A DNA stretch of 46,306 bases from an uncultured Clostridia bacterium (GTDB taxonomy: Bacteria > Bacillota > Clostridia > UBA1212 > UBA1255), in assembly GCA_947625435.1 (NCBI GenBank), contig CANQOI010000011.1, positions 1 to 46,306 on the forward strand, given 5' to 3'. Made by a program: the position numbers and the translations under genes. Of the stretch, positions 1 through 46,306 are shown piece by piece (the stretch's first letter is position 1; each line of letters begins with the position of its first letter). The notes under the pieces were generated by a model. The model was not told the DNA's origin, made no database searches, and was given only the letters and a program-made list of their open reading frames with translations.

Positions 1-108
1 GAAATGCTGAAAGACGGCATTCCTACAGAAAAGATAGCTAAATATGTCCATGCTTTGTCTCCCGAAGAACTGAAAGAAATAGAGGCCAAGGTAAAGCAGC
101 TTGTGTAG
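1..108 (+). CDS. C-terminal tail of an Rpn-like nuclease/transposase-family protein (partial)
   Basis: The first 35 codons are open from the window edge to a TAG stop at 106-108. They encode a tail of the form EMLKDGIPTEKIAKY followed by a short charged helix (SPEELKEIEAKV). This resembles the C-terminal tail common in Rpn family (PD-(D/E)XK, recombination-promoting nuclease/putative transposase) proteins of Clostridia. The catalytic part lies outside the window, so the assignment rests on the tail alone. The next gene starts 37 bp downstream on the same strand. Alternatives are any protein ending in a short helix-turn-helix-like tail. Confidence 0.45.
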   Translation, partial: EMLKDGIPTEKIAKYVHALSPEELKEIEAKVKQLV

Positions 109-145
109 ACAGCAAGCCGGAATGTTCGGTTCGGAGGTAATCTTT

Positions 146-1657
146 ATGGTTTATTTATCAAAGTCAAAATATTGCAGTCTTTGGCAGTGCCCCAAAATTG
201 CTTGGCTGAGAAAATATAAGCCAAAAGAACTGAATCTTGATTATGGGTGTCTCTCGCGCATGGAGGTCGGTAACGAAGTCGGTGATCTGGCTATGGGGCT
301 TTTCGGTGATTATGTTGAAGTCACGGCCTACGATGGTGACAAACTCGATCTCCACAAAATGATTGAAAACACACAGTACGAAATGAATAAAGGAACTAAT
401 GTAATATGCGAGGCATCATTTGACTATAACGGACTTTATTGTGCCGTTGATATTCTCAAAAAGGAAAATGACGGCTGGGCTATTTACGAGGTCAAGAGTT
501 CTACAAAGCATGCAGACCGGCAAGATGATAAGCCGGTGTATATCGCTGATATAGCTTATCAAAAGTATGTGTTGGAGCACTGCGGTGTAAAACCGACCGG
601 AACCTATCTTGTTTGTATCAATGGAGACTACATTTTTGACGGCACTTTGGATATCAACAAACTTTTTACCGTTTCCGATACTGCCGAAGCTGTTGCAACA
701 GAAGAAAAGAACATAGAAGCAAACCTTTTTATTGCGGAAAAATTGCTTAACTCATCTGTTGAACCGGACATTGATTTGTCAGTCAATTGCAAGAATCCCT
801 ACCTTTGCGGTTTTTGGAAATATTGCTCGAAGCATATTCCGGAGCAGTCGGTGTTCAATCTCTATCGAATGAGATTCAGCCAAAAGATAAAATATTACAG
901 ACAGGGACTCATCAATTATGAGGACTTACTGTACAGCCAAAAAATAACAAACGATAAACAACTCCGTCAGATGGAATTTGCACTTCAGGACAAAGGAACA
1001 TATATTGAGAAGGACAACATCCGCGATTTTCTCGAGACCCTTTCTTATCCGCTCTATTTTCTTGATTTTGAAACTATGCAGCCGGCCATTCCCGTATTTG
1101 TAGGAACTAAGCCCTATACCCAGATACCTTTCCAGTATTCTCTGCACTATATTGAGAACGAGGGAGGAGAACTTAAACATAAAGAATTTCTTGCAGAGTC
1201 AGGAACTGATCCGAGAAGAGCACTTGCCGAAAGGTTATGCGCGGATATTCCAATGAATGTCTGTGTTACTGCGTATAACAAAGCATTCGAATGTACAAGA
1301 ATCAAAGAGCTGGCTGAAACCTATCCTGATTTAGCTGAGCATTTGCTGAATATCAGAGATAACATTGTAGATCTTCTCGTGCCATTTCAGGCAGGCTATT
1401 ATTACAATCGTGAAATGGGTGGTTCCTTCTCTATCAAGAGCGTGCTGCCGGCCATTTTCCCAAATGATCCGAGTCTCGACTACCACAACCTTGAAGGCGT
1501 ACATAACGGCAGCGAAGCTATGTCTGTCTTTCCGAAAATTCAGTTTATGGAACCGGCCGAAAAGGAATCTGCCAGACATAATCTCTTAAAATACTGTGAA
1601 CTCGATACATACGCAATGGTTAAGGTGTGGGCAGAACTCGTAAGAGCAGCAAAATGA
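146..1657 (+). CDS. DUF2779 protein: Cas4/RecB-like nuclease fused to DEDD exonuclease-like domain
   Basis: This 503-residue protein appears to join two nuclease folds. Residues 1-230 look like a Cas4/RecB-type PD-(D/E)XK domain, with D102 and E115-V-K117 as the D...ExK core. C15 at the N-terminus plus C215, C221 and C227 after the core match the cysteine layout that binds a 4Fe-4S cluster in Cas4 and AddB. Residues ~300-500 carry an RNase H-like DEDD exonuclease pattern, starting with DFET at 307-310 and ending with a CELDTYAMVKVW block. This two-part organisation matches the DUF2779 family. ATG at 146 is preferred because GGAGG sits 8 nt upstream. The gene is convergent with the AAA+ gene at 1746. 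A nucleic-acid processing or defence role is inferred. The family name is fairly sure; the activities are not proven. Confidence 0.75.
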   Translation: MVYLSKSKYCSLWQCPKIAWLRKYKPKELNLDYGCLSRMEVGNEVGDLAMGLFGDYVEVTAYDGDKLDLHKMIENTQYEMNKGTNVICEASFDYNGLYCAVDILKKENDGWAIYEVKSSTKHADRQDDKPVYIADIAYQKYVLEHCGVKPTGTYLVCINGDYIFDGTLDINKLFTVSDTAEAVATEEKNIEANLFIAEKLLNSSVEPDIDLSVNCKNPYLCGFWKYCSKHIPEQSVFNLYRMRFSQKIKYYRQGLINYEDLLYSQKITNDKQLRQMEFALQDKGTYIEKDNIRDFLETLSYPLYFLDFETMQPAIPVFVGTKPYTQIPFQYSLHYIENEGGELKHKEFLAESGTDPRRALAERLCADIPMNVCVTAYNKAFECTRIKELAETYPDLAEHLLNIRDNIVDLLVPFQAGYYYNREMGGSFSIKSVLPAIFPNDPSLDYHNLEGVHNGSEAMSVFPKIQFMEPAEKESARHNLLKYCELDTYAMVKVWAELVRAAK

Positions 1658-1745
1658 TTTTCAGGATGCGATAGCCTATAACCGTACTTCGGCGTTGAAT
1701 CGCTATTGCACTTATACTTCTTCATTATCATGTAATTACTATACG

Positions 1746-3764
1746 TCATGCGCAGAATCCGATGCGTTTCTTTGTGTTCTTAGGACTGATGACAGGCTGT
1801 TCGATATCCTCAGGGAGTATGGTCATGATATCTTTACTTCCGATTGCATCAAAATCCATAGCAATAAGCCTTGTGGCCTGCGCCATTTTGGCTTTTTCTA
1901 TAACATTTCTTACATATCTGCCGTTGCCGAAGTCACTTTCTTTTCTGGCATCATCAAAGATGCCGATCAACTTATCGCAGGCTTCTTCAGTGAGATTCAG
2001 ACCTTTCTGCTTTGCGATAAGCTTTGCGATTTCACAAAGATCCTTCGTATCATAATCGGGAAAGGGAACATGATAAGCAATTCTGGATCTCAGGCCGGGA
2101 TTCTTCTGAAGGAATTTTTCCATTTTGTCAGGGTATCCGGCGAAGATCACTACAACATCGTCCCTATGATTTTCCATTTCCTGAACGATAGTATTAATGG
2201 CCTCGTCGCCGAATGAACCGTCTCTGTCGTCTACAAGGCTGTATGCCTCATCAATAAATAAGACGCTGCCCTTTGCTTCCTGAAACTTTCTCTGAATTTT
2301 AGGAGCAGTCCAGCCGACGTATTTACCGACAAGATCACCGCGGCCGACCTCAATAAGATTACCTTTGGAGAGAAGATTGTTTTCCTTCATGATTCCGGCA
2401 AAAAGCCTTGCGACAGAAGTTTTTGCCGTTCCGGGATTGCCGGTAAATACCATGTGCATGGCAGGGTGATCGCTTTTCATACCCTTATCGGCAAAGAGCT
2501 TCTGTGCTTTATAATAATTCAGTGCTTGGTTGATGACCTTCTTGGCTTCGTCAAGGCCGATCATCTGATTCAGCTCATCGTAGGCCGTTCCTTTGGGAGC
2601 TGCTTTGATGACCTCGCGCTTTGCGGCAACAATATCCTTGTACTGAGGATAGGCATACGTCTTCAGCTTATTGTTATACCAGTCATCAAACAGATCATGA
2701 AGGTCCGGAGCAAGATAACCTTTATCCTCCTCGAGTTTAGCAAAGAGCTTTTTGTCAGTGCGGACGCCGTTTTCTTTGGCAAGCAATTTAAGAAAACGTT
2801 CTGCCCGCTCCCCGGAAACAAATTCTTCCTTCAGTTCGACAATGCAGGTGCTTCCGAGATTCTCGTAAAAAATGTCCTTTGACAAAGTACATTCACGAGG
2901 CAGGCAGAATACCGTGAGAACTTGATTGCGGTATTTTTTCATTACTTTGCAGAGATTTTCAATCGTATCTCTGCCGCAGTTTGCATGGTCGTCCTCAGTA
3001 TCATCATCTGCAAGATATCTGACGATCACCGCGCCGCCCATACTGCTTTTATATAGGCAATCATATACAGAGACTGAGAAGTTTTCTCCGGGTCTGAAAT
3101 CAAGAAAGGCATAACGCTTACTGTGAATCCTCTTATTGGCATATAGAGCTTGGAGCAAAAGCTTGTACATACTGTTTCGAGTTTTTTGGTCATCCGTCTG
3201 TATCATATAATGAACAGGATGACCGGCGACTGTGTTTTTTGCGCATCCGGCATAGATACGATCAAGTTCGGGAATAAACGTATCCCTCGCAAGGAATCTT
3301 TCTGCCTCTTCATACACAGACTTCTTATCACATTCTTCAAAAATGTTCTCGCCGTATTCGACGTTCCTGCTGAATCTTCCGTTCAACTTATCTAAATCAA
3401 ACTGTTCAAGAACTTTGTCATCGTCATCGATATAGCCGTTTCTATTCGAACAGCCAAGCATGTTGCGAAGAGTATTAAGAGTTATTTCTTCCAGGTAAGT
3501 ATCTTTTAAATCTATCTCAATGGACTTGAGATACTCGGAGGCAAGCTCCGATACATTACAGTGCTTTTTTACAATGATACCGATTGTTACAGTATCCTCC
3601 GACGCATCAGTAACAAACAGATAAGCCTTTTGCTGCTGATGCTGATTAAAGGAGCCGGACTTCATAAAAATCTTTCTGATATTCTCGCGCATTACTCTGC
3701 GGTTATCATTTTCTTCGGACCACTTGGCATCAACCGTAAAGCCTTCAAATTTATAAAACTGCAT
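1746..3764 (-). CDS. CbbX/SpoVK-type AAA+ ATPase with long N-terminal extension
   Basis: The 672-residue protein has a clear AAA+ module at ~410-660: GLDEAKKVI box, Walker A GNPGTAKT (442-449), Walker B VLFIDEA, a sensor-1 stretch VVVIFAGYPD, and an arginine-finger-like GLRSR. This is the CbbX/SpoVK subfamily, whose members remodel other proteins. Residues ~160-390 look like a second AAA+ fold that has lost its P-loop: where Walker A is expected there is QTDDQKTRNS. Residues 1-150 match nothing I recognise. The start is the ATG at 3764, preceded by GGAGG 8 nt upstream, rather than a codon 45 bp earlier. It lies 106 bp downstream of a WYL regulator on the same strand, with a modest hairpin between. 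A WYL-controlled stress or defence role is inferred from context only. Confidence 0.7.
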   Translation of the reverse strand: MQFYKFEGFTVDAKWSEENDNRRVMRENIRKIFMKSGSFNQHQQQKAYLFVTDASEDTVTIGIIVKKHCNVSELASEYLKSIEIDLKDTYLEEITLNTLRNMLGCSNRNGYIDDDDKVLEQFDLDKLNGRFSRNVEYGENIFEECDKKSVYEEAERFLARDTFIPELDRIYAGCAKNTVAGHPVHYMIQTDDQKTRNSMYKLLLQALYANKRIHSKRYAFLDFRPGENFSVSVYDCLYKSSMGGAVIVRYLADDDTEDDHANCGRDTIENLCKVMKKYRNQVLTVFCLPRECTLSKDIFYENLGSTCIVELKEEFVSGERAERFLKLLAKENGVRTDKKLFAKLEEDKGYLAPDLHDLFDDWYNNKLKTYAYPQYKDIVAAKREVIKAAPKGTAYDELNQMIGLDEAKKVINQALNYYKAQKLFADKGMKSDHPAMHMVFTGNPGTAKTSVARLFAGIMKENNLLSKGNLIEVGRGDLVGKYVGWTAPKIQRKFQEAKGSVLFIDEAYSLVDDRDGSFGDEAINTIVQEMENHRDDVVVIFAGYPDKMEKFLQKNPGLRSRIAYHVPFPDYDTKDLCEIAKLIAKQKGLNLTEEACDKLIGIFDDARKESDFGNGRYVRNVIEKAKMAQATRLIAMDFDAIGSKDIMTILPEDIEQPVISPKNTKKRIGFCA

Positions 3765-3839
3765 AACTTGTACCTCCAAGTAATCTTCTTTACGGTATGA
3801 TGATATCAAATGTAATGCACGCTATTTGGTACACAAAAT

Positions 3840-3863
3840 ATCCGTCGGTCGTAACTGACGGAT
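3840..3863 (-). terminator. Hairpin between WYL gene and AAA+ gene (weak terminator or processing site)
   Basis: A dyad with 7-bp arms (ATCCGTC at 3840-3846, GACGGAT at 3857-3863) lies just after the stop of the WYL gene. On the minus strand it is followed by ATATTTTGTG, a weak T tract, so partial termination or transcript processing before the AAA+ gene is possible. Confidence 0.4.
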
Positions 3864-3870
3864 TAGCATA

Positions 3871-4854
3871 TCATTTATACTTTTTCATTCCGTTTTCAAG
3901 GACTTCTTTCACGCGAGCCCTGAGTGACTCCGGTGAAATTATCTCTACATGGTTCATGTACTGCATTGCCCAGTGTTCCATAGCATTCGGGCTTGCTTTT
4001 ATGCTGACCATGACTTTGTCCGCATCATCGGTCTTCATGATGCGAATATCAGTGCCGAACCAGTCAACGATCTGGTCGATGATACAGGCATCCGCGATAA
4101 AAACAATCTGCTTCTGCTGATCCGTGTACATGTATGGCATATTGGAAGCAAGTTCTTTATAGTTAATGCCATTCTCATATCCTTTCACTGTTTTCAGCGG
4201 AGTAGCCTTCTTATCGGTTACAGTAATATTAGTTATGTGATCCAATCGATGAAAGACCATGTTGCCCCAATACTCACTATAAGCCATGAGGTAATATCTC
4301 TGATTATGGAGTAACATCTGATATGGGCTGACATATTGTTGAGAAGTCTTGTGCAGTTTTTTGTCTGTACCGTATTTATTGTAATCATAATGGATCTGAA
4401 ACCCTTCTTCGATGGCAGTATCGATGAGCCCGATGTTATAGAACACCGCCCGATTATCGGTCTTGTTCCAATCATTTACGGAACGGATATGCCTGACGCC
4501 GGGTTTGAAATATTTGTTTGACAGCCTACAAAGACGTTCGATCAAATCAGAAGAGTATTTGGCGGTGATATGCTTACTGCATAGAACACTGTCGATCAAC
4601 AAACGAAGCTCAGAATCTTCAAAATCGCGGCTTGCCAGATAACTTCCGGCTCTACGCGACTCAATATCAATTCCGGCCTCTTTAAGCAGAGATATATTTC
4701 GACTGACAGCCTTGCGCTCGATAACAATGCCATAGTCGTTTTCAAGGTGACGTGAAATATCATCCTGTGTCATAGGGTGATTATAGTCGCTGTATTCTTT
4801 AAGGATCTGCCATATCCTTATCAGCGCCAGTTTTTTCGGTTCAAAACTATCCAT
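3871..4854 (-). CDS. WYL-domain transcriptional regulator
   Basis: The 327-residue protein has an N-terminal winged helix-turn-helix at ~8-65 (region MTQDDISRHLENDYGI through RNISLLKEAG) and a WYL domain at ~145-225, with the typical SPYQMLLHNQRYYLMAY strand pair and a following HRLDHI segment. WYL proteins sense ligands, often nucleic-acid breakdown products, and regulate transcription; many sit in defence islands (BrxR/CapW type). The ATG at 4854 is preceded by AGGAG on the minus strand. It is the first gene of a likely WYL-AAA+ transcription unit. Two copies of ATTGTTC 14 bp apart (4896-4902 and 4910-4916) in the upstream region are possible self-operators. Confidence 0.85.
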   Translation of the reverse strand: MDSFEPKKLALIRIWQILKEYSDYNHPMTQDDISRHLENDYGIVIERKAVSRNISLLKEAGIDIESRRAGSYLASRDFEDSELRLLIDSVLCSKHITAKYSSDLIERLCRLSNKYFKPGVRHIRSVNDWNKTDNRAVFYNIGLIDTAIEEGFQIHYDYNKYGTDKKLHKTSQQYVSPYQMLLHNQRYYLMAYSEYWGNMVFHRLDHITNITVTDKKATPLKTVKGYENGINYKELASNMPYMYTDQQKQIVFIADACIIDQIVDWFGTDIRIMKTDDADKVMVSIKASPNAMEHWAMQYMNHVEIISPESLRARVKEVLENGMKKYK

Positions 4855-5226
4855 AAACTAAACTCCTTTTCGCTCAGTCTCCGCAACCCTATTTAATTGT
4901 TCTTCAGTTATTGTTCGCAGCTCAATAAAATAAAGGGTGATTCATTATAAAACGGATTTCAGAACTTTTCTACTCAAAAAAACACATGTCTTACACAAGA
5001 GACTTTTTTGTCCGCTCCACGGCGGCTTTTGCGTAAATATCCGTTCCGGTAAAATCCCGACGGAAATTTTGACGGCGATCCTAACGGACGACCGTCCTGC
5101 AAATCCCGCAATTTTATGAAATTTAAGTTATAAATAACACTCGTTTGACATAAATCAAAGTATAATGTAAGAAAAACACATCGCTAAAATAGCTGAATTT
5201 TCTGCGGAACCCATTGAAAAACATAT

Positions 5227-5256
5227 TTGTGCATGCTAAAATAACGCACGTATAGT
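5227..5256 (+). promoter_or_regulatory. Candidate promoter of the surface-protein gene
   Basis: TTGTGC at 5227-5232 and TATAGT at 5251-5256 are separated by 18 bp. Use of this promoter would give a leader of about 270 nt. The match is only moderate. Confidence 0.3.
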
Positions 5257-5460
5257 TGTGAACTCTGCGAAAACAAACGAACGTCCGTTTTAATGTCTTG
5301 TTTGTGTACGGAAGAAGGAAGCAGCGAATGATACAGATTTTGATTGAACGGAATCATAAAAGAAAACGGAACTACGGGGGACCGCAGACCTGACGGACTG
5401 TGTTCCCTTGCTCACGATTGTTATTAAAACATTTTATCGACGGTCATATAAAAGATGAAC

Positions 5461-5475
5461 GTTTTACGGTAAAAC
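5461..5475. promoter_or_regulatory. Perfect 15-bp dyad in the adhesin leader (possible operator)
   Basis: GTTTTAC and GTAAAAC flank a single central G. The arms resemble the core of the GTAAAATG octamer that is frequent in this window. It lies 60 bp before the start codon, so it could be a protein-binding site or an RNA hairpin. Confidence 0.4.
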
Positions 5476-5489
5476 GGCGACGGATGACT

Positions 5490-5505
5490 GCCTGCGCGGG
5501 CAGGC
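5490..5505 (+). promoter_or_regulatory. GC-rich hairpin next to the adhesin ribosome-binding site
   Basis: GCCTGC (5490-5495) and GCAGGC (5500-5505) can form a 6-bp stem with a 4-nt loop. It ends about 10 nt before the AAGGAGG at 5516-5522, so it could affect translation initiation. Confidence 0.4.
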
Positions 5506-5534
5506 GCGGATCTCTAAGGAGGTAACTGAAAACA

Positions 5535-8500
5535 ATGAAAGCATTACACGGTGCGGAAAAAGAGAGGATTGCAAGGCATAGACATAAAGCATCCGGGAGG
5601 CTCGGACGCAGGTCGCTTTCAATGATGCTGTGCATGTGCATGATAGTGTCCATGATGTGGAATTTCGGCGGGACGGTGCTGTCGTCCGTGGCTCAGCCGA
5701 CGGATTCTGAATATATTACAGACCGTATATCGGACCCGAATACGATGGACGATTATCTCATGCAGCTTTTGTCTATGGAGTGGGGCTCCCGGTATGCGGG
5801 CCGCATATGGACGGACAAGAGCGTGTTTGCATACGGTCAATCCGGAGTGAATTGGGACGGCAAACAGCTGCTCTTGGATATGGCCACTGACGGCTATGAC
5901 GGCAACGTGAGTTCAAGCGCGGATTTTCTCCATGTGTTTTCCACCCTCGGCTCATCGCAGGAGCTGGCAGGTGTTCCGCCCGTGCGCACTGTGATAGTGT
6001 TCGATAATTCTGCGTCGATGTATAACAGTTCAAATGTTGCCGCTTCTTCCGGAGAAAAATTATGGCAGCAGCAGAGGATTGCCATCACGATCGAGGCTAT
6101 CAACCGCGCCATCGACATCCTGATGGAAGCAAGCGTATACAACGAAGTGGCGGTCGTTCTCTTTGGCGACGGTCCGAACAACGGAGTAAACGCAGCGAAC
6201 AGCACCTATCCGTATATCGGCAACAATACGGCAGTCACTATACTTCCCATGAAGCATTATACTCCGAGTAAAACCGCAGGAACGGGTGAAGATATGTACA
6301 CGCCGTATCTCACGGGAGGTTGGGATAGTGGCGACAGAACAATATATTTTAACGGGAGCAAACCTCGTCATGAGGGTACAGGCACAGACGGCAAATCCGG
6401 CTCGATCGGCGGAGGCTGGGTATTCGTAAATAATGATCTGTGCGGGCTTAACAAAGGCGACGGTGATGGCGAAGATTGGAACGACACCGGGTTCAATGAT
6501 TGCAACGACTATGCATACACCGGCTACAAGAACGGCACCACCAACATTCAGGCAGGATATTATGTCGGAATGCAGGAATTACTCAACGCCGACAAGACGG
6601 TAAGGGTGGGTTCGGAAACATACCAGTGCGTTCCTTCCCTCGTTATGCTGACCGACGGTGCAGCCACCGACAAGCTGAGCGGCGATTTTATCACACCTGA
6701 TATCAATGAAAAAAACGGATATCCTACAAACATGGATTTTGTCAATGATACGACCAACAAACTACGCTCGTTTGTAGGGTATGACTGTGTCGGAAAAGAT
6801 AATGGAAAGGATTACAAACCGAAAGACATGCCTAACTTTTGGGATATGTTCGTCGAAATGATCGAAGAAGGAACAGATAAAGGAAAATACAAATCGGTTG
6901 TGGGAAGCGATCAATACACACCTATTACAGACGACGCTACCGCAAAACCCACCGGTGCCGGACTTGATGCCATGAAAGAGGTTGCGGATACCTATAGCGA
7001 TTCCGTGGCGTCTATGCTGCTGGGCACACTGATGACGAATGCCTACTATAAGGCGGCGGTCAGAAGAGCCTACGGTATTGCCGATGACGAAAGCTGGGAT
7101 ATTTTTTCACTTTCCGTCGATATGGTAGATATGGGTGAAGTTCCCCATGATGCAGCGATCGATGCAATGGAACCTGCCGATGAAGCTAAGAAACTTAAGA
7201 GCGAGCTGCCGTCAAAATGGGAATATAACATCACCAGCAACGCCCCGACCATGAATCCTTCGGAATTCTTTTATAAGGACGGCAAAGTCGATCTTGAATG
7301 GCTAAAGGATCGTGGCTACGTTGACAAGAACGTTGATATGGCAGAAGCAATTAAAGATCCGAGCTTAATCTTAGAGAATACCGCATACCCCGACTATTCC
7401 GTCGGTGAAATGGTCATTCAGGGCATTGTCAAAGCAGGACATTATTTGAATATGTGGGCGGATAAAAACAAAACCGATTCTTTTACGACGAAATATCAAG
7501 GTTGGCAGGAAAATACCGGAATATTCGGTAAAAGCAACTGGGCATCTGCTGCAACAAACCCATACAGTCACAGCAACGGTTATCTGCTGGAAGAGAAAAA
7601 GTCCGTTTTGTGGCCGCAGATCGACCCCGACAACGCTGAAAACGTCACCAAACAGGACGTCCTTGACAACATCGGCTATAACAGCTATTCATACTATGCT
7701 TCCACATCAGGCGGCGCGGCAGATGAGCTTGCAGGCAAATTTCAGTTGATCATAGACGCCATAACAGAGCCGTTGTTCATCCCCATTTCCGGTGAAAATG
7801 CTGCCGGCGTGGGCGATTCGATCACTTATCAGGATCCGCTCGGCGAATACATGGAGATCAAAAATCAGGCTATCGAAACAATGACACACAAGGACGAGGA
7901 CGAAGGCAGTGAAAAGCCCGGAACTTATGATATGTCCCTGCTCGTATTCGGTAAAATGCACGGCCTTGTACGCGCAGGCGTTTACGATTGGCAGTGGAAC
8001 GATAAATATATGCAGAAGCATGGTCTTAATGTAGGTACCGCAGCCTTCCCTATGGGATGGTATTACGGAGACGACCCGGAAACGGCTGTTGGCGCATCCG
8101 ATAAGGATGGTGTCGGCGTAAAAAGCGATGACTCCGGATCATATCCTGCCCATAGCTTAGACGGAAAAACAGAATACTCAAACGCCGAAGACGCTTGGGC
8201 GGACGGCTGGGTTTACCGGTTCAATTTCTCCACAGTGCTGCAATTCGTTCCCATAACGGGCGTTAATGCATCGGAAGTCCATCCTTCAGACCTTCCGGAT
8301 CAGGTAAAAAATACTGTTTACACTTGCTACCGTTTCGCGGGTTCGCAAAAGGAAAGAAATGCGCTCCACCGCAACCCTGCATTCGGCGATGTTCCCGATC
8401 AGTTGAAGAATACATGGAAAACTTACGAAGACAAAGGCAGTTATCCCGCGGATGATTCTGTTTATGCGAGCACTCCCGGTGTCTACCGTCTGTCAGATAT

Positions 8501-11500
8501 ACGCGTTTGGGTGGAGGATACCGGCGACTTTGCCGACACGACCGGCGCCATCACACCCAATCAAGGTTATGACCGTTCGCTTTATCTGAACATACCGGCA
8601 GCAGCGGTTCCCACTCAGCTTGCGACCGTTACACTGGGACAGGAAGGCGTATTGTCATACATAACCAATCTGGCCGGAGATAAGAAATATGAAAGTGCAA
8701 AAGGCTCCGAAAAAATAGACTACGGTTCCCTGTCGGAGGATGACAAAAAGCTCTATGCAGACTATTCGGCTCAGTCCACACCTTTCCGGCTGTTTTACGC
8801 CGTCGGTCTTGAGGACGATCTGATACTTTGGGAAGAGACCAAAGACAGCGACGGTAATACCGTGCGCAAGCAGATCGGCGTGGATTTCACCAAAATTTCA
8901 CCTGAATACATAACAGCGCACACTACCGAAAAAGAGAACTACGTTTGGTTCATATCAAACTACTTTTCAAACACTACATATGACGATTATGTTCAGGATT
9001 CGGCTGGAACGTCCCGCGGCGACCCGACAATAACATTCTCGCCCAACATTAAGAACAGATACTATATCTTCCAGAAACCGTTGCCGCTCTATGCTCACGC
9101 GTATCGAAATACTGACGGTGGTTTGAAGCCGGTGGACAATATCAACGACTTGTGGCGCGAATGGGCAAGCGGCACAGTAGGTAAGGGCGATTGGAATTGG
9201 AAGGAAGCTTACCCTAACGGCGCGGGCAACGGTAAAACGGCGTGGGAAGGCGGCGCGAGAGGAGGCAGCTGGTCCGGCGGCGAATACATCGGAACTTATA
9301 AGGACGGCAGCACTTTTACAAAAGCTAAGGATAATATTAAACTTGAAGCTGACGGTAAACGCTACATCACCGATGACCATGAAAACACCTATCTGTATGT
9401 CGACGACGGTATAATATTCCTTGAGGCAGACGCATTGGATCACGTCACCTCCGAACCGGGTTCGGACAATTATACCTCTGATTCCGTGTCCTTCAACTCC
9501 GAAGACTATTTCTTCATTCTTATTGAGTACTATGTACCGGATCCGGATTCAGAAGTAAAAGACGGCGACGGAAACGTGATATTCGGCGCCCACACCGGGC
9601 GCATGGTTCAGCGGGTAGTTGCCCGCCGAGGCAGTGAGTTCGGCTCGGGCTTTGTATCCGACAAAATATATAACGGCGACATGCTCTGCTGGGTATCCAT
9701 GAATAATGACATCGACGAGCAGTTTGACTATCTCTCTAAAACAGACTCCGGCGACCTCACCCGCGGCGAGCCTACGTGGCAGAAGCTGACGTTTGAGCGC
9801 GCAGCACTGGAAACCTACCTGACAGGCACCTGTAAAATCGGTGCGGATTCAACAATGCCCAATCCGGAATATGACTCGAGTAAGCCGGAAGGTCCGGACA
9901 ATCCGAAGGAAGTAAACGTTCTGCAGCATCAGCTCGAATATTGGACAAAATTGCAGGGGAGTGAGCAGATCAGAGCAGCATTGAGCGCCGCGGACGAGAA
10001 TGAGGACGGCTGCGACGAAGATGAATTCAAAAAAGCGTTTTCTTTCGTTGTGGCAACAAAACCCGGCGGCATACGCTCCGGAAACATGGCTAACAACGTA
10101 CACGCAAAAGACGACAATGTGACCCGCACCGCCCGGAACTACTATGTCCCGGTTGTATCAGCCGCCTCCGGCATCGGCAACCAGGCTATCTTAAATAACT
10201 ACATGGGCAACAACGGCTATCTTGAAATATCAAACGAGATGCTGCATGTGACTAAGATGATCGAAGCTCCCGGCGGATATAAACTGACAAAAGATCAGAA
10301 GAATGAAATATTCAATTATCAGATCTATATTCAGGGTGTTTCAGGCACGCGAAACGCCGTTATGACGCAGTACAACGAGTTTTCAAAGACATGGGACCGC
10401 CAGCTTGCATATATCGACGTTCTGACAGACAACAGTGACCTTGTGCTTGACAACAACAGCAATCGAGCGCTGTTTGTAGAGACTCAGATCGACGGAAGCG
10501 GCGGCACAAAAGTTACGACCGCAAAGCAGGTTATCGCAAACGGTACTGACGATGACGGTGAAACGATGTACTACGAGGCAAACGAGGACGGCACACTGCC
10601 ATTAGGGGATGACGGCAATGTGGATGAAGGTAAGCGTGTAACGATAACGCCTGAAAATCCTCTTTATTACCTCTATCTTCCTTCCAACGGAAACGACGCG
10701 AGCTCGCAGCACACTCGCAGACTGTACCAGAATACTGATTACGACGGTGCGGAAGACGGGTACCCAAAAGGAACGAATTTCGTAAAAAACGGCACAACAA
10801 CATTTTATTCACCCGGGCAAAGACCGGAAGGAGATACCGGCACTGCTCCCGACATGGGTAACAATGACAGCTACCGTGAGTCTACCGATCCCAAACGTCC
10901 CGCCGGCACCATCACCTATTGGGCGCAGGACGCAGAGCTGATTCCGATCACGGAAGTACAGGAAGCGGAAGCGATCGATGAAATAGTCACTGACGGCAGT
11001 GCCGCCTACGAGATTCAGGCGGAAAATTCAACGCCCGGTATGTGGACGCATGAAGTATCGGAGGGCGGTGCCGAGTGTACAAAAGAAGGACATGTTTCAC
11101 TGACATTTTTCACGCTGGTCATAAGGAGACCGTCAGGTGAAACGAGTATGACGGCGTTCGAGTCTCCCTTCAAGACCCGTTCGAAATATATGACGTTGGA
11201 ATTGAAATTCGGCATAGACCAAACCGAGGTTTACGACCGGACCGTTCCGTCTGCCGATGCAGATCCGTCGAATCCGTTTGACGGTATTACGCTTGCAGGT
11301 ATCGCGAAAAACACCGCGGAATTCACACTGACATACGGCGAAGGTCTGCTGCTGTCCGGTCTGGATAACGATATCACATACCGTTTTACGGAGAAGCTGA
11401 CGGACGGGCAATTGGCTAAAGGCTATACGCTCAAGCAGATCGATCACATAGAGGAGGCTGAAACACATAAGACCAAGCAAAAGAACGGTGTCGACAACGG

Positions 11501-12617
11501 CGTATATTCCGTATACGGTAACACAGGCTCGTTTGAGGAACAGATAAATTACATAAATACATGGGATCCGGATGCGCTCGTCGTGTCAAAGTCGCTGGAA
11601 GCCGCCGAAAATACATCCATAAACGACTACGATAAAAATGTCGGATTTAACTATACGGTCACATTCACGCTTCCCGATTGGCTGAAGGGCGAATCTCTTC
11701 CCGCTTCGGGACTCCCCTATTGGAAGGGTAAAACGGCCGATCTCAATAAGGCGGTCTCCGAGGAAAATGTCTTAAAGGGCGGCGCTCCGCGTCCGACCGA
11801 CTACGATGCCATAAACAAGCTTCCGGATAAGCTTACAGCTACGGACGGCAGCTATTCATTTACCCTAAAAGCAGACGAATCCATCGTGATCTACAGCTTG
11901 CCTTTAGGCACGACATACACTGTCACGGAAGCCGAGGATCCCGACTATCCCGTTAAGAGCGGTACAGGTACAGGTTCGGAATTATCCGGAACCATTGCAA
12001 AAAGCAGTCCGGACGCCGAAAATCACGTTGTAAACCTCGCACCGTACACCAATGTCAAATCGGCGCGTTCTCTTACGATCGAGAAAAAGATCATGGGCGA
12101 CAGCCCCGATACGAGCAAGGATTTCACGTTCGAGATAACGCTCGCGCCGCCTGACGGCAAGGAAATAACAAAAGAATCTCTCACCGTGTCGCCGGACGGT
12201 AAAACAGTCGACTGGTCTGCGGACTCTGAAACTAACGCTCTCAAAGCGACATTCACGCTGAAGCACGGCGAGAAGATCACTATAGACGGCATACCGACGG
12301 GCACGAATTACGTTGTAAAGGAGACCGGCAGGAGCGGCTACAACCTCGAGCATGTCACGACCGACCCGTATGATAAGGATGAAAAGCAGATACAGAAGCT
12401 CAATCCGGACGGGAGCATAAGCGGCACAGTAAGCAAAGAAAGCGCACAGGTATACTGGCTCTTCGTAAACGCCAAAGCGCCGACGCTTCCTTTCACGGGC
12501 AATGCAAACAAAGACACGGGTATGTGGATTATCATGGGAGCGGGCATACTGCTCATGATCGCGTCATCCGCGGTGGTATTCGCTCTCAAGAAAAGACGCG
12601 GAGCGCACGTAAAATAA
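5535..12617 (+). CDS. Giant secreted VWA-domain LPXTG surface protein (adhesin/pilus-tip-like)
   Basis: The 2360-residue protein begins with a basic stretch and a hydrophobic segment (~28-50), fitting a long signal peptide. A von Willebrand A domain follows: VIVFDNSAS supplies the MIDAS motif DxSxS (D157, S159, S161), and LVMLTDGAATD (D374) supplies the later metal-binding Asp. About 150 residues of insertion lie between them. The middle (~600-1950) is not recognised. Two FctA/Spy0128-like pilin domains, of the kind that form Lys-Asn isopeptide bonds, start near 2012 (VVSKSLEA) and 2173 (LTIEKKIMG). The end has LPFTG (2318-2322), a hydrophobic helix and a KKRRG tail, so sortase attachment to peptidoglycan is expected. 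No sortase or pilin partner is in the window. AAGGAGG precedes the ATG. Adhesion to host or matrix is inferred from family knowledge. Confidence 0.85.
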   Translation: MKALHGAEKERIARHRHKASGRLGRRSLSMMLCMCMIVSMMWNFGGTVLSSVAQPTDSEYITDRISDPNTMDDYLMQLLSMEWGSRYAGRIWTDKSVFAYGQSGVNWDGKQLLLDMATDGYDGNVSSSADFLHVFSTLGSSQELAGVPPVRTVIVFDNSASMYNSSNVAASSGEKLWQQQRIAITIEAINRAIDILMEASVYNEVAVVLFGDGPNNGVNAANSTYPYIGNNTAVTILPMKHYTPSKTAGTGEDMYTPYLTGGWDSGDRTIYFNGSKPRHEGTGTDGKSGSIGGGWVFVNNDLCGLNKGDGDGEDWNDTGFNDCNDYAYTGYKNGTTNIQAGYYVGMQELLNADKTVRVGSETYQCVPSLVMLTDGAATDKLSGDFITPDINEKNGYPTNMDFVNDTTNKLRSFVGYDCVGKDNGKDYKPKDMPNFWDMFVEMIEEGTDKGKYKSVVGSDQYTPITDDATAKPTGAGLDAMKEVADTYSDSVASMLLGTLMTNAYYKAAVRRAYGIADDESWDIFSLSVDMVDMGEVPHDAAIDAMEPADEAKKLKSELPSKWEYNITSNAPTMNPSEFFYKDGKVDLEWLKDRGYVDKNVDMAEAIKDPSLILENTAYPDYSVGEMVIQGIVKAGHYLNMWADKNKTDSFTTKYQGWQENTGIFGKSNWASAATNPYSHSNGYLLEEKKSVLWPQIDPDNAENVTKQDVLDNIGYNSYSYYASTSGGAADELAGKFQLIIDAITEPLFIPISGENAAGVGDSITYQDPLGEYMEIKNQAIETMTHKDEDEGSEKPGTYDMSLLVFGKMHGLVRAGVYDWQWNDKYMQKHGLNVGTAAFPMGWYYGDDPETAVGASDKDGVGVKSDDSGSYPAHSLDGKTEYSNAEDAWADGWVYRFNFSTVLQFVPITGVNASEVHPSDLPDQVKNTVYTCYRFAGSQKERNALHRNPAFGDVPDQLKNTWKTYEDKGSYPADDSVYASTPGVYRLSDIRVWVEDTGDFADTTGAITPNQGYDRSLYLNIPAAAVPTQLATVTLGQEGVLSYITNLAGDKKYESAKGSEKIDYGSLSEDDKKLYADYSAQSTPFRLFYAVGLEDDLILWEETKDSDGNTVRKQIGVDFTKISPEYITAHTTEKENYVWFISNYFSNTTYDDYVQDSAGTSRGDPTITFSPNIKNRYYIFQKPLPLYAHAYRNTDGGLKPVDNINDLWREWASGTVGKGDWNWKEAYPNGAGNGKTAWEGGARGGSWSGGEYIGTYKDGSTFTKAKDNIKLEADGKRYITDDHENTYLYVDDGIIFLEADALDHVTSEPGSDNYTSDSVSFNSEDYFFILIEYYVPDPDSEVKDGDGNVIFGAHTGRMVQRVVARRGSEFGSGFVSDKIYNGDMLCWVSMNNDIDEQFDYLSKTDSGDLTRGEPTWQKLTFERAALETYLTGTCKIGADSTMPNPEYDSSKPEGPDNPKEVNVLQHQLEYWTKLQGSEQIRAALSAADENEDGCDEDEFKKAFSFVVATKPGGIRSGNMANNVHAKDDNVTRTARNYYVPVVSAASGIGNQAILNNYMGNNGYLEISNEMLHVTKMIEAPGGYKLTKDQKNEIFNYQIYIQGVSGTRNAVMTQYNEFSKTWDRQLAYIDVLTDNSDLVLDNNSNRALFVETQIDGSGGTKVTTAKQVIANGTDDDGETMYYEANEDGTLPLGDDGNVDEGKRVTITPENPLYYLYLPSNGNDASSQHTRRLYQNTDYDGAEDGYPKGTNFVKNGTTTFYSPGQRPEGDTGTAPDMGNNDSYRESTDPKRPAGTITYWAQDAELIPITEVQEAEAIDEIVTDGSAAYEIQAENSTPGMWTHEVSEGGAECTKEGHVSLTFFTLVIRRPSGETSMTAFESPFKTRSKYMTLELKFGIDQTEVYDRTVPSADADPSNPFDGITLAGIAKNTAEFTLTYGEGLLLSGLDNDITYRFTEKLTDGQLAKGYTLKQIDHIEEAETHKTKQKNGVDNGVYSVYGNTGSFEEQINYINTWDPDALVVSKSLEAAENTSINDYDKNVGFNYTVTFTLPDWLKGESLPASGLPYWKGKTADLNKAVSEENVLKGGAPRPTDYDAINKLPDKLTATDGSYSFTLKADESIVIYSLPLGTTYTVTEAEDPDYPVKSGTGTGSELSGTIAKSSPDAENHVVNLAPYTNVKSARSLTIEKKIMGDSPDTSKDFTFEITLAPPDGKEITKESLTVSPDGKTVDWSADSETNALKATFTLKHGEKITIDGIPTGTNYVVKETGRSGYNLEHVTTDPYDKDEKQIQKLNPDGSISGTVSKESAQVYWLFVNAKAPTLPFTGNANKDTGMWIIMGAGILLMIASSAVVFALKKRRGAHVK

Positions 12618-12645
12618 AAAAACAATAATACGACATTTTCAGATG

Positions 12646-12670
12646 CCGGGCAGCCCATAAAGCTGCCCGG
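12646..12670. terminator. Hairpin after the surface-protein gene
   Basis: CCGGGCAGC (12646-12654) pairs perfectly with GCTGCCCGG (12662-12670) around a 7-nt loop. The T run on the plus strand is short (ACATTTTAC), so termination may be only partly intrinsic. It touches the left 38-bp repeat. Before the RloAB insertion it would also have lain directly behind the minus-strand DUF4143 gene, so it may have served both convergent genes. Confidence 0.65.
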
Positions 12671-12707
12671 TCTGACATTTTACAGAAGATCTTTGAGCTT
12701 ACATGCA
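12670..12707. repeat. 38-bp direct repeat, left copy (att-like boundary of RloAB cassette)
   Basis: This stretch, beginning GTCTGACATTTTACAGAAG, is identical over 38 bp to 14754-14791. The right copy is the 3' end and stop codon of the DUF4143 ATPase gene. The left copy is a gene-end fragment with no gene attached. Confidence 0.9.
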
Positions 12708-12738
12708 CAGTTAAGAATACCACACCGACAACCCATGC

Positions 12739-13413
12739 TCATAAAGAGTCAGTATTTGGCAAAACAGTGCTGTTTTCAACTTTTTCTTTAACCTCTTTAA
12801 TCAGTTCATACAGGGTGCTGCATGGACACATTTCTGACGGCCTTTTTTCGTTGCCTTGTGAGTACCATTGAAATCTTTTCTCTGCAATTTGGATTGCTTG
12901 TCTTTCGTTTCCAAAACGATTAAGCATAGTATAAATCTGCGGATTATCTTTATGGTACTCCTGACCGGTTCGCTGCTCATAAGTTTCCGCAAATTTTCTG
13001 CAACATACCACAGAGTCAATATAAGAATGCATCTTGCCAAAATACGCATCAAACCATATTTCGATGCAAGGGTTAGACCAACCGACACTGACGCCCTCTC
13101 TCTTTGCCCTTGAAATGATTTCATCGAAGTTCATAACTCTATCCCTATCAAATACGATCCAAGGCTGTCCATATTGCGGTTCGAGAGCGGCCTGCTCCTT
13201 ACAGGTTTCAACCAGTTTCTGCGTTCTTGCCCTGGAAACTTTGATGATAATGCGTCCTCGCAACTCTTTAGGCAGGGAATCACGAAGGCCATATAGATAA
13301 TTTTCTTCAGTTTCTTTGGCATCGGTTACGATAAAGTAGTAACCGAGATCCGGGACTCTCGTTCTAAAGTCTTCTCTGGATTTCCTTCTCCCGGTTCTGT
13401 CTGATCTTGCCAT
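12739..13413 (-). CDS. RloB-family protein (TOPRIM-like partner of RloA)
   Basis: The 224-residue protein begins with a basic RloB-type tail (RTGRRKSREDF). It then has YYFIVTDAKETEENYLYGL (residues 25-43) and WIVFDRDR (85-92). These correspond to the two acidic motifs of RloB/TOPRIM-like folds, usually written EGxxTE and DxD. Here the first motif reads D31-A-K-E-T-E36 instead of E-G-x-x-T-E, while D89 and D91 are kept. RloB genes were named as R-linked ORFs in Campylobacter restriction loci and pair with an AAA ATPase. The ATG is 2 bp beyond the stop of the upstream ATPase gene, with GGGGGAG just before it, so the two are co-translated. A nuclease effector triggered by the ATPase is inferred. 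Confidence 0.8.
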   Translation of the reverse strand: MARSDRTGRRKSREDFRTRVPDLGYYFIVTDAKETEENYLYGLRDSLPKELRGRIIIKVSRARTQKLVETCKEQAALEPQYGQPWIVFDRDRVMNFDEIISRAKREGVSVGWSNPCIEIWFDAYFGKMHSYIDSVVCCRKFAETYEQRTGQEYHKDNPQIYTMLNRFGNERQAIQIAEKRFQWYSQGNEKRPSEMCPCSTLYELIKEVKEKVENSTVLPNTDSL

Positions 13414-13415
13414 AT

Positions 13416-14678
13416 TTACTCCCCCTTAAACATATCGAAATATTTAAGGGTAGGAATCGCCCCGTATTTTCCCAGAAGATAGTTTTTTTCGTAGCTTTCG
13501 TCTTTTCGTATCTTAGTACCGTCATTGTCGATAAAATCTGCAAGAGAGTAAAGCGATGATACTCCGGATGAATCCTTCTCTGTGAACCATATCTCGTCTC
13601 TGCGCAGCAGATTATTGGATAGCTGCCAAGAATCGTGCGTTGTAAAGACTAACTGCGCATGATTGGGATTGGTCTTCGGATTCAGAAACATGATCAAAAA
13701 GCTGCGAACAAGCAAAGGATGCAGCCGTGCATTTAATTCATCAACAAAGAGGATACTTCCTGTATTTAAAGTATCCTGTAAAGCCGGATAAAGAGCAAAC
13801 ATTTTCAATGTGCCGTCTGACTCATCCTGTAAAGGAATTGATGCCGTATCATCAGAGCCTGTTACGTGATGGAGTGCATCTATTTTTACATGTTCAACAT
13901 CATCGTCACTTTTAATCACTTCAACATTAAATCCGATAATAGACGGATCGAAGGCCGTGAAATATTCTATTACTTTCTCTTGGATATTCTTGTCATATGC
14001 AAATCCCTTCGGAATCAATGATGAAAGGAACGCATTCTCGACCGGATTACCGAAATTAGCAAAATTAACATTATAAAACCAATCTCTGATCATTTTGAGT
14101 TTGGAGATACGCTGCTTTGCACCGAGTGAAACAATGAGTGCTTCATCGTAAAGAGATACTTTTATAATGTTCTGCATTTTTTCCGGCAAGCCGGATAAGT
14201 CAAGTTCATTCCCGTTTCGGTAAAATATAGATTTGTATTCTCTTGCTGTCTTTGCTTTATAATTAAGCCATTCTTCTACGACTCCGTTTTTATTCAGCGC
14301 AAAACCGTAATTGTATGACTTGCAGCTGTTGTCCTCAGAAGTTATAAAATAGACTTCAAAAGAAGACTCTGCATCTTTGCTTGCAGCATCAAATAAAAAC
14401 GGAGTAAGTTTGGGCTTTCTTGTTTTTGATTTTTTATCGTCGATTTCTCCGCCGTATGCAAACGACTCCATTACATAAGTGGTCATATAGCGAAATGCTT
14501 CAATCACATTGGACTTCCCGCTTGCATTTGCGCCGTATATAGCCGCCGTCGGTAAAATCTTTTCAGCGCCTACTTGAATTATTCTGTCAGAATATTCCGT
14601 AATTTTGGTAGCAGATAGATCGAGAATTGTATCATCCTTGAAAGATTTGAAATTTTTAAATCTGAATTGAATGAGCAT
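13416..14678 (-). CDS. RloA-like AAA/ABC-type ATPase of defence cassette
   Basis: The 420-residue protein opens with the FKNFKSFKD motif of OLD/RecF-like ATPases, followed by Walker A GANASGKS (49-56). Late in the protein are a Walker B ILFVDELNARLHP (around residue 310) and an H-loop TTHDSWQL, so the ABC-type ATPase head is complete with an insertion of ~200 residues in between. This is the AAA_15/AbiEii-like group found in many abortive-infection systems. AGGAGG lies 8 nt before the ATG. A good minus-strand promoter lies 15-50 bp upstream, inside the cassette. The gene ends 2 bp before the RloB-like gene. A phage-sensing ATPase with RloB as effector is inferred from the family. Confidence 0.85.
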   Translation of the reverse strand: MLIQFRFKNFKSFKDDTILDLSATKITEYSDRIIQVGAEKILPTAAIYGANASGKSNVIEAFRYMTTYVMESFAYGGEIDDKKSKTRKPKLTPFLFDAASKDAESSFEVYFITSEDNSCKSYNYGFALNKNGVVEEWLNYKAKTAREYKSIFYRNGNELDLSGLPEKMQNIIKVSLYDEALIVSLGAKQRISKLKMIRDWFYNVNFANFGNPVENAFLSSLIPKGFAYDKNIQEKVIEYFTAFDPSIIGFNVEVIKSDDDVEHVKIDALHHVTGSDDTASIPLQDESDGTLKMFALYPALQDTLNTGSILFVDELNARLHPLLVRSFLIMFLNPKTNPNHAQLVFTTHDSWQLSNNLLRRDEIWFTEKDSSGVSSLYSLADFIDNDGTKIRKDESYEKNYLLGKYGAIPTLKYFDMFKGE

Positions 14679-14698
14679 AATCTTTACCTCCTGCTTTT

Positions 14699-14726
14699 AT
14701 TATACCCTTCTACAATAAAAAATCAA
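14699..14726 (-). promoter_or_regulatory. Promoter of the RloAB cassette
   Basis: On the minus strand TTGATT (14726-14721) and TATAAT (14704-14699) are 16 bp apart. It lies inside the repeat-bounded block, so the cassette carries its own promoter. Confidence 0.75.
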
Positions 14727-14753
14727 CACATAATTGAGAAAAAATCTCATACA

Positions 14754-14791
14754 GTCTGACATTTTACAGAAGATCTTTGAGCTTACATGCA
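14754..14791. repeat. 38-bp direct repeat, right copy (3' end of DUF4143 ATPase gene)
   Basis: Perfect match to 12670-12707. On the minus strand it encodes the last residues ACKLKDLL, the TAA stop and a few bases beyond. The bases on either side differ between copies (G versus A before, C versus A after). Confidence 0.9.
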
Positions 14792-16056
14792 AGGTACAGC
14801 GGGATATTCGTGATGAGGCCGTCCCTGCGGTAGCCGCGTTTCGAAAAGCGTATCGCATGCTGCGGCTTATTGTCGGATACGTATCCCTTGAAGGAGGGCG
14901 CAGACTTATTTTCACCGCTCTTTACCTCTATCGGGATTATCTCGGTACCGTACTGTAAAACAAAGTCCAGCTCGCAGTTTTTGTCTGCGTAATAGCGCGG
15001 CTCGACGTCAAACCGGCCGCGAAGCTGCTGCAGTACATAGTTTTCCGTGAGCTGTCCCTTGAACTGATAATCGCTTTTCAAAAGGATAGCGCCGTTGTCT
15101 ATTCCCGCCATGTGCTTGAGAAGACCCGTATCAAATACAAAGAGTTTAAAAGCGTCGAGCTTATCGAAAGCGGACAGAGGATGCTCTGTCTTTGAGACAT
15201 TGTAGACGCGGTTCAGCATTCCGGCGGACACGAGCCATTCTATCGCTTCTTCAAAGTCGCGCGCTCTGCCGCCTTCTCTGACTGCGCCGTACATAAATTT
15301 TTCGTTCGGCTTGGCAAGCTGTGAGACGATACTGCGGAAGACCATTAAGATACGTCCGCTGTTTACGCTTCCGTTGTGCTTTGAAAAGTCGTTTTCATAG
15401 ACCTCGATAAGCTCGCGTTGTATCTGTGAAATTCTTGAAGGATCGCGGTGCTCGGCCCAGGAGGCGACACATTCCGGCATACCGCCGATCACGAGATAGC
15501 TGTTGTAGGCTTCAAGCAGTCTGCTGTGAAATACCTCTTCTATCGTCTGTTCCTTTACTATGTTCCCGTAATAGGTGTACAAGGCCGGGTCGACTGCTTC
15601 GAGAAATTCGTCGAATGTCAGAGGATAGAGATCGAGCAGATTCACCATTCCCACCGGATAGGATTTCGGCTTTGCCAAAAGAGTCCCGAGAAGTCTTCCT
15701 GCGGCGATGACGTGATACTCGTTTGCCTTTTCCTTAAAGTATTTCAGAGAGTTCAGAGCCTCGGGGCACTCCTGTATCTCGTCAAATATAATGAGCGTTT
15801 CACCCGGCAGTATCTTCTTTCCTGCGATCATGGACAGAAGCTCTATGATGCGCTGCGGATTCTTGTTCGTCTCAAAGATGGACTTGAGTCCGTCTTCCTC
15901 GTCGAAGTTGAAGTATGCAAAGCTTTCATAACAGGTTCGCCCGAATTCCTTCATGAGCCATGTCTTTCCGACCTGACGCGCTCCGCGTATGACAAGCGGC
16001 TTTCGCTCTTTGTCGGTTTTCCATTTTATCAGGTTTGCGACGGCGCTCCGTTTCAC
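14764..16056 (-). CDS. AAA_14/DUF4143-family ATPase
   Basis: The 430-residue protein has the N-terminal AAA_14 ATPase of this common family: Walker A GARQVGKT (25-32) and Walker B LIIFDEIQ. The C-terminal half (~200-400) is the DUF4143 region, ending with the PD-(D/E)XK-like ELDFVLQYGTEIIPIEVKSG segment. The usual AAGSLLG motif after Walker B reads AAGRLLG here. GTG at 16056 is the better start: AAGGAG lies 8 nt upstream of it, whereas the earlier GTG at 16065 overlaps that site. The cellular role of the family is unknown, with toxin-antitoxin-like or transfer functions suggested. Its 3' end was the target of the RloAB insertion and stays intact. Confidence 0.8.
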   Translation of the reverse strand: MKRSAVANLIKWKTDKERKPLVIRGARQVGKTWLMKEFGRTCYESFAYFNFDEEDGLKSIFETNKNPQRIIELLSMIAGKKILPGETLIIFDEIQECPEALNSLKYFKEKANEYHVIAAGRLLGTLLAKPKSYPVGMVNLLDLYPLTFDEFLEAVDPALYTYYGNIVKEQTIEEVFHSRLLEAYNSYLVIGGMPECVASWAEHRDPSRISQIQRELIEVYENDFSKHNGSVNSGRILMVFRSIVSQLAKPNEKFMYGAVREGGRARDFEEAIEWLVSAGMLNRVYNVSKTEHPLSAFDKLDAFKLFVFDTGLLKHMAGIDNGAILLKSDYQFKGQLTENYVLQQLRGRFDVEPRYYADKNCELDFVLQYGTEIIPIEVKSGENKSAPSFKGYVSDNKPQHAIRFSKRGYRRDGLITNIPLYLACKLKDLL

Positions 16057-16095
16057 CGGATTCACTCCTTCCGATCAGGCTGCATATATGAATAT

Positions 16096-16124
16096 AATTT
16101 AACACATTTTTCTTCGCTTTACAA
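16096..16124 (-). promoter_or_regulatory. Promoter of the DUF4143 ATPase gene
   Basis: On the minus strand TTGTAA (16124-16119) and TAAATT (16101-16096) are 17 bp apart, upstream of the GTG start. It is divergent from the promoter at 16157-16185. Confidence 0.5.
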
Positions 16125-16156
16125 ACGGCATTTCACACATTTTTCTGAAACCGAGG

Positions 16157-16185
16157 TTGCAAAAAAACGTTTTGTTATGTAAACT
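16157..16185 (+). promoter_or_regulatory. Promoter of the Gfo/Idh/MocA gene
   Basis: TTGCAA (16157-16162) and TAAACT (16180-16185) are 17 bp apart, about 30 bp before the ATG. Confidence 0.5.
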
Positions 16186-16215
16186 ATTGCCATATTTATT
16201 TCAGAGGTGATATAT

Positions 16216-17511
16216 ATGAGTAAGATCAGAATAGGCGTGCTCGGCGGTTACCGCGGGACAAGTATGATAAATTACTGTAAAAGAGCCGACAATGCGGAAG
16301 TGGTCGCCATATGCGACAAATCGGAGGATGCGCTGGAGGCGCAGAGGGAAAACGCGAAGGACTGCGACATTGCATTTTACAGGGATTTCGATGATTTCAT
16401 CAGGCATGACATGGACGCCGTAGTACTTGCCAACTATGCGAATGAACATGCGCCCTTTGCCGTTAAAGCGTTGAAGCGCGGCCTGCATGTGTTCTCGGAG
16501 GTGCTCCCCGTGCAGACGCTGAAGGAGGCAGTGGAGCTTACTGAAACGGTTGAACAGACCGGTCTCGTGTATGCGTACGGTGAAAATTACTGCTACATGC
16601 CGGCGCCGTACGAAATGCGCAAGCTGTATAAGCAGGGTAAGATCGGCAATTTTGAATACGGCGAATGTGAATACATACATAACTGCGAATCGATCTGGCA
16701 CAGCATCACATACGGCGAGCGCGACCATTGGAGAAACAACGTATTTGCGACATTTTACTGCACTCACTCGCTGGGGCCGATAATTCACGCCACATCCCTG
16801 AGGCCGGTCAGCGTCGTGGGCTTTGAGGGTACGCAGAATGAAAGACGGCTCCGCACCGGTTCAAAGAGCGGCGCATTCGGCATTGAAATGGTCACTCTGG
16901 AAAACGGCGGTATCATCAAGAGCGTACACGGGGATCTGTATAAAAATTCCATATGGTATTCTATGTACGGTTCCAAGGGCAGGATGGAATGCGGCAGAGA
17001 AGTGCCGGACAGCGGCCATATTTTCAAAATATATGTGGATTATGATGAATTCTCGGGCGATTACGGCAACCCGAAGCATACGGATTATTTTCCGAAGCAC
17101 GGCATGGAGGACAGAGCCGAGGGCTTCGGTCACGGCGGATCGGATTTTTACACAATGTGGAATTTCGTCGAGAAAATAAAGGGAAATCCCGATGCCGACA
17201 CTATCGATGTTTATGAGGCGCTTGACATGGCTCTTCCGGGAATCTTCGCGTACCGTTCCGTGCTTGCCGGAAATAAGTCGGTCGATATTCCCGATCTGCG
17301 TGATAAAAGGGAACGCGAAAAATGGAGAGATGATGTGGCCTGCACGGACCCGAAGATCGCGGGCGATATGCTGATGCCCACTTTTTCAAAGGGTACGCCT
17401 GAAATAGATGACAGCGTATACGAGCATATGAAGGACCTGTGGGATCGGGAGCGTGCCGCGTCCGAGAACACGTACAGAGCGGCGGCGCTGAATCAGGGCA
17501 GTAAAAAGTAA
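16216..17511 (+). CDS. Gfo/Idh/MocA-family oxidoreductase-like protein, EKP motif replaced
   Basis: The 431-residue protein starts with a Rossmann segment RIGVLGGYRGT (5-15), as in NAD(P)-dependent sugar dehydrogenases of the Gfo/Idh/MocA family. The second part is the usual alpha/beta domain, with YGENYCYMPAPYEMRKLY and a C-terminal catalytic-like region. Where dehydrogenases carry EKP with the catalytic Lys, this one reads E95-V-L-P98. Loss of that Lys is known for members that are not simple dehydrogenases, such as GH109-type NAD-dependent glycosidases. The ATG at 16216 is chosen because AGAGGTGA precedes it. The gene stands alone with its own promoter, divergent from the DUF4143 gene. The fold is certain; reaction and substrate are unknown. 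Confidence 0.85.
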   Translation: MSKIRIGVLGGYRGTSMINYCKRADNAEVVAICDKSEDALEAQRENAKDCDIAFYRDFDDFIRHDMDAVVLANYANEHAPFAVKALKRGLHVFSEVLPVQTLKEAVELTETVEQTGLVYAYGENYCYMPAPYEMRKLYKQGKIGNFEYGECEYIHNCESIWHSITYGERDHWRNNVFATFYCTHSLGPIIHATSLRPVSVVGFEGTQNERRLRTGSKSGAFGIEMVTLENGGIIKSVHGDLYKNSIWYSMYGSKGRMECGREVPDSGHIFKIYVDYDEFSGDYGNPKHTDYFPKHGMEDRAEGFGHGGSDFYTMWNFVEKIKGNPDADTIDVYEALDMALPGIFAYRSVLAGNKSVDIPDLRDKREREKWRDDVACTDPKIAGDMLMPTFSKGTPEIDDSVYEHMKDLWDRERAASENTYRAAALNQGSKK

Positions 17512-17565
17512 AAGAATGAACGAATCACGCTAACGGAACATTTTATTCCTGTATTTATTTTCACA

Positions 17566-17593
17566 TTGACCTTTTTCTTCTTCGTGTTATAAT
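17566..17593 (+). promoter_or_regulatory. Promoter of the second ATPase/TOPRIM-like pair
   Basis: TTGACC (17566-17571) and TATAAT (17588-17593) are 16 bp apart, 32 bp before the ATG. Confidence 0.75.
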
Positions 17594-17625
17594 AAAACCG
17601 TGATTATTTACAGGAGGTTCTGTCC

Positions 17626-19059
17626 ATGAAAGAAATGACTGTTTGTTTAACGCAGATATCTATTGAGAATTTCAAGAATGTTTCACACGGAATGCTCGAT
17701 CTGACAAACAAACGAAAAAACTATAAAGCAAACATCCTGGGCCTTTACGGACAGAACGGATCCGGAAAAACGGCGCTCATAGATGCGATACAATTGTTGA
17801 AATTCGCCTTGATGGGGAAATCGATCCCTGCGGTTTTTTCTGAGTATATCAGTATCGATGCTCCGTCAGCACGTTTCGTTTTTTGCTTTGATGTCAAAAA
17901 AGACATCGATTCATTTCAACTGAAATATGAGTTTTCAATAAAAAAAGCTTTAGATCCTTCCGCACAGAATATGAACCAAGGTGAAGAGGTTCCGGTTGCG
18001 GCAGAAAAGTTAATGGTTGAAGTTTTCGATGAGGTGCTCAGTTGTTCTTTTGCCGGAGACGGAAAGCGTGACCGTATCGGTCCTATCATAAAAACCGATA
18101 CGGACAGTGTTTTTGTTCCTGCTTCAAAGTATCAACTTCTTGTGGGTAAGGCTCAGAAAACAAAAACAGAGCTTCTGGTAGCAAAAAAATTGGCTTTGGC
18201 AACTTCAAGATCCTTTGTTTTCTCCGGAGAGTTGCTGAACGCGATACACGCAAAAAAAAGCGCTGAAGAATCCGTTGATTATAGCGTCTACGCATCTTTG
18301 ATTGAGGCGCTTGTTTATTTCGGGAACTTTGAACTTTTCGTTATCAATACAACTAATTCCGGATTGATCAGCCTGAATGCACAGCCGTTGGTGTTTAAAT
18401 ATGAGGCGGCAAACAGTAATGCCATAGGTTCATTAATGCTTCCTCTGGAACAGCCTGTTACGATTCCGAAGCAAGCCGCTGACGTTGTAAGAAAAATAAT
18501 CGGAAGTATGAACATCGTTTTGGAACAGATCGTTCCGGGATTGACGGTTTCTTTGAAAGAACTCGGCGCCCAGTTGCTTCCGGACGGGACGACCGGATTA
18601 AAAATACAATTGATGTCAAATAAAAACGGTAAAAATATCCCGTTGTGCTATGAATCCGAAGGTATAAAGAAGATCATTTCGATTCTTCAGCTTCTGATCG
18701 TCATTTATAACCGGCCGTCTATTACGGTCGCTGTCGATGAACTCGATTCCGGGGTGTTCGAGTATCTGCTCGGGGAATTACTTCGTATCATTTCCGAAAA
18801 GGGCAAAGGACAGTTGATTTTCACTTCGCACAATTTGCGTCCGCTTGAAACGCTCGATAACGGATTTATAGCGTTCACTACGACAAACCCGGCTAACAGA
18901 TATATCCGATTTACTAACGTAAAGGGAACAAACAATCTGCGCGATTTCTATTTTCGCGATATTGTTCTCGGAGAACAGAGCGAAGAAGTTTATGCCCCTA
19001 CTAACAATGCCGAGATAGCATTGGCGTTCAGAGAGGCCGGTGAGGTTCATGGCTCGTAA
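17626..19059 (+). CDS. OLD/RecF-like ATPase of a two-gene module
   Basis: The 477-residue protein opens with ISIENFKNVSHG and Walker A GQNGSGKT (42-49). Near the end it has a Walker B-like AVDELDSGVFEYLLGELL and an H-loop TSHNLRPLE. The layout is that of an ABC/SMC-type ATPase head without a fused nuclease. GGAGG lies 8 nt before the ATG and a good promoter is just upstream. The next gene begins within its last 11 bp, so the two products are probably made in fixed ratio. It is clearly different from the RloA-like ATPase at 13416-14678. Its lysines are largely AAA, unlike the metabolic genes that follow. An anti-phage ATPase role is inferred. Confidence 0.8.
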   Translation: MKEMTVCLTQISIENFKNVSHGMLDLTNKRKNYKANILGLYGQNGSGKTALIDAIQLLKFALMGKSIPAVFSEYISIDAPSARFVFCFDVKKDIDSFQLKYEFSIKKALDPSAQNMNQGEEVPVAAEKLMVEVFDEVLSCSFAGDGKRDRIGPIIKTDTDSVFVPASKYQLLVGKAQKTKTELLVAKKLALATSRSFVFSGELLNAIHAKKSAEESVDYSVYASLIEALVYFGNFELFVINTTNSGLISLNAQPLVFKYEAANSNAIGSLMLPLEQPVTIPKQAADVVRKIIGSMNIVLEQIVPGLTVSLKELGAQLLPDGTTGLKIQLMSNKNGKNIPLCYESEGIKKIISILQLLIVIYNRPSITVAVDELDSGVFEYLLGELLRIISEKGKGQLIFTSHNLRPLETLDNGFIAFTTTNPANRYIRFTNVKGTNNLRDFYFRDIVLGEQSEEVYAPTNNAEIALAFREAGEVHGS

Positions 19060-19744
19060 AAAGATAGTATTCGTCATAGTGGAAGGATCTTCCGACGATA
19101 CCGCTCTCGGAGTCATCCTTAACAGGATATTTGACAGCAACACAGTTCATATTGAGATCACTCACGGAGACGTTACTTCGGATTGGAACGACAAAAGCAC
19201 TGATATCCTGAAAAAGGTTGCAAATATTATTAAAATCTACGCGGCAAACAACCATTATCATAAGGAACACTTTAAGCAGATAATTCACTTGATCGATACA
19301 GACGGCGCATACATACCTCATTCAAATGTTATTGAGGATCATTCTGCCGTGGAAAAACCTATTTACACCGAAACTGAGATCCATACGGCTGTTCCGAAAA
19401 ATATTATAATGCGTAATGAGTTCAAGCGGGAAGCTATGGACAGGCTCGCCTGTCGCAAAAGCATCTGGGACATACCGTATCAGTGTTACTATATGTCGTG
19501 CAATTTGGATCACGCCCTGTACGGAAAACAAAACAGTTCTGACGAGGAAAAGGAAAATGATTCTTATGAGTTTGCTAAACGTTATAAAAATAACATACCC
19601 GGATTTCTGAAACTGCTGTGTGATCCTGAGATTTCCGTGCCCGGAGACTACCTCAACAGTTGGAGATTCATCCGGAAGGATCTTCATTCTTTAGAACGCC
19701 ATACAAATTTTGGCATTGCCTTTGAAGACATTTACACGGGCTGA
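19049..19744 (+). CDS. TOPRIM-like partner protein of the second ATPase
   Basis: The 231-residue protein starts MARKKIVFVIVEGSSDD, giving the first TOPRIM acidic motif E12-G13 with D16/D17, and has IHLIDTDGAY with D83-x-D85 as the second. This is the arrangement of the nuclease half of OLD proteins, here as a separate chain. The remainder (E-rich, then GFLKLLCDPE and a final short helix) is not recognised. ATG at 19049 overlaps the ATPase gene by 11 bp; GTG at 19040 is an equally possible start. It is expected to work as a metal-dependent nuclease with the ATPase. I could not assign a named family. Confidence 0.7.
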   Translation: MARKKIVFVIVEGSSDDTALGVILNRIFDSNTVHIEITHGDVTSDWNDKSTDILKKVANIIKIYAANNHYHKEHFKQIIHLIDTDGAYIPHSNVIEDHSAVEKPIYTETEIHTAVPKNIIMRNEFKREAMDRLACRKSIWDIPYQCYYMSCNLDHALYGKQNSSDEEKENDSYEFAKRYKNNIPGFLKLLCDPEISVPGDYLNSWRFIRKDLHSLERHTNFGIAFEDIYTG

Positions 19745-19762
19745 ATTTGTTCAAAAGAAGCC

Positions 19763-19791
19763 TTGCGCAAATTTTACGCGTCGGGTATAAT
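19763..19791 (+). promoter_or_regulatory. pckG promoter
   Basis: TTGCGC (19763-19768) and TATAAT (19786-19791) are separated by 17 bp. The leader to the ATG is about 115 nt. Confidence 0.75.
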
Positions 19792-19807
19792 ATATTAGTG
19801 AAATTTT

Positions 19808-19868
19808 GGCTCTCGCCAAAGATGTGTCCCGGCGTTGATCCGCAGATCATCTGCTGCGCATGAGAGCC
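19808..19868 (+). promoter_or_regulatory. Structured leader upstream of pckG
   Basis: GGCTCTC (19808-19814) and GAGAGCC (19862-19868) can close a long stem. Inside it GCAGAT-C-ATCTGC forms a second perfect dyad. The element lies between the promoter and the ribosome-binding site, so it would be in the mRNA. No known riboswitch was recognised. Confidence 0.5.
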
Positions 19869-19912
19869 TGCCGGTTTCATAAATAACGGATCGCGGAAAG
19901 AGGAATACGAAC

Positions 19913-21670
19913 ATGTACAACAACATTTATGTAAACGAATGGGTCGAGCAGATGGCAGCCATGACAAAGCCGGACTCGATAGTATGGATAGACGGCTCTG
20001 AGGAAGAACGCGAAAGACTTACAAAACAGGCTGTTTCAACGGGCGAGATGATAGAGCTCAATCAGGAGAAGCTTCCCGGATGCTTATATCACAGGACCGC
20101 AGAGAATGATGTTGCCAGAGTAGAGCATCTTACTTTTATATGCACGTCCAGGAAAGAGGACGCGGGTCCGACGAATAACTGGATGGAGAAGAGCGCGGCG
20201 TACGCAAAGCTCGGAACGCTGTTTAACGGATGCATGAAGGGCAGGACGATGTATGTCATCCCTTATATAATGGGACCGGCATTTTCCGAATTCAGCAAAG
20301 TCGGTATAGAGATAACGGACAGCATATATGTTGTTTTAAATATGAGGATAATGACCAGGATGGGTAAGATCGCCATGGATATGCTCGGCGATTCACCCGA
20401 TTTTGTCAAGGGACTGCATTCAAAGGGCGAGCTGGATCCCGAGAAGAGATTCATATGTCATTTCCCCGAGGACAACGCCATATGGTCGATCGGATCGGGT
20501 TACGGCGGAAACGTGCTCCTCGGCAAGAAGTGCTTCGCTCTGCGTATAGCGAGCTGGCTCGGAAGAAAGGAAGGCTGGATGGCGGAGCATATGCTCATAC
20601 TCGGAATACAGGATCCTACGGGAAATATTCAGTATGTAACGGCCGCTTTCCCGAGTGCGTGCGGTAAAACGAATCTGGCGATGCTCATACCGCCCGAAAA
20701 ATACAGAAAGATGGGCTACAAGGTATGGACAGTGGGCGACGACATAGCATGGCTCAGGATAGGACCTGACGGAAGACTCTGGGCCGTCAACCCCGAATCC
20801 GGCTTCTTCGGAGTGGCTCCGGGAACCAGCATGAAGTCGAACCCGAACGCGCTCCTTACATGTCAGAAGAATACGATATTTACGAATGTGGCTCTTACGC
20901 CCGAAAAGACGGTGTGGTGGGAGAGCATGGGAGTTCCGGCTCCGGAGCATGCGACCGACTGGAAGGGTCAGCCCTGGACTCCGGATTCAGGCACGAAAGC
21001 CGCACATCCGAATTCTCGTTTTACTGCCCCCGCGAAGCAGTGCCCCTGCATTTCAAGTGAATGGGAGAATCCTGCGGGAGTGCCCGTAACGGCAATGATA
21101 TTCGGAGGCAGACGCGCGAAAGTCGCTCCGCTCGTATATCAGTCATTCAGCTGGGAGCACGGAGTATTCGTAGGCGCCACGATGGCATCGGAGACGACAG
21201 CCGCGGCTACGGGTGCGGTAGGCGTTGTAAGACGCGATCCCATGGCGATGCTTCCTTTCTGCGGGTACAACATGGGAGAATATTTCAGCCACTGGCTCGA
21301 AATGGGCAAGAAGATACCCAATCCGCCTAAGATATTCAATGTCAACTGGTTCAGGGTTGATGACGAGGGTCACTTCATATGGCCCGGCTTCGGCGACAAC
21401 CTCAGAGTGCTTCTCTGGATACTCGCCCGCTGCAACGGCAAGGTAGACGCGGTCGAATCGCCTATCGGATATCTGCCGAAGCCCGAGGATATCGATCTTG
21501 AGGGAACGGATATCACGCCTGAGGTTCTTAAGGGACTGCTTTCGATAGACAAGGAAGCGTGGACGCAGGAGGTAGAGGATCAGAAGGCTCACCTCGCACG
21601 TTTTGAGAAGCTTCCCGAAGAGATCAAAAAAGAGTATGAGGCTCTTGCGGCCAGAGTCGCGGCAATGTGA
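19913..21670 (+). CDS. pckG: Phosphoenolpyruvate carboxykinase (GTP)
   Basis: The 585-residue protein is a full-length GTP-type PEP carboxykinase, which interconverts oxaloacetate + GTP with PEP + CO2 + GDP in the cytosol. Family motifs are present: the P-loop-like FPSACGKTNLAM with the reactive C250, GDDIAWLRIG for metal binding, NPESGFFGVAPGTS, and a C-terminal FGDNLRVLLWI nucleotide-binding segment. AGAGGA precedes the ATG. The gene is monocistronic, with its own promoter and a structured leader. In anaerobes with fermentative metabolism it often runs in the carboxylating direction; direction here is unknown. Lys is almost always AAG and Ile often ATA, as in the other core genes of this window. 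Confidence 0.97.
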   Translation: MYNNIYVNEWVEQMAAMTKPDSIVWIDGSEEERERLTKQAVSTGEMIELNQEKLPGCLYHRTAENDVARVEHLTFICTSRKEDAGPTNNWMEKSAAYAKLGTLFNGCMKGRTMYVIPYIMGPAFSEFSKVGIEITDSIYVVLNMRIMTRMGKIAMDMLGDSPDFVKGLHSKGELDPEKRFICHFPEDNAIWSIGSGYGGNVLLGKKCFALRIASWLGRKEGWMAEHMLILGIQDPTGNIQYVTAAFPSACGKTNLAMLIPPEKYRKMGYKVWTVGDDIAWLRIGPDGRLWAVNPESGFFGVAPGTSMKSNPNALLTCQKNTIFTNVALTPEKTVWWESMGVPAPEHATDWKGQPWTPDSGTKAAHPNSRFTAPAKQCPCISSEWENPAGVPVTAMIFGGRRAKVAPLVYQSFSWEHGVFVGATMASETTAAATGAVGVVRRDPMAMLPFCGYNMGEYFSHWLEMGKKIPNPPKIFNVNWFRVDDEGHFIWPGFGDNLRVLLWILARCNGKVDAVESPIGYLPKPEDIDLEGTDITPEVLKGLLSIDKEAWTQEVEDQKAHLARFEKLPEEIKKEYEALAARVAAM

Positions 21671-21719
21671 TAAGACCTGCGGGCATTGTGTCCGATGTGC
21701 ATAATTTGTAAAAAAAATA

Positions 21720-21748
21720 TTGCGAAACAACACGCATGAGAGTATAAT
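21720..21748 (+). promoter_or_regulatory. Promoter of the discoidin lipoprotein gene
   Basis: TTGCGA (21720-21725) and TATAAT (21743-21748) are 17 bp apart. Confidence 0.75.
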
Positions 21749-21749
21749 A

Positions 21750-21775
21750 CCTCCATCTTAAAATTGAGATGGAGG
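21750..21775 (+). promoter_or_regulatory. Dyad covering the transcription start and ribosome-binding site
   Basis: CCTCCATCT (21750-21758) pairs perfectly with AGATGGAGG (21767-21775), and the second arm contains the GGAGG of the next gene. It begins 2 bp after the -10 box. It may be an operator over the start site, or a hairpin that hides the ribosome-binding site if transcription starts early enough. Confidence 0.6.
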
Positions 21776-21783
21776 TAATTTTT

Positions 21784-22794
21784 ATGAAAAAAATATTACT
21801 GATTTTGTCAATGATTATGGTATTTTGTCTTGCAGCTTCCGCGTGCTCGGGAAGCGAGTCTGAGCAGGGCGACGTAACGAAAGCTCCGGCTTCCGGATCC
21901 ACCGCTACCGCAACGCCCGCGTCACAGGCAACCCCCACGCCTGCTCCCGCCACGCCTACTCCGGAGCCTCAGGCTGAAGCATTGGTGTCGATATCCGTTG
22001 AAGATTTTATTTATACGTCCGTAGTGAACGTAGAATATAACGGTAACACGGAGACATGGTATAAAGAGCAGATGGCGAACGATCCTGCTTTCGAAGTAGA
22101 GGATATGGAGATCAATTTCAACGTTCCGAACGACGGCAGCGAGGTAGAGATCAAAGCAGTAGTTCAGGAAGGTGCTCCGTATAAAGTGACCGGCTGGAGC
22201 GGAGACGCCACATCGGACAGCGAAACGCTCAAATTTGTTCCGTCCAAAAATTCCGTCAGATTGACGATTAAAGTAGAGCCTCTGTTTACGGAAAATGTTG
22301 CCGAAGGATCGACAGTCACATGCTCTGCTCCTACAGAAGAGAATTCCGGTGCGAGATGGGGCAAGGATATGCTCACAGACGGAGATCTGAATAACCGTTT
22401 CTCAACAGGAACACTCGGTATCATAGATGACGAAACTCTCCAAGTGACGGAACCGCTCACTATCGATGTGGATATGGGAGAGGCAAAGGCATTCAACAGA
22501 GTTCTTTTATTCCCGAGAACAGATACGCCTGATGCGGACGGCGGCGTGCCGAATTTCCCGTTCGGATTCGATATACTCGTGAGCAACGACGGTGAAAATT
22601 TTGAGTCCGTTAAGTCAGTGGATCTCGAAGAGAATGTAAACGACATGGTACAGACGTACGACGTGGGAGATCAGAACGCGCGCTTCATACGCATAAACGT
22701 AAGAACGGTAGGCAATATGGCTGCCGACGAAGGAACAGCCGCAACGCCTTACCGCGTTCAGCTCACAGAGCTCATGGCAGTGACCGTTAAATGA
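21784..22794 (+). CDS. Lipoprotein with F5/8 type C (discoidin) domain
   Basis: The 336-residue protein has a lipoprotein signal peptide: MKKI, a hydrophobic core, and lipobox LAASAC with the lipidated C21. A Ser/Thr/Pro/Ala-rich spacer follows at ~30-65. A small domain at ~70-165 is not recognised. The C-terminal ~190-336 is a discoidin-type beta sandwich, seen in GARWGKDMLTDGDLNNRFST, VDMGEAKAFNRVLLFPR, ILVSNDGENFESV and ARFIRINV. Such domains bind glycans or anionic surfaces, so a membrane-anchored glycan-binding role is inferred. ATG at 21784 follows GGAGG. The gene is monocistronic between its own promoter and a strong terminator. Confidence 0.85.
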   Translation: MKKILLILSMIMVFCLAASACSGSESEQGDVTKAPASGSTATATPASQATPTPAPATPTPEPQAEALVSISVEDFIYTSVVNVEYNGNTETWYKEQMANDPAFEVEDMEINFNVPNDGSEVEIKAVVQEGAPYKVTGWSGDATSDSETLKFVPSKNSVRLTIKVEPLFTENVAEGSTVTCSAPTEENSGARWGKDMLTDGDLNNRFSTGTLGIIDDETLQVTEPLTIDVDMGEAKAFNRVLLFPRTDTPDADGGVPNFPFGFDILVSNDGENFESVKSVDLEENVNDMVQTYDVGDQNARFIRINVRTVGNMAADEGTAATPYRVQLTELMAVTVK

Positions 22795-22828
22795 TGAGCC
22801 GGTAAAATATCATAATAACAGCAACAAA

Positions 22829-22859
22829 AAGGCCGCGGAGTAAAAGCTCCGCGGCCTTT
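22829..22859. terminator. Strong bidirectional intrinsic terminator
   Basis: AGGCCGCGGAG and CTCCGCGGCCT form an 11-bp stem around a TAAAAG-type loop. An A run precedes and a T run follows it, so it can end both the plus-strand lipoprotein gene and the convergent minus-strand membrane-protein gene. Confidence 0.9.
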
Positions 22860-22886
22860 CGCCTGTTATCTGTTATCTGTCTATTG

Positions 22887-23441
22887 TCAGTTTATATCGA
22901 CGCGTCTTAACGACATGCTGTAAACAACGAGGCCGCCCGAAACGGAAAAAAGAGGAGATGCCCATTTGCATACCTTTACGGTAAGGAGTCCGTTCCCGGA
23001 TATGATCAATATAAGAGCGCCGGCAGACAGAACGGCCATAAAAATAAAAAGTATAAAGCGCGTAAATTTATGTGAATACAGGAGCCCGCACAGCTCGGCG
23101 ATAGAGGAGCCCGTTTTGAGCACGATGAAAAGAACGATACCGCCTGCCAGGAAGCAAACAAAATAAGAAATGAGCACGCTCACCTCAAGAAAAGTGAAGC
23201 TCTTGAAAGCGATAGAATCAAAATGCAGTCCGTACAGCAGCCTCTGAGTCAGACCGAGGCCCGAATTTACGGTATAGATTATCACGCCTATTATATTGAA
23301 AATAAATACTGCATAATTGATGATACCGCCGAGGACGGAGCGGTCGGCGAGCGTTTCAATGAGTCTGGACATGAACGAGTCATCGGATTCGTTTATGCGG
23401 TTCAGTATATTATCAGCAAATTTTTTCTTATTATCATCCAT
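22887..23441 (-). CDS. Small integral membrane protein, unknown function
   Basis: The 184-residue protein has a charged N-terminus (MDDNKKKFADNILNRINESDD) and about four hydrophobic segments at ~35-60, ~80-107, ~125-147 and ~155-175, with a final short basic tail. No family is recognised. GGAG is located 9 nt before the ATG. An extended -10 box (TGATATAAT) only 20 bp upstream suggests a very short leader. It stands alone between a convergent lipoprotein gene and a divergent acyl-CoA ligase operon. Confidence 0.75.
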   Translation of the reverse strand: MDDNKKKFADNILNRINESDDSFMSRLIETLADRSVLGGIINYAVFIFNIIGVIIYTVNSGLGLTQRLLYGLHFDSIAFKSFTFLEVSVLISYFVCFLAGGIVLFIVLKTGSSIAELCGLLYSHKFTRFILFIFMAVLSAGALILIISGNGLLTVKVCKWASPLFSVSGGLVVYSMSLRRVDIN

Positions 23442-23461
23442 TTTTTTTACTCCGAAAACAT

Positions 23462-23470
23462 ATTATATCA
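23462..23470 (-). promoter_or_regulatory. Extended -10 promoter of the small membrane protein
   Basis: TGATATAAT reads on the minus strand 20 bp before the ATG. No good -35 box is seen, which fits an extended -10 promoter. Confidence 0.5.
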
Positions 23471-23483
23471 GGGAAATTACTTG

Positions 23484-23512
23484 TTTACTTTAAAGCCGCT
23501 TTTTATTATAAT
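23484..23512 (+). promoter_or_regulatory. Promoter of the acyl-CoA ligase operon
   Basis: TTTACT (23484-23489) and TATAAT (23507-23512) are 17 bp apart. The leader is about 70 nt. Confidence 0.55.
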
Positions 23513-23589
23513 ACAGCAATAAAATAATAACGACGGCAAGCGTATGCAGAGAGAGTATATCACCTTTTGACGTTGAAAGGAATGATTTT

Positions 23590-25410
23590 TTGAAAATTAA
23601 AGACTACACACTCAAAGAAGAAGACAGGATAAACAATTTCAGAGAGCTGCTTGACCGTTCGGTAAGGCTCCACCCCGATCTCGAGGCTTTCATAGTAAAG
23701 CTTCGCGACGGAGACAGCCCCGAATACAGACACGTCACATTTACGGAATTCAGAAAAGAAGTCGACGCACTCGGCACCGCCCTGGTCGATCTCGGGCTGA
23801 AGGGCGAGAAGATAGCCGTTACGGGCGAGAACAGATATGAATGGTGCCTTTCGTACCTTGCCGTCACATGCGGCTGCGGAGTGGTCGTGCCCATAGATAA
23901 AGAACTCCACCCGGATGAGATAGCAATGATACTTAATACTTCCGAAGCCTCCGCGATCGTTTTCTCCGGTAAAATGTTCGACAAGAACCTGGCGGAGGCG
24001 CTTGCCATGAACAGCACCGTGAAGGTGCTCATATGCATGGACGAAGAAGAACACGAAATATGCTGCGGCGGCGACCGCGATGCCTCAGATATAAAATATT
24101 TTACGATCAAAGCGCTCATCAAAAGAGGCAAGGAGCTGACAGAAAGCGGCGATACCTCGTACACGGGCGCGGAAATAGACAGCTACGCTATGAGCGTACT
24201 GATATTTACATCGGGTACCACCGGCGTCGCAAAGGGCGTGATGCTCTCTCAGAGAAACATATGCGCCGATATAGAAAGCGTGACGCAGTGCCTTGACAAT
24301 GACTGCACGGACTCGGTGCTCTCGATACTTCCCATACATCATACGTACGAATGCACATGCGATTTTCTCGAAATGCTTTACATAGGCGCGCGCATATCAT
24401 TCTGCGACGGACTGAGATATATAGCAAAGAACATAAAGGAATACCGTCCCACGATAGTGATGCTCGTGCCCCTCATAATAGAAAACGTCTACTCAAAGAT
24501 AATGAAACAGGCGGGCTCCAATCCGGTGAAAAAAGCCGCGTTCAGGTGCATGCTGTGGATATCGGGAGGCCTCCAGAGGCTCGGATGCACAAAATTACCG
24601 CGTAAAATGTTCCACGCGGTACATGAATCGCTCGGCGGCAGGCTGAGGCTCATAATAGCGGGCGCCGCAGCCATGAATCCGGCGATCGCTAAGGACATGA
24701 ACCGCATGGGATTCAAATTGAGACAGGGCTACGGACTTACCGAGACGTCGCCCATACTGTGCGTGAGCCACGATGACGGCAACGCGGAGTCCTCCGTAGG
24801 CCCGGCAATGCCGCGCATCGAGGTGAAGATAAACAACCCCGACAAAGACGGCAGGGGTGAGATAATAGCCCGCGGAGACACAGTGATGCTCGGATATTAC
24901 AAAGACCCCGAAGCCACCGCCGCGGTACTTAAAGAAGACGGATGGTTCTACACCGGCGACAGAGGATATATGGATAAAAAGGGTCGCGTTTACATAACCG
25001 GAAGAATAAAGAACATGATCGTAAACAAGACCGGAAAGAATATATATCCGGAGGAGCTTGAAGAAAAGCTCATGAAGATACCGTATATACTCGAGTGCGT
25101 AGTATGGGGCGACGATGACGAGAAGGAGGACGACACCGTCATATGCGCCACGATAGTGCCTAAGGAAGAAGCCATAACAGAGAAGGCAAAGCTTTCAATG
25201 GACGACACTCAGGCTATACACGATCTTATATGGAAGGAAGTAAAGAAAGTAAACAAAGGGCTCGCAACATATAAGAAGATACAGAAGATAGTCATACGCA
25301 GAGAAGAATTTGAGAAGACCACGACTAAGAAAATAAAGAGGTACCTTTCGAACATAACAAAATTCTTTGCGAGCGGCGATCAAAAGGGCGGATACGAAGA
25401 TGCGAATTAA
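23590..25410 (+). CDS. AMP-dependent acyl-CoA ligase (long-chain fatty acid type)
   Basis: The 606-residue protein is a complete adenylate-forming (ANL) enzyme that activates a carboxylic acid to acyl-AMP and then acyl-CoA. The motifs are FTSGTTGVAKG (~207-217, ATP binding), YGLTETSPI (~380), YTGDRG (~454) and the hinge and C-terminal Lys region GRIKNMIVNKTGKNIYPEE. Overall it resembles long-chain fatty acyl-CoA synthetases, but chain length cannot be read from sequence. The start is TTG at 23590, with AAGGA about 8 nt upstream; a closer ATG at 23583 runs into a stop. The next gene starts inside its last 11 bp, so it leads a four-gene overlapping operon. Confidence 0.9.
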   Translation: MKIKDYTLKEEDRINNFRELLDRSVRLHPDLEAFIVKLRDGDSPEYRHVTFTEFRKEVDALGTALVDLGLKGEKIAVTGENRYEWCLSYLAVTCGCGVVVPIDKELHPDEIAMILNTSEASAIVFSGKMFDKNLAEALAMNSTVKVLICMDEEEHEICCGGDRDASDIKYFTIKALIKRGKELTESGDTSYTGAEIDSYAMSVLIFTSGTTGVAKGVMLSQRNICADIESVTQCLDNDCTDSVLSILPIHHTYECTCDFLEMLYIGARISFCDGLRYIAKNIKEYRPTIVMLVPLIIENVYSKIMKQAGSNPVKKAAFRCMLWISGGLQRLGCTKLPRKMFHAVHESLGGRLRLIIAGAAAMNPAIAKDMNRMGFKLRQGYGLTETSPILCVSHDDGNAESSVGPAMPRIEVKINNPDKDGRGEIIARGDTVMLGYYKDPEATAAVLKEDGWFYTGDRGYMDKKGRVYITGRIKNMIVNKTGKNIYPEELEEKLMKIPYILECVVWGDDDEKEDDTVICATIVPKEEAITEKAKLSMDDTQAIHDLIWKEVKKVNKGLATYKKIQKIVIRREEFEKTTTKKIKRYLSNITKFFASGDQKGGYEDAN

Positions 25411-28400
25411 AGAAAAGATCATTGACACTTTTAAAGCGCCGCGCAGCAGAAGGATATTGATAATATCGGCGGCGGTTTTAGTTATATGTACGGCGGTGGT
25501 GAGTGTGGCTATGTATGTGACAAGAGACAAGAGCACAGTCCGCGAAGGGATATATAAAGAACAGCCCTTGCCGGACTACACGCGTTTTCTCCCGGAAAAC
25601 GCCATAAAAGCGATGTTCGACGATAAAGGCGGCTGCGCGTATCTGAGGGATGCGGGGACATTTTACGAAAACGGAGAGTACAAAACGGCGGATACGCCGC
25701 CGTGCGTATCAGAAGGCGGAGAGCTCCGCATAACGACCGACATATACGGCACAAAGACGCCGGAAGAGCTGGCAAAGGCAATGGGAACCGAATACGTCGT
25801 GTACGACGGTAGGCTCGCGGTATTTTCATATAAGAAGGATTTTGCCGACGTGTATTCTGATATATATACATTGGAGGCGCTGTCTCTGAGACTTTCGGGA
25901 GCCGGCGAGGCGGATATAGTAAACGCCTTTATAACGCTCCCCAATTTCATATCCAACGGCACGACGAATTCGGTGTATTACACAGAGCCGAATCTCAACC
26001 TCGGCGTTCAGACAGAATTGTATTCTTTGGAGCTTGACGGCTTCGATACAGGCTTTGAGAAGGTTGACAAGGCCCCCGCGATAGTCGCGGGGCAGGGAGA
26101 GGACAGCGCAAATCACACGCTGATACGCATATTTAACGAATCGCAGGCGTGCACCGCGCAGTTCCTCGCTTTTCCGCCGGACATTACGGGAGGCGTACAG
26201 GTAAAGACAGGCATATCGACCGGGGGAAGTCCGCTCATAGTCGCGGCGTCATTCGACACGATATATAATTCCGCAAAATGTATAAAGGTTTTCGACACAT
26301 TCGGCACGCTCCGCTATACATTTACACCGAAGGACACGGAACCTCCGTATGTGATAGAGGTGGGACATTTCACGGGCGGCGAGAACGAGCGGCAGATATT
26401 CGTAGCTTCGAAATTCTCGGGAAGCGATACGCATTACTCTCTGTACAGCCTCGATGACGGAAGCTTCATTTCCGATGTGAAATGCGGCGCGAAAGGCAGG
26501 ATATCGGCTCAGAGGATCACTCTCGACGACATCGCGCCTTCTGAAAACGGCGGCAGGAGCAGGGTGCTCATAACATTCCTTGACAGCAAAGATGTCTACT
26601 ATATAGATTGCGAAAGCTCCGAATGGACAGATGCCGGCATAAAGCTTGACGATAACGCGACCGGCGTATACGGCTCCGCATTTGACGGCGGGCTTATAGC
26701 GTCCCTCAGCGAAAATACATTTTCCAATGTGCGCATATACGGGAGCGGAGTGTCGGAGGGACTTGAGGGAAGCCTTCTGAACGTGGGATATAAAGAAAAC
26801 AGATTTTACTCGACATATGCGGAAGATAACCCCGACGGATATGTGGATTACGCGTCCTTCCTGCACATAAGGACGGATCTTTCGAACGGCGTCATAGGCG
26901 CGGTGGGGGATTATTCCGGGAAGGATATGAACTCCGTTACGGAGATAATGAGGAATGCTTCGTACTATGACTGGCAGTACACGCTGAGCGGCGAACAAAA
27001 GAAGACATTCCATGAGCAGTATAACGTGTGGGAGCCGTGCTTTACGCACAGATGGAATTCCGTGAGGGCCACACAGAACCTCGTGTCCGTGACTGACAGC
27101 GAAACGAATTTCCCCAAATACGCGTCAATAGGGCGTGACAATTTCAGCAGCGATTACAAGGAGCTCGACAGCTCGTTCCTGGTAGGCACGTATGCCGACG
27201 GCATAATAGATCTTGCAAAGCTCAGGATATATCCTCTCCGCACGATGCTCCAGCAGCTTGCTTCCGAATTCAGGGGAGAGAACGGCGAGCCCGAACGTCT
27301 GATCGATGTTTCACCCGTGCATGAACAGGAGATAAACGTGGCCGGCTCGGTGGGCGATTATAACCCCAAAATGATAGAGGGCTTCCGCAAATATCTGCTG
27401 GGCCTATACGGCAGCGTTGAGAACATAAATGAGCGCTTCGGAACCGATTTCGCCTCCGAAAGCGATATAGACGCTCCCAGATACGATCCCGAAGGTACAA
27501 ATCAGTCGGAAAGCCGCGGAAAATGGGATGAATACGGAAACAGCGACTATTTTACTCAGTGGAGCCTTTACACGAGAAATATCGTAAATAAGCGCATCAT
27601 AGAGGCGTACCGTGAAGCACTCATAGCCGGATTCCCGCCCGAGGCGATAAATGCGCATCAGATACCTGAAGGAGATGCCGTGAGCGGCTTCCTCGGAGAG
27701 GCGGACACGCGCATATCGCCCACAGATGTGGTCTCGATATGCGGCACGGCTTACGGCGGCACGAGATACGGATATTTCTGCAATGACGTAAACAACTTCA
27801 TACGCCTTGCGTACGGAGCGGGTCACTACAATATAACGCTGGGCGAGTATTCGTCGCTTGCACAGACGCCGGCCGATGCCTATGCGCAGCTTAAGTATCT
27901 TTTCGATAACGGCGTTAAATTTACGCATATAATCGTTCCGTATGCCGAAAAGGAGACCGTATATACGCTCGTGCGCACCGCCGAGCTTGAGGCTATAGCG
28001 CGTCTTCAGGAGAATAATGCACCGAGAACGGCTTCTACCGGCGGAACGGGCGCGTCCAAAGCCGTCATACGCGGAGATAAGTCGTACAATATAGTGCAGC
28101 TGGGCGATGCGGATAAGAACGGGCTGCTCAAGTCCGTAAATGAAGACGGCTCGTGGGAGGGCTCCGTTTATGTTGTGCCGTTCCACTCGAATGTGACCGT
28201 AAACAATGTTAAAATGAATGAGTGCGAAGGCGGATACGTATCGGCGCCCATAAAAAATCTTCAGTACGGAGATCAGGCGGAGCTCACATTCCTCGCTTCA
28301 TACGAAGGCAGCGACGAAGCAGACGCATACGTTGAGATTCAGATGTATCACGCGGGCTGTCCTATAGAGGACTCAAAGGCCGTTTACAGTCTCACGTCCG

Positions 28401-28609
28401 AAACGGTACCGTACAGATACGTGGTCTCCAACCAGATCGCACTTGAAAATGTCGAGATCAGGGTCACGTTTAAGTGCGGCGATGTGAGTAAGATAAGGAC
28501 CGACGATATACAGCTCACCGCTCAGATAGAAGACGCCGCGCACAAATATTTCGGAATGCTGACAGTGGCGCCCGAAAAGGGAGGAGTAACATTTGACATC
28601 ATTGAATGA
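25400..28609 (+). CDS. Membrane-anchored extracellular glycoside-hydrolase-like protein (GH-A clan, GH42-like)
   Basis: The 1069-residue protein has one N-terminal transmembrane segment (~19-40) after a basic stretch, so the bulk is outside the cell. Residues ~60-560 are repetitive beta-rich sequence, not recognised. Residues ~600-880 read like a GH-A TIM barrel: LYGSVENINERFGTDFASESD near 670 is the loop typical of GH42-type beta-galactosidases. A possible acid/base lies in HEQE (641-644), and a possible nucleophile is E816 in NITLGEYSS. The last ~150 residues resemble a carbohydrate-binding beta sandwich. ATG at 25400 overlaps the ligase gene by 11 bp, and the next gene starts within its last 17 bp. 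Substrate and catalytic residues are inference; the divergence is large. Confidence 0.6.
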   Translation: MRIKEKIIDTFKAPRSRRILIISAAVLVICTAVVSVAMYVTRDKSTVREGIYKEQPLPDYTRFLPENAIKAMFDDKGGCAYLRDAGTFYENGEYKTADTPPCVSEGGELRITTDIYGTKTPEELAKAMGTEYVVYDGRLAVFSYKKDFADVYSDIYTLEALSLRLSGAGEADIVNAFITLPNFISNGTTNSVYYTEPNLNLGVQTELYSLELDGFDTGFEKVDKAPAIVAGQGEDSANHTLIRIFNESQACTAQFLAFPPDITGGVQVKTGISTGGSPLIVAASFDTIYNSAKCIKVFDTFGTLRYTFTPKDTEPPYVIEVGHFTGGENERQIFVASKFSGSDTHYSLYSLDDGSFISDVKCGAKGRISAQRITLDDIAPSENGGRSRVLITFLDSKDVYYIDCESSEWTDAGIKLDDNATGVYGSAFDGGLIASLSENTFSNVRIYGSGVSEGLEGSLLNVGYKENRFYSTYAEDNPDGYVDYASFLHIRTDLSNGVIGAVGDYSGKDMNSVTEIMRNASYYDWQYTLSGEQKKTFHEQYNVWEPCFTHRWNSVRATQNLVSVTDSETNFPKYASIGRDNFSSDYKELDSSFLVGTYADGIIDLAKLRIYPLRTMLQQLASEFRGENGEPERLIDVSPVHEQEINVAGSVGDYNPKMIEGFRKYLLGLYGSVENINERFGTDFASESDIDAPRYDPEGTNQSESRGKWDEYGNSDYFTQWSLYTRNIVNKRIIEAYREALIAGFPPEAINAHQIPEGDAVSGFLGEADTRISPTDVVSICGTAYGGTRYGYFCNDVNNFIRLAYGAGHYNITLGEYSSLAQTPADAYAQLKYLFDNGVKFTHIIVPYAEKETVYTLVRTAELEAIARLQENNAPRTASTGGTGASKAVIRGDKSYNIVQLGDADKNGLLKSVNEDGSWEGSVYVVPFHSNVTVNNVKMNECEGGYVSAPIKNLQYGDQAELTFLASYEGSDEADAYVEIQMYHAGCPIEDSKAVYSLTSETVPYRYVVSNQIALENVEIRVTFKCGDVSKIRTDDIQLTAQIEDAAHKYFGMLTVAPEKGGVTFDIIE

Positions 28610-29876
28610 GGAAACAATAAGAAATAAGCTTGTAAAATGCGGGCAGGAGCACCTGCTCGCATTTTACGGTGATCTGGACGCACATGAAAAAAGTGCGCTC
28701 CTTGAGGATATAGACGGTATAGACTTTGACCTTATGTCGCGCCTGTATGCCAGGGCGCAGCACGGCTCGCATGACATGCAGCAGGAAGGAACATGCGATA
28801 TCTCACCTCTTCGCGGGGTGGATTCAACTGCCATGCCGGCGCCTCAAAAAGAAAAAATGCGCGCGCTCGGACTTAAGGAGCTCTCGGAGGGGCGCATGGC
28901 CGCGCTCACAATGGCCGGAGGACAGGGAACGCGCCTCGGTCATACCGGGCCAAAGGGAACGTACGATATAGGACTTCCGTCCCATAAATCGCTCTTTGAA
29001 ATACAGTCGGACGGTCTTAAACGCATATCCGCGGAGGCGGGGCGGCCCGTTCTGTGGTACATAATGACGAGCCACATAAACCACAGCGAGACAGAGAGCT
29101 TTTTCAGAGAGCACGGTTATTTCGGATACGGAAAGGAAAATATAATATTCTTCAGACAGGAGAAGATACCTGCCCTTGACAGAAGCGGCAGGCTGCTCCT
29201 CGAGGACAAACACACAGTGCTCAAAAGCCCTAACGGAAACGGAGGAATGTTCTCATCGCTCAAGAAGGCGGGCGGCTTCGATCACATGAAAAAATGCGGC
29301 ATTAAATATCTTTTCGTGTGCGGTATAGACAATTGCCTTGTAAAGATGGCGGATCCTCTCTTCCTCGGATTCAAGGTGTCGGGCGGCTACAGGGCCGTCG
29401 CAAAATCATTCCTGAAACGTACGGCCGATGAAAAAGCAGGCGTTTTATGCATGAAAAACGGGCATCCCTGTGTCATTGAATATACGGAGATCCCCGAAGA
29501 TCTTGCGGCGCTCAAGAATGAGGACGGCGAATGGACATACGGAGACACGAATGTTTTAAACTATATATTCGACACGGATCTTGCCGAGGAGCTGGCGGGA
29601 GAGGGTCTCGATTATCACGTGGCGGTCAAAAAGCTGAAGTATCTTGACACCGATACGGGAAAGAATGCCGAGATACCGGACGGATATAAATTTGAGCTGT
29701 TCCTTTTCGACGCTTTTTCAAAGATCGACAGATTGGGCATACTCAGGATAGAGCGCACGGAGGAATTTTCACCGGTGAAAAATAAAACGGGCATCGACAG
29801 CGCAGAAAGCGCGAGAGTGATGTATATGAATATGTACGGCGATGGCAGCCGAGATTGTATGGAGGAAATAAAATGA
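28593..29876 (+). CDS. UAP1-like UDP-sugar pyrophosphorylase (UDPGP family)
   Basis: The 427-residue protein belongs to the UDPGP family. It has the nucleotide-binding signature [16 protein letters not shown] (about 107-122). It also has the block [16 protein letters not shown] with [20 protein letters not shown], which matches UDP-N-acetylhexosamine pyrophosphorylase (eukaryotic UAP1, AGX) more closely than bacterial GalU. Such enzymes convert UTP + a hexose(amine)-1-phosphate to UDP-sugar + PPi in the cytosol. The start is TTG at 28593, inside the end of the preceding gene and preceded by GGAGGAG. Its stop overlaps the next ATG by ATGA. The exact sugar is not determinable here. Confidence 0.85.
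28632..28667. repeat. 36-bp interrupted palindrome inside the UAP1-like gene
   Basis: GTAAAATGCG (28632-28641) and CGCATTTTAC (28658-28667) are perfect 10-bp inverted arms. CAGG/CCTG adds a further pair inside. Each arm contains the GTAAAATG octamer that is frequent in the window. Confidence 0.6.
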
Positions 29877-31078
29877 GTGACAGGATCAAAATGACGACGC
29901 CTCTTGTTGAAATGGACGGAGACGAAATGACCCGCGTGGTATGGCGCAAGATAAAGGATATACTTATAACGCCCTTTGTGGATCTTAAGACCGAATATTA
30001 CGATCTCGGTCTTGAAAACAGGGACGCCACGGACGATAAGGTTACGGTCGATTCGGCGAATGCCACTAAGAAGTACGGCGTTGCCGTAAAATGTGCCACG
30101 ATCACCCCGAATGCGGCAAGAGTGGAGGAATTTCACCTCAAGAAAATGTGGAAGAGCCCGAACGGCACAATACGTTCGATACTTGACGGAACCGTTTTCA
30201 GAGCGCCTATACTTGTGAAGGGCATATCGCCCCTCGTGCCGTCGTGGAAGGCGCCCATAGTCATAGCGCGTCATGCCTACGGAGACGTTTATTCTGCCGT
30301 AGATGCGAGAGTACCGAAGGGCGCGAAGGCGGAGCTCGTGATAACGGAGGAAAACGGCGCAAAGACAGTACTTCCCATAAAGGATTTCGCGGGTTCCGAC
30401 GGAATAGTGATGGGAATGCACAATCTGGATTCATCGATAGAGAGCTTCGCGCGCACATGCTTTGAGTATGCGCTTTCGGAGAAGATGGATCTGTGGTTCT
30501 CGTCAAAGGATACCATCTCCAAAAAATACGATCACAGATTTAAGGATATATTCGCGGAGCTGTATCAGAGTGAATATAAAGAGAGATTTGAGGCGGCAGG
30601 CATAACATATTTCTACACTCTCGTTGACGACGCGATAGCAAGAGTCATGAAATCCGGCGGCGGATTCATATGGGCGTGCAAGAACTATGACGGAGACGTT
30701 TTCTCGGATATGCTGGCGACCGCCTTCGGAAGCCTTGCCATGATGACGTCCGTGCTCGTTTCGCCCGACGGCTGCTATGAGTATGAGGCCGCTCACGGTA
30801 CGATACCGAGACATTATCATAAATATCTGAAGGGCGAGAAGACATCTACCAATCCTATTGCGACGATATTCGCGTGGACGGGCGCTCTCGCAAAGCGTGC
30901 CGAGCTCGACGGTCTTCCGGATCTGGCGGATTTTGCGCGCCGCACAGAAGATGCAGTGCTCGCGACTGTCGCTTCCGGTAAAATGACAGGCGATCTTGCT
31001 CTCCTGACTTCTATTCCCGATGCGGAAGTGCTCGATCTGGACGGATTTTTAAACGCTGTTGCCGCAAGGCTCGCGTGA
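29873..31078 (+). CDS. icd: NADP-dependent isocitrate dehydrogenase (eukaryotic-type)
   Basis: The 401-residue protein matches the homodimeric, eukaryote-like NADP-isocitrate dehydrogenase subfamily: [20 protein letters not shown] at the N-terminus, [48 protein letters not shown], and late [14 protein letters not shown] with [13 protein letters not shown]. It oxidises isocitrate to 2-oxoglutarate in the cytosol, giving NADPH and a glutamate precursor. ATG at 29873 overlaps the previous stop by 4 bp and follows GGAGGAAATA, so it is translationally coupled. It is the last gene of the four-gene operon. No other TCA-cycle gene is in the window. Confidence 0.95.
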
Positions 31079-31115
31079 TCCGATCATATAAAATTAAAAT
31101 TAAAATAACTGAAAA

Positions 31116-31149
31116 ACCGGCGGCGCTCTTTCTGTAAGGCGCCGCCGGT
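31116..31149 (-). terminator. Intrinsic terminator of the sugar-ABC ATPase gene
   Basis: ACCGGCGGCGC (31116-31126) and GCGCCGCCGGT (31139-31149) pair perfectly over 11 bp. On the minus strand the stem is followed by TTTTTC, so it ends the minus-strand gene. It may also slow the convergent icd operon. Confidence 0.85.
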
Positions 31150-31181
31150 CAATATTATGCGCAGATATCAGTTGCTGTCTG

Positions 31182-32294
31182 TCAGTTGCATATGATGTTC
31201 TCTGTTTCCTTGTCGAATATATGAACCTTGTTGGGGTTGAGAGCAAAGCGCATCGTATCGCCTACGTAAATATTGTTCCTCGGCTTTACTCTTGCCACGA
31301 AGAGCGTATTCTCGAGCATCATGTATACGAGAGACTCGGCGCCCAGAAGCTCAACGACCTCGATCTTGCATTCGATCTGAGAATCCTGATAAGCTTCAAG
31401 ATACATCTGCTCGTCGTGTACCGCCTCAGGACGTATACCCATGACAACAGTCTTGTCAACATATCCGCCGGCAAGTATCTTCTCGGCCTTCTGCTCGGGG
31501 AGCTTGACCGTCCATCTGCCCATTCTGAGGAAGATATCCTTACCCTGCTTCTCCACCTTAACGTCTATGAAGTTCATCTGAGGGCTGCCTATGAATCCGG
31601 CAACGAACATATTGACGGGCTTCTCGTAGAGCACCTGAGGGCTGTCAACCTGCTGTATGTATCCGTCCTTCATAACGACGATACGCGAACCCATCGTCAT
31701 AGCTTCCGTCTGGTCATGCGTAACGTAGATGATCGTTGTCTGCAGCTTCTGGTGGAGCTTTATGATCTCGGTACGCATCTGGGCACGGAGCTTGGCATCG
31801 AGGTTTGAAAGAGGTTCGTCCATGAGGAACACTTTAGGTTCACGTACTATGGCACGTCCGAGGGCAACTCTCTGTCTCTGACCGCCTGACAAAGCCTTTA
31901 TGGAACGGTCGAGCAGGTGTTCTATCTCGAGTATCCTCGCTGCTTCCGCAACACGCTTCTTTATCTCTCCCTTAGGCGTCTTTCTGAGCTTAAGGCCGAA
32001 AGCCATATTCTCAAAGACCGTCATGTGCGGGTACAGAGCGTAGTTCTGGAAAACCATCGCTATATCTCTGTCCTTAGGAGCTATGTCGTTAACGAGCTTT
32101 CCGTCTATGAGCAGCTCGCCCGATGTGATCTCTTCGAGTCCCGCTATCATTCTCAGCGTGGTGGATTTACCGCATCCCGAAGGGCCTACCAGCACTATAA
32201 ATTCTTTATCCGATATATTGAGGTTGAAGTCGTTAACGGCGGTAACGCCTCCCGGATACTTTTTGTAGATGTTCTTAAGTACAACACTTGCCAT
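31182..32294 (-). CDS. Sugar ABC transporter ATP-binding protein (UgpC/MsmX type)
   Basis: The 370-residue protein is a carbohydrate-importer ATPase. It has Walker A GPSGCGKST (37-45), Q-loop MVFQNYALYPHMT, signature LSGGQRQR, Walker B VFLMDEPLSNLDA, H-loop THDQTEAM, and a C-terminal TOBE/regulatory extension (~240-370) as in MalK, UgpC and MsmK. It energises sugar uptake at the inner face of the membrane. No permease or binding protein is nearby, so it is probably a shared ATPase serving several importers, as MsmX does in Bacillus. AGGAGG precedes the ATG. It is monocistronic, with its own promoter and terminator. Confidence 0.95.
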   Translation of the reverse strand: MASVVLKNIYKKYPGGVTAVNDFNLNISDKEFIVLVGPSGCGKSTTLRMIAGLEEITSGELLIDGKLVNDIAPKDRDIAMVFQNYALYPHMTVFENMAFGLKLRKTPKGEIKKRVAEAARILEIEHLLDRSIKALSGGQRQRVALGRAIVREPKVFLMDEPLSNLDAKLRAQMRTEIIKLHQKLQTTIIYVTHDQTEAMTMGSRIVVMKDGYIQQVDSPQVLYEKPVNMFVAGFIGSPQMNFIDVKVEKQGKDIFLRMGRWTVKLPEQKAEKILAGGYVDKTVVMGIRPEAVHDEQMYLEAYQDSQIECKIEVVELLGAESLVYMMLENTLFVARVKPRNNIYVGDTMRFALNPNKVHIFDKETENIICN

Positions 32295-32344
32295 TTAATA
32301 CGATCCTCCTAATTGATTGTGCACTAAATAATACCACTTTGATC

Positions 32345-32372
32345 CTTATAATGGAATACTAAAAAATGACAA
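32345..32372 (-). promoter_or_regulatory. Promoter of the sugar-ABC ATPase gene
   Basis: On the minus strand TTGTCA (32372-32367) and TATAAG (32350-32345) are 16 bp apart. The leader is about 45 nt. Confidence 0.6.
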
Positions 32373-32464
32373 TTTTTTTCAGCCTGTCTTATGCAATGTG
32401 CCCAAAGCGTTTTTGCGCGTAAAAAATTTCACGAGGATTTTCTGTGTAAAATATTAATAAAAGA

Positions 32465-32491
32465 TTGAAAAAAAGTAAAATTTAATATAAT
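32465..32491 (+). promoter_or_regulatory. Candidate promoter of the secreted TM-anchored protein gene
   Basis: TTGAAA (32465-32470) and TATAAT (32486-32491) are 15 bp apart, a short spacer in a very AT-rich stretch. A TTGACA just downstream (32492-32497) lacks a good -10 box. Confidence 0.4.
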
Positions 32492-32538
32492 ATTGACATA
32501 TCGAATTTACACAATAAAAAACACAGGAGGTATTTCAC

Positions 32539-33972
32539 ATGAAAAAGCACAGTACAAAGAATTTCATTTCATTTTGTATCATGTCTGTGACTGTCGTATG
32601 CATCGTATTCGGCGGCATGCGGCCGGTAAATGTGCGCGCGGCTTCCGCTTCTGCGGCTGAAGCTGTCGAGAGGAAGGATTCGGACGTCAAGCGCAACTTT
32701 TCAGGCGAGGACAGTATGGCGTATCCCATGAATCCGGACGACGTCGCGGCATCTCATTTTTCGTTAGCCGCCGATGTAAAATATGTAGGCGTATCATGTC
32801 CGAGCTGGTCGGACAGCGAAGGAAACCTTACGCTCTCACTGTACGCTTTTAATAAAGATTACGAAACGTCTGTCTCCGCGGAGCCGATAGTAAAGCATGA
32901 ATTCGTAAATTACGCGGACAACGCATTCCTGGGCTTCAGCTTTCCCGAGGGAAGTCCTCTCAAAGCGGGCGAATACGTTATACAGGCGTCGGATGCCGTG
33001 CCGGATGACGCGGGCGAAGGCGGATCCGGAGTGGGAATATGGGCTCAGCAGCCGTACGCGGGACAGAGATTTTACGAAAACGGCGAGTACAATCCCTCTC
33101 TGTCCATGAGAATGGCCGTTGAATTCTTAACGGAAACAGAGCCCGAGGTACCCTACGGTACGCTTACCGTGAGCGCGCCCGAGGGAGGCAACGAAAATAT
33201 CGATTACACGCCGGACCTCGACGTCATATTAAAATTCTCGGACGAGGGCGCGGAAGAATATTTTACGATGGATAACGCCATGTTCATAGACAGCCTCGAG
33301 ATAACGGATGAGGGGTACCTCGCGGTAGAAGTCGCCGAAGGAAACGATCCGCAGTTCTATATCAACATACCCGGTTGGGTGGATGGCCCCTCGAGGGACG
33401 ACTACCCGGTGATGCTCATAAGGATGAAGCAGACGGCGGGAAAGGTCGCCAACGGTGAAATGTTCTTCTCCACCGACGAATTCCCGGGACCCGCCGCGGG
33501 AGGCGCTGTTGTGGTAGCATACGAGGATACGACCGAGTGGCAGAATGTGATAGTAAACCTTAAGTCCAACAAGAATTTTAACGGCATGCTCCAAAGCCTG
33601 AGATTCGACATAGTAGGGGCCACGAATGAGCCGTGCAGCTACCTTATAGATTATATACTCTTCTTCGCCAGCACAGAAGCGGCGGAGGCATACAAGCATG
33701 AGGACTTTGAGAAGCTTACGGCGGCAAGGCCCACGGAGGAGCCGGCTACGCCCGAGCCCGAGCCTTCGGCAACGCCTGAGGTCACACAGAAGCCCACCGC
33801 ATCCCCGGTGACATCCGCTCCCGCAGGTACTCAGACGCCTGCCGCCTCAAAGGAAAGCGGCGGACTCGCGACTTCCGAGATCATCATAATAGCCGTGTGC
33901 GCTGGCATCGTTGTAATATCGGCCGCTGTTATATGCGCAGTGCTCATTAAGAGGAAGCGCGCGAAGAAATGA
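32539..33972 (+). CDS. Secreted surface protein with C-terminal TM anchor, unknown function
   Basis: The 477-residue protein has a classical signal peptide (~1-35, basic start, hydrophobic core, cleavage after VRAAS or nearby). It has two beta-rich regions (~45-200 and ~205-385), a Pro/Thr/Glu-rich linker with TPEPEPSATPE repeats (~392-440), and one C-terminal transmembrane helix followed by KRKRAKK. It should be displayed outside the cell on a membrane stalk. The second region ends with SLRFDIVGA and YLIDYILFF, a pattern often seen in carbohydrate-binding beta sandwiches, but no family is certain. AGGAGG precedes the ATG. It shares the FYENGEY turn with the GH-like protein at 25400-28609. 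Confidence 0.75.
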   Translation: MKKHSTKNFISFCIMSVTVVCIVFGGMRPVNVRAASASAAEAVERKDSDVKRNFSGEDSMAYPMNPDDVAASHFSLAADVKYVGVSCPSWSDSEGNLTLSLYAFNKDYETSVSAEPIVKHEFVNYADNAFLGFSFPEGSPLKAGEYVIQASDAVPDDAGEGGSGVGIWAQQPYAGQRFYENGEYNPSLSMRMAVEFLTETEPEVPYGTLTVSAPEGGNENIDYTPDLDVILKFSDEGAEEYFTMDNAMFIDSLEITDEGYLAVEVAEGNDPQFYINIPGWVDGPSRDDYPVMLIRMKQTAGKVANGEMFFSTDEFPGPAAGGAVVVAYEDTTEWQNVIVNLKSNKNFNGMLQSLRFDIVGATNEPCSYLIDYILFFASTEAAEAYKHEDFEKLTAARPTEEPATPEPEPSATPEVTQKPTASPVTSAPAGTQTPAASKESGGLATSEIIIIAVCAGIVVISAAVICAVLIKRKRAKK

Positions 33973-33985
33973 GCGCATTTTAAAG

Positions 33986-34014
33986 TTGCAACATGACCGT
34001 AAAAGGGGTACAAT
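33986..34014 (+). promoter_or_regulatory. Promoter of the V-type ATPase operon
   Basis: TTGCAA (33986-33991) and TACAAT (34009-34014) are 17 bp apart. Transcription would start near 34021. Confidence 0.65.
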
Positions 34015-34032
34015 ATTCCCGTTTAACGAAGA

Positions 34033-34055
34033 GACGTCCCGCCAGGCGGGACGTC
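34033..34055 (+). promoter_or_regulatory. Perfect 23-bp dyad at the start of the V-ATPase transcript
   Basis: GACGTCCCGCC (34033-34043) and GGCGGGACGTC (34045-34055) flank a single A. It lies about 12-35 nt after the expected transcription start. There is no T run after it, so it is not a normal terminator. It may be an operator or a 5' stabilising hairpin. Confidence 0.7.
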
Positions 34056-34084
34056 CCGTTATTAAGAGAGGAAATCTGACTTCT

Positions 34085-34399
34085 ATGGATGCGATTATTG
34101 CAAAGATACTTGAGATTGAACAGCGTTCGCAGGAGATAGTGGGGGAAGCGGAACAAAAACGCGATGCGTTTGACGAGACCCTTGATGCAAGAAAGAAGGA
34201 AATGCGGCAGAACATATATAATGCCGAAGCAAAACGTTTTGAAAACGAAAAAGTACTTATTTTAAATAAAGCGCACAGTGAGGCTGCGGAGCATGAATCG
34301 AGAGCACGTGCCAAGATATCGGAAATGGAAGAATTTGCACGCCTCCACAGAGAGGAATGGCTCGGGGAGCTGTACGGACGCATAACGGGAAGCAGATAA
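34085..34399 (+). CDS. V-type ATPase stalk subunit G/H-like
   Basis: The 104-residue protein is an almost continuous charged coiled coil (MDAIIAKILEIEQRSQEIV at the start, then long E/K/R/A heptads). This is the size and character of the peripheral-stalk G/H subunit of bacterial V/A-type ATPases, which pairs with subunit E. The ATG at 34085 is chosen since an upstream in-frame start would put coding sequence through the leader dyad. AGAGGA lies about 13 nt upstream, a rather long spacing. The gene for subunit C starts 1 bp after its stop, making it the first gene of the V-ATPase operon. Confidence 0.75.
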   Translation: MDAIIAKILEIEQRSQEIVGEAEQKRDAFDETLDARKKEMRQNIYNAEAKRFENEKVLILNKAHSEAAEHESRARAKISEMEEFARLHREEWLGELYGRITGSR

Positions 34400-34400
34400 C

Positions 34401-35465
34401 ATGTCGGCAGTGTCAATCTTACAGTACGGCGCGGTCATAACGAAGATGCGCGCCATGTATACGGGAATACTTAAGAAAAGCGATTATGACACGCTCATGT
34501 CCATGACGCGCGTGGGAGACATAGTGCGTTGGCTCAAGACGAGTCCGGGCTACGGGAGCGCGCTCTCACAGGTGAGCGACACGTCCGTGCACAGGAACGT
34601 GCTCGAAAGCGCCTTCGACAATGCCCTCATAGACGACGCGGCGAAGCTCAGGCACATGCTGGGCAGGAACGGAAGGGCCATGCTCACGGTCCTTATGACG
34701 CGCCTCGAGATAAGGATGCTGAAGCGCATTTTAAGAGCCGTGTACACGGGAACTCCCGTGCCGGAAAGGAACATATACAGACTCTATTCGCGCAAAACGT
34801 ATTCCAGCAACAGATATCTCGACCCGTACAAGTGCATACGCGCTAAGGATTTTGCACAGCTCGTAGAGGCGCTGAGAGGCTCGGGCTACGATAAAGTGAT
34901 AGAGCCTTACGTGCAGGGTGAGATAAAGAGCACATTCAACATGGAGGAAGCGCTGGACGAGTATTATTTCAAGACGGTGCTCAGCAGCGCCAAAAAATAT
35001 CTCACAAAGGGAGATTACAACATAACAAAGAATTTTTTCGACACGGAAGCCGATGTGGAAAATATTTTATGGATATACAGATACAAGAAATACTACGATC
35101 TCTCCGAGGAGGAGATAATGACGCGCCTCCTGCCCGCGGGCAAAAAGCTTAAACCGGCGCATATAAAGCGCATCGCGGAGGCGGATATAAACGAATTTGA
35201 ACAGGCTGTGTCGGAAACAGGTTACAAGTGGCTCTTTACAAAGGGAGAGTTCCACTGGGACAGCAGCGTTTCGGATTATCTTTGCGATATGTTCAAGAGC
35301 GAGACAAAGCGGGGAGAATACAGCTTCGCGTCCATAGTGGCATATTTCTTCCTCAAAGAGATAGACATACAGAATATAATAACAATAGTGGAAGGCGTTC
35401 GTTACGGAATGGAACCGCGCCGTATAGAAGAGTATCTGATATTGGGTGATCATAATGGGCATTGA
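34401..35465 (+). CDS. ntpC: V-type ATP synthase subunit C (d/AC39)
   Basis: The 354-residue protein matches the V0D/AC39 family, the funnel-shaped subunit that links the membrane ring to the central shaft. The N-terminal YGAVITKMRAMYTGILKKSDYDTLMSM and the late RRIEEYLILG segment are typical. Its length is close to the family norm. The gene follows subunit G/H by 1 bp and overlaps subunit I by 11 bp, so translation is tightly coupled. Confidence 0.92.
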   Translation: MSAVSILQYGAVITKMRAMYTGILKKSDYDTLMSMTRVGDIVRWLKTSPGYGSALSQVSDTSVHRNVLESAFDNALIDDAAKLRHMLGRNGRAMLTVLMTRLEIRMLKRILRAVYTGTPVPERNIYRLYSRKTYSSNRYLDPYKCIRAKDFAQLVEALRGSGYDKVIEPYVQGEIKSTFNMEEALDEYYFKTVLSSAKKYLTKGDYNITKNFFDTEADVENILWIYRYKKYYDLSEEEIMTRLLPAGKKLKPAHIKRIAEADINEFEQAVSETGYKWLFTKGEFHWDSSVSDYLCDMFKSETKRGEYSFASIVAYFFLKEIDIQNIITIVEGVRYGMEPRRIEEYLILGDHNGH

Positions 35466-37386
35466 GAAAATGAAACACGTCAACTTTGTAGGCGGTAAGG
35501 ATTATCTTGACGATTTTGTAAATAAATACATGACCGGCGAATATGCGCTGCAGCCTGAATACGCTATGAGCACTCTTAAGAACGTAAGGGGACTGTACGC
35601 ATACAAGGGCACGAATCCCTGCACGGAGCTTCTCAGGAGGCTTGACGGTATACTCGACACTCTCGGAGTCAGGGCGGATGACGCTCCCGCGGATGAAGAA
35701 TATGCCGTGCTCTCGTATGACGACATATCAGAGCGCCTTTCGGAGCTGGAACGTCACAGCGAAGAATTCAGAAAACAGAAACAGGAGCTTGAGGACTTCA
35801 TTTCGGAGCGCAGGAACGCCGTAGAGCAGCTTTCCAAGATAAGAGACATGGATGTGGAGCTTTCGAGCCTTTTTCACCTGAAATTCTTCAAAATGCGTTT
35901 CGGGAGGATGCCGAGATATACATACAGCAGAGTGTCGTCATACCTCAATACACTGGATGTCATCATGTTTCACGTGTCATCGGACGAGGATTACGAATAT
36001 GTGCTCTATCTCATGCCCGCCGATTACGAGGTGAGGGTGGACGGCCTTTTCAACAGCCTCCAATTCGAGAGGATACAGATATCGGACAACGACGCGGACG
36101 GTAACGCGCTCAAGGGCACTCCCGCCGAGATATGCGCGAGATATACGGGTGAAATAAACGAAAAACTTGAGGCGCTCGATGTGCTCGGCAGAACGATATC
36201 CGAATATTCCGCAAAATGCGGCGGGGAGGCCGTGCAGCTCTATAAGACGGTAAAGGCGAGAGATGAGATATTCGAGATACGGAAATATGCCGCTTTCAAC
36301 AGGGAATCATTCTATATCGTGGGTTGGATGCCCGAGGCGGAGCTTGCGAACCTTCAGCCTCTCATAGACAGAGACCCCAACGTGATAACGATAGTCGACG
36401 ACAATGACAAGCTGCCCGAGTCCGTCAAGCCGCCCACTAAGCTCAGGAACAATTTCCTGTTCCGCCCGTTTGAGCCCATCGTGACCATGTACGGACTTCC
36501 GGCCTATAACGAGATAGACCCGACGCCCATAATAGCCGTTATATACTGCCTCATGACGGGATTCATGTTCGGAGACGTGGGACAGGGACTGATATTCGCC
36601 ATAGCCGGCGCCGTAATGATGAAAAAGGGCTCGTCTCTTGCGGGTGTATTCCTGGGAGGCGGCATATGCGCCATGATATTCGGCTTCATGTACGGAAGCA
36701 TATTTTCGCTCGAGGACGTAATAAAGCCCGTATTCATGAATCCCATGGAGAGCGCCAACATCAACACTATGCTCATAATAGGTATAGCGATAGGCGTTGT
36801 GCTGCTGGTGACGGGCATGGTCATAAACGTGATCAACGGCATCAAATCCCATGACAAGGGTAAGATATTCTTCGACAGGAACGGCATAGCCGGCATGGTA
36901 TTTTACCTCGTAATAATAGGGAGCGCCGTGGGCTTTCTGTTAAACGGAAAGCTCTGGACGTCCGCCGGTATAGTAGCGGTACTCATAATCGTGCCTTTCC
37001 TTCTCATATTCTTCAAGAAGCCGCTGGAGAACATACTGAATAAAAGAAAAGCGATGCCGGAGGAGAAGGGCGGGTTCTTTGTAGAGACGATATTTGAAAT
37101 GGTGGATATGCTCCTGAGCTTTGCCAGCAACACTATATCATTTGTAAGGCTCAGCGCGTTTGCCATAAATCACGTGGGACTCTCAATGGCGTTCCTGATA
37201 CTTTCGGATATGACCGGAGGCGTCGGCAAGGTCATCATCATGATAGTGGGCAACGTACTCATAATAGGCCTTGAGGGACTCATAGTGGGCATACAGGGAC
37301 TGAGGCTCGTATACTACGAGCTGTTCAGCAGATTCTATTCGGGAGACGGCATACCGTACACTCCCGTGATATCGAAAACACATTAA
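35455..37386 (+). CDS. ntpI: V-type ATP synthase subunit I (a subunit)
   Basis: The 643-residue protein has a cytoplasmic half with coiled coils (~80-130 and ~225-280) and a membrane half from ~340 onward with seven or eight hydrophobic segments. The late SNTISFVRLSAFAINHVG helix carries the conserved Arg needed for ion transfer against the rotating ring. It forms the stator channel. ATG at 35455 sits inside the end of subunit C and follows GGGTGAT. Length is normal for the family. Confidence 0.93.
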   Translation: MGIEKMKHVNFVGGKDYLDDFVNKYMTGEYALQPEYAMSTLKNVRGLYAYKGTNPCTELLRRLDGILDTLGVRADDAPADEEYAVLSYDDISERLSELERHSEEFRKQKQELEDFISERRNAVEQLSKIRDMDVELSSLFHLKFFKMRFGRMPRYTYSRVSSYLNTLDVIMFHVSSDEDYEYVLYLMPADYEVRVDGLFNSLQFERIQISDNDADGNALKGTPAEICARYTGEINEKLEALDVLGRTISEYSAKCGGEAVQLYKTVKARDEIFEIRKYAAFNRESFYIVGWMPEAELANLQPLIDRDPNVITIVDDNDKLPESVKPPTKLRNNFLFRPFEPIVTMYGLPAYNEIDPTPIIAVIYCLMTGFMFGDVGQGLIFAIAGAVMMKKGSSLAGVFLGGGICAMIFGFMYGSIFSLEDVIKPVFMNPMESANINTMLIIGIAIGVVLLVTGMVINVINGIKSHDKGKIFFDRNGIAGMVFYLVIIGSAVGFLLNGKLWTSAGIVAVLIIVPFLLIFFKKPLENILNKRKAMPEEKGGFFVETIFEMVDMLLSFASNTISFVRLSAFAINHVGLSMAFLILSDMTGGVGKVIIMIVGNVLIIGLEGLIVGIQGLRLVYYELFSRFYSGDGIPYTPVISKTH

Positions 37387-37414
37387 CATCAATAATTTTC
37401 CGGAGGTTGTTTTT

Positions 37415-37909
37415 ATGTTGGAATTTATATTGGGAACAATGATATTTGTAATAGCGGTGACCGTGTGCATAGGCATTTTCATGTCGCGCATAAAGACGGG
37501 AACAAAGAGCGCCGGAACAGTGAAAACGGCTCTTAAATTCAATATGGGTCTCATGGCGGCACTCGTGCTCACGGCGTCCGTATTCCTGTTCTCGGGAGCG
37601 GTGATAAATTCAAAGGCCGCGGATAACGATGCTGCTGCCGTCTCACAGGCGGAAGCGGATGCCTCCGAAAATACGGAAGAGACCGACGAAAGCTCCTCCG
37701 ACGGACTTGCATACATAGCCGCCGCACTTTCAACGGGTCTTGCCACGATAGGCGCGGGCGTCGCGGTGGCGGTGGCGGGCTCTGCGGCTCTCGGAGCGAT
37801 AAGCGAGGATTCAAAGCTTCTCGGTAAGACGCTCATATTCGTGGGACTTGCCGAAGGCATTGCGATTTACGGACTTATAATATCCATAATGATACTGAAC
37901 AAAGTATAA
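37415..37909 (+). CDS. ntpK: V-type ATP synthase subunit K (proteolipid ring)
   Basis: The 164-residue protein has four transmembrane helices (~3-24, ~43-65, ~98-122, ~136-162) in two hairpins, as in the 16-kDa ring subunits. The ion-binding carboxylate is E147 in GLAEGIAIYG of the last helix. The first hairpin has no acidic residue, which is usual for this type. Unusual is an acidic Ala/Asp/Glu/Ser loop of about 33 residues (66-98) between helices 2 and 3. Na+ or H+ specificity cannot be called from this alone. GGAGG is about 8 nt before the ATG. Confidence 0.93.
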   Translation: MLEFILGTMIFVIAVTVCIGIFMSRIKTGTKSAGTVKTALKFNMGLMAALVLTASVFLFSGAVINSKAADNDAAAVSQAEADASENTEETDESSSDGLAYIAAALSTGLATIGAGVAVAVAGSAALGAISEDSKLLGKTLIFVGLAEGIAIYGLIISIMILNKV

Positions 37910-37933
37910 CGCACACGGGCAGGGTACATCGCA

Positions 37934-38170
37934 ATGAAAATGCACGTTATAAGCGGCAGCAACGATACTCTTGCCGGCTTCAGGCTGGGCGGCGTCGAGG
38001 GCACGAATGTCAGGAATGAGGAGCAGCTCGAAAAGTGTCTCGATGAACTCCTTGAGGGCGGCGAAACGGGCGTACTGCTCATATCGCGCGATATATGTGA
38101 GTCGTGCGGCGATACGATCTCACGTAAAATGAAGGACAGGAGACTTCCGCTGCTCGTCACGATAGACTGA
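37934..38170 (+). CDS. ntpG: V-type ATP synthase subunit F (short)
   Basis: The 78-residue protein has the subunit F pattern: an N-terminal strand HVISGSNDTLAGFRLGGV, a middle helix, TGVLLISRDICE, and a final strand LPLLVTID. It sits on the central shaft. It is shorter than the usual ~100 residues and stops right after the last strand, lacking the C-terminal helix that can regulate rotation in longer homologues. ATG at 37940 is an alternative start. NtpG is the name of the F subunit in the Enterococcus hirae system. Confidence 0.85.
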   Translation: MKMHVISGSNDTLAGFRLGGVEGTNVRNEEQLEKCLDELLEGGETGVLLISRDICESCGDTISRKMKDRRLPLLVTID

Positions 38171-38200
38171 CGGCAGATTCTGTTTAGGAGATGGAGCATA

Positions 38201-38830
38201 ATGAGCACTGTTGATTCAAAGCTGAGACGCTTTGAAAGCAATATAATAAACAAAGCGGAAACGGAAAGAGATACGCTCCTTTCCGAGCTTGAAGCCGAAT
38301 CCAAAAAGAGCCTCGGCGAGCTGAGGGTCACATATACAAAGAGCGCGAGAGCCATGTACGCAAAAGAGATGGACGATGTGCGCAAAGAGGCGCGCGTGAT
38401 CATTTCGGAAGCAAAGAACGCGAGACAGTCCAGCGTTGTCTCAAAAAGGAGCGAGATAATAGATTCCGTATTCAACGAGCTTGAACTCAAATTGAAGGAA
38501 TATGTACGCGGAGAGGAATACGAAAAATATTTTACGGATAAGCTGGACGAAGCAGTAAACGCCGCTCTGTCTCTTTCGTCCATACCGAGAAAAGCAGAGC
38601 TCGTTTTTGCGCCTTACGATTATGACAACCGCATACAGCTGGCGGGGAGCGCCGCGCAGAGGCTCATGGGGCGCGGAGTCAGAGTGTCATTTCACAAGAG
38701 TGAAACGGATTTTATAGGCGGATGCATCGTACGGCTTCCGAATTTAGGCAGAGTAATAGACAATTCCATGAAAAGCGACATAATGCTCGAAAGAGAGCGC
38801 TTCCTTTCTTGGAGCCATCTGTCCGTGTGA
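38201..38830 (+). CDS. ntpE: V-type ATP synthase subunit E (peripheral stalk)
   Basis: The 209-residue protein begins with a long charged helix (~5-115) and ends in a globular alpha/beta domain with TDFIGGCIVRLPNLGRVIDNS, the typical vATP-synt_E end. It forms the peripheral stalk with the G/H subunit. GGAGATGGAG precedes the ATG. It lies between F and A, which fits operon-wide co-expression. Confidence 0.9.
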   Translation: MSTVDSKLRRFESNIINKAETERDTLLSELEAESKKSLGELRVTYTKSARAMYAKEMDDVRKEARVIISEAKNARQSSVVSKRSEIIDSVFNELELKLKEYVRGEEYEKYFTDKLDEAVNAALSLSSIPRKAELVFAPYDYDNRIQLAGSAAQRLMGRGVRVSFHKSETDFIGGCIVRLPNLGRVIDNSMKSDIMLERERFLSWSHLSV

Positions 38831-38846
38831 CGTCAGGGAGGCTTTT

Positions 38847-40640
38847 ATGAAATATATATCACGTATAAACGGACCGGTAGTCAAAGCGCGCGGAGACGAC
38901 GATTTTTCCGTACAGGATATGGTGTACGTAGGGAACATACGCCTCGTGGGTGAGATAATAAGCGTCGACGGAGACGAGGCCACGATACAGGTATACGAGA
39001 GCACATCGGGCCTCATGCCGGGAGAACCGGTGGAATCCACAGAGCAGCCCCTCTCCGCCTGCCTTGCGCCCGGAATAATAGGGAATATGTTCGACGGCAT
39101 ACAGCGTCCTCTCTCAAAGCTTTATGAGGAAAGCGGAGATTTTATAACGAGGGGACAGCAGACGGAGAATCTCGATGTGGAGAAAAAATGGCATTTCACG
39201 CCGTGTGTAAAGCCGGGAGACGCCGTGAAAGCGCTTTCAGTGATAGGTGAGATACCCGAAACCGGCTCCGTTATACATAAAGTAATGGTGCCTGTGCCTG
39301 CCTCCGGAGCGGCCTCCGCGGCTTCGGGCATCGTTGAATACATAGCGCCCGAAGGAGATTACACGATAACCGAGACTCTTGCGGTCGTGACCGACGATAA
39401 AGGCGTCAGGCATGAGATACAGGCTCTGAGCAAATGGCCGGTGCGCGTGCCCAGACCGTGCGCCAAGAGAGTGAGCGCCGCGGAGCCTCTCATAACGGGT
39501 CAGAGAGTGATAGATACGCTGTTCCCGATAGCGAGGGGCGGCACGGCGGCAATACCCGGCAGCTTCGGAACGGGTAAAACGATGACGCAGCACCAGCTCG
39601 CTCAGTGGTGCGACGCCGATATAATAGTCTATATAGGCTGCGGAGAGCGCGGAAACGAGATGACAGAGGTGCTTGAGGATTTCCCGGAGCTTAAGGACCC
39701 GAGGAACGGCAGGTCCCTCATGGAGAGGACAGTTCTCATAGCCAATACTTCGAACATGCCTGTCGCGGCAAGAGAGGCCTCTATATATACGGGCATAACG
39801 ATGGCAGAATATTACAGGGACATGGGATATGACGTCGCCATAATGGCCGACTCCACTTCCAGGTGGGCGGAGGCTCTTCGTGAAATATCCGGGCGTCTCG
39901 AGGAAATGCCGGCGGAAGAAGGGTACCCGGCGTACCTTCCGTCGAGGCTGTCTGAATTTTACGGAAGAGCGGGGCGCTTTGTGAGCTACAACGGCCTGTC
40001 CGGAAGCGTTTCAATAATAGGGGCGGTGTCGCCTCAGGGCGGAGATTTTTCGGAACCCGTGACACAGAATACGAAGCGCTTTGTGAGGTGCTTCTGGGGT
40101 CTTGACAGGGAGCTGGCGTATGCGAGACATTATCCCGCCATCAACTGGCTCACGAGCTACAGTGAATATGCCGCCGATATGTCAAAATGGTATCAGGAGA
40201 ATATAGGCAGCGATTTCACGGAAATGCGAGCAGAGCTCATGAAGCTCCTTCAGGAGGAAAATGACCTTATGGAGATCGTCAAGCTCGTGGGCGCCGACGT
40301 AATGCCCGAGAATCAGAAGCTCATACTCGAGATAGGGCGCGTGATACGCGCGGGATTCCTTCAGCAGAACGCATTTCACGAGACGGATACGTTCGTGCCC
40401 CTTGAGAAACAGTACGCCATGATGTCTCTGATACTCTTCCTGTACGAAAGGTGCACGGAACTCACGAGGATAGGCGTGCCCGTATCCGAGATAAAGCGCA
40501 CGGGCTGCTTCGACGAATGTATTTCCGTAAAATATAAAGTGGGGAACAGCGATCTTTCCGGCATTGACAGGCTCAGAGACAGGTTCGATAAGGTCATAAG
40601 GGAGCTTCAGAGAGAATACAGCGATATAAGGAAGCAATGA
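38847..40640 (+). CDS. ntpA: V-type ATP synthase catalytic subunit A
   Basis: The 597-residue protein is a full-length catalytic A subunit: P-loop [51 protein letters not shown], and the non-homologous region near 110-190. It hydrolyses or makes ATP in the A3B3 head. GGGAGG is 5 nt or so before the ATG. The gene ends the operon: the next sequence is the ileS promoter, and no B or D gene follows. Confidence 0.96.
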
Positions 40641-40649
40641 TTTAAAATA

Positions 40650-40677
40650 TTGACAAATCCGAAAGAAAAAGTATCAT
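40650..40677 (+). promoter_or_regulatory. ileS promoter
   Basis: TTGACA (40650-40655) and TATCAT (40672-40677) are 16 bp apart, starting 9 bp after the subunit A stop. Confidence 0.75.
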
Positions 40678-40707
40678 TAACGGGAGTACGTTTTGGTGGA
40701 GGTATAT

Positions 40708-43700
40708 ATGTACGATAAAGTATCGTCAGACTTGAATTTTGTAGAAAGAGAAAAGAAAACGCAGAAATTCTGGAAGGATAACGACATATTCAGAAAGAGC
40801 ATAGAGCTTCGCGACGGCGGAGAAACGTATACATTTTACGACGGGCCTCCGACGGCAAACGGGAAGCCCCACATAGGGCATGTCTTAACGAGAGTAATAA
40901 AGGACATGATACCGCGCTATAAGACCATGAAGGGTTATCATGTGCTCAGAAAGGCCGGCTGGGATACGCACGGACTCCCCGTTGAGCTCGAGGTTGAGAA
41001 GCTGCTCGGCATAAACGGCAAGGAGCAGATAGAAGAATACGGACTCGAGCCCTTCATAAAGAAGTGCAAGGAGAGCGTGTGGAAATACAAGGGCATGTGG
41101 GAGGATTTCTCCGATACAGTGGGCTTCTGGGCCGACATGGAGAACCCTTATGTGACATACGACAACAATTTCATAGAGTCCGAATGGTGGGCTCTCAAGA
41201 AAATATGGGAGAAGGGCCTTCTTTATAAGGGCTTCAAGATCGTGCCTTACTGCCCGAGATGCGGAACGCCTCTTTCAAGCCACGAGGTGGCGCAGGGCTA
41301 CAAGGATGTAAAGGACAAGTCCGTTACGGTCAAGATGCGTGTAAAGGGCGAGGACAACACATATTTTCTCGTGTGGACTACGACTCCGTGGACGCTGCCC
41401 TCCAACGTCGCGCTCTGCGTAAATCCGGATGTCAGGTATGTAAAGGTCAGGGCGCAGTCGGGCGAGTGCTATATACTCGCCGAGGATCTCGTTTCCGCGA
41501 ACATTGAAGGCGAATACGAGACATTGGAAGGTTATACGGGACGCGAGCTTGAGAATAAGGAATATGAGCCTCTTTATTCATTCAAGGAGCCGGACGGCAG
41601 GGCATATTATGTCACATGCGACGGCTATGTGACAACGTCGGACGGTACCGGTATCGTTCACATAGCTCCCGCATTCGGCGCCGACGACGCACAGGTGGGA
41701 CGCAGATACGGTCTTCCTTTCCTGCAGCTCGTGGACAACAAGGGTAAAATGACTCCCGAAACCCCGTGGAGCGGCATGTTCTGCAAGGACGCGGACAAGG
41801 AGATAATAAAGGATCTTACGGGAAGAGAGCTGCTCTTTAAGGTGATACCCTTTGAGCACTCGTATCCCTTCTGCTGGAGATGCGACACGCCTCTCATATA
41901 TTACGCGCGCGACTCGTGGTTCATTAAAATGACCGATGTGCGCGACGAGCTCATAAAGAACAACGATAAGGTAAACTGGATACCGGAGTCCATAGGCAAG
42001 GGACGCTTCGGCGACTGGCTCAAGAATGTTCAGGACTGGGGCATAAGCCGCGACAGATATTGGGGCACGCCTCTTAATATATGGGAATGCTCCTGCGGTC
42101 ACAGGCACGCCGTAGGCTCGATAGAAGAGCTCAAGTCCATGTCGGATGACTGTCCCGACGACATAGAGCTCCACAGACCTTATATAGACGCCGTCACCAT
42201 ACGCTGCCCGAAGTGCGGAGGCGTCATGACGCGCGTTAAGGAGGTCATAGACTGCTGGTTCGACTCCGGCGCTATGCCTTTTGCCCAGTGGCATTATCCT
42301 TTTGAAAATAAGGACATATTCGAGGAAAATTTCCCTGCCGACTTTATAAGCGAGGCCGTAGATCAGACAAGAGGCTGGTTTTATTCACTCATGGCGATAT
42401 CCACGCTCATATTCGACGAGACGCCGTATAAGAATGTCATAGTACTCGGACTCGTGCAGGATGAGAACGGACAGAAGATGTCCAAATCAAAGGGAAATGC
42501 CGTAGATCCTTTCGAGGCTCTCGAAACATTCGGCGCGGACGCGATACGCTGGTATTTTTACTCGAACAGCGCGCCCTGGCTTCCGAATAAATTTTACGCG
42601 AGGGCGGTCACCGAGGGACAGAGGAAATTCCTCGGAACGCTGTGGAATACGTATGCATTTTACGTGCTGTATGCGAATATAGACGAGTTCGACCCGACTG
42701 AGCATGAGCTTGAATATGATAAGCTGCCTGTCATAGACAAGTGGATCATTTCAAGACTGAACACGCTCATAAAGACTGCGGATGAATATCTGGCGGCGTA
42801 TAAGATTACGGAAACATCGAAGGTGCTGGAGGATTTTGCGGATGAGCTCAGCAACTGGTACGTGAGGAGGAGCCGCGAACGCTTCTGGGTGAAGGATATG
42901 CCTCAGGACAAGATAAACGCTTACATGACCTTGTACACGGTGCTCGTAACTTTTGTAAAGCTTGCCGCCCCCATGATCCCTTTCATGACGGAGGACATAT
43001 ACCGCAATCTCGTATGCAGCGTCGACAAAAATGCTCCCGAGAGCGTACATCTGTGCGATTTCCCGAAAGCGGACGAAAGCCTCATAGACGCGGAGCTTGA
43101 GAAGAACATGGAGCTGGTGCTCGAGATAGTGGCGCTGGGGCGCGCCGCGAGGAACAACGCTAGCCTCAAGAACAGACAGCCCCTCCGTAAAATGTATGTT
43201 AAAGCCGACGAGCGGCTGAATGAATTCTATTCGAGGGTGGCTCTCGAGGAGCTCAATATCAAGGAGATCGAATTTACGGATGATGTGAGCTCTTATACGT
43301 CTTACACGTTCAAGCCCCAGCTCAAGACTCTCGGACCCAGGTTCGGACGCGATATCGGAAAGATACGCACCGCGCTCTCGTCTCTTGACGGACATAAGGC
43401 CATGAGCGAGCTGAATGAAAAGGGTACCTTGACCCTTGATCTGGGCGATAAAGAGGCCGTTCTGGAAAAGGACGATCTTCTCATAGACACTGCTCAGACG
43501 GAGGGCTTTGAGGCTGTTTCGGACAGAGGGATAACTGTCGTGATAGAGACTGTGCTCACGCCCGAGCTCGTGGAGGAAGGATTCGTTCGTGAGATAATAA
43601 GCAGGATACAGACTATGCGCAAGGAAGCCGGTTTTGAGGTAATGGATCACATTGAGGTTTATTGCAGCTGCGATGACGAGATACGCAAATATATGCTCGC

Positions 43701-43836
43701 AAATAAGTCGCAGATATGCAGCGAGGTACTTGCCGACAAGCTCGTATGCGAAGGCGGCGACGTACCCGTAAGCGCGTATTCCAAGGATTGGAATATAAAC
43801 GGCCTCAATGCGCGCCTTGCCGTTGTAAAGCATTGA
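40708..43836 (+). CDS. ileS: Isoleucyl-tRNA synthetase (long, eukaryotic-like type)
   Basis: The 1042-residue protein charges tRNA-Ile. It has the class I signatures PPTANGKPHIGH (HIGH at 55-58) and KMSKS (590-594), an editing domain with LVWTTTPWTLPSNVAL and GTGIVHIAPAFGADDA, and a C-terminal anticodon-binding region. Its length above 1000 and the sequence around HIGH and KMSKS match the IleS2/eukaryotic-like form rather than the ~930-residue bacterial form. IleS2 forms are known to be less sensitive to mupirocin; this is family knowledge, not tested here. The ATG at 40708 follows GTGGAGG and is preferred over a TTG 15 bp earlier. Confidence 0.96.
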   Translation: MYDKVSSDLNFVEREKKTQKFWKDNDIFRKSIELRDGGETYTFYDGPPTANGKPHIGHVLTRVIKDMIPRYKTMKGYHVLRKAGWDTHGLPVELEVEKLLGINGKEQIEEYGLEPFIKKCKESVWKYKGMWEDFSDTVGFWADMENPYVTYDNNFIESEWWALKKIWEKGLLYKGFKIVPYCPRCGTPLSSHEVAQGYKDVKDKSVTVKMRVKGEDNTYFLVWTTTPWTLPSNVALCVNPDVRYVKVRAQSGECYILAEDLVSANIEGEYETLEGYTGRELENKEYEPLYSFKEPDGRAYYVTCDGYVTTSDGTGIVHIAPAFGADDAQVGRRYGLPFLQLVDNKGKMTPETPWSGMFCKDADKEIIKDLTGRELLFKVIPFEHSYPFCWRCDTPLIYYARDSWFIKMTDVRDELIKNNDKVNWIPESIGKGRFGDWLKNVQDWGISRDRYWGTPLNIWECSCGHRHAVGSIEELKSMSDDCPDDIELHRPYIDAVTIRCPKCGGVMTRVKEVIDCWFDSGAMPFAQWHYPFENKDIFEENFPADFISEAVDQTRGWFYSLMAISTLIFDETPYKNVIVLGLVQDENGQKMSKSKGNAVDPFEALETFGADAIRWYFYSNSAPWLPNKFYARAVTEGQRKFLGTLWNTYAFYVLYANIDEFDPTEHELEYDKLPVIDKWIISRLNTLIKTADEYLAAYKITETSKVLEDFADELSNWYVRRSRERFWVKDMPQDKINAYMTLYTVLVTFVKLAAPMIPFMTEDIYRNLVCSVDKNAPESVHLCDFPKADESLIDAELEKNMELVLEIVALGRAARNNASLKNRQPLRKMYVKADERLNEFYSRVALEELNIKEIEFTDDVSSYTSYTFKPQLKTLGPRFGRDIGKIRTALSSLDGHKAMSELNEKGTLTLDLGDKEAVLEKDDLLIDTAQTEGFEAVSDRGITVVIETVLTPELVEEGFVREIISRIQTMRKEAGFEVMDHIEVYCSCDDEIRKYMLANKSQICSEVLADKLVCEGGDVPVSAYSKDWNINGLNARLAVVKH

Positions 43837-43860
43837 CCTCATACCGCCGCAGCCGTGTAT

Positions 43861-43908
43861 GATCGTGTATGATCGCTGAAAAAAGATCGTGTGTGATCGC
43901 TGAAAAAA
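43861..43908. repeat. Two tandem 24-bp repeats before the tRNA promoter
   Basis: Units at 43861-43884 and 43885-43908 match with one A/G difference. Each has the form GATCGTGT(A/G)TGATCGCTG followed by six A. They end 4 bp before the -35 box of the tRNA promoter. Confidence 0.85.
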
Positions 43909-43912
43909 GTCC

Positions 43913-43941
43913 TTGACAGGGGAGCTTCGCGTGTGTATACT
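43913..43941 (+). promoter_or_regulatory. Promoter of the tRNA-Gly/tRNA-Arg unit
   Basis: TTGACA (43913-43918) and TATACT (43936-43941) are 17 bp apart, a near-consensus promoter suited to stable RNA. Confidence 0.85.
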
Positions 43942-43995
43942 TACGACGTTGACTCGGGGGTGAACGCACACATGGCTCCTCATGTCACGGTTCGA

Positions 43996-44069
43996 GCGGG
44001 TGTAGTTCAATGGTAGAACATCAGCCTTCCAAGCTGATTGTGAGGGTTCGATTCCCTTCACCCGCTCCA
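43996..44069 (+). tRNA. tRNA-Gly (anticodon TCC)
   Basis: The acceptor arms GCGGGTG and CACCCGC pair perfectly. The anticodon stem-loop CAGCC-TTCCAAG-CTG gives TCC, the T-loop is GGTTCGATTCC, the discriminator is T, and CCA is encoded. Confidence 0.96.
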
Positions 44070-44094
44070 TTTATGTCCATATTTTGCATGATAT

Positions 44095-44170
44095 GTTCCA
44101 GTAGCTCAATGGATAGAGCATCGCCCTTCTAAGGCGAGGGCTGGGGGTTCGAGCCCCTCCTGGAACGCCA
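44095..44170 (+). tRNA. tRNA-Arg (anticodon TCT)
   Basis: The acceptor arms GTTCCAG and CTGGAAC pair perfectly. The anticodon stem-loop CGCC-CTTCTAA-GGCG gives TCT, the T-loop is GGTTCGAGCCC, the discriminator is G, and CCA is encoded. It reads AGA/AGG, codons that are heavily used in the core genes here. Confidence 0.96.
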
Positions 44171-44177
44171 GAATCGG

Positions 44178-44216
44178 CGCTGTAAGCTCCAGAACATGTG
44201 GCTTGCAGCGTTTTTT
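44178..44216 (+). terminator. Terminator of the tRNA unit
   Basis: CGCTGTAAGC (44178-44187) and GCTTGCAGCG (44201-44210) form a 10-bp stem with one G-T pair, followed directly by TTTTTT. Confidence 0.9.
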
Positions 44217-44394
44217 ATTGTTTTTTCTCATATCTGCCGTAAAGGTATTGACAATTTTCATTCCTAATTTTTCTGACGGAGTCAGTTCTTCTTTATCTGC
44301 TAATGTCCATGTTGCAGATATTTCCTGAATTCCGAATTCTAAAAAGCCATAATTATACAGCGCTTTTAATGCTTCATATATTATCCTCATCTCT

Positions 44395-44419
44395 AAAAAA
44401 AGAGGACCCTCGGGTCCTC
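44395..44419 (-). terminator. Minus-strand intrinsic terminator
   Basis: GAGGAC and GTCCTC (extendable by CCC/GGG) form a stem, and the minus strand continues with seven T (A run at 44395-44401). It would end a short minus-strand transcript coming from about 44500-44640. Confidence 0.75.
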
Positions 44420-44496
44420 CCTCGGTCTCAGTCCTCGCGAGTATCTGAAACCTGATCACCGGAAGTCTATCACAGAAACTGATATATCGCAATAAC

Positions 44497-44536
44497 TTAT
44501 TAGGATCCATGGGACATTATTAGGATCCATGGGACA
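44497..44536. repeat. 20-bp tandem duplication
   Basis: TTATTAGGATCCATGGGACA occurs twice head to tail (44497-44516, 44517-44536) without mismatch. Confidence 0.95.
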
Positions 44537-44640
44537 TATTTCATTCGCTGCACTCGGCACCTCGCCGAAACTTTTCCCTCTTTGAATTGTAAATTCTTTT
44601 AATATCTCTTGCAATTCTGAACAGAATATGACGTAATTAC

Positions 44641-44665
44641 TTCGTAAAATACGAACTAATATAAT
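44641..44665 (+). promoter_or_regulatory. Promoter with operator-like dyad for the third ATPase/TOPRIM-like pair
   Basis: TATAAT at 44660-44665 is a perfect -10 box with no good -35. TTCGTA-AAA-TACGAA (44641-44655) is a perfect dyad ending 4 bp before it, in the -35/spacer position, as expected for a repressor or activator site. Confidence 0.6.
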
Positions 44666-44686
44666 ACAAACATTCGGAGGTGCGCG

Positions 44687-45787
44687 ATGATTGTTTTGAA
44701 TCTAAAACTGAACAATATATACGGCTTCTCAAATTTCAGTATTGATTTCTCCTATCCGAAGAAGATTGTCAATTCGCTGATCGAGGATGAGTATTTGGAG
44801 GGAAGGCCGAATTTCAGATACAAGAAAGCGGTTATCCTGATGGGAGCAAACGCTACCGGAAAGACAAGTCTCGGAAAAGCGCTGCTAAGCATCGTGAATT
44901 ATTTTAACAGCGGTGATCCTACTGTGCTGAATGCTTTGGCACTGTCTGACAGCGAAGCGTCTTTTCAGATTGATTTTGTAAACGACGGCTTTACTCTCCA
45001 CCGAGTTGGCGTCAGGCTTAAGGAAACGGAAAACGGCAATAAATCATTTGTGTCCTATTCCTATGCGGAAATAATGCCAAAGGATTCATATGAAATGTGC
45101 TGCGAAAAATTGACGCCTTTTGAGTCGAAAGACGAGACACAGATATACAACAAAATCGGCAAGATAAATTATACTTTCTCCTGCCCTGACATCAAGCCTA
45201 CGGCAAAAGTGGCAAAAATAAAAAAGTCTGTCGCGCTAAAAACTTTGAGAGCAGTAATCGGAACGCTCGACCCGACGCTGACCGACGTAAGTATTTCAAA
45301 GGATCTGAGGAACTCGTTTATCATTCGCGGAAACAAAGAGGAAATCATCATACAGGACGGAAAACTGCTTGGTAGGGATTCGCTGTCCAGCGGAACCGCC
45401 GAGGGCGTTGATATCGCCTTTTTCCTTGCGCTGCTTATGTCGGAGCGAAACGGATTCTACTATTGTGACGAGCATTTTTCCTATATCCAAAGCGATATAG
45501 AAAAAAGGATATTCGGATTAATGCTTGAACATTTGGGACGTTCGGGTCAGCTTATCTTTACAACGCATAACACCGATATGCTTGGCCTCAATCTGCCGAA
45601 ACATTGCTTTGCGTTCCTCAGAAAGAAAGAGGAAGACGGCTATAATGTCTGTGTGACATATGCCTCGGATATTCTGAAAAGGAATACCGATTCGATTCGG
45701 TGCGCGGTAGAAAACGACGTTTTCTCATCTCTGTCAGATGAATCGCTCCTTGACGAACTTGAAATGAGGTGCGACGATGAAGAATAA
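44687..45787 (+). CDS. OLD/RecF-like ATPase of the third two-gene module
   Basis: The 366-residue protein has LKLNNIYGFSNFSIDF at the start, Walker A GANATGKT (53-60), a signature-like LSSGTAEGVDIAF, a Walker B-like FYYCDEHFSYI and an H-loop FTTHNTDML. It is the shortest of the three such ATPases in the window and is not close in sequence to the other two. GGAGG is 6 nt before the ATG. The partner gene starts within its last 11 bp. Its base composition and codon use (AAA and ATT more frequent) are unlike ileS next door, which fits acquisition. A defence role is inferred from architecture. Confidence 0.8.
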   Translation: MIVLNLKLNNIYGFSNFSIDFSYPKKIVNSLIEDEYLEGRPNFRYKKAVILMGANATGKTSLGKALLSIVNYFNSGDPTVLNALALSDSEASFQIDFVNDGFTLHRVGVRLKETENGNKSFVSYSYAEIMPKDSYEMCCEKLTPFESKDETQIYNKIGKINYTFSCPDIKPTAKVAKIKKSVALKTLRAVIGTLDPTLTDVSISKDLRNSFIIRGNKEEIIIQDGKLLGRDSLSSGTAEGVDIAFFLALLMSERNGFYYCDEHFSYIQSDIEKRIFGLMLEHLGRSGQLIFTTHNTDMLGLNLPKHCFAFLRKKEEDGYNVCVTYASDILKRNTDSIRCAVENDVFSSLSDESLLDELEMRCDDEE

Positions 45788-46247
45788 TTGCATCTATTTT
45801 GCCGAGGGAAAATGTGAGGAACGGTTACTCGCCGCGCTGAAGGAGAATCCTCAGAAAATACAGTCGGGGCGTGTTAAAGTTTTCAATGTAGTTCAAAAGC
45901 TGCTCCCTAAATCTCAGCTTGTCACGATCCAAACCGGCACGACGGTTGTTCTTATATTCGATACGGATGTGCAGAATACGGAATTTTTGCGCGAGAATAC
46001 CAGTCGTTTGAGGACGCTTTGTTCAAAAGTCAGATTGGTATTTTTGCCGCAAGTGTTGAATTTGGAAGATGAGCTTGTCAGGTGCAGTGGAATCAAAAGC
46101 GTGATTGAGCTGACGCACAGCAAAAGCAATAAAGACTTTAAGAGAGATTTTTGCTCGATAACGAATGTTTGCTCAGTTTTAGACAGGGTAAATTTGGACG
46201 TCAGCGCGCTTTGGCGGAGGGATCTGGGCGGTGATCCTGATTTTTGA
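45777..46247 (+). CDS. Small TOPRIM-like partner protein of the third ATPase
   Basis: The 156-residue protein starts with YFAEGKCEERLL, giving E10-G11 and E14/E15. It then has VVLIFDTDV with D62-x-D64, the two acidic motifs of a minimal TOPRIM-like domain. A further acidic element, LNLEDELVRC, follows. The C-terminus ends LWRRDLGGDPDF. It overlaps the ATPase gene by 11 bp and so is made with it. It resembles a reduced RloB/OLD nuclease half. No named family can be assigned. The module appears complete, since the frame closes 59 bp before the window end. Confidence 0.7.
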   Translation: MKNNCIYFAEGKCEERLLAALKENPQKIQSGRVKVFNVVQKLLPKSQLVTIQTGTTVVLIFDTDVQNTEFLRENTSRLRTLCSKVRLVFLPQVLNLEDELVRCSGIKSVIELTHSKSNKDFKRDFCSITNVCSVLDRVNLDVSALWRRDLGGDPDF

Positions 46248-46306
46248 TTTGCATGCGGCAGATTTTTTCTGTATACTTATTCTGTTACCGCAACGTTCTT
46301 TCGCGC

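Follow-up and report, generated by a model that had tools for sequence, protein, structure and literature searches.

The combination of an ATPase with a TOPRIM protein is already known from PARIS and AbiL. In PARIS, a proposed 'Class 4' OLD system, an OLD-type ABC ATPase and a TOPRIM nuclease are encoded by separate genes, with the ATPase gene first (PMC12409363, PMC10568477); AriA keeps AriB inactive, and a phage trigger releases AriB to cut tRNA (PMC12409363). AbiL (AbiLi/AbiLii) and RloA/RloB combine an AAA_21-type ATPase with a small OLD-TOPRIM-related protein, and AAA:TOPRIM_OLD pairs behave as antitoxin and toxin in E. coli, where the ATPase neutralises toxicity (PMC10440598). Here we describe a family of the same design that is probably a travelling anti-phage or toxin-antitoxin (TA) module controlling its own expression. 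What is new is a palindrome upstream of the ATPase gene.

The window analysed here is the whole of contig C11 (46,306 nucleotides) from a draft host genome of 2.03 Mb in 86 contigs, and it ends 59 bp past the stop codon of the small gene. The original prediction described a 366-residue ATPase overlapping a 156-residue protein; both open reading frames are present, with an overlap of 11 bp (Table 1). This pair is real and not a product of chance, because genome contigs alone hold 21 homologous loci and comparison with the nearest relative gives dN/dS values of 0.07 for the ATPase and 0.11 for the first 146 residues of the small protein, both indicating purifying selection. Elsewhere in the window, positions 5535-12617 encode a protein of 2360 aa, probably a surface protein, that carries DUF7601 and DUF5979 domains at its C-terminal end.

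Table 1. Features of the ATPase/TOPRIM locus, in window coordinates.
Feature	Position	Strand	Description or basis
tRNA-Gly	43996-44069		upstream of the pair
tRNA-Arg	44095-44170		upstream of the pair
Predicted promoter	44609..44637	+	-35 TTGCAA 44609-44614, 17-bp spacer, -10 CGTAAT 44632-44637
Palindromic operator (predicted)	44636..44660	+	ATTACTTCGTAAAATACGAACTAAT; consensus ATTAnTTC-N9-GAAnTAAT, 0 mismatches
Ribosome-binding site	44676..44680	+	GGAGG; sequence
ABC-type (SMC/OLD-like) ATPase	44687..45787	+	366 aa; AAA_21, PADLOC AbiLi, phrog_5836, AF2
TOPRIM-fold protein	45777..46247	+	156 aa; invariant E10, E14, D62, D64, E97, E99, K122
Aberrant 3' end of TOPRIM gene	46215..46247	+	DNA match to the closest relative (L002) ends at 46214; protein alignment
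77-bp contig-end sequence	46230..46306	.	common with the end of contig C67

The ATPase has a complete set of motifs: Walker A GANATGKT (residues 53-60), signature LSSGT (233-237), Walker B FYYCDE (257-262) and H-loop TTHN (292-295). It matches the Pfam AAA_21 family above cut-off (1.3e-6) and falls in the phage protein family phrog_5836 (2.5e-42, PHROG), and its AF2 model (pLDDT 80.7) has Rad50/SMC heads and PtuA as its nearest folds.

The small protein, P0002, had been credited with EGKCEE and DTD motifs only. Both are present, but two more invariant blocks, QVLNLEDEL (92-100) and FKRDF (121-125), bring the number of conserved motifs to at least four. An unproblematic alignment of 18 homologues underlies this comparison, and with distant relatives added ten positions remain invariant (E10, G11, E14, D62, D64, N74, Q92, E97, E99 and K122). 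A TOPRIM alpha/beta core of the OLD type has a conserved Glu behind its first strand and a DxD behind a later one; here E10-G11-x-x-E14 and D62-T/S-D64 are unchanged in 15 diverse members, and E10/E14, D62/D64, E97-x-E99 and K122 are invariant across 22-83% identity. Their order matches the two-metal site of the Burkholderia pseudomallei (Bp) OLD protein, where E400/E404, D455/D457, T506-x-E508 and K562 coordinate two Mg ions or assist catalysis (PMC6755086). Bp OLD has an acidic residue (E508) in the first helix of its helical domain and a catalytic lysine (K562); E97 and E99 (helix 96-102) and K122 (helix 118-127) may, by their order, be the counterparts.

Structure prediction agrees with this assignment. 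The AF2 model of the small protein, built from the 18-sequence alignment, reached a pLDDT of 86.5 and a pTM of 0.81. When VIA-align was run on Foldseek candidates, the top chains were C-terminal domains of OLD proteins from X. campestris (Z 6.8, 137 aligned) and B. pseudomallei (Z 6.1), with 137-138 residues aligned for these two leaders; GajA (Z 5.9) came next, then topoisomerase I, DnaG and Thermus OLD. Z values of 6-7 are moderate, and the ranking is the stronger argument for a TOPRIM fold, since most of the leading rows are TOPRIM proteins. Foldseek alone gave no significant match for the model among PDB and viral models (E > 0.01), and a PDB sequence search with the TOPRIM profile returned nothing relevant. 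One distant member scored 9e-4 against OLD-like_TOPRIM (PF20469), just below cut-off, whereas P0002 itself had no match above cut-off in PADLOC or Pfam and belongs to phrog_10204 (6.8e-16, PHROG). The model thus supports the prediction that the small protein is TOPRIM-like, and it is probably a metal-dependent nuclease.

Its small size, which had suggested a minimal TOPRIM partner, turned out to be that of a truncated copy. Other family members have 166-177 residues, and the window protein diverges from them after Trp146-147 (46214), losing ~20 C-terminal residues; in their place, its last ~10 codons read RRDLGGDPDF, which bears no relation to other members. The closest relative (L002) has 85% DNA similarity to the window pair, and this homology stops abruptly at 46214. 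The sequence from 46230 matches the end of contig C67 exactly, contains a strong promoter sequence (TTGCAT-17-TATACT) and may possibly be an rRNA operon leader, although no 16S gene was found in the host genome bin or genus bins. A contig end of this kind is a typical assembly break at a repeat. At the register usual for the family, the -10 box of the window is weaker than the TATAAT of its relatives; for the window itself, the promoter scan preferred a different hexamer. Because the C-terminal tail is lost and the -10 box is weaker, the window copy may be impaired. It could even be a decaying, non-working remnant whose TOPRIM gene was cut by recombination beside the repeated element, a possibility we take seriously while leaning against it. 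The replaced tail, the CGTAAT box and a contig that stops within a repeated 77-mer fit such decay, but purifying selection acts on an ATPase that is entirely intact and on a TOPRIM protein that keeps every putative catalytic residue, conservation of the TOPRIM protein is lowest in the very tail that was lost, and the assembly end could misrepresent the junction.

Among known systems, PARIS shares with the window family the order of an ATPase gene and a separate TOPRIM gene, as well as carriage by prophages (PMC12409363, PMC10568477). The two differ in their small proteins, as no match to DUF4435 (Pfam) or the AriB model (PADLOC) was found for P0002 or its relatives at permissive thresholds. 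The ATPase gave only weak, generic AriA matches, the window family falls in its own phage protein families, and for its promoter palindrome we found no PARIS counterpart in the open-licence literature. Chains of AriA and AriB were absent among the structural matches listed for either protein's model, which excludes nothing. OLD and GajA provide the best structural matches of the TOPRIM model and have the same order of acidic residues and lysine, but the window family has a shorter helical domain and, unlike the fused OLD proteins of class 1/2 or Gabija, consists of two genes at every locus; no UvrD-like GajB partner was recognised among the neighbouring genes read. NetFlax AAA(D29)-TOPRIM_OLD(D44, D60) pairs, tested in E. 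coli as antitoxin and toxin (PMC10440598), have the same two-gene layout of ATPase and TOPRIM, but the D44 node is RloB-like.

AbiL/RloAB also has the same gene order. That the pair is an outlying subtype of AbiL/RloAB or PARIS, and not a separate family, is rather unlikely. In PADLOC the family's ATPases match AbiLi best (2e-22 to 2e-27), and in distant members AbiLii matches the TOPRIM protein weakly (2.8e-5). The value for the window ATPase (2.2e-22) is, however, far below the 1e-90 of P0003, the ATPase of a true RloAB pair in the same window, and may reflect nothing beyond shared AAA_21 ancestry. P0002 gave no match to RloB (PF13707) and no relative scanned reached the cut-off (best 1.2e-3), compared with 9.2e-33 for P0004 of that RloAB pair. 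The family's small proteins are also shorter (166-177 aa), and their third motif reads Q..N[LF]E[DE]E, as opposed to NPC.EIW in the RloB protein. With no AriB/DUF4435 match, no RloB match above cut-off and PHROG families of its own, we file the family outside PARIS and AbiL/RloAB; by the sequence markers tested it appears to be a variant of the known ATPase and TOPRIM design that is neither of the two. The two proteins of the pair, together with distant relatives from phages, make part of phrog_5836 and phrog_10204, to which PHROG assigns no pairing, fold or regulation.

The original prediction counted three unrelated pairs of one design in the window. Pair 1 (12739-14678) is the RloAB/AbiL system just mentioned and hence of a known type, and pair 2 (17626-19744) consists of an AAA_21 ATPase and a 234-aa partner with VEGSSDD and LIDTDG motifs, which falls in no family of Pfam or NCBIfam and matches PADLOC models only weakly (mad4, HEC-01B). 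When hhalign compared the TOPRIM profile with the partner proteins of the other two pairs, using single sequences on one side, no usable similarity emerged; to that extent the pairs do look unrelated. The proposal that this genome collects split OLD-like systems gains modest support from a fourth pair, an RloAB on contig C3 (6922-8644) whose RloB has 31% identity to that of the window, and from the absence of all three pairs from the related genomes searched. A search of 57 relatives of the host did not find the pair studied here, and one of 37 relatives found neither of the other pairs' small proteins, which leaves no co-occurrence to interpret; a pattern scan of viral contigs for relatives of P0004 and P0006 confirmed none.

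To the extent that the family has been sampled, its two genes stay together. We surveyed genome contigs, a class sample of 391 genomes, viral contigs and phage records, and found both genes in ~24 close loci and 19 distant loci (28-33% ATPase identity), with carriers that include gut bacteria and extend from Clostridia through Acinetobacter to prophages of E. coli. In all of these sets every intact small gene lies directly behind an ATPase gene. Homologues outside any ATPase pairing, named with the original prediction as evidence against it, came down to two broken copies (L019 and L054), and a third candidate orphan is cut by a contig end (L021). Across 21 loci the identities of the two proteins co-vary (Mantel r 0.967, P 0.001). 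Within the class sample the pair occurs in 7 of 391 genomes, host included. Given this and its absence from the 57 relatives, the pair is a sporadic accessory module. Few loci lie within obvious multi-gene defence islands.

The position next to tRNA genes, which the original prediction had pointed out, looks incidental. Both tRNA genes lie ~500-700 bp upstream of the pair, but ARAGORN found no tRNA at 28 of 30 homologous loci. A tRNA gene as integration site was considered and rejected, as the window has no duplicated tRNA end and most homologues have no tRNA nearby. Nor does the pair read as a transposon, since terminal inverted repeats are absent at its ends. Between the tRNA genes and the pair, the window carries a perfect 20-bp tandem duplication (TTATTAGGATCCATGGGACA, 44497-44536). 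In a prophage of E. coli strain EC24 (L107), genes for tRNA-Ile, tRNA-Arg and tRNA-Arg (7046-7295) follow the pair 1.7 kb further downstream. As tRNAs of phages are known to counter tRNA-cutting defences, this proximity may deserve attention.

Homologues of the pair are carried by phages and prophages. In phage NatCom_17901 (L049) the pair lies between the portal and large-terminase genes, at two further loci (L020 and L048) it adjoins terminase genes, and in Acinetobacter phage Ab105-3phi it lies between a lysis-type gene and the integrase; it is also found on an Acinetobacter plasmid. In E. coli prophages it sits between DUF1133 and a DNA methyltransferase gene, annotated only as 'ATPase AAA' (WP_001547733) and 'hypothetical protein' (WP_021538475, the TOPRIM homologue), and both PHROG families are annotated as 'unknown function'. 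A terminator-ended cassette of 1.7 kb, comprising the operator and both genes, is 96-98% identical among Pseudoflavonifractor, Oribacterium parvum and O. sinus, with unrelated flanks in Pseudoflavonifractor and the two Oribacterium species. At another locus (L014), a 70-bp direct repeat (97%) flanks the pair at 4759-4828 and 6524-6593. The copy on the upstream side forms the 3' end of the gene before the pair, a layout that would arise if insertion of the pair had duplicated that gene end; L016 has a repeat of similar kind but older. In Pseudoflavonifractor and Roseburia, the gene of another AAA_21 protein (2.8e-14; L005, 3597-4748) lies directly upstream of the pair, within an element with two integrase-like genes.

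The palindrome is found directly upstream of the ATPase gene at nearly all loci. Nearly all close homologues have 0-2 mismatches to the consensus, compared with ~5 in shuffled sequence, although the palindrome is weak or reduced to its core at some loci (L020, L104 and L105). In the 2.03-Mb host genome, the window palindrome is the sole site at ≤1 mismatch, and in two other genomes (G125 and G372) exact sites occur solely at the pair's promoter among the matches listed. Distant homologues (28-33% ATPase identity) retain a TTC-N9-GAA core at the same place. In Gram-negative relatives it takes the form TTCC-N7-GGAA, with the same spacing, just upstream of the start codon in 11 of 11 distinct sequences, several of which are close to each other. 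Phage NatCom_17901 carries two operator-like sites, since another palindrome of this type (TTTTCGTAAAAAGCGAAAATAATAT) lies ~100 bp ahead of its ATPase gene. At 15 homologous loci in Firmicutes, the -10 box of the best promoter ends exactly at palindrome position 2. Given this overlap, any protein bound to the palindrome would obstruct the promoter, and transcription should begin within the palindrome.

The palindrome could also act as an RNA hairpin at the 5' end of the mRNA, for translational control or as an anticodon-arm-like decoy for the nuclease, but we consider this distinctly improbable. The core TTCG/TTCC-N7-CGAA/GGAA would form a short stem with a 7-nt loop, the pair 9/17 covaries (GC, CG, AU and UA), and in Gram-negative relatives the palindrome covers the ribosome-binding site. 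However, symmetric change of half-sites is equally expected of an operator for a dimer, most stems are weak (-1.4 to -4.5 kcal/mol), and a transcript starting inside the palindrome, as the overlapping -10 box in Firmicutes implies, is difficult to reconcile with a hairpin. Moreover, position 5/21 forms no standard pair in 20 of 29 sites and the half-sites are nearly invariant, and for this reason the sequences look more like a DNA operator to which a dimeric protein binds than like a hairpin.

With an operator-like, operon-specific site at its own promoter, the pair resembles an autoregulated TA-like operon, and most likely it represses that promoter. Across phyla the site moves together with the pair, and no regulator gene was seen moving with them; one of the two proteins is therefore the most likely repressor. 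More specifically, and tentatively, since we place this slightly on the doubtful side, the pair's own complex may be the sequence-specific DNA-binding repressor of its promoter throughout a phage-borne family that extends from Clostridia to Proteobacteria. We found no relevant report of autoregulation or palindromes in ATPase-TOPRIM systems in the open-licence literature.

Taken together, we favour, with some but far from full confidence, a horizontally moving two-gene immunity or TA-like module in which an ATPase gates a TOPRIM nuclease and the promoter is self-repressed. The near-obligate pairing, the co-divergence, the conserved putative catalytic residues, carriage on phages, horizontal transfer and a palindrome that accompanies the pair are observed. 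From these we infer that the small protein is a nuclease acting on some nucleic acid, that the ATPase inhibits it, that the pair defends against phages and that it represses itself, and we propose an ATPase-gated two-metal nuclease because of the analogy with PARIS and AAA:TOPRIM_OLD TA pairs. The ATPase, acting as both sensor and inhibitor, would bind the small TOPRIM nuclease and keep it inactive until it was freed by a trigger associated with phage or because the ATPase had been lost. The freed nuclease would then cut nucleic acid with two metal ions, and growth would stop; its substrate might be tRNA, as for AriB of PARIS, or DNA, as for OLD and GajA. One or both proteins would bind the promoter palindrome and repress transcription, which would keep a potentially toxic nuclease low on entry into a new host. 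The same cassette could instead be a plain addiction module that stabilises prophages or mobile DNA, with the ATPase as antitoxin and no phage sensing. Its terminator-ended 1.7-kb form, apparent autoregulation and horizontal spread are compatible with that role, as is the neutralisation of toxicity by the ATPases of AAA:TOPRIM_OLD pairs in E. coli (PMC10440598). Yet relatives of the same design (PARIS, AbiL and Gabija) are anti-phage systems and a cargo position in prophages is typical of interference genes, and we judge plain addiction unlikely.

The ATPase-gated, self-repressed module that we favour suggests a likely function for phrog_5836 and phrog_10204, two families of phage proteins annotated without one, and gives PARIS and AbiL a further relative that is both compact and widespread. 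The common palindrome suggests that such pairs regulate themselves and also offers a DNA signature for locating intact members. If the pair's own complex is indeed the repressor, nuclease control and transcriptional autoregulation would be joined in one ATPase-TOPRIM pair, and the same act of DNA binding could link sensing to release of the nuclease.
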